Source: Eubacteriales bacterium (GTDB lineage: Bacteria > Bacillota > Clostridia > Oscillospirales > Oscillospiraceae). Taken from it: 64,000 nucleotides of DNA. The notes under the pieces are model-generated. The model was not told where the DNA came from. It did no database searches and saw only the letters and a list, made by a program, of their open reading frames with translations. The translations under genes and the position numbers were made by a program. Positions within the stretch are counted from its first letter, which is position 1, and every line of letters begins with the position of its first letter. Positions 1 to 64,000 of this stretch are shown one piece after another. The stretch covers positions 1 to 64,000 of the forward strand of contig JAUNPV010000005.1 in assembly GCA_030536515.1 (NCBI GenBank), written 5' to 3'.

Positions 1-7
1 TGAATAG

Positions 8-113
8 TGAATAGTGAAGAAGTAAGAAGTGAGGTATCGGCTTCGCCGATGATTTTTAATTCGTGGCGAAGCCACACCTCAACTCTTCACTCTTCACTAT
101 TACTTCTTCACTA
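8..113. repeat. Large imperfect inverted repeat with internal hairpins
   Basis: A left arm rich in AGTGAA/AAGAAG (about 8-35) is complementary to a right arm rich in CTTCACT (about 76-113). The loop holds two small hairpins, ATCGGCTTCGCCGAT (36-50) and GTGGCGAAGCCAC (63-75). No protein with family character is seen on either strand. It resembles the palindromic intergenic repeats elsewhere in the window, but no second copy of this type was found here. Confidence 0.55.
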
Positions 114-130
114 ACTTTGACCTGTCGCCA

Positions 131-186
131 TCCCTCATCCGCCCCAGTGTTGCGACACTGGGGCACCTTCCCCCCGGGGGAAGGTA
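131..186. repeat. Fragment of CCCTCATCCG...CTTCCCCC repeat family
   Basis: Shows the order CCCTCATCCG, a short hairpin (CCCCAGTGTTGCGACACTGGGG), then CACCTTCCCCC-GGGGGAAGG. The same order occurs at the right end of the element at 46833-46974, so this is probably a half copy. Confidence 0.5.
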
Positions 187-214
187 TTGGGCGGCTTCGC
201 CGCCTTGCGGGCAA

Positions 215-261
215 AGAAATAGCCCTTGACCGCTTCCGACATTCGGTCAAGGGCTATTTCT
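215..261 (-). terminator. Strong hairpin, probable terminator or attenuator
   Basis: Two perfect 18-nt arms (215-232 and 244-261) with an 11-nt loop. On the minus strand the hairpin ends in a short T-rich run. It overlaps the end of a possible 9-codon minus-strand reading frame (254-283), so either a plain terminator or an attenuator-like leader is possible. Which gene it serves lies outside the window. Confidence 0.5.
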
Positions 262-283
262 CTGAACTCTTAGTATCTAACAT
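254..283 (-). CDS. Possible 9-aa leader peptide (weak)
   Basis: ATG at 283 is preceded by CGGAGG at 9-nt spacing and opens the frame MLDTKSSEK followed by TAG. The stop codon falls inside the stem of the 215-261 hairpin. Placing a tiny translated frame on top of a terminator stem is the layout of a leader-peptide attenuator, but no run of a diagnostic amino acid is seen. The promoter is unclear: TATAGT lies on the minus strand at 344-349, with no convincing -35. Confidence 0.2.
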   Translation of the reverse strand: MLDTKSSEK

Positions 284-532
284 CAATGGGTACCTCCGTT
301 TCTGCTGATTTTGATGTTTAGTACATTGGTATCACCTCTTGTGACTATAAGGTACCACAGCCCCGGGGAAAATGCAAGATGGCAGATTATCCGAAAGTGG
401 GACGCAAAAGTTGTAAAACATTGCGGCTGGACGCAGGAAACAGAACGTAGTATAATATAAATGTTGGGCGGCCTGTGGGCCGCCCCGTTATTTTCCGTTC
501 CCTAGTGGTTCGTATCGGCTAAAATGATAGAT
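284..532. other. Intergenic region without a recognised gene
   Basis: About 250 bases with no coding frame of family character. A TATAAT at 451-456 lies just ahead of a GC hairpin (466-486, GGGCGGCC/GGCCGCCC) followed by a T-rich stretch. That could be a very short transcript, or simply another member of the hairpin repeats. Confidence 0.4.
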
Positions 533-738
533 TGTCATTGCGAAACCAGCGGTGCTGCCCGCAGGGAATCAAAAATCTCTATACTTGCCAGTGGCAAGTA
601 TACCATAATTTATCGCAGACTGGTTGTGGCAATCCGTTTTTTCATTTTTCCTCTGGAAAAATGAACTGGCTGGCCCAACGGGCCAGCCAGAGGGGATGCG
701 GATTGCCACGCCAGTCTGAGGACTGGCTCGCAATGACA
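533..738. repeat. TGTCATTGCGA palindromic element, long copy
   Basis: Bounded by TGTCATTGCGA (533) and its inverse TCGCAATGACA (728-738). It has an inner inverted pair GGCAATCCG/CGGATTGCC. The interior (about 565-612) holds a small hairpin module, TTGCCAGTGGCAA followed by ATACCATAATTT, that recurs inside an unrelated element near 26830. Other copies of the outer ends are at 1261, 19571, 31709 and 44985. Confidence 0.8.
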
Positions 739-765
739 CCACAAAAGTTTAGTCGTTACAGACTA

Positions 766-1164
766 CTAGATGGTTCCATTTGCAATGCGGCGTTTCAGGT
801 CCAGGACCTTTTGCTCTATCTTCCTTGCGGTTTTGATGAATTCCTCATCGCATTTCCCGCTGGGGTCATCCAGGCCCCAGTCCTCCCGGTGGCGGCAGGG
901 GAGGGTGGGGCAGGACACGTTGCAGCCCATGGTGACGACGATGTCCACCGGGGGGATGTCCGACAGCAGCTTGGAGCGCTGATGTTTCTCCATGTCGATG
1001 CCGTACAGCTCCTTCATAATCCGCACGGCGTCCTGGTTAATCCGGGGCTTGGTCTCGGTGCCGGCGGAACAGCTTTCGAACACATCAGCGGCCAGATGCC
1101 TACCCAGGGCCTCGGCCATCTGACTGCGGCAGGAATTGTGAACACAGATAAAGGCGACTCTCAT
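766..1164 (-). CDS. arsC: Arsenate reductase / low-molecular-weight phosphatase-fold protein
   Basis: A 132-aa protein of the thioredoxin-coupled arsenate reductase family, with the low-molecular-weight protein tyrosine phosphatase fold. The N-terminus holds the CX5R phosphate loop (CVHNSCR, Cys7 to Arg13). Further cysteines at about 81, 85 and 90 fit the redox-relay cysteines of this family, and a WGLDDPSG stretch supplies the conserved Asp-Pro. It would reduce arsenate to arsenite in the cytoplasm. No arsR, arsB or acr3 is beside it, so it may be a stand-alone gene or have a related phosphatase role. The family call is firm; the arsenate substrate is inferred from the extra cysteines. Confidence 0.82.
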   Translation of the reverse strand: MRVAFICVHNSCRSQMAEALGRHLAADVFESCSAGTETKPRINQDAVRIMKELYGIDMEKHQRSKLLSDIPPVDIVVTMGCNVSCPTLPCRHREDWGLDDPSGKCDEEFIKTARKIEQKVLDLKRRIANGTI

Positions 1165-1238
1165 GGGGGGATTCTCCTTATTATATAGTATAGCAGGATT
1201 ATAGCGGATTCTTCCGGAAAATGCAATTTTATTTTTTA

Positions 1239-1366
1239 TGCTTATCGGGTTAGCTCAGCTTGTCATTGCGAACCAGTCCGTTTTTCCATGTTTTCCATCG
1301 GAAAACATGGGCGGCGGCCTGAGGGCAGGCCGCCCTACAGTCTTTGCTGTGTCATTGCGATAAGCA
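1239..1366. repeat. TGCTTATCG-bounded element with nested TCATTGCGA repeat
   Basis: Outer ends are TGCTTATCG (1239-1247) and CGATAAGCA (1358-1366). Nested inside are two direct copies of TGTCATTGCGA (1261-1271, 1350-1360) and a GGCGGCCTG...CAGGCCGCC hairpin. The same outer ends bound elements at 2223-2456 and 19631-19854. Confidence 0.75.
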
Positions 1367-1374
1367 CTTTATTC

Positions 1375-1403
1375 TTGACTTGGGTCCCGGAATTCGGTAT
1401 GAT
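1375..1403 (+). promoter_or_regulatory. Sigma-A type promoter for the ferredoxin pair
   Basis: TTGACT at 1375-1380 and TATGAT at 1398-1403 with a 17-nt spacer, about 30 nt before the ferredoxin start. It begins immediately right of the repeat element. Confidence 0.7.
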
Positions 1404-1432
1404 AGCGGTATTAAAAAGTTGGAGGTTATTTT

Positions 1433-1639
1433 ATGCCATCTAAAAAATTCGCCCGGGTGGACCGGCAGCGGTGTGTGGCCTGCGGGGCCTGCATGAAGGT
1501 CTGCCCCAAGGGGGCCGTGGCGGTCTACCGGGGCTGCTATGCAAAGGTGGACGAGGGGGTCTGCGTGGGCTGCGGCAAGTGCGCCAAAACCTGCCCCGCC
1601 GACTGCATTCAGGTTCTGGAACGGGAGGCTGTCAAATGA
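1433..1639 (+). CDS. 2[4Fe-4S] ferredoxin
   Basis: A 68-aa bacterial-type ferredoxin with two cluster motifs, CVACGACMKVCP and CVGCGKCAKTCP, each CX2CX2CX3CP. It is a small cytoplasmic electron carrier. Translation starts at an ATG preceded by TTGGAGG. Its stop overlaps the start of the next gene by four bases (ATGA), so the two are translationally coupled and probably act together in electron transfer at the membrane. The physiological partner cannot be read from this window. Confidence 0.9.
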   Translation: MPSKKFARVDRQRCVACGACMKVCPKGAVAVYRGCYAKVDEGVCVGCGKCAKTCPADCIQVLEREAVK

Positions 1640-2217
1640 AAAAGCATTGGTATGACTATCTGTGGATGTGGTCCATTCTGTATTTTGCCCTGGGCTTTTT
1701 CAACATCCTTTTTGCCTGGCTGGGGATGATTGACTTTCTGGTGCCTCTGGGCTTCGCCATTTTCGGCGGCAACAAGCACTTCTGCAACCGCTACTGCGGC
1801 CGGGGCCAGCTGTTCGCCCAGCTGGGCGGGGCCTGGAAGCTGTCCCGGAACCGTCCCGCCCCCTGGTGGCTGGCTTCCAGGTGGTTCCGCTATGGATTCC
1901 TGGCGTTTTTCCTGACCATGTTTGGCAGCATCCTGTTCCAGACTTATCTGGTGGGCAGCGGGGCCGAGAGCCTGACGGAGGCCATCAAGCTGCTGTGGTT
2001 GTTTAAGGTCCCCTTCGGCTGGGCCTACACCGCCGGGACCGTGGCGGACTGGGTGGCGAAGTTCAGCTTCGGCTTCTACAGCCTGATGCTGACCTCCACC
2101 CTCATCGGCCTTGCCGTCATGGCCCTGTACCGGCCCCGGACCTGGTGCAGCTTCTGCCCCATGGGCACCATGACCCAGGGCATCTGCCAGCTGAAAAACC
2201 GGGAAAAGGTATCATAA
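1636..2217 (+). CDS. NapH/CcoG-like membrane 4Fe-4S binding protein
   Basis: A 193-aa protein with about four hydrophobic segments and two cysteine motifs, CNRYCGRGQLF near residue 50 and CSFCPMGTMTQ near residue 175. This CX3C(G/P) arrangement on cytoplasmic loops is typical of the NapH/YccM/NosR-type Fer4_5 proteins that pass electrons at the membrane. The start overlaps the ferredoxin stop (ATGA), which sets the operon. No reductase or FMN-binding partner follows, so the electron acceptor is unknown. Confidence 0.8.
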   Translation: MKKHWYDYLWMWSILYFALGFFNILFAWLGMIDFLVPLGFAIFGGNKHFCNRYCGRGQLFAQLGGAWKLSRNRPAPWWLASRWFRYGFLAFFLTMFGSILFQTYLVGSGAESLTEAIKLLWLFKVPFGWAYTAGTVADWVAKFSFGFYSLMLTSTLIGLAVMALYRPRTWCSFCPMGTMTQGICQLKNREKVS

Positions 2218-2222
2218 AAATG

Positions 2223-2456
2223 TGCTTATCGGCTTTACTCAGCTAACAAACGTGGTACACGCCAAAGGCTCCCGAAGTGTAAGGGGAGCTGGCTGCCCGA
2301 AGGGCAGACTGAGGGGTTGTCTGGCAACTGCCCACTACACAGGAGCCGGGAATATTGTGCAAACAATAAACGCTCTAAGCAACCCCTCCGACCCGGCTTG
2401 CGCCGGGCCACCTCCCCTTACACAGGGGAGGCTTTGCTGGGCTAACCCGATAAGCA
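2223..2456. repeat. TGCTTATCG-bounded palindromic element (234 bp)
   Basis: Ends are TGCTTATCG (2223-2231) and CGATAAGCA (2448-2456). Inside, a second pair of ends reads AAAGGCTCCC...GGGGAGGCTTT, and a third pair GAGGGGTTG...CAACCCCTC. The layered palindromes match the element at 19631-19854. Apparent reading frames here are translations of the repeat. It fills most of the 305-bp gap between genes. Confidence 0.8.
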
Positions 2457-2522
2457 TAGAATACTTTATAAATAATCTCACTTTGGTGCCTTGGAGCGCA
2501 GCGGAGAGGAACGGTCATAAAT

Positions 2523-2831
2523 ATGGATTGGAATGTATCGTGGATTATTTTCGGTGGATTTGCATTTTTCCTTGGGATTGCCAATTTGATTTGTTTGCTA
2601 TGCGGGAGAGAAAAAACGAGCATTTATTTCGTTTTTGGCAGCTTGTCTTGTGGGATGATTTCTGTTTTTCAGGAAATTAAGATGATAAATCAGTGGATTT
2701 TATATGGCAAGTTTCATTTGGTTAGTGGGAATATTGGTCGTATTCAAACAATGCTGTTTTGGGGCATTATGGCACTGATTGTGTTGAATTTTATTGATGT
2801 TGTTTTATTAAGAATTAGCAGAAGAAACTGA
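2523..2831 (+). CDS. Small membrane protein, function unknown
   Basis: A 102-aa protein with three predicted membrane segments (about residues 7-27, 37-55 and 76-96) and a basic C-terminus. The start is an ATG about 12 nt after GAGAGGA. The gene is visibly richer in A and T than its neighbours and sits directly beside a repeat element, which suggests acquisition. No family is recognised. It ends at a bidirectional terminator shared with the convergent acetyltransferase gene. Confidence 0.55.
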   Translation: MDWNVSWIIFGGFAFFLGIANLICLLCGREKTSIYFVFGSLSCGMISVFQEIKMINQWILYGKFHLVSGNIGRIQTMLFWGIMALIVLNFIDVVLLRISRRN

Positions 2832-2869
2832 AATGTCATCCTGTGCGAAGCGCAGGATGACATTTTTTT
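2832..2869. terminator. Bidirectional terminator hairpin
   Basis: Arms AATGTCATCCTG (2832-2843) and CAGGATGACATT (2853-2864), followed by a T-run on the plus strand and preceded by A-rich sequence. It lies between convergent genes. The TGTCAT...ATGACA core resembles the TCATTGCGA repeat ends. Confidence 0.8.
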
Positions 2870-3302
2870 ACAGATTTTTCCGCAGGATGGGCTGCTCGGT
2901 GGATTCGGCGTTTTGGAAGGCACCGTAGAAGCTGGCGGCGCCGGGGTTTCGGGCCTGGATGAGGTAATACTGGTCGATGCGGTTTTGGCGGCACACCGCC
3001 TCAAATTCCCGGAACAGGGCCTGGGCCACGCCCCGGTGGCGGTGGGCTTTGGCAACATACACCCAGTTTACATAGGCCATGCGACAGCCGTCCTGGAGGC
3101 AGCTGTAGAAGTGGTATTCCAGACGGCCGATGACCTGGCCGCCCTCCACCGCCACCAGGGAGGTTGTACTGGGCAGATTTTCCAGAATCAGCCCTTCATC
3201 CACCCGTTCGGCGGTCATCATCTCCGGCTCCTCAGCCATGGCGGCACGGAGATAGTCCAGATAGGTCCGTATGTTCGCTTGCGACAGGGATTCGATTTTC
3301 AT
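2868..3302 (-). CDS. GNAT-family N-acetyltransferase
   Basis: A 144-aa protein with the GNAT fold. The acetyl-CoA pyrophosphate loop reads HRHRGVAQALF (about residues 91-101), preceded by the beta-4 strand MAYVNWVYV and followed by an ARNPGAASFYGAF stretch typical of motif B. It transfers an acetyl group from acetyl-CoA to an unknown amine. Nothing in the neighbours suggests a substrate. Confidence 0.8.
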   Translation of the reverse strand: MKIESLSQANIRTYLDYLRAAMAEEPEMMTAERVDEGLILENLPSTTSLVAVEGGQVIGRLEYHFYSCLQDGCRMAYVNWVYVAKAHRHRGVAQALFREFEAVCRQNRIDQYYLIQARNPGAASFYGAFQNAESTEQPILRKNL

Positions 3303-3328
3303 GGAAGTTTCCTTTCATACTATTTCTT

Positions 3329-3517
3329 AATAAAAATCTTTAACAAGATTTTTATTATCCAGCCTGACGGCTGGGGGGGCTTTCCGCCGAAATCAGAAAA
3401 ACGAGTTTTTCTGATTTCCCCGAAACGCCCCAAAGAAACGGATGGTACTTCATTTTTCATCGCCTACGGCGATTAGGCGGCAAAAAGCCGCCCACGAAAA
3501 CGATAAATCGTTTTCGT
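3329..3517. repeat. Tandem array of perfect hairpins
   Basis: Between the radical SAM stop and the acetyltransferase start, at least five inverted repeats follow one another: AATAAAAATCTT/AAGATTTTTATT (3329-3356), CCAGCC/GGCTGG (3359-3374), AATCAGAAAAA/TTTTTCTGATT (3391-3416), ATCGCC/GGCGAT (3459-3473) and ACGAAAACGAT/ATCGTTTTCGT (3494-3517). A GGCGGC/GCCGCC pair sits at 3476-3492. The array may act as terminator or be a composite repeat. No coding signal is seen. Confidence 0.65.
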
Positions 3518-3528
3518 AAAAATTCGTA

Positions 3529-4392
3529 TCAAAATAAGCGCATCTGCATTTCATTTGTTTCAAATTCGTGGAGATACCGGAAAAGCCGGTCGTTGCTGTG
3601 CCAGAGGCCCAGCTTCTCGCACCGGCTGTGGAACAGGCGATCCAGCTCTTTGGCTCTGGGGCTGGGCAGCTCGTAGGCATTGCCGTATCGGCGGATGTAC
3701 TGCTCCTTCAGCCCCGGAAAGTGCCGGTCCAGCTGGCGGTAGAAATACTCCCGGTTGCCCTCCCGAAGGGTCAGGCCCATGCCGAAGCTGATAATACCCT
3801 TCACCCCGGCCTCCCGGCAGCTGTCCACAATGGCTTCAATGTTCTCCGGGGTGTCGTTGAGAAAGGGAACAATCGGGCTGAGCCACACCACCGTGGGAAT
3901 TCCGGCATCCCGGAGGGCTTTCAGGGCATCCACCCGCTCCCGGGTGGTGCTGACGTTGGGCTCCAGAATTCGGCAGAGGGTTTCGTCATGGGTGGTCAGG
4001 GTCATCTGGACCACGGCCTTGGTTTTGCGGTTGATGGCAGAAAGAAGGTCCAGGTCCCGGAGGACCCGGGCGGATTTTGTCAGCAGGGTGGCTCCAAACC
4101 CGTATTTTTCGATGAGGGCCAGGGCCTGGCGGGTGTGACAAAGCTCCTCTTCCAGGGGGATGTAGGGGTCGGACATGGCGCCCATGCCAATCATGCAGGG
4201 CCGCCGCTTCCGCCGGAGGGCCTCTTCCAGCAGGGAAAGGGCATTTTCCTTCACCGCCACGTCCTCAAAGGCGTGGTCCATCTGATAGCAGGCGCTGCGG
4301 GCATCGCAGTAGATGCACCCGTGCTGGCAGCCCCGGTAGAGATTCATGCCGTTCCCGGCGGATAAAATGCCCTTGGCAGTGACATAGTGCAA
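3529..4392 (-). CDS. SPL-family radical SAM protein
   Basis: A 287-aa radical SAM protein related to the spore-photoproduct-lyase-like (SPL/Rv2578c) group. Cluster cysteines are in RGCQHGCIYC (Cys22, Cys26, Cys29; CX3CX2C). The frame stays open further upstream, but TTG at 4392 is chosen because AAGGGGG lies 8 nt before it and the protein then begins directly with HYVTAKG, as relatives do. It follows the AraC gene on the same strand by 17 bp, so the two are probably co-transcribed. It is likely cytoplasmic; the substrate is unknown. It is shorter than true spore photoproduct lyase. Confidence 0.8.
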   Translation of the reverse strand: MHYVTAKGILSAGNGMNLYRGCQHGCIYCDARSACYQMDHAFEDVAVKENALSLLEEALRRKRRPCMIGMGAMSDPYIPLEEELCHTRQALALIEKYGFGATLLTKSARVLRDLDLLSAINRKTKAVVQMTLTTHDETLCRILEPNVSTTRERVDALKALRDAGIPTVVWLSPIVPFLNDTPENIEAIVDSCREAGVKGIISFGMGLTLREGNREYFYRQLDRHFPGLKEQYIRRYGNAYELPSPRAKELDRLFHSRCEKLGLWHSNDRLFRYLHEFETNEMQMRLF

Positions 4393-4409
4393 GTCTAACG
4401 CCCCCTTGT

Positions 4410-5252
4410 TCAGCCGCCGGACTTGCGGGCCCGGCAGCGCTGGCGGTATTCGGTGGGGCTGATGCCCTCGGCCCGGCGGAAGCTCTGGGAGAAATAGCTG
4501 GGGGAGGAAAAGCCGGTAATCCGGGCAATCTGGGCCAGGGGCAGGTCTGTGGATTGGAGCAGATACCGGCTCTCCTGGATGCGCAGGGACAGCAGGTGGC
4601 TGATGGGGGAGACCCCGTAGTCCTTGGAATACAGGTGGGCCAGGTGGAATTTGTTGATGTGGGCGGCCTCCGCCAGAATGTCCAGGGAGATGTTCTCCTT
4701 GAAATGGCGCTCGATGTAGCGCCGGACGATGGCGCTTTCCTTGCTGACCTGGGGTACGGAAACGCTGAAATCGGCGGAAAAATCCGGGTTCCGCCGGAGC
4801 TTCCGCACCAGAATGTTCAAAATGGCCTGGCACACCGTTTCGTAGCCCTCGGGCCTCTGCTCCATTTCCCGGAGCATATCCCGCAGATAAAACTGGACGT
4901 CGCCGCCCCGGAAGCTGGTGATGTAGAACTGGCTGCTCTGGCTCTCCCGGCCGGTAAGCTCCAGTGCGTCGATGCCCAGAACGATGTACTCCATAGGGCT
5001 TAAATCCAGGCTGGTCTCCGTGTGCATCACGTAGGGGTTGATGACCACCAGGTCGTTGGCGGACACCGGGTAGACCTTGTCCTCAATGCGGAACTGGCCC
5101 CGGCCTCCCACCACGTAGAACATTTCGGCGCAGCTGTGGGTGTGCAGGGAGCTGTTCCAGTCCCCCTCGTATTTGGCGGCGGTGATGTAGCGCAGGGTGG
5201 CCTCGGCGGCGGCCGGTGCGCCGCCCTCCAGATTGTATCGGTTCGTACTCAT
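4410..5252 (-). CDS. AraC-family transcriptional regulator (cupin sensor)
   Basis: A 280-aa regulator. The N-terminal half is a cupin-type ligand-binding domain (HTHSCAEMFYVVGG near residue 38; NPYVMHTE near 72). The C-terminal 100 residues carry two helix-turn-helix units, ending with FSSPSYFSQSFRRAEGISPTEYR, the AraC signature. It is transcribed away from the sugar transporter operon across a 399-bp spacer that holds both promoters, so it is most simply the activator of that operon, responding to the imported glycan or a product of it. The ligand is not known from sequence. Confidence 0.88.
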   Translation of the reverse strand: MSTNRYNLEGGAPAAAEATLRYITAAKYEGDWNSSLHTHSCAEMFYVVGGRGQFRIEDKVYPVSANDLVVINPYVMHTETSLDLSPMEYIVLGIDALELTGRESQSSQFYITSFRGGDVQFYLRDMLREMEQRPEGYETVCQAILNILVRKLRRNPDFSADFSVSVPQVSKESAIVRRYIERHFKENISLDILAEAAHINKFHLAHLYSKDYGVSPISHLLSLRIQESRYLLQSTDLPLAQIARITGFSSPSYFSQSFRRAEGISPTEYRQRCRARKSGG

Positions 5253-5362
5253 GGGTGATCCTCCGTTCCTCCTACAGAAGGGTCTGCAATACCGCCTTTT
5301 TCCGCACCGGGGAGCCGATTGGGAAAAGGCGGAGTATTAACTTATTGCTAAATATCAAAAAT

Positions 5363-5391
5363 ATTATAACTCGCAAAATTTTATTTTGCAA
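5363..5391 (-). promoter_or_regulatory. Promoter of the AraC gene
   Basis: On the minus strand TTGCAA (5386-5391) and TATAAT (5363-5368) are separated by 17 nt, about 110 nt before the AraC start codon. Confidence 0.7.
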
Positions 5392-5439
5392 CCGCCTTTT
5401 GTGGATTTTGTGGAAGGAAGCCGTTATTTGTAGGATTTG

Positions 5440-5483
5440 CCGGTTTTTGGCCCCAATTTCTGTGTACAAGATGCACAAAACCG
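5440..5483. promoter_or_regulatory. Possible AraC operator (inverted repeat)
   Basis: CCGGTTTTT (5440-5448) and AAAACCGG (5476-5483) form an inverted pair in the divergent spacer, upstream of both promoters. The position suits an AraC-type activator, but this is inference; no consensus is known for this regulator. Confidence 0.3.
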
Positions 5484-5557
5484 GAACCCATTTTTTGGAT
5501 GTAGATACGAAATATAACTAAAAAGCAAGATGCATAAAGTTAATGACAAGATTGTGA

Positions 5558-5585
5558 TTGAATATCCCCTGTAAGTATGTATACT
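5558..5585 (+). promoter_or_regulatory. Promoter of the sugar transporter operon
   Basis: TTGAAT (5558-5563) and TATACT (5580-5585) with a 16-nt spacer, 66 nt before the binding-protein start. Confidence 0.65.
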
Positions 5586-5651
5586 ATACCTTAGAACGTG
5601 CCGGAGGGAAAAATCTGACGGCACGAAAAACGATATGGAGGAACAACACAA

Positions 5652-6890
5652 ATGAAAAAGATTCTTGCACTTGCTCTGGCTTGCGTTCTGGTTCTGGGCC
5701 TGTTCGCAGGCTGCGGCGCCAAGTCCGACAGCGCCAAGGTGGTCTACTGGTCCATGTGGGAGTCCACGGAGCCCCAGGGCAAGGCCATCGCTGAGTCCGT
5801 CAAGGCCTTCACCGAGAAGACCGGCATCCAGGTTGACCTGCAGTTCAAGGGCCGCAGCGGCATCCGTGACGGTCTGCTGCCCGCTCTGACCGCCAACCAG
5901 GTCATCGACGTGTTCGACGAGGACATCGACCGTGTCAACAACGACTTCAAGGACTACCTGCTGGACCTTGAGGAGCTGAACAAGAAGTACGACTACGAAA
6001 AGACCGCTGTCGCCGGCCTGATGGACGCCTGCCGCGTTGCCGGCAACGGCACCCTGAAGACCATCCCCTATCAGCCCAACGTGTTCGCCTTCTTCTACAA
6101 CCAGAAGATTTTTGACGAGGCCGGCATCACCGCCGCTCCCACCACCTGGGACGAGCTGCTGGACGCCTGCGCCAAAATCAAGGCCGTCGGCTACATCCCC
6201 ATCACCTGTGACGATGCCTACATCACCTGCATGATCGGCTACCACCTGGGCCGCCTGGTCGGCGAGGAGGGTGTCCGTGACATCGTCAACAACAATAAGT
6301 GGGACGATCCCGCTGTGGCTCAGTTCGCCGCCGATTACGCCGAGCTGGCCTCCCTGGGCTACTTCTCCCCCAACGTTGCCTCCAACGCCTGGCCCGCTGG
6401 CCAGAACACCGAGCTGGCCGGTGGCAAGGTCGGTATGTACCTGAACGGCTCCTGGCTGCCCAACGAGGTCAAGGACACTGCCGGTCCCGACTTCCAGTGG
6501 GGCTGCTTCAGCTATCCCGCTGTTGACGGCGGCGTCAACGGTCCCGAGACCTGCAACTACGGCGCTCAGGTTTACGCCATCAACAAGAACTCCAAGGTTT
6601 CCGACGAGGCCTTCCAGCTCATCCAGTTCCTGACCAAGGGCGAGGCTGACAAGAAGCTCAGCGAGTACTCCGTGGGCATCCCCGCCGACACCACCAACAC
6701 CGAGTGGCCCGCTCTGCTGTCCGGCGTCAAGCCCGTCATGGACAGCGTGTCCGTCCGCTGGAGCTGGGCTGTGGGCGTTGAGTCCAACGTGGACATCACC
6801 CCCGCCATCAAGGAAAACACCCTGAAGCTCTGCGGCGGCAGCATCACCGCTGACGAGTTCATTCAGAACATGAAAAACGCTGCCGGCTAA
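5652..6890 (+). CDS. ABC transporter sugar-binding lipoprotein
   Basis: A 412-aa family-1 extracellular solute-binding protein. A lipoprotein signal peptide ends in the lipobox LFAGC, so it is anchored outside the membrane at about Cys21. The body has the usual MalE-like features (VYWSMWES; FAFFYNQKIFDEAG; GKVGMYLNGSW). It heads an operon with two permeases and a GH112 phosphorylase, so the ligand is probably a galactosyl-N-acetylhexosamine (lacto-N-biose or galacto-N-biose type). Codon use is highly biased to GCC/AAG/GAC, as in strongly expressed genes. RBS GGAGG precedes the ATG. Confidence 0.88.
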   Translation: MKKILALALACVLVLGLFAGCGAKSDSAKVVYWSMWESTEPQGKAIAESVKAFTEKTGIQVDLQFKGRSGIRDGLLPALTANQVIDVFDEDIDRVNNDFKDYLLDLEELNKKYDYEKTAVAGLMDACRVAGNGTLKTIPYQPNVFAFFYNQKIFDEAGITAAPTTWDELLDACAKIKAVGYIPITCDDAYITCMIGYHLGRLVGEEGVRDIVNNNKWDDPAVAQFAADYAELASLGYFSPNVASNAWPAGQNTELAGGKVGMYLNGSWLPNEVKDTAGPDFQWGCFSYPAVDGGVNGPETCNYGAQVYAINKNSKVSDEAFQLIQFLTKGEADKKLSEYSVGIPADTTNTEWPALLSGVKPVMDSVSVRWSWAVGVESNVDITPAIKENTLKLCGGSITADEFIQNMKNAAG

Positions 6891-6917
6891 TCTCCGGTTA
6901 CAACTTCCATGGCGCGA

Positions 6918-6946
6918 GAGGCGGCAGCTGTGCTGCCGCCTCTTTT
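6918..6946 (+). terminator. Intra-operon terminator after the binding-protein gene
   Basis: Arms GAGGCGGCAGC (6918-6928) and GCTGCCGCCTC (6932-6942) followed by TTTT. It lies between the binding protein and its permeases and would give more binding protein than permease, a usual arrangement for sugar ABC operons. Confidence 0.75.
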
Positions 6947-6950
6947 CAAT

Positions 6951-7048
6951 AAGTTTCTATCGCAGCTATTCTGCTCAGCCAAAACGGGCGTGTCATTTGA
7001 ACCAGGGCAGGCCGCCCTACAGTGGCTCCTGTGTGAATTCGATAAGCA
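6951..7048. repeat. Degraded TGCTTATCG-type element
   Basis: The right end CGATAAGCA (7040-7048) is intact. The left end looks decayed (TTCTATCG near 6955), and a GGCAGGCCGCCCTAC stretch lies inside. It sits within the transporter operon between terminator and permease. Confidence 0.45.
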
Positions 7049-7135
7049 TAGCATTTGCAAGATAGAAACGGGCACTCCGGGAAAACGGGTTTCGGTTTTC
7101 ACACGGGGGATCATTTCGCAAGAGGAGGAATCCGA

Positions 7136-8023
7136 ATGAAAAGAAACAAAGGGATGATCGTGGCCTTCCTGACACCGGCGCTGATCTTCTTTGTGGCAAC
7201 CTTCGTCTATCCCATCATCCGTACGGTGATGATGAGCTTCTTTAAAATCGAGAACGTGGTGGACAGCATCGGCAAATGGCAGTTCACCGGTCTGGCAAAC
7301 TACATCAAGCTGCTGCAGACCCCCATCTTCCACACCGCCCTGCTGAATCTGCTGAAAATCTGGCTGTACGGCGGCATCATCGTGATGACCCTGGCGCTGC
7401 TGTTTGCGGTGATTCTCACCAACGGCATCAAGGGCAAAAAGTTCTTCCGGGCGGTTATCTACCTGCCCAACATTGTCTCCGCTGTGGCCCTGGCCGTTAT
7501 GTGGCAGCAGTTCGTGTTCAGCAACCAGTTCGGCCTGTTCAAGCCCTTCGCCGATATGGGCGGCTGGGCATGGCTGGACCCGGAGCACAAGTTCCTTTCC
7601 CTGCTGATTGCCTACTGCTTCGGCATGGTGGGCTACCATATGCTGATTTTCCTCTCCGGCATCGAGCGCATCGGCGGGGAATACTATGAGGCCTCCCGCA
7701 TCGACGGCGCCAGCCGGGTGGCCCAGTTCCGCTACATCACCCTGCCCCTGCTGAAGGGCGTGTTCAAAACCAACATCACCATGTGGTCCATCACCAGCGT
7801 GGGCTTCTTCGTCTGGAGCCAGCTGTTCTCCACCGTCACCACGGATACCACCGTCATTACCCCCATGGTGTATCTGTACAACCAAACCTTCGGCTCCGGC
7901 AACTCCGTTACCGAGCGAAACGCCGGTCTGGGCGCCGCCATCGGCATCATTCTGGCCATCTTCGTGGTCATCGTCTTCTGGGTCTGCAACAGGACGCTGA
8001 AGGACGATGAACTGGAATTCTGA
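7136..8023 (+). CDS. Sugar ABC transporter permease (MalF/UgpA-like)
   Basis: A 295-aa integral membrane protein with six membrane segments and the permease cytoplasmic loop EASRIDGASRVAQFRYITLPLL (EAA motif, about residues 183-204). The start is the ATG at 7136, preceded by AGAGGAGG; the frame is open further upstream but lacks a site there. Its stop is 17 bp before the second permease. It forms the translocation pore with that protein. No ATP-binding subunit is encoded here, so a shared MsmK-type ATPase elsewhere is probable. Confidence 0.88.
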   Translation: MKRNKGMIVAFLTPALIFFVATFVYPIIRTVMMSFFKIENVVDSIGKWQFTGLANYIKLLQTPIFHTALLNLLKIWLYGGIIVMTLALLFAVILTNGIKGKKFFRAVIYLPNIVSAVALAVMWQQFVFSNQFGLFKPFADMGGWAWLDPEHKFLSLLIAYCFGMVGYHMLIFLSGIERIGGEYYEASRIDGASRVAQFRYITLPLLKGVFKTNITMWSITSVGFFVWSQLFSTVTTDTTVITPMVYLYNQTFGSGNSVTERNAGLGAAIGIILAIFVVIVFWVCNRTLKDDELEF

Positions 8024-8040
8024 GAGAGGAGGAGAAAGCT

Positions 8041-8922
8041 ATGTCGAAACAGAGAAAACTTCCCAGCCATGACCGGCTCCGCCAGCAGGCGGCTCTGCTG
8101 CCCGGCTATGTCATTATCATCGCCTGGGTCATCTTCACGTTTATCCTCCTGGGCTGGGTGTTCTGCGCCAGCCTGTCCACCACCCAGGAGATTTTCCAGG
8201 GCCAGGTGGGCCTGTTCCCCTCGGGCCTCCACTTTGAAAACTATGCCAAGGCCTGGTCCAGCCAGAATGTGTCCACCATCTTTGCAAACTCTCTGGTGTA
8301 CTCGCTGATTTCCTGTGCAGCTCTGATTCTCATTTGCGCCCCCTGTGCCTATGTGCTGTCCCGGTTTAAGTTCACCGGCAACATGGCCATTCAGAATGGC
8401 TTTGTGGCCGCCATGGGCGTGCCGGTGGCTATGATTGTGCTGCCCCTGTTCTGCGTCATTGCCCAGATGCACCTGGTGGACAACGGTATCCGCAACCGTC
8501 TGGTGCTGATTTTCCTGTACATCGGCATCAACGTGCCCTACACCACCATTTTCCTGCTGACCTTCTTCTCCAATCTGTCCCGGAGCTTTGAGGAGGCGGC
8601 GGCCATCGACGGCTGCCCGCCCACCAAGACCTTCTGGCAGATTATGTTCCCCATGGCTCAGCCGGGCATCATCACCGTGACCATTTTCAACTTCATCAAC
8701 ATCTGGAATGAGTATTTCCTGTCTTTGATCTTCGCCAACTCCGATACCATGCGGCCTGTGGCCGTGGGCCTGTTCTCCATGATCAACTCCATGAAATACA
8801 CCGGCGACTGGTCCGGTATGTTTGCAGCTGTTGTCATTGTGTTCCTGCCCACCTTCCTGCTGTACATCTTCCTGTCTGAGAAGATCATCGCCGGTATCAC
8901 CGCTGGCGGTGTCAAGGGCTAA
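8041..8922 (+). CDS. Sugar ABC transporter permease (MalG/UgpE-like)
   Basis: A 293-aa partner permease with six membrane segments. The EAA loop reads EEAAAIDGCPPTKTFWQIMFPM (about residues 184-205), the expected distance from the C-terminus. RBS GAGGAGGA precedes the ATG. The gene sits between the first permease and the GH112 gene and completes the pore of the importer. Confidence 0.9.
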   Translation: MSKQRKLPSHDRLRQQAALLPGYVIIIAWVIFTFILLGWVFCASLSTTQEIFQGQVGLFPSGLHFENYAKAWSSQNVSTIFANSLVYSLISCAALILICAPCAYVLSRFKFTGNMAIQNGFVAAMGVPVAMIVLPLFCVIAQMHLVDNGIRNRLVLIFLYIGINVPYTTIFLLTFFSNLSRSFEEAAAIDGCPPTKTFWQIMFPMAQPGIITVTIFNFINIWNEYFLSLIFANSDTMRPVAVGLFSMINSMKYTGDWSGMFAAVVIVFLPTFLLYIFLSEKIIAGITAGGVKG

Positions 8923-9055
8923 GGAAGCTCTGATAAAATCGGCAAGCGCTGTCCAGCCGCAGACGCTTGATTCAGAGGTTCCTGAAATGAATGGATGCAG
9001 GCAGGCCCCAGGGCCTGCCTGTTCTTTTGGACTTTATCATATGGAGGATATTCCC

Positions 9056-11221
9056 ATGAGCAAAACCCCAAACCGCGGCCGTGTCACCATTCCCACGGAC
9101 CTGGACGTGGTCCCCGAGACCCTGGAGATTATGAAGCGCTGGGGCGCCGACGCCATCCGGGACTGCGACGGCACCGACTTCCCCCAGGCCCTGAAAAACC
9201 AGGATGCCAAAATCTACTCCACCTACTACACCACCCGCAAGGACAACGCCTGGGCCAGGGCCAATCCCGACGAGGTCCAGCAGTGCTATATTATGACCGG
9301 CTTCTATACAGCCTCGGAGGACACCCTGTCCATCCCCCTGATGAAGGGCATTTCCCCGGAGCTGATGGCCGTCAACACCCGGGACGACAAAAAGCGCTGG
9401 TGGGAGGTCATGGACCGGACCGCCGGACAGCCCATCTCCACAGAGGACTGGCACTATGACGAGGCTGCCGGCTGCGTCATCATCGACCGGGTGGAGGCCT
9501 ACCACGAGTACACCGTGTCCTTCCTGGCCTATCTCATCTGGGACCCGGTGCATATGTACAACGCCGTCACCAACGGCTGGACCAACTTTGAGCACCAGAT
9601 TACCTTCGATGTCCGCCAGCCCAAGACCCACAAATTCACCATGGAGCGGCTGCGCAAGTTCATCGCCGACCACCCCTATGTGAACGTCATCCGCTACACC
9701 ACCTTCTTCCACCAGTTCACCCTGATGTTCGACGAGCTGAAGCGGGAAAAATACGTGGACTGGTACGGCTACTCTGCCTCGGTGTCGCCCTATATTCTGG
9801 AGCAGTTTGAGCGGGAGGTGGGCTACAAATTCCGCCCGGAGTTCATCATCGACCAGGGCTACTACAACAATCAGTACCGCATTCCCTCCAGGGAGTTCAA
9901 GGACTTCATGGCCTTCCAGCGCCGGGAGGTGGCTGCGCTGGCCAAGGAAATGGTGGATATCACCCACGAGCTGGGCAAGGAGGCCATGATGTTCCTGGGG
10001 GACCACTTCATCGGCACGGAGCCCTTTATGGACGAGTTCAAAACCATCGGCCTGGATGCCGTGGTGGGCAGCGTGGGCAACGGCTCCACCCTGCGGCTGA
10101 TTTCTGACATTCCCGGGGTCAAATACACCGAGGGTCGGTTCCTGCCCTATTTCTTCCCGGATACCTTCCACGAGGGCGGGGACCCGGTGCGGGAGGCCAA
10201 GGAAAACTGGGTCACCGCCCGGCGGGCCATTCTGAGAAAGCCCATCGACCGCATCGGCTACGGCGGCTATCTGAAGCTGGCCTGCCAGTTCCCGGATTTC
10301 ATCGACTATGTGGAGTCGGTGTGCGCCGAGTTCCGGGAGCTGTACGAGAACATCCACGGCACCACCCCCTACTGCGTGAAAACCGTGGCCGTGCTGAACA
10401 GCTGGGGCAGAGCCAGGTCCTGGGGCTGCCATATGGTCCACCACGCCCTGTACCAGAAGCAGAACTACTCCTATGCAGGCCCCATCGAGGCCCTGTCCGG
10501 TGCGCCCTTTGATGTGAAATTCCTCTCCTTCGACGATATCCGTCAAAACCCCGCCATTCTGGACACCATCGACGTGATTCTCAACGTAGGCGACGGGGAC
10601 ACCGCCCACACCGGCGGCGCGGAGTGGGAGGACCCTGCCGTGTCCGCAGCCATCCGGGGCTTTATCCACCGGGGCGGCGGCTTCATCGGCATCGGCGAGC
10701 CCTCCGGCCACCAGTACCAGGGCCACTATCTCCAGCTGGCCTCGGCCCTGGGGGTGGAGAAGGAGACCGGCTTTACTTTGAACTACGACAAGTACAACTG
10801 GGAGCCCCATCCCGACCACTTCATCCTGGCGGACGTGAAGGAAGAGGTCAACTTCGGCGAGGGGAAAAAGAGCATCTACGCCCTGCCCGGGGCAGAAATC
10901 CTGGTCCAGAAAGACAAGGAAGTCCAGATGGCCGTCAACACCTTCGGCCAGGGTCGCACCGTCTACATTTCCGGCCTGCCCTATTCCTTCGAAAACAGCC
11001 GGGTCCTATACCGGGCCATTCTCTGGGCCGCCCACGGCGAGGAGGCGCTGAACCGCTGGTTCTCCACCAACTACAATGTGGAGGTCCACGCCTTCGTGAA
11101 AAACGGCAAATACTGCGTGGTCAACAACACCTACGAGCCCCAGTCCACCACCGTCTACACCGACAGCACCAGCTTCCCCCTGGATTTGGAAGCCAACGAG
11201 ATTCGGTGGTACGAAATCTAA
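9056..11221 (+). CDS. lnpA: GH112 beta-1,3-galactosyl-N-acetylhexosamine phosphorylase
   Basis: A 721-aa cytoplasmic enzyme of glycoside hydrolase family 112, which splits beta-galactosides by phosphorolysis to galactose-1-phosphate plus the reducing sugar. The N-terminus is diagnostic (VTIPTDLDVVPETLEIMKRWG, then DAIRDCDGTDFP with the acidic residues of the active site). A beta/alpha barrel is followed by a glutamine-amidotransferase-like domain (GGGFIGIGEPSGH near residue 540) and a small C-terminal beta domain. ATG at 9056 is chosen because GGAGG lies 8 nt upstream. Length matches the family. Family members act on lacto-N-biose, galacto-N-biose or galactosyl-rhamnose; the NahK gene at 38783 favours an N-acetylhexosamine substrate. 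Exact specificity is inferred. Confidence 0.9.
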   Translation: MSKTPNRGRVTIPTDLDVVPETLEIMKRWGADAIRDCDGTDFPQALKNQDAKIYSTYYTTRKDNAWARANPDEVQQCYIMTGFYTASEDTLSIPLMKGISPELMAVNTRDDKKRWWEVMDRTAGQPISTEDWHYDEAAGCVIIDRVEAYHEYTVSFLAYLIWDPVHMYNAVTNGWTNFEHQITFDVRQPKTHKFTMERLRKFIADHPYVNVIRYTTFFHQFTLMFDELKREKYVDWYGYSASVSPYILEQFEREVGYKFRPEFIIDQGYYNNQYRIPSREFKDFMAFQRREVAALAKEMVDITHELGKEAMMFLGDHFIGTEPFMDEFKTIGLDAVVGSVGNGSTLRLISDIPGVKYTEGRFLPYFFPDTFHEGGDPVREAKENWVTARRAILRKPIDRIGYGGYLKLACQFPDFIDYVESVCAEFRELYENIHGTTPYCVKTVAVLNSWGRARSWGCHMVHHALYQKQNYSYAGPIEALSGAPFDVKFLSFDDIRQNPAILDTIDVILNVGDGDTAHTGGAEWEDPAVSAAIRGFIHRGGGFIGIGEPSGHQYQGHYLQLASALGVEKETGFTLNYDKYNWEPHPDHFILADVKEEVNFGEGKKSIYALPGAEILVQKDKEVQMAVNTFGQGRTVYISGLPYSFENSRVLYRAILWAAHGEEALNRWFSTNYNVEVHAFVKNGKYCVVNNTYEPQSTTVYTDSTSFPLDLEANEIRWYEI

Positions 11222-11228
11222 TAAAAAG

Positions 11229-11258
11229 GGAGGTATGACCGTGGTCATACCTCCTGTT
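11229..11258. terminator. Bidirectional terminator after the GH112 gene
   Basis: Arms GGAGGTATGACC (11229-11240) and GGTCATACCTCC (11243-11254), A-rich on one side and T-rich on the other, between convergent genes. Confidence 0.75.
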
Positions 11259-11262
11259 TATG

Positions 11263-11721
11263 TTATTCACCAACATGACTGAAAGGAATTTCTGAAAAGG
11301 CCATGTTGGCCCCGTTGTCGAGGAAATACAGATTGTCCCCCCATTTGAGAACAGCGTAGGACAAATCCGGCGCATAGAGCAGAGTGTAAAACTCGGTTCG
11401 GTCATCGGGGCCGGAATAACAGGCCTGGGTGAGCAGATAGGGGATACCGGGTGTTTTGGAGTAGTGTTCATCGTCAAAATGGATAAAATCCGATGGACTT
11501 TCGACACCGTCCAGAACAAAGGAGAATGTTTTGCGATAGGACATTGCCAAGGATTTCAGCTCCTGAATCTCCACAGACATGGTGCAGTCCCCAACCTTCT
11601 CCTTGCCCAGCGTCAGCACCGCCCCGTCGCCGGAGAGGGTGTAGGTCCTTTTGATTGGGAAAAACAGAACGGCTGCCGCCAGAATGCAGAGGGGAATCGC
11701 AATTTTTAACCATCGTTTCAT
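11263..11721 (-). CDS. Exported or membrane-anchored protein, function unknown
   Basis: A 152-aa protein with an N-terminal hydrophobic segment (about residues 5-21) after MKRW, then a soluble beta-rich part. The frame is open further upstream, but ATG at 11721 has GGAGG at 8-nt spacing and gives a clean signal-anchor. No family recognised. It is on the same strand as the VanZ gene upstream, 62 bp away, so the two may share a transcript. Confidence 0.6.
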   Translation of the reverse strand: MKRWLKIAIPLCILAAAVLFFPIKRTYTLSGDGAVLTLGKEKVGDCTMSVEIQELKSLAMSYRKTFSFVLDGVESPSDFIHFDDEHYSKTPGIPYLLTQACYSGPDDRTEFYTLLYAPDLSYAVLKWGDNLYFLDNGANMAFSEIPFSHVGE

Positions 11722-11783
11722 GGGAAGCACCTCCGTTTTTCTTTTATCATACCAATTTATTCGGGAAAATGCAAGCGAAAACC

Positions 11784-12323
11784 TCATTCCCCCAGCATTT
11801 TCTTCCAGCACCGGCCCGGCCGGCAGTTCAGCAGGCGGAACAGGCACCAGCCCAGAAGGCCTCCTGCAAAATTCATAATCACATCGTCAATATCGGCGCT
11901 GCGGCCCATGAAAAACTGGGTGATTTCAATGGCCATGGTGGTCCCCAGCACCGCCAGGGCGGTCCGGGGCAGGGAGCGGAGCCGGGGGAAGTCCACAGGC
12001 AGCAGCAGCCCCAGGGGCACGAACATCAAAACATTCATGGCCAGCTGCTCCAGCATCCGCCGCAGGCCCATGTCGTACACCTCCGTCACCCACACAAAGG
12101 GCCGCAGGTTCCAGAAATAATACTCCGGTCGGAAGGTGATGTTGGGGTAGTACCACAAAATTGTCAAATAAAGCAGGGACAGTCCATACCCCACCAGCGC
12201 ATACCGGGGCAGATGATACGCAAGCCCGCCCCGCCGCCGCCCCGCAAGTCCCCAGGGCAGATACAGCACCAAACTCACCGCCGCCACAGCAGGCAGCACA
12301 AACAGCACATAATAAAGCAGCAT
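11784..12323 (-). CDS. VanZ-family membrane protein
   Basis: A 179-aa protein with about five membrane segments and the VanZ core NVLMFVPLGLLLP followed by ITQFFMGRSADIDDVIMNFAG (about residues 107-160). In the vancomycin cluster VanZ gives low teicoplanin resistance; chromosomal homologues are of unknown function. ATG at 12323 is preferred over an upstream in-frame ATG because GGAGGG lies 6 nt before it. Confidence 0.85.
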   Translation of the reverse strand: MLLYYVLFVLPAVAAVSLVLYLPWGLAGRRRGGLAYHLPRYALVGYGLSLLYLTILWYYPNITFRPEYYFWNLRPFVWVTEVYDMGLRRMLEQLAMNVLMFVPLGLLLPVDFPRLRSLPRTALAVLGTTMAIEITQFFMGRSADIDDVIMNFAGGLLGWCLFRLLNCRPGRCWKKMLGE

Positions 12324-12469
12324 AAAAATCCCTCCCAGGTAATTTACCAACAGAATACCACATTTTCCAGGCTTTGTCCTTAAGAACAGCTTAAGTTTTC
12401 CTTAAATATTCCTTAAACCCAGAAAGCCCCAGAAAAGCCTCGCAGGGACTTCATTCCAGGCCGTAAGGC

Positions 12470-12596
12470 CAAATGAAAAATCCCCGGAACGGTTGACCAG
12501 ACCGAACCGGGGATTTTCCAGAGAAAAAGAGAGGTAAGAAAAAGAAAGCAAATTAAATGGCAGGGAGGTGCAGAGTCGTTATTCACTTCTCTGTAT
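12470..12596 (-). ncRNA. Candidate small RNA with C/U-rich anti-Shine-Dalgarno segments
   Basis: On the minus strand a TATAAT (12603-12608) with only a weak -35 precedes about 125 nt without a coding frame. The end is a GC hairpin (arms AAAATCCCCGG and CCGGGGATTTT, 12477-12516) plus a T-rich run. The presumed transcript contains CACCTCCC and TTACCTCT, which could pair with GGAGG sites. Everything beyond the promoter-like box and the hairpin is inference. The hairpin could also serve a plus-strand transcript. Confidence 0.35.
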
Positions 12597-12732
12597 GCCT
12601 TTATTATAGTGGTTGATTTTTAAGAAGTAAGGCAAATTCTATTAAGAAAGTGTGAAGCTAAGAAAATTATTACTCGATATTTTGTGCACACTATCTAATT
12701 GTAAATAATTTGTGTCATTTTCGTTCGGCACC

Positions 12733-12760
12733 TTGACAACTTTCAAATTTGGAGTATAGT
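12733..12760 (+). promoter_or_regulatory. Sigma-A promoter of clpB
   Basis: TTGACA (12733-12738) and TATAGT (12755-12760) with a 16-nt spacer. The predicted start point falls about 10 nt before the CIRCE element. Confidence 0.85.
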
Positions 12761-12775
12761 TAAGACAAATAAAAA

Positions 12776-12802
12776 TTAGCACTCACATCAAGAGAGTGCT
12801 AA
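12776..12802 (+). promoter_or_regulatory. CIRCE operator (HrcA binding site)
   Basis: A perfect TTAGCACTC-N9-GAGTGCTAA, the controlling inverted repeat bound by the heat-shock repressor HrcA. It lies just after the promoter and 18 nt before clpB, so clpB should be repressed by HrcA and released by heat or protein-folding stress. Confidence 0.97.
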
Positions 12803-12820
12803 AGCGAAAGGGCGGATATT

Positions 12821-15412
12821 ATGAACTTGAATCATTATACCCAGAAGTCTCTGGAGGCAGTCCAGAGCGCACAGAATCTGGCTGTTCAGAACAGCCACCA
12901 GCAATTGGAGCAGGTCCATCTGCTGCTGGCGCTGCTCCAGCAGGAGGGCGGGCTCATCCCTCAGCTTCTGCAAAAAATGGACGTCACCGTGGAGAGCCTG
13001 GAAGCAGCCGCCAACGCCGAGCTGCGCAAGCTCCCCGCCGTGAAAACCAGCCGGGAGGCGGACCGGTTCTATATCAGCGCCGACCTGGACGCCGCCTTCA
13101 CCGCCGCCGAAAAGCAGGCGGAAAATATGAAGGACGAATTTGTCTCCGTGGAGCATCTGTTCCTGGGCCTGCTGGAAACCGCCCGGGGCGGGGTGAAGAG
13201 CCTGTTTGACACCTACCGCATCACCCGGGAGAACGCCCTGAAGGCCCTCCAGGCTGTCCGGGGCAGCCAGCGTGTCACCTCCGACAGCCCCGAGGGCACC
13301 TACGATGCCCTGGAAAAGTACGGCACGGACCTGGTCAAGCGGGCCAGAGCCCAGAAAATGGACCCGGTCATCGGCCGTGACGAGGAAATCCGCAACGTCA
13401 TCCGCATCCTGTCCCGCAAAACCAAGAATAACCCCGTCCTCATCGGCGAGCCCGGCGTGGGCAAAACCGCCATTGCCGAGGGCCTGGCCCAGCGAATCGT
13501 CAAGCAGGACGTGCCCAAGTCCCTCCAGGACAAGACCATTTTCTCCCTGGACATGGGCGCGCTGATTGCTGGCGCTAAGTACCGGGGCGAATTTGAGGAG
13601 CGGTTAAAGGCCGTCCTCAACGAGGTCAAGCAGTCCGAGGGCCGGATTATCCTGTTCATCGATGAGCTGCACACCATCGTGGGCGCAGGCAAGACCGAGG
13701 GCAGCATGGATGCCGGCAACCTCTTAAAGCCCATGCTGGCCCGGGGCGAGCTGCACTGCATCGGTGCAACCACCCTGGACGAGTACCGCCAGTATATCGA
13801 AAAGGACGCCGCCCTGGAGCGCCGGTTCCAGCCGGTGATGGTGAACGAGCCTACTGTGGAGGACGCTATCGCGATTCTGCGTGGCCTGAAGGAGCGGTAT
13901 GAGGTGTTCCACGGGGTGAAAATTGCCGACTCCGCCCTCATCGCCGCCGCAACCCTTTCCCACCGGTATATCACCGACCGGTTCCTGCCCGACAAGGCCA
14001 TCGACCTGGTGGACGAGGCCTGCGCCCAAATCCGCACGGAGATGGACTCCATGCCTACGGAGCTGGATGCTGTGTCCCGGAAGATTGTCCAGATGGAAAT
14101 TGAGGAGGCGGCGCTGAAAAAGGAGGAGGACGAGCTTTCCAAGGGCCGTCTGGCCGTGCTTCAAAAGGAGCTGGCCGAGGAGCGGGACAGCTTCAACGCC
14201 ATGAAGGCCCAGTGGGACAACGAAAAGCAGGCCATTGCCCGGGTCCAGCAGCTGCGTGAGAAAATCGAGGACCTGAACCGCCAGGTGGAGGCCGCCGAGC
14301 GGCAGTATGACCTGGAAAAGGCCGCCGAGCTGAAATACGGCCGCCTGCCCGAGGCCCAGCGGCAGCTGGAGGAGGAGGAGCGCCGGGCACAGTCCGCCCG
14401 CCAGACCAACATCCTCCGGGATAAGGTCACCGACGAGGAGATTGCCAAAATCGTGGAGCGCTGGACGGGCATCCCCGTGTCCCGGCTGGTCCAGGGGGAG
14501 CGGGAGAAGCTGCTGCACCTGGACGAGACTCTCCACAAGCGGGTGGTGGGCCAGGACGAGGCCGTCCAGGCCGTCACCGAGGCCATCCAGCGCAGCCGTG
14601 CCGGCATCCAGGACCCCAACCGGCCCATTGGCTCCTTCCTGTTCCTGGGCCCCACGGGCGTGGGCAAGACGGAGCTGGCCAAGACCCTGGCGAGCGCCCT
14701 GTTTGACGACGAAAGCAACCTGGTCCGCATCGATATGTCCGAATACATGGAGAAATTCTCTGTCTCCCGGCTCATCGGCGCGCCTCCCGGATACGTGGGC
14801 TACGAGGAGGGCGGCCAGCTGACGGAGGCCGTCCGGCGCAAGCCCTACTCTGTTGTGCTGTTTGACGAGGTGGAAAAGGCCCACCCGGACGTGTTCAACG
14901 TGCTGCTGCAGGTCCTGGACGACGGCCGCATCACCGACTCCCAGGGCAGGACCGTGGACTTTAAGAACACCATCCTGATTCTGACCTCCAATCTGGGGTC
15001 TGAGTACCTGCTGGGCGGCGTCAACGCCGACGGCACCATCGATGCCGGGGCCAAGGCCCAGGTGGAGGCCCTGCTGCGCCGGTCCTTCCGGCCGGAGTTC
15101 CTGAACCGGCTGGACGAGATTGTGTTCTACAAGCCCCTGACCAAGGCCAACGTGACCAAAATCATCGATTTGCAGATTGAAAAGCTGAACGCCCGGCTCC
15201 GGGACCAGCAGATTACCTGCGCTCTGACGGAGGCGGCCAAGTCCGCCATTGTGGATGCCGCCTACGACCCCGAGTTCGGCGCAAGACCCCTGCGCCGCTA
15301 CGTCCAGCACACGGTGGAGACCATGCTGAGCAAGCGCCTGCTGAAAGGCGACCTGACCCCCGGCCAGACTGTCACTGTAGACGCGGTGAACGGCGAGCTG
15401 ACCATGAAATAA
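12821..15412 (+). CDS. clpB: ATP-dependent chaperone ClpB (disaggregase)
   Basis: An 863-aa Hsp100 protein of full family length. Order: Clp N-terminal repeats (about 1-145), first AAA+ domain with Walker [10 protein letters not shown] (about 209) and Walker B ILFIDE, a long charged coiled-coil middle domain (about 410-520) characteristic of ClpB rather than ClpA/ClpC, then a second AAA+ domain with GPTGVGKTE (about 609) and VVLFDEVEK. It pulls polypeptides out of aggregates together with DnaK. It is alone in its transcription unit, under a perfect CIRCE, and ends at a strong terminator. Confidence 0.96.
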
Positions 15413-15449
15413 CCGGCGGGCTGCATAGAATGACAAAAAACCGTCCAAA

Positions 15450-15484
15450 AAGGGACAGCGGTTTGGAACCGCTGTCCCTTGCAT
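15450..15484 (+). terminator. Terminator of clpB
   Basis: Perfect 14-nt arms AAGGGACAGCGGTT (15450-15463) and AACCGCTGTCCCTT (15467-15480) with a 3-nt loop. The right flank also forms the -35 box of the next promoter. Confidence 0.85.
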
Positions 15485-15507
15485 TTTATTGTCCGATTTG
15501 CTATAAT
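15479..15507 (+). promoter_or_regulatory. Promoter of the MATE exporter gene
   Basis: TTGCAT (15479-15484) and TATAAT (15502-15507), 17-nt spacer. The -35 box overlaps the last bases of the clpB terminator. Confidence 0.65.
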
Positions 15508-15542
15508 TCCTCAGAGATTATTTTGTTTATGAGGCGATAGAT

Positions 15543-16883
15543 ATGGAAAAACGATTTTCAAACCGCCAGCTTCTGCGGCTGATTCTGCCGCTGGTGGTGG
15601 AGCAGGGGCTGGCCATTCTGGTGGGAATGTGCGACGGGGTGATGGTGTCCTCCGTGGGCGAGGCGGCCATTTCCGGCGTATCCCTGGTGGACATGATCAA
15701 TGCGGTGATGCTGACGCTGTTTGCGGCACTGGCCACCGGCGGCGCTGTGGTTACCAGCCAGCTGCTGGGGGCCAGGCAGATGGAGAAGGCCCGCCAGAGC
15801 ATCGGCCAGCTGGTGCTGCTGTCGGCGCTGATGGGCACGGCGCTGATGGCCCTGTGCCTGGTGTTTGCCCGGGGGCTGATGCGCCTGTTCTTCGGCTCCA
15901 TTGCGGCGGACGTGATGGAGGCGGGGCTGATTTACTTCCGCATTACCGCCCTGTCCTTCCCCTTTATGGCCCTTTATAACGCCGGAGCCGCCATTTTCCG
16001 CAGCGTGGGCAACAGCAAGCTGTCCATGAAGGTGAGCCTGCTGATGAACGTCATCAACGTGGCGGGCAACGCCCTGTGCATTTTTGTGCTGAAAATGGGG
16101 GTGGCCGGCGTGGCGGTGCCTACTCTGGTGTCCAGAGCCGTGGCGGCGGTGGTGATGCTGGCGCTGGCGGCGGACAAAAGGCAGAGCCTGCATTTGCAGC
16201 GGGACGGCCTGTGCCGGATTCAGGGCCGGATGATGGGCAGCATTCTGCGCATCGGCATCCCCTCCGCCTGCGAAAACAGCGTGTTCCAGCTGGGACGGCT
16301 GGTGGTGGTCAGCATGATTGCCCTGTTTGGCACCACCCAGACCTCCGCCAATGCAGTGGCCAACACCCTGGATACCCTGGGTATCGTCATGGGCCAGGCC
16401 ATGGGGCTGGCCATGGTGACGGTGATTGGCCAGTGCGTGGGGGCTCAGGACCTGGACCAGGCGGATTACTACATCAAAAAGCTGATGCGCTGGTCCTACG
16501 CCATGGTGGGGGCCAGCAACATCGCCCTGCTGATGTTCCACAGGAGCCTCATCGGCCTGTACAGCTCCCTGACGCCGGAGACCGTGGCCCTGGCGAGTAC
16601 ACTGGTGATGCTGCACGCCGGGTTTGCCATTTTGCTGTGGCCCGCCGCCTTTGTGCTGCCCAACGCCCTGCGGGCGGCCAACGATGTGCGCTTTACCATG
16701 TACGTGGGCATCGGGTCCATGGTGGTGTTCCGGGTAATTTTTTCCTGGGTGCTGTGCGTCCGGCTGGGCTGGGGCGCCACCGGCGTGTGGACGGCCATGA
16801 TCATCGACTGGCTCTGCCGGGTCAGCTTCTTCCTGCCCCGGATTCGGTCGGGCAAGTGGAAAACCAAATACGTGGCGGCCTAG
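15543..16883 (+). CDS. MATE-family efflux transporter
   Basis: A 446-aa protein with about twelve membrane segments in two homologous halves, typical of the multidrug and toxic compound extrusion family. Helix 1 begins RLILPLVVEQGLAILVG, and VGEAAISGVSLVDMIN follows as in NorM-like members. It would export cationic compounds using a sodium or proton gradient. The substrate is unknown. It overlaps the convergent pseudouridine synthase gene by 4 bp. Confidence 0.9.
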   Translation: MEKRFSNRQLLRLILPLVVEQGLAILVGMCDGVMVSSVGEAAISGVSLVDMINAVMLTLFAALATGGAVVTSQLLGARQMEKARQSIGQLVLLSALMGTALMALCLVFARGLMRLFFGSIAADVMEAGLIYFRITALSFPFMALYNAGAAIFRSVGNSKLSMKVSLLMNVINVAGNALCIFVLKMGVAGVAVPTLVSRAVAAVVMLALAADKRQSLHLQRDGLCRIQGRMMGSILRIGIPSACENSVFQLGRLVVVSMIALFGTTQTSANAVANTLDTLGIVMGQAMGLAMVTVIGQCVGAQDLDQADYYIKKLMRWSYAMVGASNIALLMFHRSLIGLYSSLTPETVALASTLVMLHAGFAILLWPAAFVLPNALRAANDVRFTMYVGIGSMVVFRVIFSWVLCVRLGWGATGVWTAMIIDWLCRVSFFLPRIRSGKWKTKYVAA

Positions 16884-17464
16884 GCCCAGTCAGGCAGCCG
16901 CTCAAATTCCATTGTCTCCTTCCCCCAGGGGAAGGAGATTTTGCAGGAAAACAGCCGGGGGGCGGCTTCTTCGTCCCGGGCGCCGTACTTGTGGTCGCCT
17001 ACCAGGGGGAAGCCACGGGAGGCGAACTGGACCCGGATTTGGTGGCTGCGGCCGGTGTAAAGGCGGATGCGGACCAGGCTGGGGTCGCCGCCGGAGAGGC
17101 GGGTAAATGTAAGCCGTGCCTGCTTCACCCCGCCCCGGGGCCGCTTCACGACAAATACCTTGTTTTTCCGGCTGTCCTTCCACAGAAGGTCCTGCCAGTC
17201 GCCGCACTCCGGCGGCGTGCCGTGGACCAGGGCCACGTACTGCTTTACCATGGTCCCCTCCTGGACGGCCCGGGAGAGGGCGGCGGCAGCCTGTTTGGTC
17301 CGGGCGTAGACCATCACCCCGCCCACGTTTTTGTCCAGCCGGTGGACGGGGAAAATTTCGCCCCCCAGGGCCTCCCGCAATGCAGCGGGGACCTCCAGCT
17401 CCGCGTCCAGCCCAACGGGCTTGACGCAGACGGCAAGATGCTTGTCTGAGTAAAGAATTTCCAT
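16880..17464 (-). CDS. RluA-family pseudouridine synthase
   Basis: A 194-aa protein with the catalytic motif HRLDKNVGGVMVYART (Asp at about residue 50) and the C-terminal YTGRSHQIRVQFASRG typical of RluA enzymes that isomerise uridine in rRNA or tRNA. ATG at 17464 is chosen because GGAGG lies 6 nt upstream and the protein then starts at the first catalytic-domain strand (MEILYSDKHLAVCVKP); the open frame upstream runs through repeat DNA. It has no S4 domain. Target nucleotide unknown. Confidence 0.88.
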   Translation of the reverse strand: MEILYSDKHLAVCVKPVGLDAELEVPAALREALGGEIFPVHRLDKNVGGVMVYARTKQAAAALSRAVQEGTMVKQYVALVHGTPPECGDWQDLLWKDSRKNKVFVVKRPRGGVKQARLTFTRLSGGDPSLVRIRLYTGRSHQIRVQFASRGFPLVGDHKYGARDEEAAPRLFSCKISFPWGKETMEFERLPDWA

Positions 17465-17682
17465 GCAAAGACCTCCAGAAAACTGAGCAAAACCTTCCCC
17501 GGGGCGTAGGGCCCGGCGTCCTTGACGGGCCGCTGCCAGGCAGGCACGTCCAGGAGGCCGTGCCCTACGGGCAGTGGAAAATTGGGGACGCACCCCCAAA
17601 CCTCCCCCCCGGGGGAAGGTTTTTCGCTTCGCTCTCATATGATTACATCATATCACATTTTTCACAATTTCGGAACTGCCAG
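17465..17682. repeat. Intergenic region filled with GC hairpins
   Basis: Contains GTAGGGC/GCCCTAC pairs, a CACGTCC...GGCCGTGCCCTACGG stretch and a CCTCCCCCC/GGGGGAAGG end like the repeats at 131 and 46833. It looks like a rearranged copy of those families. No gene is seen. Confidence 0.5.
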
Positions 17683-17711
17683 TTGAAAGAATTCAAAACT
17701 TGTTGTATAAT
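17683..17711 (+). promoter_or_regulatory. Promoter of the ABC exporter gene
   Basis: TTGAAA (17683-17688) and TATAAT (17706-17711), 17-nt spacer, 25 nt before the start codon. Confidence 0.8.
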
Positions 17712-17736
17712 GGCCCCAAAGATAGGAGGATGAACT

Positions 17737-19503
17737 ATGACAACCAAAGACTATCAGCGCCGTTCGCCGCTGGTGATTTTTTTGCGTTACTTTGCAAACC
17801 ACAAGGGGCTGTTCGCCGTGGACGTGCTGTGCGCCGCCCTGATTGCGGCCATTGACCTGGCCTTCCCTCTGGTGACCCGCAGCGCCCTGTACGATATGCT
17901 GCCGGGGAAGATGTTCACCACCTTTTTCCTCGTTATGGGGGCGGTGGTGGCGTCGTACCTGCTGCGGTCCTTCCTCAACTACATCGTGGCCTACTACGGC
18001 CACACCTTCGGCATCCGGGTGGAGGCGGACATCCGCCGGGACCTGTTCCGGCATATGCAGGAGCTGAGCTTCGACTTTTACGACGAAAACCGCACCGGCA
18101 AGCTCATGGCCCGGCTCACCTCGGACCTGTTCGAGCTGACGGAGCTGGCCCACCACGGCCCCGAGGACCTGCTGACCTCGGTGCTGACCATCTGCGGAGC
18201 TTTGGCAGTCATGGGCAGAATCCAGTGGCGGCTGGCGGTGCTGGTGGCGGCCACCATTCCCATTTTCCTGGTGGTGGTGATGACCATGCGCAGGCGCATG
18301 GCCTTGGCCTCCCGGGCTGCCAAGGAAAAAACCGGCCACATCAACCAGGAGATTGAAAGCAGCCTGTCGGGCTTTCGCACCGCCAAGGCCTTCGCCAACG
18401 AGCAGGCGGAAAGCGACCGGTTCAACGCCGCCAACGAGATTTACAAAACCTCCAAGCGGGAATTTCACAAGGCTATGGGCCTGTTCAACAGCAGCGTGGA
18501 GTTCTTTTTGTGCAGTTTGAACGTGGTGATTATCGGCTTCGGCGGCTGGTATGTGATGCAGGGCCGCATGGACTACCGGGACCTGCTGACCTTCACCCTG
18601 TACATCGGCTCCTTCGTCAACCCCATGCGCAAGCTCTCCGGCTTTTCCGAGCTGTTCGCCAACGGCTTTGCGGGCCTGAGCCGGTTTGTGGACATTATGC
18701 GCACGGAGCCCACCATCCAGGATAAGCCCGGCGCGCAGCCGCTGAAGGATGTGCAGGGCCGCATTGACGTCAGGGACGTGTCCTTTGCCTACGACGGGAA
18801 TCTGGACGTGCTGCGAAACGTCAGCCTCACGGTGGAGCCCGGGGAGACCATCGCCATTGTGGGCCCCTCCGGCGGCGGCAAGACCACTTTGTGCCAGCTG
18901 ATTCCCCGGTTTTACGATGTCCAGGGGGGCAGCATTTCCATCGACGGCCAGGACATCCGGGACGTGACCCAAAAGAGCATCCACGAAAACATCGGCATTG
19001 TCCAGCAGGACGTGTTCCTCTTTGCGGACACGATTTTGGAAAACATCCGCTACGGCCGCCCCGAGGCCACGATGGAAGAGGTGGAGGAGGCCGCCCGGAA
19101 GGCGGAGATTCTGGACGACATCCGGGCCATGCCCCAGGGCTTCGGCACCTATGTGGGCGAGCGGGGCACCCTGCTGTCCGGCGGCCAGAAGCAGCGCATT
19201 GCCATTGCCCGGATTTTTTTGAAAAATCCCCCTATCCTGATTCTGGACGAGGCAACCTCGGCCTTGGACTCCGTGACGGAGGCAAAAATCCAGCGGGCCT
19301 TCGACACCCTGTCCCAGGGCCGGACCACCCTGATTATCGCCCACCGGCTCAGCACCATCCGCAGTGCAAACCGGATTGTGTCCATTGCCGACGGAGCCAT
19401 CCAGGAGTGCGGCACCCACGCCCAGCTTTTGGCCACCGGCGGCATCTACGCCCAGCTCTATCAGACCCAGAACGCCCTGGCTCTGGAGGCGGCGGGAAAA
19501 TAA
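17737..19503 (+). CDS. ABC exporter, fused membrane and ATPase domains
   Basis: A 588-aa half-transporter of the MsbA/LmrA/BmrA type. Six membrane segments fill about residues 20-320. The ATPase follows, with Walker A GPSGGGKTT (about 377), Q-loop IGIVQQDVFLF, signature LSGGQKQR (about 478), Walker B ILILDEATSALD and the H-loop IIAHRLSTIR. It functions as a dimer; with no partner half beside it, a homodimer is likely. It exports lipids, drugs or peptides; the substrate is unknown. Confidence 0.92.
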   Translation: MTTKDYQRRSPLVIFLRYFANHKGLFAVDVLCAALIAAIDLAFPLVTRSALYDMLPGKMFTTFFLVMGAVVASYLLRSFLNYIVAYYGHTFGIRVEADIRRDLFRHMQELSFDFYDENRTGKLMARLTSDLFELTELAHHGPEDLLTSVLTICGALAVMGRIQWRLAVLVAATIPIFLVVVMTMRRRMALASRAAKEKTGHINQEIESSLSGFRTAKAFANEQAESDRFNAANEIYKTSKREFHKAMGLFNSSVEFFLCSLNVVIIGFGGWYVMQGRMDYRDLLTFTLYIGSFVNPMRKLSGFSELFANGFAGLSRFVDIMRTEPTIQDKPGAQPLKDVQGRIDVRDVSFAYDGNLDVLRNVSLTVEPGETIAIVGPSGGGKTTLCQLIPRFYDVQGGSISIDGQDIRDVTQKSIHENIGIVQQDVFLFADTILENIRYGRPEATMEEVEEAARKAEILDDIRAMPQGFGTYVGERGTLLSGGQKQRIAIARIFLKNPPILILDEATSALDSVTEAKIQRAFDTLSQGRTTLIIAHRLSTIRSANRIVSIADGAIQECGTHAQLLATGGIYAQLYQTQNALALEAAGK

Positions 19504-19506
19504 GCC

Positions 19507-19537
19507 AAACGTCCACCTGTCATGGGTGGACGTTTTT
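19507..19537 (+). terminator. Terminator of the ABC exporter gene
   Basis: Arms AAACGTCCACC (19507-19517) and GGTGGACGTTT (19525-19535) running into six T. Confidence 0.88.
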
Positions 19538-19570
19538 TGCGTAGAATGGTGAAATTTGAAAACTACAGAT

Positions 19571-19610
19571 TGTCATTGCGAGCCAGGGTGCGTCCTGGCT
19601 CGCAATGACA
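19571..19610. repeat. TGTCATTGCGA palindrome, minimal copy
   Basis: A 40-bp near-perfect palindrome: TGTCATTGCGAGCCAGG, 6-nt centre, then CCTGGCTCGCAATGACA. It is the shortest member of the family and shows the core unit. Confidence 0.85.
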
Positions 19611-19630
19611 GGTTTTGTATAATAAAGTAA

Positions 19631-19854
19631 TGCTTATCCGGTTAACACACCAAAGCCTCCCCTGTGTAAGGGGAGGTGGGCGGCGAAGCCGCTCGGAGGG
19701 GTTGTTCCCCTGCACTTTCCCGTTGCACAATGTTACCGGCTGCTCAATACTGGGAAGCATTGCAACCCCTCAGTCACCTTCGGTGACAGCTCCCCTTGCA
19801 CAGGGGAGCCTTTGGTGCGTACCACTTTTGTGTACGGAGTGAAATCGATAAGCA
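19631..19854. repeat. TGCTTATC-bounded palindromic element (224 bp)
   Basis: Left end TGCTTATCCG (19631-19640), right end CGATAAGCA (19846-19854). Inside are AAAGCCTCCC...GGGAGCCTTT and GAGGGGTTG...CAACCCCTC pairs, the same layering as at 2223-2456. It ends only 8 bp before the promoter of the next operon. Confidence 0.8.
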
Positions 19855-19862
19855 TTCGAGAA

Positions 19863-19923
19863 ATTATTGACAAACGATAATATATGTGATATCATAACCA
19901 TGGAATTATTGAAAAACGATAAT
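19863..19923 (+). promoter_or_regulatory. Promoter with two operator-like direct repeats
   Basis: TTGACA (19867-19872) and TATCAT (19890-19895) with a 17-nt spacer. Two near-identical 19-bp direct repeats, ATTATTGAnAAACGATAAT, lie at 19863-19881 (over the -35) and 19905-19923 (just after the expected start point). They are 42 bp apart, about four helical turns. The layout fits repression by the XRE protein encoded in the same operon. Confidence 0.75.
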
Positions 19924-19936
19924 TGGAGGGATGATT

Positions 19937-20863
19937 ATGAAGCGCGGATGGTACTTGCCCTTTGCTTTGGAAGCCTTGGCGGCGGCTTTGGTGTTCTGGA
20001 AATTTCCCGGGGACGGGACTTTGTTTGGGGCCATGGCGCTGCCCTTTACGCTGCTGGGGAAGGGGCTGCGGCAGCTGTCTTTGTCCGGGGCGGCGGGGAA
20101 TCTTGCCGCCTGGGCAGTTTATCTGGCCCTTTCTCTGGCCCCCCTGGGGGTGCTGGCCTGGCGGGCGGCCCGGAAGCAGGCTTCCCGGGAGGACTGGCTG
20201 CTGGCTGTGCTGGCGGGGGTGGTGGCCTGGGGGCTTTACTGCCTGGTCAATCCCGGCAGCCTTCCCGGCATCTGGGGCGGCACGGACGTGGGGGCCTATC
20301 TCTGCGCCCAGGTGATTTGGTCGGCGGTGCTGTGCTGCGCCCTGTTCCTGGCGCTGCGGGTCCGGCCTGAGCGGCTGCTGGGCTGGCTGCTGAACGGCCT
20401 GGGGGCCGTGGTGGTGCTGAACGCCTGGGGCGTGGAGCTGGGGCGGCTGGTGCTCAAAATGGACCAGGTCCGCCAGGCCAACACCCTGGGCAGCCTGGCC
20501 CTGACCAACGGAATCCTTCTTCTGCGCTACGGCATGGACCTGGTAAACGGCAGCCTGGGCCTGTGGGTCATCGGGGCGGGCCGGACCCTGGCGGACCGGC
20601 TGAGCCGGGATGCCTACGCCCAGGACACCGTGGATGCTGCCCAGGTCCTTATCCGCCGGGGGACGGTCGCTCTGAAAACGGCGGCGGCGGGGACCCTGGG
20701 GCTGAACCTCATCCAGGTTCTGGCCGGGGAGCGGCTTCGGGACATGGCGCTGAATGTGGACCTGCCCCTGCTGAGCATGGTGCTGCTGCTGGCGGGCATC
20801 CTCCTGGGCCGTCTGCTGACCCGGGGCAAGGCCCTGCAGGACGACAGCGACCTGATTATTTAG
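19937..20863 (+). CDS. DUF2975-like multi-pass membrane protein
   Basis: A 308-aa protein with about eight membrane segments. The C-terminal part, with a four-helix layout and the ending GKALQDDSDLII, resembles DUF2975 proteins, which are usually about half this length and are commonly paired with a YozG-like XRE regulator, as here. ATG at 19937 is preferred over the ATG at 19931 because GGAGGG abuts the earlier codon. Function is unknown; the tight link to a regulator suggests a sensing or anti-regulator role, which is inference. Confidence 0.65.
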   Translation: MKRGWYLPFALEALAAALVFWKFPGDGTLFGAMALPFTLLGKGLRQLSLSGAAGNLAAWAVYLALSLAPLGVLAWRAARKQASREDWLLAVLAGVVAWGLYCLVNPGSLPGIWGGTDVGAYLCAQVIWSAVLCCALFLALRVRPERLLGWLLNGLGAVVVLNAWGVELGRLVLKMDQVRQANTLGSLALTNGILLLRYGMDLVNGSLGLWVIGAGRTLADRLSRDAYAQDTVDAAQVLIRRGTVALKTAAAGTLGLNLIQVLAGERLRDMALNVDLPLLSMVLLLAGILLGRLLTRGKALQDDSDLII

Positions 20864-20873
20864 GAGGGACGCC

Positions 20874-21128
20874 ATGGCCATTGTATCCCATTTGGACGAG
20901 GTCCTGCGCAGCCGGGGCATCACCGCCAAGGAGCTGTGCCAGAAGGTGGGCATCACCGAGGCCAACCTGTCCATCCTGCGCAGCGGCAGGGCCAAGGGCA
21001 TCCGCTTTGCCACCGTCAACCGCATCTGCTACTATCTCGGCTGCGACGTAGGGGACATTTTGAAATTCGACGGCAAATTGGAGGAGGACTGCGATGAAAC
21101 GGCTATTTCTGATGCTTCTGGCAGCTAG
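20874..21128 (+). CDS. XRE/Cro-CI family regulator (YozG-like)
   Basis: An 84-aa protein made almost entirely of one helix-turn-helix domain: KELCQKVGITEANLSILRSG forms the HTH and ICYYLGCDVGDILKF ends the domain. Small regulators of this YozG type lie next to DUF2975 membrane proteins in many Bacillota. It begins 10 bp after the membrane-protein gene and overlaps the lipoprotein gene by 35 bp, so all three are one operon. It probably binds the direct repeats upstream of the operon. Confidence 0.85.
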   Translation: MAIVSHLDEVLRSRGITAKELCQKVGITEANLSILRSGRAKGIRFATVNRICYYLGCDVGDILKFDGKLEEDCDETAISDASGS

Positions 21129-22023
21129 CGTGCTGCTGTCCGGCTGCCAGCTGGCAAGGCCCGAGGCCCAGGCCCCGGCAAAGGACCGGCTGGCGGGGGT
21201 GCTGGTGACCACTGAGCACCTGGACCTGTTCGACATGGAGGCTTATTTAAACGACCACATAAATGACATCGGCCCGGGGGACCATGTGGTGTCCGACACC
21301 GCCGGTTATGAGGGGCGGATTTACGGCGAGCTGACCCAGACGGGACGGCATGAGGACGGGGCTGCGAAGTATGAGGTTTCCTTCCCGGAGGTGGAGGGGT
21401 ATTTCTGGGTGGACCTGCGGTGCAGCGCCTCCGGCCTCTGGGAGCCGGACGGGGAATACTACTGGAATTCCACGGGAAACGGCGGCCTGTACGATTTGAA
21501 ATCCGGCATCAGCTCCACCGACCGGGGGGAGGAGAGCACCCTGGAGCTGACCGTCGCCTACTGGCAGGACGGGCCGGTGACCATGTTCTGCAACCCCATT
21601 TACCAGACGGCGGACGGGAAAATCTACGTGACCTCCGGCAGCGGCCTGTCCGGGGACCTGGCTCTGGGCGGCAAAATGACCCAGACCCTGACGAACACCG
21701 TCACCACAACTGTGGACGGGGAAAGCCGCACTGATTCCACCACCGTGATGGTCCATGCAATCCACGCCCTGCCAACGGAAGAATTGAGGCTGGTCCAGCT
21801 GGACGAGCAATACCGCATTCTGGCGGAAAACGACTACAAAAAGGGCAGTTTCCCGGCATCCCTGAACCTGGAACCGGGAGCCGTCTGCCTCATCGTCCAG
21901 ACCACCGACGGCCAGACCACCACCCGCACCCTCTGCCAGAGGGGAGATGAAAACGCAGTCTATTTCACCACCCAGGGCAGCATCTGCATCCCCGGCTCGG
22001 TGGAGCTGAATTGGAGCGAATGA
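21094..22023 (+). CDS. Lipoprotein, function unknown
   Basis: A 309-aa protein with a lipoprotein signal peptide and lipobox VLLSGC (Cys at about 18). The rest looks like an extracytoplasmic, beta-rich domain with acidic character; no family was recognised. The ATG lies 8 nt after GGAGGAGG, inside the end of the XRE gene in another frame. Co-transcription with a membrane protein and regulator suggests a surface component controlled by that regulator. Confidence 0.7.
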   Translation: MKRLFLMLLAASVLLSGCQLARPEAQAPAKDRLAGVLVTTEHLDLFDMEAYLNDHINDIGPGDHVVSDTAGYEGRIYGELTQTGRHEDGAAKYEVSFPEVEGYFWVDLRCSASGLWEPDGEYYWNSTGNGGLYDLKSGISSTDRGEESTLELTVAYWQDGPVTMFCNPIYQTADGKIYVTSGSGLSGDLALGGKMTQTLTNTVTTTVDGESRTDSTTVMVHAIHALPTEELRLVQLDEQYRILAENDYKKGSFPASLNLEPGAVCLIVQTTDGQTTTRTLCQRGDENAVYFTTQGSICIPGSVELNWSE

Positions 22024-22036
22024 CTGGAAAAAAAGC

Positions 22037-22294
22037 GGCCCCTGTGCTGAAAAGCACAGGGGCTCAGTCTGTCGAAAAACCCCTTCGGGGCTTTCCGACA
22101 GAAGGGATGCAGCCTGCTGCGTGCATAATTTGTACGCCTATGGCGTACAAATTCCACACTTGCAGTCTGAGATGTATTTTCGTCCAGGTACACGCCCCGG
22201 CCGAAAATGATTTAGAATTTATTTGCCGCTGCGGCGGCAAACTCTGCGAGGCTTTTTCGATGCCCTGGGCCCCTGTGCTGAAAAGCACAGGGGC
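22037..22294 (-). repeat. Structured element between duplicated terminator hairpins (copy 1)
   Basis: Identical 27-nt hairpins (22037-22063 and 22268-22294; arms GCCCCTGTGCT/AGCACAGGGGC, loop GAAA) flank a 204-bp core in the same orientation. Read on the minus strand, the core shares blocks with 26644-26951: AAAAAGCCTCGCAGAGTTTG, AAATCATTTTCGGCCGGGG, a 36-nt block identical at every position (22157-22192) and a hairpin block AATTTGTACGCC/GGCGTACAAATT (22114-22156). Core ends are complementary (TCGAAAAA/TTTTTCGA). It lies between convergent genes. Confidence 0.8.
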
Positions 22295-22300
22295 CGTCAG

Positions 22301-24103
22301 TTATTCGGGGGCAAAAACCGCTTCCAGAGTCAGACCACCGTCAACCGGGAGGGTCACGGTGGGGGCGGTTTCCTCACAGCTGCCCCGCCAGCCCACGAAC
22401 CGATAGCCGGGGCTTGGGGCGGCGGTGAGGGTGATGGGGTAGTCCGTAAAATACTGCCCGGACCAGGCCCCGCCGGACAGGTCCAGGGTGGAGGTGTTGA
22501 CGGTGACCTCCCCCATTTCCGGGGCCTGGGTGGAGACAGTGACGGTCTCCAAAGAGCCGGTCAGTGCAAACTCCTCCGCTAAATGCTGAACAGCATACCC
22601 GGGCCGCTCCCGGAAGTAGCCGTCCATCCAGTCCAGAGTGTAGCCGTACTTCTCAAGCACCCCGGCCACCCGCTCCGGCGCAAAGTTGTTGTTGAGAATG
22701 TCCATAAAGGACAGAACGAATTGGCGGCGGAACGCCGGGCTCGGGTAGACAGCCTTGTAAAATGATAGAATGTCTGAGCGGGACCTCCAGTTATTGGGCA
22801 GGCTGTTCACGGCAGCCCGGCTTGTCTGACCATCTTCTGCCGGGTCAAACCAATGAATGTAATCCAAATCAAAGGTGCACCAGCGCCAGCGCAGGTCCCC
22901 GTAGGGTGTGGACTTGTAGGTCAGGCTGCGCCATACTGCATAATTGTGCCAGTCGGAAAGATCGGTGTTGCAAAAGAAGTAATTGATGGCTACAAAATCA
23001 ATAAAACTTTGAATATCGGCTTTTTCCAGCAGGGCATCCCAGTTTTCGGGGTCCGTAAAATCGTTTTCCTGAACCCAGCGGTAGAATTCAATGTAGACAT
23101 CGTAATTCAGTGTCGCCATGGAATCGTCGTCCATAAAGCCGTTTTTATACAGGATACGGTCGTCTACTCCATAATGACTCTTGAAAAACTGCTGGTCAAA
23201 CCGTTCCAGAAGATACCCGTCATACCAATATTCTCCGTTGAGATAGAGGGTGATGGGGATGGCCCCCTGGACGGCGGTTCCACGGTCACCCACAAGGTCT
23301 TTTGCTATGGCATCCGAAAGGGCCTCCTTTGTCATAATGGAGTGGGACGGTATATTTCCGAACAGGTTGACATCAAATACATTCTGCCCGCTGATTTCCG
23401 GCCTTGCAACCAGAATAAACCGCTTTTTGGCATTTTCCCGGGCGGATGCCCCCTGAATGCGCAAGCCGGCAGGCTGTCTGAGAACAGTTCCGGACTCAGA
23501 AAGAACGTCCATGGTGACGGTGGTTTCAAGGTGCTCAATGAAGTTGGGGTTAGGCTCCTCCCCGGAACGGCCGCCCTGATACCATGTATCGTAGGCTTCA
23601 CCGGTGCTGTAAATTCCATTGGGCCCAAACAAATCCTCCCGATTGAAGGCCAGGGAGAGGGTATATCCCCGCTCCGGCGGCTGAATCCCCACAAAGTAGG
23701 TCTGGGTCATCACCTCGCTCTGAATGCCCCATGGGTTGACGTAGATGGCCCGGACCACGGTTCCCTTGGGGACCGGGGCCTCATCCGGCTGGTAATTTTC
23801 CCAGTCTTTCACCACATTTTGGATGGAATTGTAAATATTGGGTTCCTGAGAACGGTCCCTGATTTCAATCCCGTCTACGTAAAGTTCAGAGTTGACTGTT
23901 GGAATACTTCCGTCTGTGGAGAAAAATATTTTTCCTCGGGGGGGGGGGGTAAACTTCAGTGTAAATGCTTCCTGATAGTATCCGCCGGGCGCAGAGGGCG
24001 TCGGCATTGGAGCGGCGTATTGCCCCTCGACCCACAAAAAGAAGGCGGAAAAAGCCACTAAAAGCCCGCAGGAAGCCAGCAAAAACTTACTTTTGCCCCG
24101 CAT
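22301..24103 (-). CDS. cotH: CotH kinase family exported protein
   Basis: A 600-aa protein with an N-terminal signal-anchor (about residues 6-24), a chitobiase/Fn3-like domain (about 40-120, FFSTDGSIPT), then a CotH kinase-like domain (about 145-480) with GLRIQGASARENAKKRFILVAR, the TLYLNGEYWYDGYLLERFD strand-helix and the metal-site stretch WCTFDLDYIHWFD. A C-terminal InlB-type beta-repeat follows (VSTQAPEMGEVTVNT to the end). CotH phosphorylates spore-coat proteins in Bacillus; homologues with adhesion-type domains occur in gut bacteria. It starts 3 bp after argS and is likely co-transcribed. A 12-C tract lies near codon 52. Confidence 0.82.
   Translation of the reverse strand: MRGKSKFLLASCGLLVAFSAFFLWVEGQYAAPMPTPSAPGGYYQEAFTLKFTPPPRGKIFFSTDGSIPTVNSELYVDGIEIRDRSQEPNIYNSIQNVVKDWENYQPDEAPVPKGTVVRAIYVNPWGIQSEVMTQTYFVGIQPPERGYTLSLAFNREDLFGPNGIYSTGEAYDTWYQGGRSGEEPNPNFIEHLETTVTMDVLSESGTVLRQPAGLRIQGASARENAKKRFILVARPEISGQNVFDVNLFGNIPSHSIMTKEALSDAIAKDLVGDRGTAVQGAIPITLYLNGEYWYDGYLLERFDQQFFKSHYGVDDRILYKNGFMDDDSMATLNYDVYIEFYRWVQENDFTDPENWDALLEKADIQSFIDFVAINYFFCNTDLSDWHNYAVWRSLTYKSTPYGDLRWRWCTFDLDYIHWFDPAEDGQTSRAAVNSLPNNWRSRSDILSFYKAVYPSPAFRRQFVLSFMDILNNNFAPERVAGVLEKYGYTLDWMDGYFRERPGYAVQHLAEEFALTGSLETVTVSTQAPEMGEVTVNTSTLDLSGGAWSGQYFTDYPITLTAAPSPGYRFVGWRGSCEETAPTVTLPVDGGLTLEAVFAPE
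23938..23949. repeat. Homopolymer of 12 G (12 C in cotH sense)
   Basis: Encodes Thr-Pro-Pro-Pro-Arg near codon 52 of cotH. A gain or loss of one base by slipped-strand pairing would stop the protein shortly after the signal-anchor. It is the longest homopolymer seen in the window. Confidence 0.95.
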
Positions 24104-24105
24104 AG

Positions 24106-25854
24106 TTACATCTTCTCAGGCGCTTCGAAGCCCAGCAGGTTGATGGAGGTTTCGAGAATATTTTTGGCCAGGGCAATCAGGGCGATGTAGCCGGATTTCA
24201 GGTGCTCGTCCTCCTCGCCCAGGATGCGGGTTTCGTGGTAGAACTTGTTGACGCAGCCGGCCAGCTCGTAGATGTAGGCGCAGACCAGGTTGGGGGCGGA
24301 GGACCGCAGGGCGGATTCCAGGGCGGGGGCAAACTTGGTGACGGACAGCATCAGCTCCTTGGCGGCTGGGTTGGCCGGGGCCTGGATGGGAAGGCTCTCC
24401 CAGGGGCCGTACTTGGCCAGGATGGACTTGATGCGCACGATGGTGTAGAGAATATAGGGGCCGGTGTTGCCCTCGAAGGCGGCGAAGCGCTCCATGTCGA
24501 AGTTGTAGTCCTTGGTGGGCTGGTTGGACAGGTCGCCGTATTTCAGGGCCCCCATGGCGATTTTCCGGGTGGTGTCCTCCACGGCATCGGCTGACACAAT
24601 CTGGTTTTCCACCACCTTGGCCCGGACGAAATCGGTCATGTCGGAAATCAGGGTTTCCAGCCGCAGAACGCCGCCGTCCCGGGTTTTGAAGGGCTTGCCG
24701 TCGCTGCCGTTCATGGTGCCGAAGCCGATGTGCTCCAGCTCCACCTCGGGGGTCACGATACCGGCCTTCCGGGCGGCCCGGAACACCTGCTCAAAGTGGA
24801 GGTTCTGCCGCTTGTCGGTGACGTAGAGCATCTTGTCCGGGTGCCAGTCGCGCATTCGCTGGACCATGGTGGCAAGGTCCGTGGTGGCATAGATGGAGGA
24901 GCCGTCGGACTTGACCAGAATGCAGGGGGGGACCTCCTTTTTATCCCCCTCTTGGGCCACGGGAATGACCCAGGCCCCCTCGGAGGGAACGGCGATGCCC
25001 CGTGCCTTCATGTCGGCCACCATGGCGGGAATGTAGGGGTCGGCGTCGCTTTCGCCCAGCCACTGCTCAAAGTGGACGTTCAGATTGTCGTAGTTCTTTT
25101 TCAGGTCCGCCACGGACACGTTCATAATGTGCTGCCAGATGGCCCGGTAGCCCCGGCGGCCCTGCTGAAGCTCAAAGGTGGCCTGGTGGGCCTTGCGGGA
25201 GAAGTCCGGGTCGGCCTTTTTGGCGGAGGCGGTGGGGTAGATTTCCTCCAGCTGGGAAATGGTGAAGGGGGCCTCGGCAGGGTACTCGCCCTGGAAATCC
25301 GGGTCAAAGTAGGGAAGCTCCGGCTGCCGCTCGTGAAGCTCGGCGATAATCAGGCCCATTTGCAGGCCCCAGTCCCCCAGATGCACGTCGCCGATGGTGT
25401 TGTAGCCGAAGAATTTGTACAGCCGCTTCATGGCCTCGCCGATGATGGCGGGCCGCAGGTGGCCGATGTGCAGGGGCTTGGCCACGTTGGCCCCGCCGTA
25501 GTCGATGACCACGGTTTTGCCCCGGCCCAGCTTCGGCACGCCGAAGCTCCCGGCGGTGCGCATTTCCTCCAGATAGGTTTGCAGGAAATGGTCGGACAGC
25601 TTCAGATTGATAAAGCCGGGCATGACGGCCTCAATCATGGAATAGTCGGCGGCGGCCAGCTTCTCCGCCACGGCCCTGGCGATTTGAATGGGGGCGCACT
25701 TGTACTGCTTGGCGGCGGCCAGAGCGCCGTTGCACTGGTATTCGCACAGGTCCGGCCGGTTGGACACGGTGACCCGGCCAAAGGAAGCGTCGAAGCCAGC
25801 GTCGGCAAAGGCCTGCTGCATTTTGGAAGTGATGATATCGAGGATTTTCTCCAT
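24106..25854 (-). CDS. argS: Arginyl-tRNA synthetase
   Basis: A 582-aa class I synthetase that charges tRNA-Arg. The N-terminal ArgS-specific tRNA-recognition domain (about 1-85) is followed by the HIGH motif in NVAKPLHIGHLRPAIIGE (about 130) and the catalytic core. The C-terminal DALR anticodon-binding domain (about 465-582) ends INLLGFEAPEKM. Full family length. A promoter-like TATACT lies about 40 nt upstream; no T-box leader is present. Its stop is 3 bp before cotH. Confidence 0.95.
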   Translation of the reverse strand: MEKILDIITSKMQQAFADAGFDASFGRVTVSNRPDLCEYQCNGALAAAKQYKCAPIQIARAVAEKLAAADYSMIEAVMPGFINLKLSDHFLQTYLEEMRTAGSFGVPKLGRGKTVVIDYGGANVAKPLHIGHLRPAIIGEAMKRLYKFFGYNTIGDVHLGDWGLQMGLIIAELHERQPELPYFDPDFQGEYPAEAPFTISQLEEIYPTASAKKADPDFSRKAHQATFELQQGRRGYRAIWQHIMNVSVADLKKNYDNLNVHFEQWLGESDADPYIPAMVADMKARGIAVPSEGAWVIPVAQEGDKKEVPPCILVKSDGSSIYATTDLATMVQRMRDWHPDKMLYVTDKRQNLHFEQVFRAARKAGIVTPEVELEHIGFGTMNGSDGKPFKTRDGGVLRLETLISDMTDFVRAKVVENQIVSADAVEDTTRKIAMGALKYGDLSNQPTKDYNFDMERFAAFEGNTGPYILYTIVRIKSILAKYGPWESLPIQAPANPAAKELMLSVTKFAPALESALRSSAPNLVCAYIYELAGCVNKFYHETRILGEEDEHLKSGYIALIALAKNILETSINLLGFEAPEKM

Positions 25855-25936
25855 GGTATAGCTCCTTATTTTTCGTCATATATTCTACAGTATACCAAAA
25901 TTTTTCCCGATTGTACAGAGGAAAACGAAAAAAAGA

Positions 25937-25976
25937 GCTGTCATTCTGAGCGCCAGCGAAGAATGACAGCATTTTT
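25937..25976. terminator. Bidirectional hairpin of the TGTCATTCT type
   Basis: Arms GCTGTCATTCT (25937-25947) and AGAATGACAGC (25960-25970) with a GAGCG...AGCGA inner part, followed by six T. It terminates plus-strand reading and, being symmetric, may serve the XRE gene on the minus strand. Confidence 0.7.
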
Positions 25977-26203
25977 TACTCCCGGAAGTCGAACAGCTGC
26001 TTGGGCGTTACTTCCAGGGCATCGCAGATGTCGAAAATCACATCCAGGGAAACCGCACAGTCGGCTACCTCAATGCGCCCCATGTGGGTGCGGCTGATGT
26101 TGACTTTTTCTGCCAGTTTCATCTGTGAAAGCCCACGTTCCTTTCGGTAGTAGGCAATATTCAAACCGAGGTAGCGATACCGATCATAATGTCTAAATTG
26201 CAT
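25976..26203 (-). CDS. XRE-family transcriptional regulator
   Basis: A 75-aa single-domain helix-turn-helix protein. NIAYYRKERGLSQMKLAEKV and ISRTHMGRIEVADCAVSLDV form the HTH, and ICDALEVTPKQLFDF closes the domain. The start at 26203 is preferred because AGGTGA precedes it and the upstream extension has no site. It is divergent from the 84-aa gene at 26355, with a palindrome between them, so it probably controls that gene and itself. Confidence 0.85.
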   Translation of the reverse strand: MQFRHYDRYRYLGLNIAYYRKERGLSQMKLAEKVNISRTHMGRIEVADCAVSLDVIFDICDALEVTPKQLFDFRE

Positions 26204-26291
26204 AAAATCACCTGTATGCAGTGTACACCACATCAATGTTATTTTACACAACGTATAATATTACAATTGCAACTTGAAAAGTGGATAATAC

Positions 26292-26309
26292 TATGCTACA
26301 GTTAGCATA
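26292..26309. promoter_or_regulatory. Palindromic operator candidate
   Basis: Perfect TATGCTA-CAGT-TAGCATA in the 151-bp spacer between the XRE gene and the 84-aa gene. A TTGCAA (26267-26272) lies just upstream, so the palindrome overlaps the likely -10 region of the plus-strand promoter. Confidence 0.5.
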
Positions 26310-26354
26310 TCTCCTTCGGCAGGGGATACACCATAATAAAAAGGAGGCCTGGTT

Positions 26355-26609
26355 ATGATTCCGGTGGATTTTGAAGATGTTGCAAAAAGACTGAGAGGAA
26401 ACGATGAAATATACCAGAAGCTCTATGGGGAGTATCTGGAAAAATTGGAGAATTTCGACCGCATTATGGATACGCTGTCCTTCGAGGACCGGTGTGATTT
26501 AGATGATTTTATCACCGTATGCAATCTGATGGACGAGCGGGACCTGAAACTGCTGGTCACCTACTATGCGATTCACGGAGCAACGGAATTCAAAAAGACC
26601 ATATGGTAA
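26355..26609 (+). CDS. Small acidic helical protein, function unknown
   Basis: An 84-aa, mostly alpha-helical soluble protein rich in Asp, Glu and Leu (FEDRCDLDDFITVCNLMDERDLK). RBS AAGGAGG precedes the ATG by 8 nt. No family recognised. It is divergent from an XRE regulator. Size and pairing would suit a small regulator-linked protein or half of a toxin-antitoxin pair, but nothing in the sequence shows toxicity. Confidence 0.6.
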   Translation: MIPVDFEDVAKRLRGNDEIYQKLYGEYLEKLENFDRIMDTLSFEDRCDLDDFITVCNLMDERDLKLLVTYYAIHGATEFKKTIW

Positions 26610-26612
26610 GGG

Positions 26613-26982
26613 AAAACCGGGAGGGCACTGCCCTCCCGGTTTCAGTGTGTCAAAAAAGCCTCGCAGAGTTTGCGCCGTGAGGCGCAAATAAAGTTCAAAT
26701 CATTTTCGGCCGGGGCGCACCCCAGGGTGGCCTCTCTTGCCCCTTCGGGGCAATTCACCTTCTGTACCTGGACGAAAATACATCTCAGACTGCAAGTGCG
26801 GTGCGTCGCGCAGCGAATCCAAATCAAATATGATTGCCGGTGGCAATCATACAATAATTTTTGGAATTTGTACGCCAACGGCGTACAAATTATGCACGCA
26901 GCAGACTGCAAAAGTTTGTCAAAAAGCCCCGTAGGGGATTTTTGACAGTCTAAAACCGGGAGGGCGCTGCCCTCCCGGTTTC
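26613..26982 (+). repeat. Structured element between duplicated terminator hairpins (copy 2)
   Basis: Two 31-nt hairpins (26613-26643 and 26952-26982; arms ACCGGGAGGGC/GCCCTCCCGGT) identical except one base flank a 308-bp core. The core matches the minus strand of copy 1 at 22064-22267 in four blocks, including 36 of 36 bases at 26763-26798. It also has two extra hairpin-bearing segments, near 26718-26762 and 26799-26861. Core ends pair as GTCAAAAA/TTTTTGAC. It lies between convergent genes. Confidence 0.8.
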
Positions 26983-26989
26983 GATTTAT

Positions 26990-28723
26990 CTAAATATACT
27001 GCTGTGTATTCACATCAATAACGCCCCGGGTGGTCAGGCGCAGGGTGGGGATGACGGGCAGGCTCATGAAGGACAGGGTCATAAACGGGTCGATGCCCCC
27101 GTGGACGCCCAGGGCGGCTGCGGCGGCCTTGGCCCGTTCCAGCAGGTCGTTGACCTCCGGCAGAGGCCGGTCGCTCATCAGACCGGCGATTTCCAGGGGC
27201 AGCTGCGCCAGGACCTGGCCTTCTTTCACCACCACGATGCCGCCGTGGTTCCGGGCGATTTGGGCGGCGGCCAGGGCCATGTCCTCGTCCGTGGCTCCCA
27301 CGCAGATGATGTTGTGGCTGTCGTGGGCCACGGAGGTGGCCACGGCTCCGGCCTTCAGGCCGTAGCCCTTCAGATAGCCCAGGCCGATGTGGCCGGTGTT
27401 CTTGTGCCGCTCCAGAACGGCGATTTTCAGAATGTCCCGTTCCAGGTCCACCCGGTCTGCATAGCCTGCGTCAAAGGTGACAATCTGGCCGGGAATCATG
27501 CCGATCACCCCCCGGGGGCGGGTGAGGGCAAAGTCGGCGGCGGTGGGCAGGGGCAGGTGGAAGGTGTCGTGGGCCTTGGTGTTGAGGTAGTCGGGAATCT
27601 GGGGCAGGGGGAAGTCGGCGACCACGCCGTTTTCATAGACCAGCCGCCCCTTTTTGTAAACGGTGACCACGTTGAAGTCTTTTAGGTTGTCCACAATGGC
27701 AAAGTCCGCCAGATACCCCGGCGCAATGGCCCCCCGGTTATTCAGCAGGAAGTACCGGGCGGCGTGGAGGCAGGCCACCTGGACCGTGCGGATGGGGTCG
27801 GCCCCCATGCGGACCGCCTCCCGGCAGATATAGTCGATGTGGCCCTTTTCCAGCAGGTCGCTGGGGTGCTTGTCGTCGGTGCAGAACATACAGCGGTCGT
27901 AGTATTTTTCCGACAGAATCAGTGGCATCAGGGCCTCCAGATTCCGGGCGGCGGTGCCCTCCCGAATCATAATGAACTGGCCCAGGCGGAGCTTGGCCAG
28001 AGCGTCGTCCAGGTCGGCGCACTCGTGGTCGGAGTAGACCCCGGCGGCCACGTAGGCGTTCAGCTCCTTGTCCCGCAGGCCCGGGGCATGGCCGTCGATT
28101 TTCTTGTGGTGGGCCTGGGAGACAATGATTTTGGCAACGGTGGCATCGTCGGCGGAGATAATGCCGGGGAAGTTCATCATCTCCGCCAGCCCCTGGACTC
28201 TGGGGTGCTCAAAGAAGCTGTCAATGTCCCGGTGGTCCAGGTTGGCCCCGCTTTCGTCCATGGGCGTGGCGGGGACGCAGGAGGGAATCATAAACTGCAC
28301 GTCCACAGGCAGCCCCTCGGTGGCGGCCATCATGTAGTCAATGCCGTCGGTGCCCATGACGTTGGTGATTTCGTGGGGGTCGGTGATGACGGTGGTGGTG
28401 CCGTGGGGGATGACCGCCCGGGCAAACTCCGCCGGGGACACCAGGCTGGATTCCAGATGGATGTGGGCATCCACAAAGCCGGGGCAGACGATTTTCCCGG
28501 ACACGTCCACCTCGCTCAGCCCCTCGTAGCTTCCAATGCCCACAATAAGCCCCGAGGCCACGGCGATGTCCCCCTGCTCCAGCTCCCCGGAGAACACGTT
28601 GACAAAGACGGCGTTTTTCAGCACCAGGTCCGCCTTCTCCCGGCCGGCGGCCACATCGATGATATGGAGCTTTTTAATGAGCTTGCGGCCGATTTTCCCG
28701 GACCAGCTTTCGGTATATGCCAT
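26990..28723 (-). CDS. ade: Adenine deaminase
   Basis: A 577-aa amidohydrolase that converts adenine to hypoxanthine and ammonia in purine salvage. Metal-binding GFVDAHIHLESS (about residue 90), then DPHEITNVMG, SGHAPGL-type DGHAPGLRDKELNAY and CTDDKHPSDLL follow in the order typical of Ade. The C-terminal domain includes ATSVAHDSHNIICVG. ATG at 28723 is used because AGGGGTG lies 7-8 nt upstream; longer frames upstream cross the promoter. No purine riboswitch is visible in the short leader. Confidence 0.93.
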   Translation of the reverse strand: MAYTESWSGKIGRKLIKKLHIIDVAAGREKADLVLKNAVFVNVFSGELEQGDIAVASGLIVGIGSYEGLSEVDVSGKIVCPGFVDAHIHLESSLVSPAEFARAVIPHGTTTVITDPHEITNVMGTDGIDYMMAATEGLPVDVQFMIPSCVPATPMDESGANLDHRDIDSFFEHPRVQGLAEMMNFPGIISADDATVAKIIVSQAHHKKIDGHAPGLRDKELNAYVAAGVYSDHECADLDDALAKLRLGQFIMIREGTAARNLEALMPLILSEKYYDRCMFCTDDKHPSDLLEKGHIDYICREAVRMGADPIRTVQVACLHAARYFLLNNRGAIAPGYLADFAIVDNLKDFNVVTVYKKGRLVYENGVVADFPLPQIPDYLNTKAHDTFHLPLPTAADFALTRPRGVIGMIPGQIVTFDAGYADRVDLERDILKIAVLERHKNTGHIGLGYLKGYGLKAGAVATSVAHDSHNIICVGATDEDMALAAAQIARNHGGIVVVKEGQVLAQLPLEIAGLMSDRPLPEVNDLLERAKAAAAALGVHGGIDPFMTLSFMSLPVIPTLRLTTRGVIDVNTQQYI

Positions 28724-28756
28724 ACGGATGCACCCCTTTTTCATAATTTGTATATC

Positions 28757-28777
28757 CCGTAGGGCGGCCTGCCCTAC
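28757..28777. repeat. GTAGGGC/GCCCTAC hairpin in the ade leader
   Basis: GTAGGGCGGCCTGCCCTAC, a short near-palindrome of the GGCGGCC...GCCCTAC type also seen at 1310-1340 and 31825-31845. It lies between the ade promoter and its start codon, so it would be transcribed in the leader. Confidence 0.6.
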
Positions 28778-28793
28778 AATACAACTTACAGAC

Positions 28794-28822
28794 ATTATAC
28801 AGCAAAATTCCGCAAATGTAAA
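28794..28822 (-). promoter_or_regulatory. Promoter of ade
   Basis: On the minus strand TTTACA (28817-28822) and TATAAT (28794-28799), 17-nt spacer. Confidence 0.75.
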
Positions 28823-28838
28823 AACTTTTTTTCGCATC

Positions 28839-28866
28839 TTGCAAAAGAAGGGAAAGCTGATATAAT
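28839..28866 (+). promoter_or_regulatory. Promoter of the ktrB operon
   Basis: TTGCAA (28839-28844) and TATAAT (28861-28866), 16-nt spacer, 39 nt before the start codon and divergent from the ade promoter. Confidence 0.75.
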
Positions 28867-28905
28867 ATAGGGTAGCAAATTTTATCCATTGGAAGGGGAA
28901 CAGGA

Positions 28906-30285
28906 ATGAAAGCACGGGAACGGCTTTATCTATATTGGCTGCGGCACCGGCCCAGGAGCCTCAGCCCCACCAAAATCATTGCGGTCACCTTTGCGGTGCT
29001 GATTCTGCTGGGGGCGGGGCTGCTGACCCTGCCCGCCGCCTCCCGGGACGGTCTGTCGGCGGGATTCCGCCCGGCGCTGTTCACCGCCACCTCCGCCACC
29101 TGCGTCACAGGCCTAGTGCTCTACGACACCTGGAGCCAGTGGAGCGGCTTTGGCCAGACGGTGATTCTCTGCCTGATTCAAATCGGCGGCCTGGGCTTCA
29201 TGTCGGCGGCCACCCTGCTGGTGTTCCTGCTGCGAAAAAAGATTGGCCTCAAGCAGCGGCTGGTGATGGCCCAGGCCCTCAGCGTGGGCGACGTGGGCGG
29301 CGTGGTGCGGCTGCAAAAGACCGTGCTGGTGGGCTCCTTTGCCATCGAGGGAATCGGGGCGCTGATTCTGACGCTGCGGTTTTGGCCGGAGTTCGGGCTT
29401 GCGACGGCTCTGAAATGGGGCGTTTTTCACTCGATTTCCGCCTTCTGCAATGCGGGCTTTGATATTTTCGGGGTTTTAAGCCCCGGCGCCAGCCTGATAG
29501 AGTGGAGCTCGGATCCGGTGGTGCTGCTGACTTTGGGGGCGCTTATCGTGCTGGGCGGCCTGGGCTTTCTGGTGTGGGAGGACATTGCCGTCCACCGGCG
29601 GTTTAAAAGGCTGGGGGTCTACACCCGGCTGGTGCTGGTGACCACCGGGGTGCTGATTCTGGCGGGCTGGGTGCTGACCTGTGTGCTGGAATGGAACAAT
29701 CCGGCCACCCTGGGCCCCATGAGCCTGGGGGACAAGCTCTTAAACGGTCTGTTCCAGTCCGTGACCCTGCGGACTGCCGGCTTTGCCGCCGTGGACCAGG
29801 GCAGCCTCACCGACGGGGCCAAGGCGGTTTCTCTGGTGCTGATGCTCATTGGCGGCTCCTCCGGCTCCACCGCCGGAGGCCTGAAAACCGTGACCTTTAT
29901 GGTGCTGCTGCTGTTCATCGCCTCCCGGGCCCGGGGCAAAAGCCGGGTGTGCGCCTTCAAGCGCACCATCCCCCAGGGCCAGGTGCTGGACGCTATGACC
30001 ATTGCCTTTCTGATGATTGCCCTGGCAGTGTTCGGCGGCATTTTCATCAGCGCCACCTGCCCGGTGGGCTTTACCGACGCTCTGTTTGAAAGCGTGTCGG
30101 CCCTGGCCACCGTGGGACTGACGGCGGGGGCCACCGGGAGCCTGACGGTTCCGGCGCAGATTCTGATCATCTGCTATATGTATTTCGGCCGTGTGGGCCT
30201 GCTGACCATCAGCCTGGGCTTCCTCATGGGGGACCGGGCCGAGGAGCGCTTTACCTACGCCGAGACCAAGCTGCTCATCGGATAA
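28906..30285 (+). CDS. ktrB: TrkH/KtrB-type potassium uptake channel subunit
   Basis: A 459-aa membrane protein of the TrkH/KtrB superfamily with four pore repeats. P-loop segments such as ATSATCVTGLVLYDT (about 62) and a glycine-containing TLRTAGFAAVD (about 288) are visible. It is the K+-translocating pore, with a length nearer KtrB than TrkH. RBS GGAAGGGG precedes the ATG. The regulatory ring subunit gene follows after 16 bp. Confidence 0.92.
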   Translation: MKARERLYLYWLRHRPRSLSPTKIIAVTFAVLILLGAGLLTLPAASRDGLSAGFRPALFTATSATCVTGLVLYDTWSQWSGFGQTVILCLIQIGGLGFMSAATLLVFLLRKKIGLKQRLVMAQALSVGDVGGVVRLQKTVLVGSFAIEGIGALILTLRFWPEFGLATALKWGVFHSISAFCNAGFDIFGVLSPGASLIEWSSDPVVLLTLGALIVLGGLGFLVWEDIAVHRRFKRLGVYTRLVLVTTGVLILAGWVLTCVLEWNNPATLGPMSLGDKLLNGLFQSVTLRTAGFAAVDQGSLTDGAKAVSLVLMLIGGSSGSTAGGLKTVTFMVLLLFIASRARGKSRVCAFKRTIPQGQVLDAMTIAFLMIALAVFGGIFISATCPVGFTDALFESVSALATVGLTAGATGSLTVPAQILIICYMYFGRVGLLTISLGFLMGDRAEERFTYAETKLLIG

Positions 30286-30301
30286 CAGAAGGAGAGTATT
30301 T

Positions 30302-30949
30302 ATGAAATCTTACATTGTCATCGGCCTGGGCCGGTTCGGCCAGGCCATTGCCCGGCAGCTGTGCAAGCTGGGGGCCGAGGTGCTGGTGATGGACTGCAAC
30401 GCCACCCTCATCCAGCAGATTTCCGGGGACGTGACCCACGCCGTGGTGGGCGACGCCCAGGACAAGGAGGTCCTCCGGGCCCTGGGGGTGCGAAATTTCG
30501 ACTGCGCCATTGTGGCCATCGGCGACGATTTTGCCGCCTCTGTGCTCATTGCCATGAACTTAAAGGAGCTGAACGTGCCCTACGTGGTGTGCAAGGCCTA
30601 CAACGAGACCCACCGGCGGGTGCTGGAAAAGCTGGGGGTGGACAAGGTGGTCATCCCCGAGCAGGAGCACGCCCAGCGGCTGGGCCGGAGCCTGTTTTCC
30701 CACAATGTGCTGGAGTACATCGAGCTTTCCGAGGAGTACGGCATTCTGGAAATTCCCGCCCCCAAGAGCTGGATTGGCAAGTCTTTGAAGGACTTGAACG
30801 TCCGGGCCAAGCTGGGTGTGAACATCATCGCCGTGGAAAACGGCGGCAAAACCAACGTGTCCCCGGCGGCGGACTATGAAATCAAGACCGGCGACGTGAT
30901 GGCAGTGCTGGGCAGCGCCTATGCCCTGGAGGCGGTGCAGAAGCTGTGA
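30302..30949 (+). CDS. ktrA: TrkA/KtrA-type potassium uptake regulatory subunit
   Basis: A 215-aa cytoplasmic protein with an N-terminal RCK/TrkA_N Rossmann domain (GLGRFGQAIARQL, then VLVMDCN with the ribose-binding acid) and a C-terminal TrkA_C domain (about 135-215). It forms a ring under the KtrB pore and gates it in response to ATP/ADP or NAD(H). It sits 16 bp after ktrB. Its stop overlaps the GTG start of the next gene (GTGA). Confidence 0.93.
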   Translation: MKSYIVIGLGRFGQAIARQLCKLGAEVLVMDCNATLIQQISGDVTHAVVGDAQDKEVLRALGVRNFDCAIVAIGDDFAASVLIAMNLKELNVPYVVCKAYNETHRRVLEKLGVDKVVIPEQEHAQRLGRSLFSHNVLEYIELSEEYGILEIPAPKSWIGKSLKDLNVRAKLGVNIIAVENGGKTNVSPAADYEIKTGDVMAVLGSAYALEAVQKL

Positions 30950-31695
30950 CGGAGCAGAGAATCACATCCCGGAAAAATCCGGCCTTGCAGCAGGTGAAGA
31001 AGCTGCTGTCCTCCAAAAAGGCAAGAGAAGAGGCGGGCCTGTTTGCCGCCGACGGCACCAAGCTCCTTACGGAGGCCGTCCGGTACTGCCCCGGCCTGGA
31101 CACGGTGATTTTGTCCGACGGGGTGCAGGCCCAGGTGCCGGACCACGTGAAGCTCCTCCGGGTCCCCGGAGAGGTGATGGAATCCATCTCCCCCATGGCC
31201 AGCCCCCAGGGGGCGCTGTTTCTGTGCAGGCTTCCGGAAAAGCAGGCCTTTCTCCCTCAGCGGGGAATGCTGCTGCTGGACGGCATCCAGGACCCGGGCA
31301 ATCTAGGCACCATCCTCCGGACCGCCGATGCCCTGGACATTCCCGCTGCTCTGCTGGAGGGCTGCGCCGACCCCTACAGCCATAAGGTGGTGCGCGCCAG
31401 CATGGGGGCGGTGTTCCGCCGGCCGGTGGTCCAGACCACCTGGCAGGAGGTCCGGGAAAAATGCGCCGAGGCGGGCATCCCCGTGGGGGTCACCGCTCTG
31501 AGCAGCCGGGCAAGGGACCTGCGGCAGGCGGAGCTGAAAGACATGGCCGTGGTCATCGGCAGCGAAGGCCAGGGCGTTCGCCGGGAGATTCTGGAAACCG
31601 CCGACGCTGAGCTTATCATCCCCATGAACCCCCACTGCGAATCCCTCAACGCCGCCGTGGCGGCCACCATTGTGATGTGGCAGATGAAGGTGTAA
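30946..31695 (+). CDS. TrmH/SpoU-family RNA 2'-O-methyltransferase
   Basis: A 249-aa SPOUT methyltransferase. An N-terminal substrate-binding domain (about 1-95) precedes the knotted catalytic domain, with LLLDGIQDPGNLGTILRTAD (motif 1), VVIGSEGQGV (motif 2) and IPMNPHCESLNAAVAATIVMW (motif 3). It is RlmB/TsnR-like and methylates a ribose in rRNA or tRNA; the exact nucleotide is not evident. Start is GTG, overlapping the ktrA stop by 4 bp. Confidence 0.9.
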   Translation: MTEQRITSRKNPALQQVKKLLSSKKAREEAGLFAADGTKLLTEAVRYCPGLDTVILSDGVQAQVPDHVKLLRVPGEVMESISPMASPQGALFLCRLPEKQAFLPQRGMLLLDGIQDPGNLGTILRTADALDIPAALLEGCADPYSHKVVRASMGAVFRRPVVQTTWQEVREKCAEAGIPVGVTALSSRARDLRQAELKDMAVVIGSEGQGVRREILETADAELIIPMNPHCESLNAAVAATIVMWQMKV

Positions 31696-31708
31696 ACGCC
31701 CACCTGTT

Positions 31709-31811
31709 TGTCATTGCGAAGCCAGTGTCGCAACACTGGCTGTGGCAATCCGTATTCTGCGGAAAGGCGGACGGACTGCCGCACCGGCTTGCGAGCCGGT
31801 TCGCAATGACA
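31709..31811. repeat. TGTCATTGCGA palindromic element
   Basis: Outer ends TGTCATTGCGA (31709) and TCGCAATGACA (31801-31811). It contains a CCAGTGTCGCAACACTGG hairpin and GGCAATCCG. It is followed by a GGCGGCCTG...CAGGCCGCCCTAC hairpin to about 31848. Confidence 0.8.
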
Positions 31812-31885
31812 TAATCGGGACGGCGGCCTGGGGGCAGGCCGCCCTACGGGTATTCTAAATTTTGAAAGAAAGTCAGGTGAAGAAA

Positions 31886-33094
31886 ATGCTGGTGCACTGG
31901 ATATGGCTGTCCACCCGGCCCGGGCTCAGTGACCGGGGGAAGACTGTCCTTTTGCAGCATTTTCGAGACCCTGAGGACATTTACTTTGCCGACAGCGGGG
32001 CCTTTTCCCACATCGGGGAGCTGAGTCCGGAGGCCGTGGAGGCCCTCCAGGACAAGGACCTGGGTTCGGCCCAGGAAATTCTGGCCGTCTGCCGCCGGGA
32101 AAGGCTGCAAATTCTCACCTATCGGGACGCCGCCTACCCCAGGCGGCTGCAAAACATTCCCGACCCGCCCATCGTGCTGTACTACAAGGGCCAGCTGCCG
32201 CAGCTGGATGCCACGGCGGCCATTGCCGTGGTGGGCACCCGGAAGGCCTCCCTCTACGGCCTCACCACCGCCAAGCGCATGGGCTATCAGCTGGGCCGCT
32301 GCGGCGGCATCGTGGTGTCCGGCATGGCCCAGGGCATCGATGCTATGGCCATGGCCGGAGCCCTGACTGCCGGGCAGCCGGTGGTGGGGGTCCTGGGCTG
32401 CGGGGCGGACATTCTCTACCCGCCCTCCAACAAGGCCCTGTTTCGGGACACCGAGGAATTCGGCTGCATTTTAAGCGAATTTCCCCCGGGGACGGCCCCG
32501 GCCCGGTGGACCTTTCCCAAGCGGAACCGCATCATCAGCGGCCTGAGCAGCGGGGTGCTGGTGGTGGAGGCACCGGAGAAAAGCGGGGCCCTCATCACCG
32601 CCAGGCTGGCCGCCGAGCAGGGCCGGGACGTGTTTGTGGTGCCGGGAAATATCGATATGCCCAGCTTTGTGGGCAGCAACGCCCTGCTCCGGGACGGGGC
32701 CGCCGTGGCCTCCTCCGGGTGGGACATTCTCAGCGAATACCAGAGCCTTTATCCGGAGAAGCTCCACCGGGAAAACGAGCCTGTCCACCAGCGGGCCTAC
32801 CCCGATGAGGTGCCAAAGGTGGCTGAACCGGAGAAAAAGAAGCATCTTAAGAAAGAATTAGGAACTGACCCCATTGACAAGGGGCCTTCGGAGCCTTATA
32901 GTGACGTAGATGAGACCAAGCTGACCGCCGACGAGCGGGCGGTCGTGGCCGTCCTGCGGGGCGGAGAGCGTCTGGTGGATGAAGTCATCGCCGAAACCGG
33001 CCTGACCACCGGGAAGCTGCTGGCCGTTATGACCATGCTGGAGCTGAAGGGCGTCATCCGGCGCTTGCCGGGCAAGCGCATGATATTAAAGTAG
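31886..33094 (+). CDS. dprA: DNA-processing protein DprA
   Basis: A 402-aa protein that loads RecA on incoming single-stranded DNA in natural transformation. A SAM/HhH-like N-terminal part precedes the DprA Rossmann domain (about 110-300), with AVVGTRKAS, GGIVVSGMAQGIDAMA, FPKRNRIISGLSSGVLVVEA and KSGALITARLAAEQGRDVFVVPG. A C-terminal winged helix ends the protein (about 340-402). ATG at 31886 is chosen over an upstream TTG because AGGTGA precedes it. It is 15 bp before topA, a common order in Bacillota. Confidence 0.93.
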   Translation: MLVHWIWLSTRPGLSDRGKTVLLQHFRDPEDIYFADSGAFSHIGELSPEAVEALQDKDLGSAQEILAVCRRERLQILTYRDAAYPRRLQNIPDPPIVLYYKGQLPQLDATAAIAVVGTRKASLYGLTTAKRMGYQLGRCGGIVVSGMAQGIDAMAMAGALTAGQPVVGVLGCGADILYPPSNKALFRDTEEFGCILSEFPPGTAPARWTFPKRNRIISGLSSGVLVVEAPEKSGALITARLAAEQGRDVFVVPGNIDMPSFVGSNALLRDGAAVASSGWDILSEYQSLYPEKLHRENEPVHQRAYPDEVPKVAEPEKKKHLKKELGTDPIDKGPSEPYSDVDETKLTADERAVVAVLRGGERLVDEVIAETGLTTGKLLAVMTMLELKGVIRRLPGKRMILK

Positions 33095-33109
33095 GAACGG
33101 AGAACATTC

Positions 33110-35263
33110 ATGGGAGAATCTCATAATCTTGTGATCGTGGAGTCACCCTCCAAAGCGAAAACCATCGGCCGGTATCTCGGCCCCAATTATACAGTCAAGG
33201 CCAGCATGGGCCACCTGCGGGACCTGCCCAAGAGCAAAATGGGCGTGGACCTGGAGCACGATTTTACCCCCCAGTATATCCCCGTCCGGGGCAAGGAGTC
33301 CCTTATCAAGGAGCTGAAGGCCGAGGCCAAGAAGGCGGACACCGTCTACCTCGCAACGGACCCGGACCGGGAGGGCGAGGCCATTTCCTGGCATTTGAAG
33401 GAGCTGCTGGGCCTGACGGATGAGAAGGCCCACCGGGTCACCTTCAACGAAATCACCCAGCGGGTGGTCCGGGAGTCCATCCAGCACCCCCGGGACATCG
33501 ACTACGACCTGGTGGATGCCCAGCAGGCCCGGCGGATTCTGGACCGGATTGTGGGCTATCAGCTGTCCCCGCTGCTGTGGAAGAAAATCCGCCGTGGCCT
33601 GTCCGCCGGACGGGTCCAGAGCGTGGCCACCCGGCTGGTGGTGGACAGGGAGAAGGAAATCCGGGCCTTCCAGCCCCAGGAATACTGGACTTTGGACGTA
33701 AGCCTCAATCGGGTGGGCAAGCCCGGCAGCTTCCTGGCCCATTACTACGGAAGCCCCAAAAAGCAGGATTTGGAAAACGAGGAGCAGACCCAGGCCGTCA
33801 TTGACGACATCACCGGGAAGGAATTCACCGTCACCAACGTGAAAAAAGGGGAGAAGAAGCGCTCCTCCGCCCCTCCCTTCACCACCTCCACTTTGCAGCA
33901 GGAGGCCTCCCGGAAGCTGGGCTTCACCCCGAAAAAAACCATGATGGTTGCCCAGCAGCTCTACGAGGGCGTAGAGGTGGAGGGCGTGGGCACCACGGGT
34001 CTGATTACCTATATGCGTACCGACTCCCTGCGGCTGTCCGACGAGGCCATGGCCGCCGCCGCAGATTTCATCAAAAACCGGTACGGAAAAGACTATTATT
34101 ACGGAAAATTCCACGTTTTCAAAACAAAATCCGGGGCCCAGGATGCCCACGAGGCCATCCGGCCCACCCATGTGGAGCTTGAGCCCGAGAAAGTCCGCGG
34201 CAGCCTCACGGCCGACCAGCTGAAGCTGTACAAGCTGATTTGGAGCCGGTTCCTGGCCACCCAGATGGCGAACGCCCTGTATGACACCGTGTCCATCGAC
34301 ACCGAGTGTAACCGACACGTGTTCCGCAGCTCCCACCAGAGTATGCGCTTTGCCGGCTTCATTGCCGTCTACGAGGAGGGCCGGGACGATGACGGCGAGG
34401 CCGTCGGCTCCCCGCTGCCGGACCTTGCGGTGGGAGACCGGGCAGCGGCCTCCCAAATCACCAAGGACCAGCACTTCACCCAGCCTCCCGCCCGGTACAC
34501 CGAGGCCACCCTGGTCAAGGCCATGGAGGAAAAGGGCGTTGGCCGCCCCTCCACCTACGCCGCCACGGTGTCCACCATCCAGGACCGGGAGTATGTTGTA
34601 AAGGAAGAGAAGCGCCTGGCCCCCACCGCCCTGGGCGAGATTGTCACGGGGCTGATGATGGACCATTTCAACGACATCATCGACGTGGAGTTCACCGCCA
34701 ACATGGAGTCGAGGCTGGATGCCGTGGAGGAGGGAAAGCAGCACTGGAAGGCACTGCTGGCCGAGTTCTACGGGGATTTCCACCGGGAGCTGGAGGAGGC
34801 GGAAAAGGCCCTGGAGGGGGTCCACCTGAAGGTCCCCGAGGAGCAGACTGACGAAATCTGCGAGCTGTGCGGCCGGAATATGGTGATTAAAATGGGCCGC
34901 TTCGGCAAATTCCTGGCCTGCCCAGGCTTCCCCGAGTGCCGCAACGCCAAGCCTCTGGTGGAGCGGATGCCCGGCCGGTGCCCCAAGTGCGGCAGCGGAA
35001 TGCTCAAGCGGAAGTCCGCCAAGGGCTATGTCTACTACGCCTGCGAGCGGGGGGCCGAGTGCGGCTTTATGACCTGGGACGTGCCCACCGCCGACGACTG
35101 CCCGGAGTGCGGCCAGACCATGTTCAAAAAGTCCGGCAAGGGCCGGATGAAGCCCTTCTGCGTCAACGAAAAATGCTCCAAGTTCCTGCCCGAGGACCAG
35201 CGGGGCTACTATAAAAAGAAGACCGCAGCATCCGGCGATGACGGCTACAAGCCAGCCGCATAA
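33110..35263 (+). CDS. topA: DNA topoisomerase I (stops before a lysine-rich tail)
   Basis: A 717-aa type IA topoisomerase that relaxes negative supercoils. It has a Toprim domain (VIVESPSKAKTIGRYLG; DPDREGEAISWHL), the catalytic region with active tyrosine in GLITYMRTDSLRLS (about residue 302), and three C-terminal zinc fingers (CELCGRNM...CPGFPEC, CPKCGSGM, CPECGQTM...CVNEKC). It ends at TAA (35261-35263) directly ahead of a run of in-frame KKTAA codons. The enzyme core is complete, so activity is expected; the tail is a separate entry. Confidence 0.95.
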   Translation: MGESHNLVIVESPSKAKTIGRYLGPNYTVKASMGHLRDLPKSKMGVDLEHDFTPQYIPVRGKESLIKELKAEAKKADTVYLATDPDREGEAISWHLKELLGLTDEKAHRVTFNEITQRVVRESIQHPRDIDYDLVDAQQARRILDRIVGYQLSPLLWKKIRRGLSAGRVQSVATRLVVDREKEIRAFQPQEYWTLDVSLNRVGKPGSFLAHYYGSPKKQDLENEEQTQAVIDDITGKEFTVTNVKKGEKKRSSAPPFTTSTLQQEASRKLGFTPKKTMMVAQQLYEGVEVEGVGTTGLITYMRTDSLRLSDEAMAAAADFIKNRYGKDYYYGKFHVFKTKSGAQDAHEAIRPTHVELEPEKVRGSLTADQLKLYKLIWSRFLATQMANALYDTVSIDTECNRHVFRSSHQSMRFAGFIAVYEEGRDDDGEAVGSPLPDLAVGDRAAASQITKDQHFTQPPARYTEATLVKAMEEKGVGRPSTYAATVSTIQDREYVVKEEKRLAPTALGEIVTGLMMDHFNDIIDVEFTANMESRLDAVEEGKQHWKALLAEFYGDFHRELEEAEKALEGVHLKVPEEQTDEICELCGRNMVIKMGRFGKFLACPGFPECRNAKPLVERMPGRCPKCGSGMLKRKSAKGYVYYACERGAECGFMTWDVPTADDCPECGQTMFKKSGKGRMKPFCVNEKCSKFLPEDQRGYYKKKTAASGDDGYKPAA

Positions 35264-35401
35264 AAGACGGCAGCCAAAAAGACGGCAGCCAAAAAGACGG
35301 CGGCCAAGAAAACCGCCGCCAAAAAGACCACGGTCAAAAAGACCGCCTCGAAGAAAACAGCGGCCAGAAGGACCGCCGTGAAAAAGGCAAAGGAAAGCTG
35401 A
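35264..35401 (+). pseudogene. Severed in-frame lysine-rich C-terminal tail of topA
   Basis: After the topA TAA the same frame stays open for 45 codons to TGA (35399-35401) and reads KTAA-KKTAA-KKTAA-KKTAA-KKTTV-KKTAS-KKTAA-RRTAV-KKAKES. The TAA occupies exactly the first Lys codon of the first KKTAA unit, so one A-to-T change from AAA explains it. Such basic tails occur on TopA of many GC-rich bacteria and are thought to bind DNA. Loss, readthrough or a sequence error are all possible. The trmFO ribosome site (AAGGAAAG) lies in the end of the tail. Confidence 0.8.
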
Positions 35402-35403
35402 AC

Positions 35404-36708
35404 ATGAATGTGAAAGTAATTGGCGCAGGGCTGGCAGGCAGCGAGGCCGCCTGGCAGCTGGCAAGCCGGGGCATCGACGTGACCCTTTACGAGATGAAGC
35501 CCCGGAAAATGACCCCCGCCCACCACAGCCCCTATTTTGCGGAGCTGGTTTGCTCCAACTCCCTCCGGGGAGACCGGCTGGAAAACGCCGTGGGCCTTCT
35601 GAAGGAGGAGCTGCGCCGGTGCGGCAGCCTCATCATGGCCTGCGCCGACGCCACCCGGGTGGAGGCAGGAGGGTGCCTGGCCGTGGACCGGGAGGGCTTT
35701 GCCCGGCTGGTCACGGAAAAAATTAGAAATCATCCCCGCATCACCGTGGTGGAGCAGGAGCTGACCGAGGTCCCCGAGGGCCCCGTTATCATCGCCACCG
35801 GCCCGCTGACCTCCGACGCTCTGTCCCAGGCCATCGGCCGCTATTTCGGCGAAACCGGATACCTCCACTTCTTTGATGCCGCCGCCCCTCTGGTCACCGC
35901 CGACTCCATCGACATGGAGAAGGCCTGGTGGCAGTCCCGCTACGACCGGGGCACCCCGGACTATATCAACTGCGCCCTGGATGCCCAGCAGTACCGGGCC
36001 TTCATGGAGGCGCTGACCACCGCCCAGGAGGCGGAGGTCCACGGCTTTGAGGACAAAAACGTCTTTGAGGGCTGTATGCCCGTGGAGGTCATGGCCCGCC
36101 GGGGCTACGATACCCTCCGCTTTGGCCCCCTGAAGCCCGTTGGCCTGACGGACCCCGCCACCGGGAAGGAGCCCTACGCCGTGGTCCAGCTCCGCCAGGA
36201 CAACGCCGCCAAAAGCGTGTTCAACCTGGTGGGCTTCCAGACCCATCTGAAATTCGGCGAGCAGAAGCGGGTATTCTCCATGATTCCCGCCCTGGCGGGC
36301 GCCGAATTCGTCCGCTACGGTGTCATGCACCAGAACACCTTCCTCCAAAGTCCCCGGCTCCTGGACCGGTACTATGCCGACCGGCGCAACCCTCTTGTCG
36401 CCTTTGCAGGCCAGATGACCGGGGTGGAGGGGTATGTGGAGTCCACCGCCTCGGGGCTGCTGGCGGCAGTGGCCATGGCCGCCAAGGTGACGGGCAAAGC
36501 CCTGCCCGACTTCCCCAAGGCCACCGCCATCGGCGCGCTGGCCCTGTACATCAGCGATGAAAATGTTGAGAATTTCCAGCCTATGAACGTGAATTTCAGT
36601 ATCATCCAGGGCCTGGATGTTCGCATCCGTAAGAAAGCAGAGAAAAACCTGGCCATTGCCAACCGTGCCCTCGGCATCATTGACGAGCTGGTGGCAACAG
36701 GCATTTGA
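35404..36708 (+). CDS. trmFO: tRNA (uracil-54-C5)-methyltransferase, folate-dependent (TrmFO)
   Basis: A 434-aa flavoprotein that methylates U54 of tRNA with methylene-tetrahydrofolate and FADH2. The FAD dinucleotide site is at the very N-terminus (VIGAGLAGSEAAWQLASRG). It is followed by the TrmFO-specific HHSPYFAELVCSNSLRGD with its conserved cysteine, and by FAGQMTGVEGYVESTASGLLA. Full length. It follows topA, as in many Bacillota. Confidence 0.95.
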   Translation: MNVKVIGAGLAGSEAAWQLASRGIDVTLYEMKPRKMTPAHHSPYFAELVCSNSLRGDRLENAVGLLKEELRRCGSLIMACADATRVEAGGCLAVDREGFARLVTEKIRNHPRITVVEQELTEVPEGPVIIATGPLTSDALSQAIGRYFGETGYLHFFDAAAPLVTADSIDMEKAWWQSRYDRGTPDYINCALDAQQYRAFMEALTTAQEAEVHGFEDKNVFEGCMPVEVMARRGYDTLRFGPLKPVGLTDPATGKEPYAVVQLRQDNAAKSVFNLVGFQTHLKFGEQKRVFSMIPALAGAEFVRYGVMHQNTFLQSPRLLDRYYADRRNPLVAFAGQMTGVEGYVESTASGLLAAVAMAAKVTGKALPDFPKATAIGALALYISDENVENFQPMNVNFSIIQGLDVRIRKKAEKNLAIANRALGIIDELVATGI

Positions 36709-36725
36709 AAGAAAGAGGTGGCAAA

Positions 36726-37754
36726 ATGAAGATCATTCTGGACGCAATGGGCGGCGACCTGGCTCCGGCTGCCCCTGTGCTGGGCGCTCTGGAGGCGGCC
36801 AAGACCTGGGGCGTGGAGATTATGCTGGTGGGCCGGGGAGAGGCCATTTTGAAGGTTTTGAAGGAAAACGGCCTGAGCGACCTGCCTGAGGGCATTGAAA
36901 TCTGCCACGCCGATGACGTGGTGGATATGCACGACGACCCCGCTTCCGTCATTCACAAGCGGAAGAACTCCTCCATGGTGGTGGGGCTGAAAATGCTGGC
37001 CGACGGCAAGGGCGACGCCTTTGTGTCCGCCGGGTCCACCGGGGCCCTGCTCACCGGGGCGACCCTGCTGGTCAAGCGGGTGAAGGGCATCCGCCGGGCG
37101 GCCATGGCCCCCGCCATGCCCACCAAGGCCGGCACCAAGGTCATCATCGCCGACTGCGGCGCCAATGCCGAGTGCACCCCGGAGTTTCTGCTGCAATTCG
37201 GCCTGGTGGCCAGCGCCTATGCCAAGAATATTCTGGGAGTGCCCCAGCCCCGGGTGGGCCTGCTGAACATCGGCACCGAGGACAGCAAGGGCACCGACCT
37301 CCAGCGGCAGGCCTACGCCCTGCTGCAAAATGCCGATGCCAAGGGCCTGCTCCACTTCACCGGCAACGTAGAGGCCCGGTCCGTGCCCCTGGGCGAGGTG
37401 GACGTGGTGGTCTGCGACGGCTTCTCCGGCAACGTGCTGTTAAAGTCCATCGAGGGCACCGCCATGTTCATGGGCTCCGTGATGAAGCGGATGTTCAAGC
37501 GGAACCTCTTCTCCAAGCTGGGGTATCTTCTGTGCCGCAGCGGCGTTCAGGACATGATGAAGCTGCTGGACTACCGGGAAATCGGCGGCACCCAGTTTTT
37601 GGGCATCAAAAAGCCGGTTATCAAGGCCCACGGGGCCTCCGATGCCCTGGCCTTCCGCAATGCGGTACGCCAGGCCATGATTGCCGCCGAGGGGAATTTC
37701 ACCGCCCAGCTGGAGGCGGACCTGGCGGTTATGAAGGAGCAGAGCCATGATTAA
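36726..37754 (+). CDS. plsX: Phosphate acyltransferase PlsX
   Basis: A 342-aa enzyme that makes acyl-phosphate from acyl-ACP for membrane phospholipid synthesis. It begins IILDAMGGDLAP and has SAGSTGALLTGATLLVKRVKGIRRAAMAP, VGLLNIGTEDSKG and VVCDGFSGNVLLKSIEGTA, all characteristic. ATG at 36726 follows AGAGGTGG by about 5 nt. It overlaps rnc by 8 bp. In many relatives an acpP gene lies between plsX and rnc; it is absent here. Confidence 0.95.
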   Translation: MKIILDAMGGDLAPAAPVLGALEAAKTWGVEIMLVGRGEAILKVLKENGLSDLPEGIEICHADDVVDMHDDPASVIHKRKNSSMVVGLKMLADGKGDAFVSAGSTGALLTGATLLVKRVKGIRRAAMAPAMPTKAGTKVIIADCGANAECTPEFLLQFGLVASAYAKNILGVPQPRVGLLNIGTEDSKGTDLQRQAYALLQNADAKGLLHFTGNVEARSVPLGEVDVVVCDGFSGNVLLKSIEGTAMFMGSVMKRMFKRNLFSKLGYLLCRSGVQDMMKLLDYREIGGTQFLGIKKPVIKAHGASDALAFRNAVRQAMIAAEGNFTAQLEADLAVMKEQSHD

Positions 37755-38433
37755 GGAACTGGAAAAGGCCATTGGCTACCACTTTCACGACATCTCCCTG
37801 CTGCAAAACGCCCTGACCCACTCCTCCTACGCCAACGAACGCTGGCACAACAGCCTGCTCAGCAACGAGCGGCTGGAATTTCTGGGGGACAGCGTGCTGG
37901 GAATGCTGGTGGCGGAGTATCTGTTCCGCAGCTTCCCCAACCGGCCCGAGGGGGAGCTGACCCGGATGCGGGCGGACATGGTCTGCGAGACCACCCTGGC
38001 CGCCGCCGCCAACCAGATTGGCCTGGGGACCCATCTGCTGCTGGGCCACGGCGAGGAGCAGGGCGGCGGCCGCAGCCGCAACTCCATTCTGGCCGATGCT
38101 ATGGAGTCCGTCATTGCCGCCAGCTTCCTGGACGGGGGCATCGAGGCGGCCCTGGGCATCGTCAGCCGGTTCATTCTGGTGACGGTCCCGGTGACCAAGC
38201 TCCACAATGTCGATTACAAGACCCAGCTCCAGGAGCTGGTCCAGCAAAAGAAAAACCAGACCCTGACCTACACCCTCACCGGCCAGTCCGGCCCGGACCA
38301 CGACAAGCAGTTTGATGTGGAGGTGTCCCTCAACGGCAGGACTGTAGGCGCAGGCTCCGGCAGCAGCAAAAAGCGGGCCGAGCAGGAGGCCGCCCGGGCC
38401 GCCATCGAGGCATTGTTTCCCGGCACCCTATAA
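37747..38433 (+). CDS. rnc: Ribonuclease III
   Basis: A 228-aa double-strand-specific endoribonuclease that processes rRNA and regulatory RNAs. The signature NERLEFLGDSVLGMLVAEYLF (about 36-56) carries catalytic acids; a second acidic cluster is in LADAMESVIAASFLDGG. The C-terminal double-stranded-RNA-binding domain (about 157-225) ends SSKKRAEQEAARAAIEAL. Last gene of the topA-trmFO-plsX-rnc run. Confidence 0.96.
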   Translation: MIKELEKAIGYHFHDISLLQNALTHSSYANERWHNSLLSNERLEFLGDSVLGMLVAEYLFRSFPNRPEGELTRMRADMVCETTLAAAANQIGLGTHLLLGHGEEQGGGRSRNSILADAMESVIAASFLDGGIEAALGIVSRFILVTVPVTKLHNVDYKTQLQELVQQKKNQTLTYTLTGQSGPDHDKQFDVEVSLNGRTVGAGSGSSKKRAEQEAARAAIEALFPGTL

Positions 38434-38441
38434 AAAATACA

Positions 38442-38607
38442 GTAGGGGAGGGTCACTGACCCTCCCGCTGACTTGGCTGCAAAAGCAGCCAAATCAGGCG
38501 ATGCGCAGCATCGCAGAAAGAACAAAACAGACACCGTGTATTGGCTTGCCTGCGGCAAGTTCATTTTGCAATGCAAAATGACGGGAGGGTCAGTGACCCT
38601 CCCCTAC
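38442..38607. repeat. Miniature element with 26-bp palindromic terminal repeats (166 bp)
   Basis: The left end 38442-38467 (GTAGGGGAGGG-TCACTGA-CCCTCCCG) is the exact inverse complement of the right end 38582-38607. Each end is also a hairpin by itself. The interior has more hairpins (TTGGCTGC/GCAGCCAA, CTTGCCTGCGGCAAG, CATTTTGCAATGCAAAATG). No coding frame. It lies directly after rnc. Confidence 0.85.
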
Positions 38608-38631
38608 AGAAGAATACCGTGTTTTACAAAA

Positions 38632-38667
38632 GCCGATGGGCTATTTGCCCATCGGCGGCCCTTTTTT
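38632..38667 (+). terminator. Terminator after rnc
   Basis: Arms GCCGATGGGC (38632-38641) and GCCCATCGGC (38647-38656) followed by GGCCCTTTTTTATT. Confidence 0.85.
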
Positions 38668-38700
38668 ATTGGTGAAATTATACAGAAATTTTGAGTTTTC

Positions 38701-38729
38701 TTGACACCGTCACAAAAATAGTATAGAAT
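38701..38729 (+). promoter_or_regulatory. Promoter of the N-acetylhexosamine kinase gene
   Basis: TTGACA (38701-38706) and TAGAAT (38724-38729), 17-nt spacer. No resemblance to the AraC-controlled promoter at 5558 is obvious. Confidence 0.8.
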
Positions 38730-38782
38730 TGCCAACGTGAGCCAAGGGCGGATGCCTTGCTCCGCCGAAAGGAGAAAAATTC

Positions 38783-39877
38783 ATGGATTTGAATGAGAAG
38801 CTGCTGGAAGTCAGCAGACTGTTCCGCATTGATTACGAATACTTAGGGTTCGAGCCCATTCAGATGGGCAACGTGAACCGTACCTATAAAGTCAACTTCC
38901 TGCTGCCCGAGGGAACGCCCAAGTCCTTCCTGGTGCAGAACGTCAATACCTACGCCTTCCGCAACCCCGTTGGCCTGATGGAGAACATCGACAAGGTCAC
39001 CGAGCACATCCGCCGGAAGAAGCCCGGCCAGCTGACCCTCCATTTCCACCACACCGCCGACCGGAAAACCTACGTTGCCGACGGCAGCAACTTCTGGCGG
39101 ATGACCAACTACGTGCCCTCCGTCACCTACGACACCGTCACCGATTTGCAGGTGGTCCGCAACGCCGGCGCCGCCTTTGGCCAGTTCCAGATGGACCTGG
39201 CGGATTTTGACATCCACGAGCTCACCGAGACCATCCCCGGCTTTCACAACACCCGCAGCCGCTACGAGGCCCTCATCCGCTCTGTGGAGGCGAACAAGTC
39301 CGGCCGGGCCAGCCAGGTCCGGGAGGAAATCGACTTCCTGCTGTCTGTCCAGGACCTGGCCTGCAAGCTCACGGACCTCCAGCGGGCCGGACAGCTGCCC
39401 CTGCGGGTGACCCACAACGACACCAAAATCAACAACGTCCTCTTTGACCCCCAGACCAACGAGGCCAAGATTGTCATTGATTTGGACACCGTCATGCCCG
39501 GCCTCATGGGCCACGACTTCGGCGACGCCATCCGCTTCGCCGCCAACAAGGTGGAGGAGGACTGCCCCGACTTTGAAAAGGCCCAGGTGGACATGGACGT
39601 GTTCCGGGCCTTTGCCGAGGGCTTCCTGGCCAAAACCGCTGCCGGTCTGACCGAGACGGAGGTGGACACCCTGGCGCTGAGCTGCTTCGTCCTGACGGCG
39701 GAGCTGGCCACCCGGTTCCTGGCGGACTACATCGACGGGGACCTGTACTTCAAGGTCCTCTCCCCGGAGCACAACCTGGTCCGCACCCGCTGCCAGATTG
39801 CCCTGGCAAAGGATATGCTGAAGAAAATGCCGGAAATGGAACAGGTGGTCCGCCACTGCGTGGCCGCTGCCAAGTAA
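38783..39877 (+). CDS. nahK: N-acetylhexosamine 1-kinase (NahK/LnpB-like)
   Basis: A 364-aa phosphotransferase of the aminoglycoside-kinase/choline-kinase fold, very like bifidobacterial NahK along its length. Shared stretches include GAAFGQFQMDLADFD, LTETIPGFHNT, the catalytic loop LRVTHNDTKINNVLFD (Asp near 213), the metal-site IDLDTVMPG and EHNLVRTRCQIAL. It phosphorylates N-acetylglucosamine or N-acetylgalactosamine at C1, the step after GH112 phosphorolysis. Unlike the Bifidobacterium lnp cluster, it stands alone with its own promoter and terminator, about 27.5 kb from the GH112 gene. Confidence 0.88.
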   Translation: MDLNEKLLEVSRLFRIDYEYLGFEPIQMGNVNRTYKVNFLLPEGTPKSFLVQNVNTYAFRNPVGLMENIDKVTEHIRRKKPGQLTLHFHHTADRKTYVADGSNFWRMTNYVPSVTYDTVTDLQVVRNAGAAFGQFQMDLADFDIHELTETIPGFHNTRSRYEALIRSVEANKSGRASQVREEIDFLLSVQDLACKLTDLQRAGQLPLRVTHNDTKINNVLFDPQTNEAKIVIDLDTVMPGLMGHDFGDAIRFAANKVEEDCPDFEKAQVDMDVFRAFAEGFLAKTAAGLTETEVDTLALSCFVLTAELATRFLADYIDGDLYFKVLSPEHNLVRTRCQIALAKDMLKKMPEMEQVVRHCVAAAK

Positions 39878-39883
39878 AAAATC

Positions 39884-39916
39884 ACCGCCTGCCAGAAATT
39901 GGCAGGCGGTTTTTTG
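39884..39916 (+). terminator. Terminator of the N-acetylhexosamine kinase gene
   Basis: Arms ACCGCCTGCCA (39884-39894) and TGGCAGGCGGT (39900-39910) followed by TTTTT. Confidence 0.9.
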
Positions 39917-40008
39917 CCGTCCCCCGGGGGAAGGCATTGTGGCTGGCCATGGACACGTTTGCATCCGTAGGGCACGGCCTCCCGGACGTGCCGGTCGGAC
40001 AGCTGCGG

Positions 40009-40053
40009 CCCCCTCGCCGGGGGGCGACGGGAGGGTCACTGACCCTCCCCTAC
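40009..40053. repeat. Half copy of the palindromic-end miniature element
   Basis: The end CGGGAGGG-TCACTGA-CCCTCCCCTAC (40028-40053) is preceded by GCGGCCCCCTCGCCGGGGG, the inverse of the sequence next to the left end at 57429. No opposite end is found, so this is a solo end plus part of the interior. The rest of the 39917-40092 gap holds GC hairpins and no gene. Confidence 0.7.
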
Positions 40054-40092
40054 AGGTTGGAAGGCTTTTGGGGGGATGCAGAAAAGTTTCCC

Positions 40093-40121
40093 TTGCTGTC
40101 TTCGACAGTTTGTGGTATAAT
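40093..40121 (+). promoter_or_regulatory. Promoter of the polysaccharide operon
   Basis: TTGCTG (40093-40098) and TATAAT (40116-40121), 17-nt spacer, 70 nt before the first gene. The next genes run to 57420 with short gaps, so this may be the main promoter of the first block. Confidence 0.7.
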
Positions 40122-40191
40122 GTATAAAATTATGCAGAGAGGGTGGAAGTGCGCCTGAAAATCTGCGAGCTTCTATTGAGGGTGTTGAACC

Positions 40192-42075
40192 ATGGTACTG
40201 AAAAAACCGAGCAGCCTGAACCTTTCCGTTGCCGCCAAGGTTGCGCTGATTATCCTGCTGGACGTGCTGTCCACCACCGCCTCCTATTTTCTGGGCATTT
40301 GGTTCCGGTATGACTTTGCCTTTGAAAATATCCCTGCCGCCCATATGCAGGGCTTTTTGTCGGCCATTGGCCCCTGGTGCCTGATTACCATTGGCGTGTT
40401 TATGCTGTTTCAGCTTTACAGCAGCATCTGGGCCTTTGTCAGCACCCCGGAGGTGTTCCGCATCACAGGGGCCTATGGGGCGCTGGCGGTCATCGGCGTG
40501 CTGGTGTTCCACTTTGACGGCGTGGTGATGCCCCGGTCCAGCATGATTGTGGGCTTTCTCATCAACTACATCTGCACTGTGGGTATCCGGTTTTCCTACC
40601 GGCTCAGCCGGTCGGTGCTGAAAAAGTTCAGCCACATGACCCACGCCGCCGGAATGAAAAACGTCATGCTCATCGGCGCAGGGGATGCAGGCCGTGCCCT
40701 GGCCATGGAGTTTTCCAACAGCGATTTTGTGAAGGACCACCTGGCCTGCGTCATTGACGACAACCCCTTCAAGGTGGGCAAGCGCCTGTGCGGGGCCCCC
40801 ATTGTGGGCACCCGGGGGGACATTCCCAAAATGGTGGAGCATTATAAAATCGGCAAAATCATCTTCGCCATTCCCTCTGCCTCCGCCCGGACCCGGAAGG
40901 AGATTCTGGACATCTGCGCCACCACCGGCTGCGAGGTCCAGACCCTGCCCGGCATTTTCCAGATGGTCAACGGCGAGGTCAGCGTCAGCAAGCTGCGCAA
41001 GGTGGACCCCCAGGACCTGCTGGGCCGGGAGCCCATCAAGGTCAACCTGGACGAGATTATGGACTATATCTCCGGCAAGGTGGTGCTGGTCACCGGCGGC
41101 GGCGGCAGCATCGGCAGCGAGCTTTGCCGCCAGATTGCCCGGGCAAATCCCAGGCAGCTGATTATTTTTGAAATTTATGAGAACAATGCCTATGATATCC
41201 AAATGGAGCTGCGGCGGACCTGCCCGGACCTGAATCTGGAGGTGCTCATCGGCTCCGTGCGCAACACCAACCGGGTCAACGACGTGGTGGGTCGGTACCG
41301 GCCGGACCTGATTTTCCACGCCGCCGCCCACAAGCACGTGCCCCTGATGGAGGAAAGCCCCAACGAGGCCATCAAAAACAACGTCATGGGCACCTACAAG
41401 CTGGCCAAGGCCGCCGCCCGGTTCGGGGTCAAGCGCTTTGTCCAGATTTCCACCGACAAGGCCGTGAACCCCACCAACATCATGGGCGCCTCCAAGCGGC
41501 TGTGTGAAATGGTGGTGCAGATGATGAACCGGGAGTCCGCCACCGAGTTTGTGGCCGTCCGCTTCGGCAACGTCCTGGGCAGCAACGGCAGCGTCATCCC
41601 CCTGTTCAAAAAGCAGATTGCCGCCGGCGGCCCCGTCACCGTCACCCATCCGGACATCATCCGCTACTTTATGACCATTCCCGAGGCCGTCAGCCTGGTG
41701 CTCCAAGCGGGCTACTACGCCAAGGGCGGGGAAATTTTCGTGCTGGACATGGGCGAGCCGGTGAAAATCGACACCATGGCCCGGAACATGATCCGTCTCA
41801 GCGGCTACGAGCCGGATGTGGATATCAAAATCGAATACACCGGCCTGCGCCCCGGCGAGAAGCTCTACGAGGAGCTGCTGATGAAGGAAGAGGGAATGCA
41901 GGAGACTGCCAACAAGCTCATCCACATCGGCAAGCCCATCGAAATGGACGACGAAAAGTTCAAAGAGCAGCTGGCAAGGCTGGACAAGGCCTGCAAGGCC
42001 GAGGTCACCAACATCAAGGACGTGGTGGCCGAAATCGTGCCCACCTACAAGCGCAGGCAGGAATCAAACGCGTAA
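40192..42075 (+). CDS. Membrane-bound nucleotide-sugar 4,6-dehydratase (PglF/WbpM/CapD-like)
   Basis: A 627-aa protein with four N-terminal membrane segments (about 15-140), a first Rossmann-like domain (GAGDAGRALAMEF, about 163) and the catalytic SDR domain (VTGGGGSIGSELCRQIAR from about 300). The catalytic stretch STDKAVNPTNIMGASKR has Met in place of the usual Tyr, as in PglF/WbpM/FlaA1 inverting dehydratases. It converts UDP-GlcNAc to a UDP-4-keto-6-deoxy sugar at the membrane. First gene of the operon, followed by the initiating transferase. Confidence 0.88.
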   Translation: MVLKKPSSLNLSVAAKVALIILLDVLSTTASYFLGIWFRYDFAFENIPAAHMQGFLSAIGPWCLITIGVFMLFQLYSSIWAFVSTPEVFRITGAYGALAVIGVLVFHFDGVVMPRSSMIVGFLINYICTVGIRFSYRLSRSVLKKFSHMTHAAGMKNVMLIGAGDAGRALAMEFSNSDFVKDHLACVIDDNPFKVGKRLCGAPIVGTRGDIPKMVEHYKIGKIIFAIPSASARTRKEILDICATTGCEVQTLPGIFQMVNGEVSVSKLRKVDPQDLLGREPIKVNLDEIMDYISGKVVLVTGGGGSIGSELCRQIARANPRQLIIFEIYENNAYDIQMELRRTCPDLNLEVLIGSVRNTNRVNDVVGRYRPDLIFHAAAHKHVPLMEESPNEAIKNNVMGTYKLAKAAARFGVKRFVQISTDKAVNPTNIMGASKRLCEMVVQMMNRESATEFVAVRFGNVLGSNGSVIPLFKKQIAAGGPVTVTHPDIIRYFMTIPEAVSLVLQAGYYAKGGEIFVLDMGEPVKIDTMARNMIRLSGYEPDVDIKIEYTGLRPGEKLYEELLMKEEGMQETANKLIHIGKPIEMDDEKFKEQLARLDKACKAEVTNIKDVVAEIVPTYKRRQESNA

Positions 42076-42114
42076 TCACGTAATACCGTATCAACTATTC
42101 AAGGGGGACCTTCT

Positions 42115-42729
42115 GTGTATCAGAAATATGGAAAAAGGCTGCTGGGGCTTTTGCTGTCCGGCATTGGCATTGTGGTGCTGTCGCCGGTGCTGCTGGTGAT
42201 TGCCGTTGCCATCAAGCTGGACGATCCCGGCCCGGTGCTGTTCCGCCAGCGGCGGGTGGGCATCCACAAGACCTATTTCAACATCCTCAAATTCCGCACC
42301 ATGCGCATGGATGCACCCCGGGATATGCCCACCCACCTGCTGGACGACCCCCAGGAGTATATCACCCGGGTGGGGGAGTTCCTGCGGAAGACCTCCCTGG
42401 ACGAGCTGCCCCAGATTTTCCAGATTTTCACCGGGAAAATGGCCATTGTAGGCCCCCGGCCCGCCCTGTGGAACCAGGACGACCTGATTGCCGAGCGGGA
42501 TAAGTACGGCGCCAACGACGTGCGCCCGGGCCTCACCGGCTGGGCCCAGATTAACGGCCGGGACGAGCTGCCCATTCATGTGAAGGCCTGGTTTGACGGG
42601 GAGTATGTCCGCAAGCTCAGCTTCCGGTTTGACTGCAAGTGCTTCTTCGCCACCATTTTGTCGGTGCTTCGCCACGAGGGCGTGGTGGAGGGCGGCACCG
42701 GCCGCATGGACAGGGAGGACAAGCCGTGA
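42115..42729 (+). CDS. Undecaprenyl-phosphate sugar phosphotransferase (initiating enzyme)
   Basis: A 204-aa bacterial sugar transferase of the short PglC/WcaJ-core type. One N-terminal membrane-embedded helix (about 8-30) is followed by FNILKFRTMRMDAP, TSLDELPQIFQ and GPRPALW, the conserved blocks. It moves a sugar-1-phosphate from a UDP-sugar to undecaprenyl phosphate and starts repeat-unit assembly. Start is GTG with AAGGGGG upstream. Its stop overlaps the next GTG start. Confidence 0.92.
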   Translation: MYQKYGKRLLGLLLSGIGIVVLSPVLLVIAVAIKLDDPGPVLFRQRRVGIHKTYFNILKFRTMRMDAPRDMPTHLLDDPQEYITRVGEFLRKTSLDELPQIFQIFTGKMAIVGPRPALWNQDDLIAERDKYGANDVRPGLTGWAQINGRDELPIHVKAWFDGEYVRKLSFRFDCKCFFATILSVLRHEGVVEGGTGRMDREDKP

Positions 42730-43913
42730 AAATTCTGGTCCTGTGCCAATACTACGCCCCGGAGCCCTTCCGCCTGCCGGATATCTGCCAGGCCCTGGCA
42801 GAGCAGGGCCACGACGTTACCGTGGTCACCGGCACCCCCAACTACCCCGAGGGCCGCATCTACCCGGGCTATGAAAAGGGGCAGCATCGGGACGAGACTG
42901 TGAACGGTGTCAAGGTCCACCGCTGCCCCCTGATTCCCAGAAAATCCGGCGTTTTTTACCGGTTTCTCAACTATTACAGCTTCGTTCTCTCGTCGGAGTG
43001 GTATTTGTGGACCTGCCGGGAGGACTTTGACGTGGTGCTCATCAACCAGCTGTCCCCGGTGATGATGGCCCAGGCGGGCCAGTCCTGGGCAAGGCGGCAC
43101 GGGAAAAGGTGCGTGCTCTACTGCCTGGACCTGTGGCCGGAGAGCCTGCTGGCCGGGGGAATCTCCCCGCACTCGCCTGTTTACCGGTTCTTTTGGAAGG
43201 TCTCCCGGCGGATTTACCGGCGCTCCGATGCCATTTTGGTCACCTCCCGGGGGTTTGAAGCGTACTTCCGGGACGTGCTGGGGGTGGAGGACCGGCCCAT
43301 TACCTACCTGCCGCAGTACGCCGAGGAACTTTTTGACCGGCTGCCCCAGGCGGAAAAAACCGATGAAAAGGTCCACTTCCTCTTTGCCGGAAACGTGGGC
43401 GCCGCCCAGAGCGTGCAGACCATTGTGGAGGCGGCGGCACTGCTCCGGGAGGAGAAGGGCATCCACATCCACATTGTAGGCGGCGGCGTTTCTCTGGAAA
43501 GCTGCCGGGAAATGGCCCGGGACCTGCCGAACATCACCTTCCACGGCCGCCAGCCTCTGGAAAAAATGCCGGAATACTATGCCATGGCCGACGTGCTGCT
43601 CATCACCCTGGTGGACGACCCGGTGATGAGCCTGACCCTCCCGGGGAAGGTCCAGACCTACCTTGCCGCCGGAAAGCCCCTGGTGGGGGCCATCGGCGGA
43701 GAGACCGCCCGGGTGATTGACGATGCCCGCTGCGGCCTCCGGGGCCCGGCCCAGGACCCCGCCTCCCTGGCGGAAAACATCCGCCGGGCCGCCTCGGATG
43801 CCGACCTGCGGCGGACCTGGGGGGAAAACGCCCGGGCTTACTATGAAAGCAGCTTCCGCAAGGAATATTTTATGCAGACCCTCATAAGGGTCCTGCGCCA
43901 AAACTGTGATTAA
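42726..43913 (+). CDS. Glycosyltransferase family 4 (WbuB-like)
   Basis: A 395-aa GT-B enzyme. The N-terminal domain opens ILVLCQYYAPEPFRLPDICQALAEQGHDVTVVTG and the C-terminal nucleotide-sugar domain has VHFLFAGNVGAAQSVQTIVEAA and LVDDPVMSLTLPGKVQTYLAAGKPL. It resembles WbuB/WbpY-type transferases that often add FucNAc, which fits the FucNAc genes just downstream, but donor and acceptor are inferred. Start GTG (42726) with GGGAGGA upstream, overlapping the previous stop. Confidence 0.85.
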   Translation: MKILVLCQYYAPEPFRLPDICQALAEQGHDVTVVTGTPNYPEGRIYPGYEKGQHRDETVNGVKVHRCPLIPRKSGVFYRFLNYYSFVLSSEWYLWTCREDFDVVLINQLSPVMMAQAGQSWARRHGKRCVLYCLDLWPESLLAGGISPHSPVYRFFWKVSRRIYRRSDAILVTSRGFEAYFRDVLGVEDRPITYLPQYAEELFDRLPQAEKTDEKVHFLFAGNVGAAQSVQTIVEAAALLREEKGIHIHIVGGGVSLESCREMARDLPNITFHGRQPLEKMPEYYAMADVLLITLVDDPVMSLTLPGKVQTYLAAGKPLVGAIGGETARVIDDARCGLRGPAQDPASLAENIRRAASDADLRRTWGENARAYYESSFRKEYFMQTLIRVLRQNCD

Positions 43914-43927
43914 AGGAGCAACGACCC

Positions 43928-44977
43928 ATGAGCAGCTTGTTTTACGGAAAGACCCTTCTGATAACCGGCGGCACCGGTTCCTTCGGCAACGCCGTGCTGA
44001 ACCGCTTCCTGGACACGGACATCAAGGAAATCCGGGTGTTCTCCCGGGATGAAAAAAAGCAGGACGATATGCGCCACGAGTTCCAGGCCAGGCTCCCCCA
44101 GGCCTCCAACAAGATTAAATTCTTCATCGGCGACGTCCGGGACCTGGCCTCGGTGAAAAACGCCATGCACGACGTGGACTACATCTTCCACGCCGCCGCC
44201 CTGAAGCAGGTGCCCTCCTGCGAGTTTTTCCCCATGGAGGCGGTGAAAACCAACGTGTTCGGCACCGACAATGTGCTCACCGCCGCCATTGAGGCCGGGG
44301 TCAAAACCGTCATCTGCCTGTCCACCGACAAGGCTGCCTACCCGGTCAACGCCATGGGCACCTCCAAGGCCATGATGGAAAAGGTCATTGTGGCCAAATC
44401 CCGGACCGTGTCCCCGGACCAGACCAAAATCTGCTGCACCCGCTACGGCAACGTCATGTGCTCCCGGGGCAGCGTCATCCCCCTGTGGATTGAGCAAATC
44501 AAGGCGGGAAATCCCATCACCATCACCGAGCCCGCCATGACCCGGTTTATTATGAGCCTGGAGGAGGCGGTGGACCTGGTGCTGTTCGCTTTTGAAAGGG
44601 GCGTTTCCGGCGATATCCTGGTCCAGAAGGCCCCCGCCTGCACCATCGAGACCCTGGCAAAGGCCGTCACCGGCCTGTTTGCCCCGGGCCATGAGATTAA
44701 GGTCATCGGCATCCGCCACGGCGAAAAGATGTACGAAACCCTGCTGACCAACGAGGAATGCGCCCACGCCATGGACCTGGGAAACTTCTACCGGGTCCCC
44801 TGCGACAAGCGGGACCTGAACTACGACAAGTATTTCAAAGACGGCGACACCCAGCGAAACGTGCTGACGGAGTTCAATTCCAGCAACACGGAGCTTCTGA
44901 ATGTGGAGCAGGTCCAGCAGAAGCTGCTGAGCCTTTCCTACATCCGGGAGGAGCTGGAAGGCTGGCAGAATAAGTAA
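43928..44977 (+). CDS. capE: UDP-GlcNAc 4,6-dehydratase/5-epimerase (CapE/FnlA/WbjB-like)
   Basis: A 349-aa SDR enzyme with LLITGGTGSFGNAVLNRFL, KEIRVFSRDEKKQDDMRHEF, FHAAALKQVPSCEFFPMEA and STDKAAYPVNAMGTSKAMMEK (Met in place of the catalytic Tyr). This is the CapE/WbjB set that starts UDP-L-FucNAc synthesis from UDP-GlcNAc. CapF- and CapG-like genes follow, giving the complete three-enzyme route. Confidence 0.92.
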   Translation: MSSLFYGKTLLITGGTGSFGNAVLNRFLDTDIKEIRVFSRDEKKQDDMRHEFQARLPQASNKIKFFIGDVRDLASVKNAMHDVDYIFHAAALKQVPSCEFFPMEAVKTNVFGTDNVLTAAIEAGVKTVICLSTDKAAYPVNAMGTSKAMMEKVIVAKSRTVSPDQTKICCTRYGNVMCSRGSVIPLWIEQIKAGNPITITEPAMTRFIMSLEEAVDLVLFAFERGVSGDILVQKAPACTIETLAKAVTGLFAPGHEIKVIGIRHGEKMYETLLTNEECAHAMDLGNFYRVPCDKRDLNYDKYFKDGDTQRNVLTEFNSSNTELLNVEQVQQKLLSLSYIREELEGWQNK

Positions 44978-44984
44978 TATGAGC

Positions 44985-45091
44985 TGTCATTGCGAACCAG
45001 TCCGCAGACTGGTGTGGCAATCCGTCCCCCCTGCGCTGCAAGAAGAACGGATTGCCACAGCCAGTGTTGCGACACTGGCTTCGCAATGACA
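44985..45091. repeat. TGTCATTGCGA palindromic element inside the operon
   Basis: Ends TGTCATTGCGA (44985) and TCGCAATGACA (45081-45091), inner GGCAATCCG/CGGATTGCC. It lies between capE and capF and must be transcribed with them, forming a long stem in the mRNA. Confidence 0.85.
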
Positions 45092-45120
45092 GCGGTAGGA
45101 TACAACACGGGAGGAACAAC

Positions 45121-46320
45121 ATGAACATTCTCATCACCGGCGCGGCCGGGTTTGTTGGCAAAAATCTCACCGCCGCCCTGCAGGCCATCCGGGACGGGAA
45201 GGACCGGACCCATCCGGGGCTCTCCATCGGGGAGCTGTACCTCTATGACCTCCAGTCCGCGCCGGAGGACCTGGAAATCGCCTGCGAGAAGGCGGATTTC
45301 GTCTTTAACCTGGCGGGGGTCAACCGGCCCAAGAGCCAGGAGGAGTTCATGCAGGGCAACTTCGGCTTTGCATCCACCCTGCTGGACACTCTGAAAAAGC
45401 ACCATAACACCTGCCCGGTGATGCTGTCCTCCTCCATCCAGGCCACGTTAATGGGCCGCTATGCCGGCGGCGAGTACGGCAAAAGCAAGAAGGCCGGGGA
45501 GGAGCTGTTCTTCTCCTACGCCGCCGAAACCGGGGCCAAGGTGCTGGTGTACCGGTTCCCCAACCTGTTCGGCAAGTGGTGCCGGCCCAATTACAATTCC
45601 GCCGTGGCCACCTTCTGCCATAACTATGCCAATGACCTGCCCATTCAGGTCAATGACCCCACCGCTCAGCTGGAGCTTCTGTACATCGACGACCTGGTGG
45701 CGGAAATGCTCTGCGCCCTGGAGGGGAAGGAGCACCGCTGCGAGTTTGCGGGTGCGGACACGGTCCTGTGTGAAAATGGCCGCTACTGCGCCGCCCCGGT
45801 GAGCCACCACGCCACCTTGGGGGAAATCGTTGCCCTGCTGGACAGCTTCAAGGCTCAGCCACAGACCCTGCTGATGCCGGAAATTCCAAACAATAGCTTT
45901 GCAAAAAAACTGTATTCCACCTATTTATCCTATCTTCCCAAGGAAAAAGCTGCCTTTCCCCTCCACATGAACGTGGACGAACGGGGCAGCTTTACGGAGC
46001 TTTTGAAAACCGCCAGCTGCGGCCAGTTCAGCGTGAATATCTCCAAGCCCGGCATCACCAAGGGCCAGCACTGGCACCACAGCAAGTGGGAGTTTTTCAT
46101 TGTGGTTTCGGGTAAGGGCCTCATCCAGCAGCGGAGGCTGGGCAGCGAGGAAGTGCTGAATTTCAAAGTCAGCGGCGACAAAATCCAGGCAGTTCATATG
46201 CTTCCCGGGTATACGCACAACATTATCAACCTGTCGGAAACCGAAAACCTGGTGACGGTGATGTGGGCAAACGAGCCCTTTGACCCGAACCACCCCGACA
46301 CCTTCTTTGAAAAGGTATGA
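45121..46320 (+). CDS. capF: UDP-4-keto-sugar reductase with cupin domain (CapF/FnlB/WbjC-like)
   Basis: A 399-aa two-domain protein. The N-terminal SDR domain (MNILITGAAGFVGKNLTAAL; GEYGKSKKAGEELFFSY with Tyr-X3-Lys) is followed by a C-terminal cupin (about 285-399; GQHWHHSKWEFFIVVSGKGLIQQR, HMLPGYTHNIINLSE). CapF has exactly this fusion: the cupin epimerises and the SDR reduces to UDP-2-acetamido-2,6-dideoxy-L-talose. ATG at 45121 follows GGGAGG. It overlaps the next gene by 4 bp. Confidence 0.92.
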   Translation: MNILITGAAGFVGKNLTAALQAIRDGKDRTHPGLSIGELYLYDLQSAPEDLEIACEKADFVFNLAGVNRPKSQEEFMQGNFGFASTLLDTLKKHHNTCPVMLSSSIQATLMGRYAGGEYGKSKKAGEELFFSYAAETGAKVLVYRFPNLFGKWCRPNYNSAVATFCHNYANDLPIQVNDPTAQLELLYIDDLVAEMLCALEGKEHRCEFAGADTVLCENGRYCAAPVSHHATLGEIVALLDSFKAQPQTLLMPEIPNNSFAKKLYSTYLSYLPKEKAAFPLHMNVDERGSFTELLKTASCGQFSVNISKPGITKGQHWHHSKWEFFIVVSGKGLIQQRRLGSEEVLNFKVSGDKIQAVHMLPGYTHNIINLSETENLVTVMWANEPFDPNHPDTFFEKV

Positions 46321-46829
46321 AAAAGCTGATGATTTTAGGAGCCGGGGGCTACGGAAAAACCGTTGCCGACCTGGCCCGGCAGATGGGCTATTGCCGGATT
46401 TCCTTTCTGGACGATGGCCGGACCGGGCCGGATATTCTGGGAAGCTGTTCCGATTATCACAAATTTGCCGATGAAGACACGGAAATCTACCCCGGCATCG
46501 GCAATAATTCCATTCGGATGGAATGGGTGAAACGGCTGCTGTCCGAGAACATTTCTGTCCCCACCCTGATTCACCCCACCGCCTACGTCAGCCCGGAGAC
46601 CCAAATTGGGGAAGGAACCGTGGTGCTTCCCATGGCCGCCATTGCCACCGGCGTCCGGGTGGGCATGGGCTGCATCATCAACATGGGCGCCCTCATCGAC
46701 CACGACACGGTGATTGAGGACGGTGTCCACCTGAGCCCGGGGGCTGTCTTGAAAGCGGAAAACCGCATCCCCGCCGGGACAAAAATTGAGTCCGGCCAGG
46801 TGATTCAGAACCGGCAGTACCCGCTGTAA
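46317..46829 (+). CDS. PglD/NeuD-like sugar O- or N-acyltransferase
   Basis: A 170-aa protein with an N-terminal nucleotide-sugar-binding domain (MILGAGGYGKTVADLARQMG) and a C-terminal left-handed beta-helix of hexapeptide repeats (TAYVSPETQIGEGTVVLPMAAIATGVRVG...GALIDHDTVIEDGVHLSPGA). The His of IDHDT is the usual catalytic base. It transfers an acetyl group from acetyl-CoA to a sugar. It lies between capF and capG with an ATGA overlap to capF; no PglE aminotransferase is in the window, so N-acetylation of a UDP-4-amino sugar is uncertain. Confidence 0.82.
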   Translation: MKKLMILGAGGYGKTVADLARQMGYCRISFLDDGRTGPDILGSCSDYHKFADEDTEIYPGIGNNSIRMEWVKRLLSENISVPTLIHPTAYVSPETQIGEGTVVLPMAAIATGVRVGMGCIINMGALIDHDTVIEDGVHLSPGAVLKAENRIPAGTKIESGQVIQNRQYPL

Positions 46830-46832
46830 AAT

Positions 46833-46974
46833 GGCTTCCCCTTGAGGGGAAGCTGTCACCAGTCCGCAGACTGGTGACTGATGAGGTGGGTGCGTTTCAA
46901 GAACCGCTCAAAAAACGAAACGCCCCTCATCCGTCTCGGCTTGCGCCGAGCCACCTTCCCCCGAGGGGGAAGGC
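46833..46974. repeat. GGCTTCCCC...GGGGAAGGC palindromic element inside the operon
   Basis: Begins GGCTTCCCCTTGAGGGGAAGC with CTGTCACCAGTCCGCAGACTGG, and ends CCCTCATCCGTC, a CTCGGC/GCCGAG hairpin and ACCTTCCCCC-GAGGGGGAAGG. It lies between the acyltransferase and capG. Partial copies are at 131-186 and 48182-48330. Confidence 0.75.
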
Positions 46975-46994
46975 TTTATAAGGAGGAGAGCATT

Positions 46995-48179
46995 ATGGAA
47001 ATGAAGCTGGATTATTCGGATATTTCCTTTCAAAATAACGGAAAACTGAAACTTTTGATTATTGTGGGCACCCGGCCGGAGATTATCCGGCTGGCCGCCG
47101 TTATTCATAAATGCCGCAAGTATTTTGACTGCATTCTGGCCCACACCGGGCAGAACTACGACTATAACCTCAACGGCATTTTCTTCCGGGACTTAGGGCT
47201 GGCCGACCCCGATGTGTACATGAACGCCGTGGGCGACGACCTGGGGGCCACCGTGGGCAACATCATCAACTGTGCCTACAAGCTGATGGCCGCCACGAGG
47301 CCCGACGCTCTGCTGATTTTGGGGGACACCAACTCCTGCCTGTCCGCCATTGCGGCCAAGCGGCTCCACATCCCCATTTTCCACATGGAGGCGGGCAACC
47401 GGTGCAAGGACGAGTGCCTGCCGGAGGAAACCAACCGGCGGATTGTGGACATCATCTCCGACGTGAACCTGGCCTACTCCGAGCACGCAAGAAAGTATCT
47501 TCACGAGTGCGGTCTGCCCAAGGAGCGGACCTACGTCACCGGCTCCCCCATGGCGGAGGTGCTCCACCAGAATCTGCCCCAGATTGAGGCCTCCAATGTC
47601 CACGCCCGGCTGGGCCTGGAAAAGGGGAAGTACATCCTCCTGTCCGCCCATCGGGAGGAAAACATTGATACCGAAAAAAATTTCAACTCCCTGTTTACGG
47701 CAATCAACGCCATGGCGCAGAAGTACAATATGCCCATCCTCTATTCCTGCCACCCCCGGTCCAAAAAGCGCTTAGAAAGCTCCGGCTTCCGGTTGGACCC
47801 CCGGGTGATGCAGAATGAGCCTCTGGGCTTTCACGATTACAACTGCCTGCAAATGAACGCCTTCTGCGTGGTGTCCGATTCCGGCACCCTGCCGGAGGAA
47901 AGCAGCTTCTTTACCAGCGTAGGCCATCCCTTCCCGGCGGTGTGCATCCGCACCTCCACCGAGCGGCCGGAGGCATTGGACAAGGGCTGCTTCGTCCTGG
48001 CGGGCATCGACGAGGGCCATCTTCTGCAAGCCGTGGACACCGCCGTCCAGATGAACCTGGACGGAGACTACGGCATCCCCGTGCCGGACTATGTGGAGGA
48101 AAACGTGTCCACCAAGGTGGTCAAGATTATCCAGTCCTACACCGGCGTTATCGACAAGATGGTCTGGCGGAAATATTAA
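46995..48179 (+). CDS. capG: UDP-2-acetamido sugar 2-epimerase (CapG/FnlC/WbjD-like)
   Basis: A 394-aa non-hydrolysing UDP-GlcNAc 2-epimerase-fold enzyme. IVGTRPEIIRLAAVI, FHMEAGNRCKDECLPEETNRRIVD and SGTLPEESSFF are conserved blocks. In this order it makes UDP-L-FucNAc from the L-talose intermediate. ATG at 46995 follows AGGAGGAG. The upstream part of the open frame is translated repeat and is excluded. Confidence 0.92.
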   Translation: MEMKLDYSDISFQNNGKLKLLIIVGTRPEIIRLAAVIHKCRKYFDCILAHTGQNYDYNLNGIFFRDLGLADPDVYMNAVGDDLGATVGNIINCAYKLMAATRPDALLILGDTNSCLSAIAAKRLHIPIFHMEAGNRCKDECLPEETNRRIVDIISDVNLAYSEHARKYLHECGLPKERTYVTGSPMAEVLHQNLPQIEASNVHARLGLEKGKYILLSAHREENIDTEKNFNSLFTAINAMAQKYNMPILYSCHPRSKKRLESSGFRLDPRVMQNEPLGFHDYNCLQMNAFCVVSDSGTLPEESSFFTSVGHPFPAVCIRTSTERPEALDKGCFVLAGIDEGHLLQAVDTAVQMNLDGDYGIPVPDYVEENVSTKVVKIIQSYTGVIDKMVWRKY

Positions 48180-48181
48180 AT

Positions 48182-48330
48182 GGCTTCCCCCTCGGGGGAA
48201 GCTGTCACCAGTGCGCACACTGGTGACTGATGAGGGGTGAGCGTCTACGGAACCGCTCAGAGGGACGAACCTTGTCAAACCGTGCGAAGGCACGGTTTGA
48301 CCGGAACGGATAAATCCGTTCCCTACGACC
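48182..48330. repeat. Rearranged GGCTTCCCC-type element inside the operon
   Basis: The left half matches 46833 (GGCTTCCCCCTCGGGGGAAGC, CTGTCACCAGTGCGCACACTGGTGAC, TGATGAGG). The right half is different: AAACCGTGCGAAGGCACGGTTT and GGAACGGATAAATCCGTTCC hairpins, then CCTACG. Confidence 0.65.
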
Positions 48331-48369
48331 GGGTAAAAGAAGATAGGCAAAAAACAAGGAGGCGAGTAC

Positions 48370-49479
48370 ATGAAGTACCTGTTCATCAACTCGGTGGCCG
48401 GATTCGGCAGCACCGGGCGCTTGGCTGCGGAGCAATGCCGGGAGCTGACGAAGGCGGGGCACGCGTGTGTACTCGCCTTTGGCCGTGAGGAGGTCAACTG
48501 CCAGGACATCCGGACGGTCCGCATCGGCACTCCCCGGGACTATAAGCTCCACGGCCTGCGGTGCCGCCTGCTGGACGACCACGGCTTCGGCTCCAAGGCT
48601 GCCACGGAGCAATTTCTGGCCTGGGTCCGGGAATACGACCCGGATGTGATTTGGCTGCACAATATCCACGGCTATTATATCCACATCGGCCTGCTGTTCG
48701 GCTACCTGCGGACCTGCGGCAAGAAAATTTACTGGACCCTTCACGACTGCTGGAGCTTCACCGGCCACTGCACCCACTTTACCTACATTAAATGCGACAA
48801 ATGGAAAACCGGCTGCAAATTCTGCCCCCAGAAGGACCGCTACCCCAAAAGCCTTTTGCTGGACGGCTCCCGCCGGAACTACCGGCGGAAAAAGGCGCTG
48901 TTCACGGGCATCCCCAATTTGACAATCATCGTCCCCTCCCAGTGGCTGAAAAGCCGGGTGGAGGAGAGCTTTTTGAAGGACTACCCCCTGGAGGTCCGCT
49001 ATAACCGGGTGGACCCGGAGGTGTTCAAGCCCACCCCCAGCAAATTCCGGAACAAGCACGGCTTCCAGCGCAAGAAGATTGTCCTGGGGGTGGCCAGCGT
49101 CTGGGATGACCGCAAGGGCATCAAGGACATGGTGGCCCTGTGGCTGCTGCTGCCGAAAAACTACCGGATGGTGCTGGTGGGGCTGAGCCCCGCCCAGATC
49201 AAGGAAATGCCCAAGGAGATTCTGGCCCTGCCCAGGACCAACAGCATGAAGGAGCTGGCCCAAATCTACACCGCCGCCGATGTCTACGTCAGCCCCAGCA
49301 CCGAGGAGTCCTTCGGCATGACCACTCTGGAGGCCATTTCCTGCGGCACCCCGGCGGTGGTCTACCAGGGCACCGCCTGCGAGGAGGTGGTTCAGACCTA
49401 CGGCGGCATCGCCGTGCCCCGTGGGCCGGACAATCTGCTGAAGGCCATTTTGAAACTGACAAAGGAGCGCTACACATGA
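48370..49479 (+). CDS. Glycosyltransferase family 4 (WcaC-like)
   Basis: A 369-aa GT-B protein. The acceptor domain has IWLHNIHGYYIHIGLLFGYL and TLHDCWSFTGHCTHF with a cysteine cluster (CDKWKTGCKFCPQK), as in WcaC-like enzymes. The donor domain has LGVASVWDDRKGIKDMV and the EX7E-type STEESFGMTTLEAISCG. RBS AAGGAGG precedes the ATG. Overlaps the polymerase gene by 4 bp. Confidence 0.85.
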   Translation: MKYLFINSVAGFGSTGRLAAEQCRELTKAGHACVLAFGREEVNCQDIRTVRIGTPRDYKLHGLRCRLLDDHGFGSKAATEQFLAWVREYDPDVIWLHNIHGYYIHIGLLFGYLRTCGKKIYWTLHDCWSFTGHCTHFTYIKCDKWKTGCKFCPQKDRYPKSLLLDGSRRNYRRKKALFTGIPNLTIIVPSQWLKSRVEESFLKDYPLEVRYNRVDPEVFKPTPSKFRNKHGFQRKKIVLGVASVWDDRKGIKDMVALWLLLPKNYRMVLVGLSPAQIKEMPKEILALPRTNSMKELAQIYTAADVYVSPSTEESFGMTTLEAISCGTPAVVYQGTACEEVVQTYGGIAVPRGPDNLLKAILKLTKERYT

Positions 49480-50702
49480 GCCATTACCCCTTCCCCGATA
49501 CCCGAAGGAGCCGGGTGCTGTTTGGGCTGTTTCTGGCGGCCATGCTGTATCTGGCCAGAGACACCCTGCTGACCAGCTCGGTGCTGGGCTTCGTCCGGGC
49601 CCAGGTGCTGATGCTGGCGGTTATGGCCGGGGCGGCGGTGGTGTTTATCGTCTACAACCGCCATGCCTGGCGGGCGCTGGTGAAAGACCGGCGGCTGATT
49701 GGCCTGGCTCTGGTGTCCGCCGGGCTGCTGCTGCCTATGGTGGGCAAGCAGGACTGGCAGCTGATGTATTTCAGCGTTCTGGTGTGCGTGTGGTTTGGGG
49801 TGTTTCTCACCTTTTTCACCGACAGCAATCAGGTGGCCAGGACCTATGTGCTTATCATCACGGCGGTGGGGCTTTTTTCCCTTCTGGCAACCTACGTCCT
49901 GCGGCGGCTGCCCGATGCAGGCCTGCTGGCCGTGCCGGTGTTCACCAATTCCAAGGACATTCCGTTTTACAACTTTTTGCTTTCCTATGTATCGGTAAGC
50001 TACGATAAAAACAGGAATTTCAGCATTTTCAGAGAGCCTGGGGTCCACCAGTATTTTCTCCTGCTGGGCCTGTTTCTGAACAACTACCTGGTCCGCTGGG
50101 AAAAGGAGCGGAGTCTGTGGCTGGTGAATCTCGCCCTGGGGGCGGTGATGCTGTCCACCCTGGCCACCGGCGGGTATGTGGAAATGGCCCTGTTTGCTCT
50201 GCTGCTGTTTTTTGACAAAAAGCTGTACAAAAACAAATACATCCTCCTGACGCTGGCGGTGCTGCTGGCCGCCGGGGCGGCTCTGGTGCTGCGGGCCTAT
50301 TTGGAGCAGAATATGCTCTGGTGGGAGATTTACGCCATGTTTATCAGCAAGTTCAGCGGCCAGGGAACCTCGGTGTCCGACCGGGTTGGCTCGGTGGCGC
50401 TGAATCTGGGGTTCTTCCTGAGAAGCCCCCTGTTCGGTGCGGACATTGCCGAGGTGCTGTACGCCATTGAAAACAACACCAGTTCCTCGCTGCTGATGTT
50501 CGCCATCTTCGGCCTGTTGGGGGGTCTGCTCCATGTGGCCGGGTGGATTGCCCTGGTGTGGAAAACGAAGCGGGGGCTGGTTGCAAAGCTGGGGCTGCTG
50601 GCGATTCTATTTATGTCCTTCAATACCCAGAATCTCATTGCCGACGTGTTCTTCTGGCTGCTGCCCACCATGGCGCTGACGGAGAGCCTGCGAAAGGATT
50701 GA
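49476..50702 (+). CDS. Wzy-like polysaccharide polymerase (O-antigen polymerase type)
   Basis: A 408-aa protein with ten to twelve membrane segments and one larger loop (about 180-240, FSIFREPGVHQYFLLLG). Sequence conservation in this family is weak. Placement between glycosyltransferases and flippase, the topology, and the REPG stretch typical of such polymerases support the call. It would join lipid-linked repeat units outside the membrane. ATG at 49476 follows AAAGGAG. Confidence 0.72.
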   Translation: MSHYPFPDTRRSRVLFGLFLAAMLYLARDTLLTSSVLGFVRAQVLMLAVMAGAAVVFIVYNRHAWRALVKDRRLIGLALVSAGLLLPMVGKQDWQLMYFSVLVCVWFGVFLTFFTDSNQVARTYVLIITAVGLFSLLATYVLRRLPDAGLLAVPVFTNSKDIPFYNFLLSYVSVSYDKNRNFSIFREPGVHQYFLLLGLFLNNYLVRWEKERSLWLVNLALGAVMLSTLATGGYVEMALFALLLFFDKKLYKNKYILLTLAVLLAAGAALVLRAYLEQNMLWWEIYAMFISKFSGQGTSVSDRVGSVALNLGFFLRSPLFGADIAEVLYAIENNTSSSLLMFAIFGLLGGLLHVAGWIALVWKTKRGLVAKLGLLAILFMSFNTQNLIADVFFWLLPTMALTESLRKD

Positions 50703-50704
50703 CC

Positions 50705-51514
50705 ATGGAACAGGAACTGCTGAAAAAAATCCAGCCGGTGCTGCTGGAAATGCTGAAGGAGATTCAGCGGGTCTGCCAGGCCCATGACATCCCCTATGTC
50801 CTCTACCGGGGGACCCTCCTGGGGGCCGTCCGGCACCGGGGCTTCATCCCCTGGGACGACGATTTGGACGTGGCCATGCTCCGGGCGGATTACGAAAAAT
50901 TCTGCCGCATCGCCCCCCAGGCCCTAGGGCCTGCCTACTGTTTCCAAACCTGGCACAATGACCCCGCCTACGCCCAGCCCTTCGGCAAGGTCCGCAAGCG
51001 CAACACCCGCTACATCGAAGCCAAAAGCGCCCCCCTGGCGGAAAACGGCTTCTATGTGGACGTGTACCCCCTGGACTTTGCCCCGGCGGCGGAGAAGGAG
51101 CGGAAGGCCCTGGCCCGGCAGCTGCTGCATCTTTACCGCATCAAGCTGATGAAATCCGGCTACACCCCCTGGCGGGAGGAGACGAGGACCGTTTGGAAAA
51201 AGCGGCTTGGGTACCTGCCTTACCAGGCGGCGGCCCTGTGCATCCCCAATGGGCGGCTGGTGGAGGCCTACGAAAAGCGCATCCGCCGGGTCCCCGCCGG
51301 GGAGATCCTCTATGAGCAGAGCGCCCTGCCCAAGACATACTATTTTGAAACCGCCTGGTTCCGGGAGCTGGGGGAGTATGCCTTTGAGGACGGCTCCTTC
51401 CGGGGGCCTAAGGACTTTGATGCCTGCCTCAGCGCCCTCTACGGCGATTATATGCAGCTGCCCCCTGAGGGCCAGCGGGAAAACCGCCACCAAATTATGG
51501 AAATTCTGTTCTAA
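50705..51514 (+). CDS. licD: LicD-family phosphotransferase
   Basis: A 269-aa protein with the LicD nucleotidyltransferase-fold signature YVLYRGTLLGAVRHRGFIPWDDDLDVAM (about 37-64; the DDDLD acids bind metal). LicD enzymes add phosphocholine or other phospho-substituents to surface glycans. No licA/licC choline genes are in the window, so the donor is uncertain. ATG at 50705 is 2 bp after the polymerase stop. Confidence 0.87.
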   Translation: MEQELLKKIQPVLLEMLKEIQRVCQAHDIPYVLYRGTLLGAVRHRGFIPWDDDLDVAMLRADYEKFCRIAPQALGPAYCFQTWHNDPAYAQPFGKVRKRNTRYIEAKSAPLAENGFYVDVYPLDFAPAAEKERKALARQLLHLYRIKLMKSGYTPWREETRTVWKKRLGYLPYQAAALCIPNGRLVEAYEKRIRRVPAGEILYEQSALPKTYYFETAWFRELGEYAFEDGSFRGPKDFDACLSALYGDYMQLPPEGQRENRHQIMEILF

Positions 51515-51527
51515 GGAGTCTGCCGCC

Positions 51528-52628
51528 ATGAAGCGTGTCCTGTTTCTGACCAACTACGCCTCTCCCTACCGGGTGCGGTTTTTTGACCAGCTGGGGAAAA
51601 GCACCAGCCTCACCGTCCTGTGCACCGAGCGCATCGAGGAAAAGACCCATCGGGACGCCGGCTGGTTCGTCTCCGGCCAGGGGCATTTTGACCTGGTCCA
51701 TCTGTCCCGGCGGCTGTTTACGGTCCGGGGCAAGGCCATGTGCCTGGACGTGGTGGACTGGCTGAAAAAGCCCTTTGACACCATTGTCATCTGCGGCTAT
51801 TCCTCCCCCACGGCCATGCTGGCCATGGCCCACTGCCGCCTGCACCGCATCCCCTACTACCTGGAGGTGGACGGAGGCCTGGTCCGCCGGGAGAACCGAA
51901 TCAAATACTGGTACAAACGGCTGCTGGTGGGCTCGGCGGATGCCTGGCTCAGCACGGGACAGCGGACCACGGACTTTTTGGTCCACTACGGCGCCCGGCG
52001 GGAGCGGGTGTTCTGCTACCCCTTCACATCCCTGGAGGCGGCGGACCTGCTGGATAAGCCGGTCGCCGCCGAAGAAAAGGCGGCCCTCCGGGCAGAGCTT
52101 GGCATGGCGGAGGGGCGGATTTTGCTGTCCATCGGCCAGTTCATCCACCGCAAGGGCTTCGACGTGCTGCTGAAGGCCGCCCGGACCCTGCCTGAGGACG
52201 TGGGGGTGTACATCGTAGGCGGCGAGCCCACAGAGGAATATCTGAAGCTCCGGGAAAGCCTGGGCCTTGAAAACGTCCACTTCTGCGGCTTCCAGAAAAA
52301 GGAGGACCTGGCCCGGTACTACAAGGCCGCCGACCTGTTCGTCCTGCCCACCCGGGAGGACATCTGGGGCCTGGTGGTCAACGAGGCCATGGCCTTCGGC
52401 CTGCCCGTCATCACCACCGGCAGCTGCGTGGCCGGTTTGGAGCTGGTGGAGGAGGGGGTCAACGGCCTGCTGGTCCCCGCCGGGGATGCGCAGGCCCTGG
52501 CCCGGGCCATGAGCCGGGTCCTGGCCGGGGACATGGCAAAAATGGGCGCCGCCGCCCTGGCCACCGCCGGAGGCTATACCATTGAGAACATGGCAAAGGC
52601 TCATGTGGAAATTTTTGAAGGCAGGTAA
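51528..52628 (+). CDS. Glycosyltransferase family 4
   Basis: A 366-aa GT-B protein: RVLFLTNYASPYRVRFFDQLG opens the acceptor domain; ILLSIGQFIHRKGFDVLLKAA and LPTREDIWGLVVNEAMAFGLPVITT mark the donor domain with its Glu pair. ATG at 51528 follows AAGGAG. Linkage unknown. Confidence 0.88.
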   Translation: MKRVLFLTNYASPYRVRFFDQLGKSTSLTVLCTERIEEKTHRDAGWFVSGQGHFDLVHLSRRLFTVRGKAMCLDVVDWLKKPFDTIVICGYSSPTAMLAMAHCRLHRIPYYLEVDGGLVRRENRIKYWYKRLLVGSADAWLSTGQRTTDFLVHYGARRERVFCYPFTSLEAADLLDKPVAAEEKAALRAELGMAEGRILLSIGQFIHRKGFDVLLKAARTLPEDVGVYIVGGEPTEEYLKLRESLGLENVHFCGFQKKEDLARYYKAADLFVLPTREDIWGLVVNEAMAFGLPVITTGSCVAGLELVEEGVNGLLVPAGDAQALARAMSRVLAGDMAKMGAAALATAGGYTIENMAKAHVEIFEGR

Positions 52629-52632
52629 CGCT

Positions 52633-53793
52633 ATGAACATCATCTACGCCGTGACCACCTGCTCGGACCGGACCTACAAGGCCCTGTTCGACCGGGTGAA
52701 GGTGAAGCCCGCCTTCCAGTCCCAGAAATACCACCGGCTCCTCATCGAGGGGCTGGCCGCCCACACAAAGGTCACCGTGGTGGCCAATCCCCCGGTGAAC
52801 AGGCAGGTGCTGGACAGGCAGCTGCTGCGCCTGCCCCGGGAAACTGAGGGCGGGGCTGAGTACCGCTACCTCCCCGCCGTCCGCAATCCGGCGCTGAAAG
52901 CGCTGGTGGTGGGCTTCGGCACCTTTTGGAAAACCCTGGCCCTGGCAGACCGGGAGTCCGCCGTGGTGGTGGACTGCCTGAACCGGGTGACGGCTCTGGC
53001 CGCCATGGGGGCGGCACGGCTCCGGCGGCGGCCCTGTGTGGGCATCGTCACCGACCTGCCGGACCTGCTGGGGGGCAGCGGCTTTTCCAAAAAATTAGCC
53101 AATTTCGTCATCCGGCACTGCACCCACTACGTGCTGCTGACCGAGGCCATGAACGGTTACTTAAACAAAACCGGCAAGCCCTACGCCATTTTGGAGGGCC
53201 ATTCGGACATCGCCATGGCCCGGCGCACCCCCTCGCTGGAAAAGAAGGCTACCCCCCGGGTCTGCTTTTACGCCGGGGGTGTCAGCAGGCAGTACGGCCT
53301 GCAAAACCTGGTGGAGGGCTTCCGGGCGGCGGACATTCCGAACACCGCCCTGCACATCTACGGCCCCGGGGACTATGTGAAGGAGCTGGAGGCCATTGCC
53401 GCCGCCGACCCCCGGGTGTTCTACGGCGGGATGCTGCTGAACAGTCAGATCATCGTCAAGGAAATGGAGGCAACCCTGCTGGTGAACCCCCGGCCCACCG
53501 GGGAGGAATACGTCAAATACTCCTTCCCCTCCAAAACCATGGAGTATATGTCCACCGGCACCCCGGTGCTGACCACGGTGCTGCCGGGAATGCCCAGGGA
53601 ATACCACCCCTATGTGTACCTGTTGGAGGATGAAAGCGCCGCCGGCATTGAGAAAATGCTGAAAGAGGTCCTTTCTCAGTCTGACGAGGCTCTTTTCCAG
53701 CAGGGCCAGAGGGCCAGAACCTTCATTCTGGAACAGAAAAACAACGTGATTCAAGGGAAAAAGATACTGAAAATGTTAGAGGTGAGCAAATGA
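52633..53793 (+). CDS. Glycosyltransferase family 4
   Basis: A 386-aa GT-B protein. GIVTDLPDLLGG and HYVLLTEAMNGYL in the N-terminal half, CFYAGGVSRQYGLQNLVEGF and SFPSKTMEYMSTGTPVLTTVLPG in the donor half. It starts 4 bp after the previous gene and overlaps the next by 4 bp. Acceptor and donor sugars not evident. Confidence 0.85.
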   Translation: MNIIYAVTTCSDRTYKALFDRVKVKPAFQSQKYHRLLIEGLAAHTKVTVVANPPVNRQVLDRQLLRLPRETEGGAEYRYLPAVRNPALKALVVGFGTFWKTLALADRESAVVVDCLNRVTALAAMGAARLRRRPCVGIVTDLPDLLGGSGFSKKLANFVIRHCTHYVLLTEAMNGYLNKTGKPYAILEGHSDIAMARRTPSLEKKATPRVCFYAGGVSRQYGLQNLVEGFRAADIPNTALHIYGPGDYVKELEAIAAADPRVFYGGMLLNSQIIVKEMEATLLVNPRPTGEEYVKYSFPSKTMEYMSTGTPVLTTVLPGMPREYHPYVYLLEDESAAGIEKMLKEVLSQSDEALFQQGQRARTFILEQKNNVIQGKKILKMLEVSK

Positions 53794-55052
53794 AGCTGCT
53801 GTGGCTGTGCAACGCCGTGCCCGGGGTGGTGGCCTCCCAAATCAGCGGGAGGGAAACGGGGGCGGTCAACTGGGTGGACCATGTGCTGTCGGACCTGCGG
53901 TCCCGGGGCCAGACCATCTGCATCCTCTGCCCGGGAAACGGCGCTTCCGGGGCGCTGGACGGCCTTTGCAGCTACCAGACCTATGTGGAGGGGCGGCCGG
54001 ATGTGTACAAGCCCGCCCTGGAAGCCCAGTTCCGGCAGGTGCTTTGCGCCTTTCAGCCTGACGTCATCCACATCTGGGGCACCGAATACGGCCACACCCT
54101 GGCCATGGTCAACGCCGCCCAGCAGGAGGGGCTGCTGCCCCGGCTGGCGGTGAGCATCCAGGGCCTGTGCTCCGTGGCCGCCCGGCACTATGCCCAGGGC
54201 ATTCCCCATACCGTCCGGGGGCGCTTCACCCTCCGGGATTTTCTCCGCCAGGACAACATCCGCCAGCAGGCGAGGGTGTTCGCCAGGCGGGGGGCCTTGG
54301 AGGTGGAGGCACTGAAAAAGGTCCGCCACGTTATTGGCCGCACCGAATGGGACTTGGCCTGCACCGGCCAGATTAACCCCGGGCGCAGCTACCACTTTTG
54401 CAGCGAGACCCTCCGGGAGCCCTTCTATGCCGGCTGCTGGGCCTACGAGGCCTGCCGGAAGCACCGGATTTTCGCCCCCAGCTGCGCCTACCCGGTGAAG
54501 GGCTTTCACTATCTGCTGGAGGCCTTCGCCCAGGTTTTGAAGGTCTACCCCGACGCCACCCTGGCCGTGCCGGGAAAGTCCTTCCTCCGGACGGATGCAA
54601 AATACCGCCTTCGCCGGGGTTCCTACGACAAATACCTGGCCAAACTGGTGAAGCAATACGGCTTGCAGGGAAAAATCGAATTTTTGGGCAAGCTCTCCGC
54701 CGAGGGAATGAAGGCTGCAAATCTAAGCGCCAACGTCTTTGTCCAGCCCTCCACCATAGAAAATTCCCCCAACGCCCTGGGGGAGGCCATGGTCCTGGGG
54801 GTGCCCTGCATCGCCAGCGACGTAGGCGGGGTCACCAGTCTGATGACCCACGGCACCGAGGGCTTTATCTACGACTCCGCCGCCCCCTATATGCTGGCCC
54901 ACTACATCTGCAAGGTCTTTGCCATGGGGGATAAGGCCGAAGCCCTGGGCCGGGCCGCCCGGGCCCACGCCCAGCTCACCCACGACCCGGAGAACAATCT
55001 GGAAGCCCTGCTTTCCATCTACGAAAAGCTGGCAGGGGAGGGGCGGCCATGA
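53790..55052 (+). CDS. Glycosyltransferase family 4
   Basis: A 420-aa GT-B protein with WLCNAVPGVVASQI at the start, IHIWGTEYGHTLAMV, PVKGFHYLLEAFAQVLKVYPDATLAV and STIENSPNALGEAMVLGVPCIASDVGGV in the donor domain. ATGA overlaps join it to both neighbours. It may prefer a bulky acceptor, given the longer N-terminal half, but this is inference. Confidence 0.86.
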   Translation: MKLLWLCNAVPGVVASQISGRETGAVNWVDHVLSDLRSRGQTICILCPGNGASGALDGLCSYQTYVEGRPDVYKPALEAQFRQVLCAFQPDVIHIWGTEYGHTLAMVNAAQQEGLLPRLAVSIQGLCSVAARHYAQGIPHTVRGRFTLRDFLRQDNIRQQARVFARRGALEVEALKKVRHVIGRTEWDLACTGQINPGRSYHFCSETLREPFYAGCWAYEACRKHRIFAPSCAYPVKGFHYLLEAFAQVLKVYPDATLAVPGKSFLRTDAKYRLRRGSYDKYLAKLVKQYGLQGKIEFLGKLSAEGMKAANLSANVFVQPSTIENSPNALGEAMVLGVPCIASDVGGVTSLMTHGTEGFIYDSAAPYMLAHYICKVFAMGDKAEALGRAARAHAQLTHDPENNLEALLSIYEKLAGEGRP

Positions 55053-56035
55053 GCAAAATCATCAGCGTTATCGTGCCGGTGTACGATGTGGAAGCCTATC
55101 TTCCCCGGTGCCTGGACTCCATTCTGGGGCAGACCTATGCGGATTTGCAGATTATCCTGGTGGACGACGGCTCTCCCGACGGCTCCGGGGCCATCTGCGA
55201 CAGCTATGCAAAAAAAGACCCCCGCATCCAGGTGATTCACCAGAAAAACGGCGGCCTCAGCGCCGCCCGGAACGCAGGGCTGGACCTTGCCGAAGGGGAG
55301 TACGTGGCCTTTGTGGACAGCGACGACTACCTGGAGCCGGAGGCCTATGAGACAATGGCAGCCCTGGCGGAAAAGCACCGGGTCCCCCTGGTGGTGGCGG
55401 GGCGCTGGGATGTCAGCGGCAGAACCGGGGAAAAAACAAGAGGGCTGTGCCCCAGGGCTGAGGAAGCCGTCACCGGCCAGGCCCTGGCGGGCCGGATTTT
55501 CCTGTGGGACGGCTGCGACAGCAGCGCCTGCGACAAGCTCTTTGCCCGGGGGCTGTTTGAACGCATCCGCTTTCCCCTGGGCGTGGTCAGCGAGGACCTG
55601 GCGGTGATGTACCGCATCGCTTTGCAGGCAGGCGCCGCCGCCCTGTGCCCGGTTCCCGTTTACAACTATTACCACCGGCCCGGCAGCATCAGCGGGAAAG
55701 CGCCCATTTCCGACAAAACCTTCCACTTTCCCCGGCATACCCAGGAAATCTACCGTGATATCCGGGACAATTATCCCGCCATTGCCCCCCAGGCCCGGTA
55801 TCTGCGGGTCCGGTCGCTGGTGTATCTGCTGCTGGTGCTGTACCAGCGGGAGGGGGGGAAGGCCTACCGGGCGGAGGAAAAAGCCGCCCGCCGGGAGCTG
55901 CGGCAAAGCATCCCCTTTCTCCTGACCAGCCCCTATTTTGCAGCCCGGGAGCGGCTGACGGCCCTGCTGCTGGCCCTGGGCCTCTACGGCCCTTTGGAAC
56001 AGTTCTATCATAGAATTAAAGGAAACACCCCATGA
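55049..56035 (+). CDS. Glycosyltransferase family 2
   Basis: A 328-aa GT-A enzyme. IISVIVPVYDVEAYLPRCLDSIL, LVDDGSPDGSG and VDSDDYLEPEAYE (DXD metal site) are in the first 100 residues; the C-terminal part has SEDLAVMYR. It is cytoplasmic or membrane-associated and adds one sugar to the repeat unit. Confidence 0.9.
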   Translation: MSKIISVIVPVYDVEAYLPRCLDSILGQTYADLQIILVDDGSPDGSGAICDSYAKKDPRIQVIHQKNGGLSAARNAGLDLAEGEYVAFVDSDDYLEPEAYETMAALAEKHRVPLVVAGRWDVSGRTGEKTRGLCPRAEEAVTGQALAGRIFLWDGCDSSACDKLFARGLFERIRFPLGVVSEDLAVMYRIALQAGAAALCPVPVYNYYHRPGSISGKAPISDKTFHFPRHTQEIYRDIRDNYPAIAPQARYLRVRSLVYLLLVLYQREGGKAYRAEEKAARRELRQSIPFLLTSPYFAARERLTALLLALGLYGPLEQFYHRIKGNTP

Positions 56036-57420
56036 AACAACAAAATCGAGTGGCGATTCTGAACATTGCCAGCACCCTGGTCCTGAACGGCATCGCCTTT
56101 TTTACAGGGCCTCTGTTCCTGCGGCTGCTGGGGCCCACCAACAACGGCATTGTCAACATTTACAACGTCTGGGTCAGCGTCATTGCGGTGGCCTTTACCC
56201 TGCAGACCCAGGGGACCCTGGTGAACGCAAGGCTTGAATACCCGGAGGAGGACCAGAAGCGGTATCAGTCCTCGGTGCTGTCCCTGTCCGTGGTGTCCTA
56301 TGCCCTGTGCGCCGGGGTGGTGCTGGCCTTCATCGGGCCGATTTCGGGGCTGCTGCGGCTTCCCTGGTATGTGGTGGTGCTGATGCTGCTGCACGGCTTC
56401 GGCACCTTCTGCATCAATTTCCTGTCCACCAAGTTCATCTATGAGTTCAAGGCCGGGTGGAAGATGCTGCTGGCCCTGGCGGTGGCGGTCCTCAACCTGG
56501 CGCTGTCCCTGTCGCTGGTTTTGGCACTGCCCTATGAGAGCCGGTTTTTGGGCCGCATCGGGGGCGTTTCGGCCACCTACATCCTGCTGGGCCTGCCTGT
56601 CTGCATCTATGTGCTGGCCAAGGGAAGGACCCTTTTCCACCGGGGCTACTGGAAATTCTGCCTGTTTCTGTCCGTGCCCATGGTGTTCCAGAACCTGTCG
56701 GACCTGATTCTGGGCCAGAGCGACCGGGTGATGCTCCAGCAGATGATGGGCGAGACCCTGGTGGGTCAGTACGGCGCGGCCCTGACCTTCGGCGGCATTA
56801 TGTTCACCATTTTTGGCGCGCTGAACCACACCTGGGTGCCCTTTTTCTTTGAGGATATGAAGCTGGGCCGCCGGGAGGCCCTGGAAAGCCGGACGAAAAA
56901 CTTCCTGGAGCTGTTCACCGTGCTGTCCGTGGGCTTCGTGCTGCTGGCGGCGGAGGTTTACCGGCTCTACGCCAGCGAGGCGTATCTGCCGGGCACGGGA
57001 CTGATTCCCGTGTTTGTCACCAATTATTTCCTGAATTTTTTGTGCACCTTTCCCATCAATTTTGAGTATTTCAAGAAAAACACCAAGGTGGTGGCGGTGG
57101 TGACCGTCATTTCCTCCCTGGTGAATCTGGCGCTGAACTATGTGCTGATTAGGTCCCTGGGAATGTACGGCGCAGCCCTGGCCACGGCGGCCTCCCATGT
57201 GCTGCAGCTGACCATGCACCACGGCTACGCCCGTCTGGTGCTGGGCAAAGGGGACTATCCCTTTGCCATGAGGCTGTGGAGCCCCTACCTAATGTGCTAT
57301 CTGGCGGCGGTGGCCCTGGCATACCTCACCCCCGGCGCCTGGTACATCCGCTGGCCCCTGGGCGCAATCATCGGCGTTTGGGAGCTGTGGCGGATAAAAA
57401 AGCGGAAGGTGCTGATTTAA
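56032..57420 (+). CDS. Wzx-type oligosaccharide flippase
   Basis: A 462-aa protein with about twelve to fourteen membrane segments of the polysaccharide-transporter/MOP superfamily. NIASTLVLNGIAFFTGPLFLRLLG opens it, and LILGQSDRVMLQQMMGETLVGQYGAALTFG is typical. It flips the finished undecaprenyl-linked repeat unit outward for the polymerase. Last gene of the first block, followed by a miniature element. Confidence 0.9.
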   Translation: MKQQNRVAILNIASTLVLNGIAFFTGPLFLRLLGPTNNGIVNIYNVWVSVIAVAFTLQTQGTLVNARLEYPEEDQKRYQSSVLSLSVVSYALCAGVVLAFIGPISGLLRLPWYVVVLMLLHGFGTFCINFLSTKFIYEFKAGWKMLLALAVAVLNLALSLSLVLALPYESRFLGRIGGVSATYILLGLPVCIYVLAKGRTLFHRGYWKFCLFLSVPMVFQNLSDLILGQSDRVMLQQMMGETLVGQYGAALTFGGIMFTIFGALNHTWVPFFFEDMKLGRREALESRTKNFLELFTVLSVGFVLLAAEVYRLYASEAYLPGTGLIPVFVTNYFLNFLCTFPINFEYFKKNTKVVAVVTVISSLVNLALNYVLIRSLGMYGAALATAASHVLQLTMHHGYARLVLGKGDYPFAMRLWSPYLMCYLAAVALAYLTPGAWYIRWPLGAIIGVWELWRIKKRKVLI

Positions 57421-57428
57421 CAAACACA

Positions 57429-57610
57429 GTAGGGGAGGGATATTATCCCTCCCGTCGGCCCCCGGCGAGGGGGCCGCAAAAGGCCTTCCCGGTTGGGAAG
57501 GCCTTTTAATCGTTATTACGCCCGCTTCGTCTGAAACGCACCATTCCATCAGATTTATCCGAAAATCCTGGACGGATTTTCGGCGGGAGGGATATTATCC
57601 CTCCCCTACG
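57429..57610. repeat. Miniature element with 26-bp palindromic terminal repeats (182 bp)
   Basis: The left end 57429-57454 (GTAGGGGAGGG-ATATTAT-CCCTCCCG) is the exact inverse of the right end 57585-57610. The class is the same as at 38442-38607, with a different 7-nt centre shared by both ends. Inside are a GGCCCCC...GGGGGCC hairpin, a terminator (57478-57507) and a CCGAAAATCC/GGATTTTCGG pair. Confidence 0.85.
57478..57508. terminator. Terminator inside the miniature element
   Basis: Arms AAAAGGCCTTCCC (57478-57490) and GGGAAGGCCTTTT (57495-57507), symmetric, able to end the first polysaccharide block and the convergent minus-strand pair. Confidence 0.8.
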
Positions 57611-57626
57611 GAGAGACGGCCTTTTA

Positions 57627-57932
57627 TCAGAGATCCTGGATATTCAGCTTGTCCAGCTGCTTCTTTTTTCTGGCCTTTCCCCGGACGGCCCAGTAGATGG
57701 CCAGGAGAATGAGGGTGGGGATGTTGGCAATCAGCAGGACCGCCGCCAACATCACAAGCACCTCCCCGGTGAGAGGGCCCACCACGTTCAGCGGGAAGAT
57801 GAGACTGAGCATCCCAAACAGAATGGGCAGCACCAGCCCGGGCAGGGGGGACTCCCGCTTTGCCAGAAAAATCTCTAGAAAAATGCCCCCTGCGGTCAGG
57901 GCGAGCACCAGAATCAAACCGAACATATTCAT
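57627..57932 (-). CDS. Small membrane protein, function unknown
   Basis: A 101-aa protein with three membrane segments (about 4-22, 31-50 and 57-83) and a basic tail (GKARKKKQLDK). GGAG precedes the ATG at 57932. It lies 5 bp after the DUF2089-type gene and shares its transcript, so it is probably the target or partner of that regulator. No family recognised. Confidence 0.65.
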   Translation of the reverse strand: MNMFGLILVLALTAGGIFLEIFLAKRESPLPGLVLPILFGMLSLIFPLNVVGPLTGEVLVMLAAVLLIANIPTLILLAIYWAVRGKARKKKQLDKLNIQDL

Positions 57933-57937
57933 AATAC

Positions 57938-58222
57938 TTACTCCTTTTTCATCTGCTTGTACTGGGTAATCAGGATTTTCGCCGTGTCAAAGTCCAGCTT
58001 ATCCTGAATGGCCAGGTTTTTCACCAGGGCCACATAGGGGTCCCGGTCGGCCTCCTCGGCGGCCTGGATTTTCTGAATGAGCCGGTCCAGCCGGAGCCGG
58101 ACGGTGGGGTAGCTGACCTGATACTGCCGGGCCATTTCCTTTAATGACCCGGAGGCCAGCAGAAACCGCCGGATGAAGGAAATATCCTCCTCCTCCAGGG
58201 ACGAAAGCCATTGGGGAATCAT
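57938..58222 (-). CDS. DUF2089-family helix-turn-helix protein
   Basis: A 94-aa protein. IPQWLSSLEEEDISFIRRFLLASGSLKEMARQYQVSYPTVRLRLDRLIQKI is the DUF2089 pattern with a sigma-like HTH (KEMARQYQVSYPTVRLRLD). ATG at 58222 is chosen because GGAGGG lies 6 nt upstream; the earlier ATG abuts the site. It is divergent from the second polysaccharide block and may act on it, itself, or both. A palindrome lies in its own promoter. Confidence 0.75.
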   Translation of the reverse strand: MIPQWLSSLEEEDISFIRRFLLASGSLKEMARQYQVSYPTVRLRLDRLIQKIQAAEEADRDPYVALVKNLAIQDKLDFDTAKILITQYKQMKKE

Positions 58223-58251
58223 GGGCATCCCTCCGTACTTTAATATTATTA

Positions 58252-58280
58252 AGTATAACATTTCATAATGTTAAAGTCAA
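58252..58280 (-). promoter_or_regulatory. Promoter of the DUF2089 gene with internal palindrome
   Basis: On the minus strand TTGACT (58275-58280) and TATACT (58252-58257), 17-nt spacer. The spacer is almost filled by the perfect inverted repeat TAACATT-TCAT-AATGTTA (58257-58274), a likely repressor site, plausibly for the DUF2089 protein itself. Confidence 0.75.
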
Positions 58281-58330
58281 GTGAAAGGTTTTCCTTTTAT
58301 TTTGGATAATCCATATCGGAAGGTTTAGGG

Positions 58331-58359
58331 TTGAAATCAGGCAGAAATTGGTGTATAAT
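58331..58359 (+). promoter_or_regulatory. Promoter of the second polysaccharide block
   Basis: TTGAAA (58331-58336) and TATAAT (58354-58359), 17-nt spacer, 40 nt before the first glycosyltransferase and about 50 bp from the divergent promoter. Confidence 0.8.
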
Positions 58360-58398
58360 ACAATTATCTCATTATGTCCATTTGAGGGAGGCGGGTCC

Positions 58399-59532
58399 AT
58401 GGGTAAAAAGCGTGTTTTGTTTGCTGCAACGGTGGTGAAGACCCACATCATGCAGTTTCACATCCCCTATCTGCGGATGTTCCAGGACATGGGCTGGGAG
58501 ACCGCCGTGGCCGCCCGGAATGACTACGAAAACCCTGCCGACTGCGTCATTCCCGCCTGCGATACCTACTACGACATCCCCTTCGAGCGGGTCCCCTGGA
58601 AAAAGGGGAACCTGAGGGCCTACAAAATGCTGAAAAAGGTCATTGACGAGGGGAATTTCGATATCATCCACTGCCACACCCCCGTGGGAGCCATGCTCAC
58701 CCGGCTGGCCGCCAGGCAGGCCCGGAAGCGGGGGACCAAGGTCCTCTACACCGCCCACGGCTTCCACTTTTACAAGGGTGCGCCGCTGCTGAACTGGCTG
58801 GCCTTTTACCCCGTGGAGTGGCTGCTGGCCCCGCTGACGGACGTTCTGCTGACCATGAACCGGGAGGACTATACCCGGGCGAAGAAGCATATTCACGCCA
58901 AGCGGGTGGAATATGTCCCCGGGGTGGGCATCAGCCGGGAGAAATTCAGCCAGAGCGTGGACCGGCCCGCCAAGCGCCGGGAGCTGGGCTTCGGGGATGG
59001 GGACTTCCTCATGCTCACCGTGGCGGAGCTCATCGGCCGGAAAAACCACATCACCGTCCTGCGGGCCATGGGCCTTTTGAAAAATGCCCCGGAATTTGAA
59101 AACCTCCACTACCTCATCGTGGGCCGGGGCGAGGCCAGGGACCGGCTGGAATCTGCCGCCCACGAGCTGGGCATTGAAAGCCACGTCCACTTTCTGGGCT
59201 ACCGGACGGATGTGGCGGCGCTGTACAAGGCCTGCGACCTGTTCGCCTTTGTGCCCTTCCAGGAGGGGCTGCCGGTGGCGCTGATGGAGGCTATGTGCTG
59301 CGGCCTGCCGGTTTTCTGCACCGACATCCGGGGCAACGCCGACCTCATCGACGACGGCGTGTCCGGCCTGTTTACGGACAACAACCCCCGGGCCGTGGCC
59401 GACACCATTTTGAAGCTCTACCGGGACCCGGCTCTGCGCAGCCGGTGCGCCGCCGCGGCGGCGGAAAAGGTCCTGAACTTTACCGACGAAACCGTGCATG
59501 AAAGAATGCGGGAAATCTATCTCAGCGTATAA
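58399..59532 (+). CDS. Glycosyltransferase family 4 (EpsD/PglA-like)
   Basis: A 377-aa GT-B enzyme. VLFAATVVKTHIMQFHIPYL opens it; IIHCHTPVGAMLTRLAAR, YTAHGFHFYKGAPLLNW and PFQEGLPVALMEAMCCGLPVFCTDIRG follow, as in Bacillus EpsD-like capsular transferases. ATG at 58399 follows GAGGGAGG. First gene after its own promoter. Confidence 0.9.
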   Translation: MGKKRVLFAATVVKTHIMQFHIPYLRMFQDMGWETAVAARNDYENPADCVIPACDTYYDIPFERVPWKKGNLRAYKMLKKVIDEGNFDIIHCHTPVGAMLTRLAARQARKRGTKVLYTAHGFHFYKGAPLLNWLAFYPVEWLLAPLTDVLLTMNREDYTRAKKHIHAKRVEYVPGVGISREKFSQSVDRPAKRRELGFGDGDFLMLTVAELIGRKNHITVLRAMGLLKNAPEFENLHYLIVGRGEARDRLESAAHELGIESHVHFLGYRTDVAALYKACDLFAFVPFQEGLPVALMEAMCCGLPVFCTDIRGNADLIDDGVSGLFTDNNPRAVADTILKLYRDPALRSRCAAAAAEKVLNFTDETVHERMREIYLSV

Positions 59533-59564
59533 AAGCCAATACCATAAGAAAGGGGGGATATGCC

Positions 59565-60602
59565 GTGAAGGTGATGCACGTGCTCAATTCCAGAATTTTC
59601 TCCGGGGCGGAGAAGGTGGTCTGCCAGATTATCACCGCCTTTGCCGGGGAGGTGGACATGGTCTATTGCAGTCCGGAAAGCGGGACCGTGGGAACCATTC
59701 TGGCCTCCCAGGGCATTTCCTACCGGCCCATCCCCAGCTTGACCCCGAAAAACCTCCGCTCGGCCATCGAGCGGGAGCGGCCCGATGTGATTCACGCCCA
59801 CGATATGCGGGCGGGGTTCGTGGCTGCCCTGTGCTGCGGAGGCATTCCTCTGATTTCCCACATCCACAACAACGCCATGGATGCCCGGGGCCTGTCCCCC
59901 AAGTCCCTGGCCTATCTGCTGGCAGGCGCCAGAGCCAGGCATATTTTCTGGGTGTCCCAGGCGGCCTTTGAGGGCTACCGGTTTCACCGGCTCTTTGCCC
60001 GGAAAAGCAGCGTCCTTTACAACATCATCGACACCCGCCTGATTCAGGAAAGGCTGGCCCAGGATGACAGCAGCTACGATTTTGACGTAATCTACGTAGG
60101 CAGGCTCACCTATCCCAAGGACCCCCAGCGGCTCATGCGGGTCTGCGCCCGGATGAAGGCGAAAAAGCCAAATTTGAAGGTGGCCGTGGTGGGGGCAGGG
60201 GATTTGGAGGATGAAACCAAGGCCCTGTGCAAGGAGCTGGGCCTGGATGACAACGTTTCCTTCCTGGGCTTCCGGGAGAATCCCATCAAAATGATTCGGG
60301 ACGCCAGGGTCCTGACCCTGATTTCCCACTGGGAGGGCACGCCCATGTGCGTGCTGGAGGCCATGGCCCTGGGCACGCCGGTGGTGGCCACCCCCTCCGA
60401 CGGAATGCGGGAGCTGATTGACAGCGGCATCAGCGGCTGGCTCTGCGACACCGACGAGGCTCTGGCGGAGAAAATGCTGAGCATCATCGAAGACCCCGCT
60501 TCTAGGGCGGCCCTTGCCCAAAAGGCCAGTGAAAAATTTGCCCGGATCAACGACGAGGCCAGCTACAAGGCCATTCTGACCCGGTGCTATTTAGGAGAAT
60601 AG
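59565..60602 (+). CDS. Glycosyltransferase family 4
   Basis: A 345-aa GT-B enzyme: VMHVLNSRIFSGAEKVVCQII, VIHAHDMRAGFVAAL, VIYVGRLTYPKDPQRLMRV and SHWEGTPMCVLEAMALGTPVVAT. Start is GTG with AGGGGGG upstream. Confidence 0.9.
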   Translation: MKVMHVLNSRIFSGAEKVVCQIITAFAGEVDMVYCSPESGTVGTILASQGISYRPIPSLTPKNLRSAIERERPDVIHAHDMRAGFVAALCCGGIPLISHIHNNAMDARGLSPKSLAYLLAGARARHIFWVSQAAFEGYRFHRLFARKSSVLYNIIDTRLIQERLAQDDSSYDFDVIYVGRLTYPKDPQRLMRVCARMKAKKPNLKVAVVGAGDLEDETKALCKELGLDDNVSFLGFRENPIKMIRDARVLTLISHWEGTPMCVLEAMALGTPVVATPSDGMRELIDSGISGWLCDTDEALAEKMLSIIEDPASRAALAQKASEKFARINDEASYKAILTRCYLGE

Positions 60603-60605
60603 CCT

Positions 60606-61676
60606 ATGAAAATCATCCAGGTGATCCCCAATTTGCAGTTTGCAGGAGCCGAAATCATGTGCGAAAACCTCACCTACGCCCTGATGGCCATGGGCCATGA
60701 GGTGCTGGTGGTGAGCCTTTACAACGAGCACACCCCCATCGCCCAGCGGATGGAGGCGGCGGGGGTCCGCATCCGGTATCTGGACAAAAAGCTGGGGCTG
60801 GACGTGTCCATGGTGCCAAAGCTGTACCGCATTCTGCGCCAGGAGTCGCCGGACGTGGTTCACACCCACTTAAACGTGGTCAAATACGCCGCCCTGGCGG
60901 CCAGGCTGGCGGGGGTGGAGCACTGCGTCCACACGGTCCACAATGTGGCGGACCAGGAGGCCCAGGGCCGCACCCAGCAGCAGATTCACGGCTATTACTT
61001 CCGCCACGGCTGGTCCGTCCCCGTGGCCCTCAGCGGCCTGGTCCAAAAGACCGTTGTGGAGCTGTACGGCTTGAACCCGGAGCAGATTCCTGTGATTTTC
61101 AACGGCATCGACCTGTCCAAATGCCTGCCCAAGGAGGATTATCGGACCGCTGATGTGGTGACCTTTCTCCACATTGGCCGGTTCAACCAGCAGAAAAACC
61201 ACGAGGGGCTGCTCCGTGCCTTTGCCCTGGTCCACAAAACCCACCCCAGCTGCCGCCTGCGGCTGGTGGGGGAGGGGGAGCTTCGCCGGGACATGGAGGC
61301 CCTGGCCCAGACTTTGGGCATCGGGGAGGCGGTGGAGTTCTGCGGCCTGCGGTCCAATGTCTACCCCCTTCTCCGGGAGGCTGATGTGTTTTTACTGCCC
61401 TCCCACTTTGAGGGAATGCCTATGACCCTCATCGAGGCCATGGGCACGGGCCTTCCCATTGTGGCCACGGCGGTGGGAGGCGTTCCCGATATGCTGTCCG
61501 ACGGCGTGTCCGCCCTGCTGACCCCCTGCCGGGAGGAGGATGTGGCCGCTGCCTGCGAGGCTCTGGCGGACAGCGAGGATTTAAGAAGAAGGCTGGGCCT
61601 GGCGGCCCGGGCGGCCAGCATCCGGTTTTCCGCCGGAACCATGGCCAGACAGTATTTAAACGTTTACGAAATGTGA
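60606..61676 (+). CDS. Glycosyltransferase family 4
   Basis: A 356-aa GT-B enzyme: IIQVIPNLQFAGAEIMCENL, VVHTHLNVVKYAALAARLAG, FLHIGRFNQQKNHEGLLRAF and PSHFEGMPMTLIEAMGTGLPIVAT. It starts 3 bp after the previous gene. No sugar assignment is possible. Confidence 0.9.
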   Translation: MKIIQVIPNLQFAGAEIMCENLTYALMAMGHEVLVVSLYNEHTPIAQRMEAAGVRIRYLDKKLGLDVSMVPKLYRILRQESPDVVHTHLNVVKYAALAARLAGVEHCVHTVHNVADQEAQGRTQQQIHGYYFRHGWSVPVALSGLVQKTVVELYGLNPEQIPVIFNGIDLSKCLPKEDYRTADVVTFLHIGRFNQQKNHEGLLRAFALVHKTHPSCRLRLVGEGELRRDMEALAQTLGIGEAVEFCGLRSNVYPLLREADVFLLPSHFEGMPMTLIEAMGTGLPIVATAVGGVPDMLSDGVSALLTPCREEDVAAACEALADSEDLRRRLGLAARAASIRFSAGTMARQYLNVYEM

Positions 61677-61688
61677 GGTTCGACATCC

Positions 61689-62669
61689 ATGGCAGACCGG
61701 ATTTCCGTCATCGTCCCGGCATACAATACGGCTCCCTGGCTCGTCCGCTGCCTGGACAGCCTCATGGCCCAGACCCATCCAAATATGGAGGTCATCGTGG
61801 TCAACGACGGCTCCACGGACGACACCCGGCAGGTGCTGGATGCCTACGCCGCCGCCCACCCGGTGAAGGTCATCCACCAGGAGAACGCCGGCGTCACCGC
61901 CGCCCGGCTCCGGGGCGTGGCGGAAGCCACAGGGGCCTGGGTGGGCTTCGTGGACGGCGATGACACCGTGGAGCCCCAGATGTACGCGCGGCTTCTGGAA
62001 AACGCCTGGACCTACGACGCCCAGATTTCCCACTGCGGCCAGCAGGTGATTTTCCCCGACGGACGGATCACCAAGGTCCTGGACAGCGGCGAAATACGCA
62101 TCCGGGACCGGGTCCAGAGCCTGAAGGAGCTGCTCAACGACGGCACCATCGAATCGGGCCTGTGCACCAAGCTCTACCGGGCAGACCTGTTCGAGGGGCT
62201 GGCGGGGTGGATGGACTGCTCCATCCGCAACAACGAGGACCTGCTGATGAATTACTATCTGTTCAGCCGGTCCCACCGCTCGGTTTTCGAGGCGGTGTGC
62301 CCCTATCACTATATTCTGCGCCAGGGCTCTGCCTCCTACCGGGCTCTGAGCCATTATCTGATTTTCGACCCCATCCGGGTGCGCCAGCAGATTCTTGGAA
62401 GCTGCGGCCCGGAAATGCAGGCGGCAGCCCGGGAGGCGCTGCTGCGGAACCTGCTGTTTGCCTATGCCCGGCTGACCATGGCTCCCGCCGGGAGCTTCCG
62501 GGAGGAAAAGGCCCAGGTGCGGTGTCTGTTGACCCAGCAGAAGCCCTGGTTTTCCCTGCTGAGCCACCGCAACCGGCTCCTGGCGAACATGATTGTCACT
62601 GCCCCCTGGACCTTCCGGGTATCCTACAGGGCCTTTGCCGCCCTGTTCCTGCGGAAGGAGCAGCACTGA
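61689..62669 (+). CDS. Glycosyltransferase family 2
   Basis: A 326-aa GT-A enzyme: RISVIVPAYNTAPWLVRCLDSLM, VNDGSTDDTRQVLDAY, and the metal site VDGDDTVEPQMYARLL. The C-terminal 90 residues include a hydrophobic stretch that may lie on the membrane. Confidence 0.9.
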   Translation: MADRISVIVPAYNTAPWLVRCLDSLMAQTHPNMEVIVVNDGSTDDTRQVLDAYAAAHPVKVIHQENAGVTAARLRGVAEATGAWVGFVDGDDTVEPQMYARLLENAWTYDAQISHCGQQVIFPDGRITKVLDSGEIRIRDRVQSLKELLNDGTIESGLCTKLYRADLFEGLAGWMDCSIRNNEDLLMNYYLFSRSHRSVFEAVCPYHYILRQGSASYRALSHYLIFDPIRVRQQILGSCGPEMQAAAREALLRNLLFAYARLTMAPAGSFREEKAQVRCLLTQQKPWFSLLSHRNRLLANMIVTAPWTFRVSYRAFAALFLRKEQH

Positions 62670-62685
62670 TTTTGGAGGATATGTT

Positions 62686-63666
62686 ATGAAGGAGCTTCCG
62701 CTGCTCAGCGTGATTGTGCCGGTGTACAAGGTGGAGGCCTACCTGGACCGGTGTGTGGACTCCCTGGTCCAGCAGACCTATGACAACCTGGAAATCCTGC
62801 TGGTGGACGACGGGTCGCCGGACAGCTGCGGCGTTCTGTGCGACCGCTGGGCCGCCAGGGACCCCCGGGTCCGGGTGATTCACCAGAAAAACGGCGGTGC
62901 CGGAAAGGCCAGAAACACTGCCCTGGACCAGGCCCGGGGAGAGCTGATTGGCATGGTGGACAGCGACGACTATATCGAGCCCCATATGTATCAGCGGCTT
63001 TACAGCCTGCTGGGGGAGAATATTGACATTGTGGAATGCCAGAGCGTCGCTACAGAAAATGACTATGCCCCGCTGGATGATGGAAAAGAGTTTGAGATGA
63101 CAGAAGTGTCGCCGGTAGAGGCGATGAGGGAGCATATCCAGAATACCATGTTTACACAGGTTATATGGAACAAGCTCTACCGCCGCAGCGTCATTGGGGA
63201 CATCCGGTTTCCCGAGGGCAACCTCATCGACGACGAGTTCTTTACCTACCGGGTCATCGGAAACGCCCGGCGGCTGGCCCACACTTCAGCGAAGATGTAC
63301 GCCTACCGGCAGCAGCCCGGCAGCGTCATGCACGAGACCTTTTCCCTGCGGCGGCTCCAGGGCCTCCAGGCGAGGAAGGAGCGGCTGGACTACCTGAAGG
63401 CGCAGATGCCGGAGCTTGTCTACGAGGCCTCGGTCAATCTGTATTTCTTCTGCATCTACGCCGAAAAAATGAGCCTGCGCTTTCTCCCCGCCCACCAGCT
63501 CCCCCAGGCCAGGACCATGATTCGGAAGTTTGCCGCCGGGCTGACCCCGCTGAGACCCAGCAGACGCAATCCCCCGGCGGTGAATTTCTGGCTGGTGCTG
63601 GCCCAGATATCCTTTGACGGGGTCTGCAAAATTCAGAATTATTTGGACATCAAAAAACAACTGTGA
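62686..63666 (+). CDS. Glycosyltransferase family 2
   Basis: A 326-aa GT-A enzyme: LLSVIVPVYKVEAYLDRCVDSLV, LVDDGSPDSCG, VDSDDYIEPHMYQRL. It resembles the gene at 55049 in the first 100 residues (both have VIHQKNGG). ATG at 62686 follows TTGGAGG. Between about 63040 and 63170 the base composition is visibly poorer in G and C than the rest of the gene. Confidence 0.9.
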   Translation: MKELPLLSVIVPVYKVEAYLDRCVDSLVQQTYDNLEILLVDDGSPDSCGVLCDRWAARDPRVRVIHQKNGGAGKARNTALDQARGELIGMVDSDDYIEPHMYQRLYSLLGENIDIVECQSVATENDYAPLDDGKEFEMTEVSPVEAMREHIQNTMFTQVIWNKLYRRSVIGDIRFPEGNLIDDEFFTYRVIGNARRLAHTSAKMYAYRQQPGSVMHETFSLRRLQGLQARKERLDYLKAQMPELVYEASVNLYFFCIYAEKMSLRFLPAHQLPQARTMIRKFAAGLTPLRPSRRNPPAVNFWLVLAQISFDGVCKIQNYLDIKKQL

Positions 63667-63674
63667 GGTGTACC

Positions 63675-64000
63675 ATGGAATTTACACACAAGGTGACGGT
63701 ATTCACCCCCACCTACAACCGGGCCTATATTCTGGAAAACCTGTACCGCTCCCTCCAGCGGCAGAGCTGCACCGAATTTGAGTGGCTGGTGGTGGATGAC
63801 GGCTCCTCCGACGGCACGGAGGTGCTGGTGGACGGTTGGCAGCGGGAAAACAATCCCTTTCCCATCCGCTATGTAAAAAAGGACAACGGCGGCAAGTGCC
63901 GGGCCATCAACCTGGGGCTGCAAATGGCAAAAGGGGAGCTGTTCTTCACCGTGGATTCTGACGACTACCTCACCGACGATGCCATCGAAAAGGTCATCCG
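63675..64000 (+). CDS. Glycosyltransferase family 2, cut by the window edge
   Basis: The first 108 codons of a GT-A enzyme: VTVFTPTYNRAYILENLYRSL, VVDDGSSDGTEVLV, KKDNGGKCRAINLG and the metal site FFTVDSDDYLTDDA. ATG at 63675 is preceded by GAGGTG. The gene continues past 64000. Confidence 0.88.
   Translation, partial: MEFTHKVTVFTPTYNRAYILENLYRSLQRQSCTEFEWLVVDDGSSDGTEVLVDGWQRENNPFPIRYVKKDNGGKCRAINLGLQMAKGELFFTVDSDDYLTDDAIEKVI

Follow-up and report, generated by a model that had tools for sequence, protein, structure and literature searches.

Introduction

DDE transposons usually duplicate their target over a fixed length. The IS1202 and IS1634 families carry long or variable direct repeats, as the element described here does, with other transposase families; to our knowledge no palindrome rule exists for them. 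For the IS1182 family ISfinder gives direct repeats of 0-60 bp, and long IS1182 repeats may already be known to specialists.

One IS1182-family member described in this respect is IS1272 of staphylococci, which replaces inverted repeats of 22-30 bp and leaves no duplication (PMC5678879). In the same paper it was proposed that attack at the 3'-feet of a cruciform loses the stem-loop and that attack at the 5'-feet would duplicate it; the duplication (pathway b, Fig 13) is drawn as a possible branch only (PMC5678879). TnSha1 and IS1272 were described in another paper as sitting in hairpins, some of which are confirmed terminators, with a blunt deletion (PMC4923244). ISPse1 is an IS1182 member that was captured in Paracoccus; we take the 4 in its table row as a 4-bp duplication, which matches the short repeats found here off hairpins, and the text consulted mentions neither palindrome nor hairpin, a difference from the element here (PMC3281130). 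Bacterial MITEs, as described in a further paper, are short, present in many copies and have only their inverted ends in common with an autonomous partner (PMC3852290).

In this paper we looked at a short mobile element of gut bacteria that was found twice in a window of 64,000 nucleotides (the whole stretch of DNA analyzed, from an Eubacteriales bacterium of the Oscillospiraceae) and that represents a new family of IS1182-type MITEs, which duplicates whole hairpins at its targets. It agrees with IS1272 and TnSha1 in the IS1182 transposase family of its proposed partner and in a target that is a palindrome or terminator hairpin with no sequence consensus (PMC5678879, PMC4923244). It differs from both in that they delete or replace the hairpin without duplication, whereas here the whole hairpin is duplicated. 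Likewise, it has the small size, high copy number and shared ends of bacterial MITEs, and unlike these MITEs in general, which have a short target repeat, it duplicates a whole, variable hairpin. In a literature search of partial coverage we found no report of whole-hairpin duplication by an IS1182 element.

The two copies in the window

The core pattern of the element occurs twice in the window, compared with 0.00 expected occurrences. The features of the two copies are as follows.

22037..22063, no strand assigned: left hairpin of copy 1, one of the duplicated terminator pair (27 nt)
22065..22267, plus strand: copy 1 of the MITE, a short form of 203 bp, CAGTCTGTCGAAAAACCCC ... TTTTTCGATGCCCTG, placed by its ends and the consensus
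22065..22101, plus strand: left terminal inverted repeat of copy 1, including a subterminal hairpin
22157..22192, plus strand: conserved core block, the source of the search patterns
22242..22267, plus strand: right end of copy 1, including the right terminal inverted repeat
22268..22294, no strand assigned: right hairpin of copy 1, one of the duplicated terminator pair
26613..26642, no strand assigned: hairpin adjoining the right end of the element in copy 2 (30 nt)
26643..26951, minus strand: copy 2 of the MITE, a long form of 309 bp that contains two extra internal modules
26952..26981, no strand assigned: hairpin adjoining the left end of the element in copy 2, with one mismatch to its partner

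The structure that the original prediction had read from copy 1 is borne out by the analysis. The 27-nt hairpins at 22037-22063 and 22268-22294 are identical, and copy 2 is flanked by another hairpin that is also duplicated, as a 30-nt pair which is unlike that of copy 1 in sequence and differs within itself by one base. The termini were said to be complementary, and CAGTCTGTCGAAAAACCCC and TTTTTCGATGCCCTG indeed form an imperfect inverted repeat. Strong stems had also been proposed, and both copy regions, including their flanking hairpins, outfold every shuffled sequence (z -9.96 for copy 1 and -12.30 for copy 2).

The two additional hairpin modules of copy 2 (26643-26951) are common to the long copies L015, L016, L018 and L019. 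These extra modules of the long form may be nested insertions.

Family size and distribution

The element is 200-310 bp long with inverted CAG...CTG ends, and the long forms contain additional internal modules. It is short, is present in many copies, has terminal inverted repeats and carries no transposase gene, as is typical of a MITE. The source genome (2.63 Mb in 48 contigs) contains at least 23 copies, two of which are those in the window. A search of this genome with the shared core block, which had been suggested together with the original prediction, gave 21 places with up to three mismatches, and two more copies (L034 and L040) were recognized from their right end. A shorter core with one mismatch gave 26 places, all but three of which were read. 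One further copy of the source genome, L218, lies at the end of contig C13 and is cut by the contig end.

In the genus, the shorter core pattern was found in 33 of 136 genomes, including the source genome; a stricter first pattern, which missed diverged cores, had given 11 of 61. A scan of species genomes gave at least 106 stretches with the core. Among the 80 matches listed, most belong to Oscillospiraceae or Eubacteriales bins, Candidatus Faecousia and Papillibacter cinnamivorans, and three viral contigs also match the core. Many of the loci from the genus and species scans come from the same genomes and were merged by a flank filter; dropping copies with identical flanks left a set of 127 distinct copies, of which L021 is not a member. 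In L123, around positions 3013-3500, a different repeat some 400 bp long interrupts a copy of the element.

The flanking hairpins are duplicated in most copies

In 109 of the 127 copies the flanks were long enough for direct-repeat scoring, and 645 mispaired left and right flanks served as control. A direct repeat on both sides with a score of at least 14 was found in 76 of the 109 true pairs compared with 4 of the 645 mispaired ones; at a score of at least 16 the numbers are 72 of 109 and 0 of 645. In the source genome 15 of the 22 copies of the set have the repeat. IS1272-type replacement, in which the hairpin is lost and nothing is duplicated, does not describe these 76 copies.

The repeat is centered on a palindrome that varies from site to site. 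In 67 of the 69 strong cases the center of the palindrome lies no more than 2 nt from the center of the repeat, and a stem score of at least 9 was reached in 65 of the 69, compared with 2 of 69 upstream control segments. Most pairs have the loop as well as the stem in common between the left and right hairpins. The hairpins differ between copies, so that the family does not carry one and the same flanking hairpin from place to place; a single flanking hairpin in all copies had been named as the outcome that would contradict the original prediction.

Repeat lengths vary among copies from 14 to 39 bp (78 copies, under a slightly looser flank filter) and cluster around 27-28 bp. They rise with the span of the palindrome, with a moderate correlation (Spearman 0.39, p 0.0009, 69 strong cases). 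As the local hairpin is usually left complete on both sides of an insertion, DNA shape and not a fixed spacing seems to govern how long the target duplication is. The proposal that the element inserts at terminators with a long target-site duplication is thus supported by the 76 of 109 copies, and also by the syntenic empty sites of one locus and by autonomous IS relatives, as described below.

A proposed IS1182-family partner

A scan for the element ends pointed to contig C43 of the source genome, where an IS at about 83116-84703 (L220) has the ends CTGCCTGTCGAAAAAGTCC and TTTCTCGACAAACTG; the MITE has its ends in common with this IS of the same genome. The 422-aa open part of its transposase reaches 307.8 bits against NF033551 transpos_IS1182 (cut-off 270) and shows the domains DDE_Tnp_1_6, DDE_Tnp_1 and DUF772; the transposase frame contains a stop. 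The IS sits between two 25-bp copies of AGGCCGCAGAATTTTTCTGCGGCTT, a hairpin, with one mismatch between them. Relatives found by protein, in 10 of 61 genomes, and also by family have ends of the form CAGNYTGTCRAARAA.

The autonomous elements have the same target habit. Among 13 distinct IS1182-type loci with a recognizable end, 10 show a stem score of at least 9 at every visible end; weak stems with a score of 6-7 were found at L221, L327 and L230, the last without a convincing hairpin. Both ends are visible in five IS1182-type loci, each of which has a direct repeat: besides the 25-bp repeat of L220, these are an exact repeat of a 64-bp palindrome at L223 (genome G038), exact repeats of 25 bp at L222 and 23 bp at L327, and a degraded repeat of 18 bp at L221.

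A similar picture comes from genome G001, which has eight copies of the element by the stricter pattern. Two of its contig ends carry the same hairpin and are oriented as expected for the left and right flanks of a single insertion; from one of these ends the sequence continues into what, as read by eye from the translation, is the C-terminus of an IS1182-like transposase. G001 also contains a second MITE family with like ends and another core, in which all four copies read (L360-L363) lie between duplicated hairpins of 25-30 bp, with small differences between the hairpins in two of the four.

Further short elements that combine these ends with different interiors were seen at L330, L339 (genome G018) and L344 (genome G136, which also holds L111). 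One of these three has a TCATTGCGA-type repeat, and L339 lies between duplicated copies of AATCCCCTTCGGGGAT.

Across the genus, NF033551 matches with E<=1e-20 occur in 28 of 136 genomes, 17 of them above the cut-off. By a hand count, the core and NF033551 occur together in 10 of 136 genomes, little above the 6.8 expected by chance without association, and NF033551 matches are present in 9 of 18 element-bearing genomes. The family search gave no NF033551 match in the MITE-rich G018 or in P. cinnamivorans; a missing partner may be due to loss of the autonomous copy and to broken assemblies.

The element had been presented as one without a known counterpart. This part of the original prediction does not hold, since the ends and the target habit are common to IS1182-family insertion sequences and place the element with them. 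Integration of the Cas1 type (casposon, CRISPR-repeat-like), which also duplicates palindromic repeats, was dropped as a candidate once the IS1182 partner was found. ISAs1 and IS1202 were weighed as further candidates and were set aside.

How a hairpin may be duplicated

The reading that fits these data best, and which we hold with good confidence, is that the MITE is moved in trans by a palindrome-targeting DDE transposase of the IS1182 family and that the hairpin becomes duplicated by attack at the feet of a cruciform. In such a process the transposase would recognize the MITE through the common ends CAGNYTGTCRAARAA, with a preference for palindromes, which are mostly terminator-like hairpins. 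Extrusion of the target palindrome would form a cruciform, and on each strand one of the element's 3' ends would be joined to the 5' foot of the hairpin. After gap repair the hairpin would be complete on either side of the element, and for this reason the duplication would be as long as the hairpin itself.

This series of hairpin duplications is the outcome that the 5'-foot branch of PMC5678879 predicts. We regard that branch as the most likely route, presumably acting on a cruciform and not on a single-strand hairpin at a replication fork. One can go a step further and suggest that the transposase reads DNA shape. Its substrate would be the four-way junction of the cruciform, the palindrome (about 6-64 bp) and not the geometry of the enzyme would set the length of the duplication, and one family would give two outcomes, deletion by IS1272 and whole-hairpin duplication here, by the choice of the attacked foot alone; we lean towards this broader view by a small margin of belief.

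Another explanation is that a transposase with a long duplication acts on linear DNA, where a wide stagger of ~27 bp and a preference for symmetric targets would give the same repeats with no cruciform. The clustering of repeat lengths around 27-28 bp agrees with this option, and families with long, roughly fixed duplications, of the IS1202 type, do exist. Yet the lengths extend from 6 bp (L009) through 14-39 bp to 64 bp and increase with the palindrome, and the partner belongs to the IS1182 family, in which hairpins are the published target of IS1272. We therefore consider the linear-DNA option unlikely.

Insertions of this kind show how an element may settle on terminators and yet spare them, because a full hairpin remains on both sides. 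The dozens of natural insertions with a hairpin-matched duplication also make the cruciform-foot pathway of IS1182 elements directly testable.

RNA and coding readings of the core

One can also ask if the core is a structured RNA or regulatory module that is kept for its own function, with the hairpins as its terminators and mobility as a secondary trait. For this question 40 short-form copies out of 59 were aligned, taken from the 45 that remained after filtering at 95 percent similarity. Their core has a mean column identity of 76 percent across genomes of different genera, and double changes occur in 21 of 43 predicted pairs; together with the strong folding of both window copies, these observations speak for such a module. 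A wobble test does not support an RNA role for the core: G-U cells are not in excess of A-C cells (17 and 17) when the column pair 120-154, which is U-G in 31 of 40 copies, is omitted, and the numbers are 48 and 17 when it is included. As selection on a one-strand RNA should favor G-U, we attribute the covariation to the maintenance of palindromes in the DNA and do not regard it as proof of an RNA. In window positions 20000-29000 no Rfam family reaches its gathering score (a single match has 24.2 bits, compared with 41), and the flanking hairpins are local and change from copy to copy. In our view a functional RNA module is very improbable.

The original prediction held that the core has no reading frame. 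In the literal sense this is not so, since a mechanical ORF of 131 aa (22011-22406) crosses copy 1; what stands is that there is no conserved gene. A frame is open over 95% of the length in 35 of the 40 short copies, compared with 681 of 2000 shuffled sequences, and the element is poor in stops on both strands. No conserved frame was found among the 40 copies, in which five of the six possible frames are represented among the open ones, none of them open in more than 22 copies. This scatter indicates no shared protein, and the coding reading was rejected. Variability by codon phase in one block (0.063, 0.092 and 0.119) is too weak to be weighed.

Empty sites in relatives

Empty sites were looked for by a query of joined flanks against the 136 genus genomes; 18 stretches were fetched, 12 with both flanks and 6 with one, the latter being uninformative. 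Nine relatives (L300-L308) have both flanks of the L010 site without the element between them. The presence of two hairpins at such empty sites would have spoken against a duplication, and none of the nine has two copies of one hairpin. A single palindrome with a stem score of at least 7 lies near the insertion point in six of the nine. L306 has a terminator-like hairpin and a second, weak AT-rich palindrome of unrelated sequence, L308 has a weak AT-rich palindrome only, and L307 has none. The hairpins at these empty sites do not have the sequence of the source-genome hairpin. Both flanks of the L009 site are kept in L309, L310 and L316, three relatives that have neither the element nor its 6-bp repeat. 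Searches from the genes next to the two window copies led to no syntenic empty site for either of them, and gene order around copy 2 is not conserved.

The view that the element duplicated nothing and merely lies where two converging genes already had their terminators is hardly credible: it has in its favor that copy 1 is located between converging ORFs (and copy 2 as well, provided that a short frame on the plus strand, recognized by eye and with its end near 26610, is a gene), that two unlike hairpins flank four of the 109 copies (L001, L112, L153 and L076) and that L306 has its second palindrome, but for most copies it is opposed by a score that is reached in 72 of 109 true pairs and in none of the 645 mispaired ones, by the match of loop and stem in most pairs and by the lack of two copies of one hairpin in any syntenic relative.

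Copies without the repeat

The duplication of a hairpin does not extend to every copy, as 33 of the 109 have no such direct repeat. At least two of these, L058 and L070, have intact hairpin repeats and were yet scored as lacking them, because the element is shortened. Of the copies with unlike hairpins, L001 may be explained from L218, where the left hairpin, on the contig end, is close to the right hairpin of L001; this similarity suggests recombination or misassembly at L001. Several other copies have a hairpin on one side only, and several have no recognizable left end. Copies that match the core without a convincing left end (e.g., L103, L131, L136 and L181) were kept in the count of 109 and may be fragments or chance matches.

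Short repeats were found at L009 (ACAGTT), L177 (ATAGTT), L147 (ACCTAACTG), L003 (AGGCAGCT) and L007 (AAATAAATTT). From these five loci it seems that on targets without a hairpin the duplication is short, about 6-10 bp.

Finally, the left and right hairpins of one insertion can differ in an ordered way. At L019, L059 and L067 the loops on the two sides are reverse complements of each other or nearly so, judged by eye and from the scores; the loop inversion of L067 is absent from the script score because the repeat was over-extended. At L121 and L169 some stems differ by paired changes. With their inverted loops and paired stem changes, the palindromes look as if they had been rewritten after insertion.
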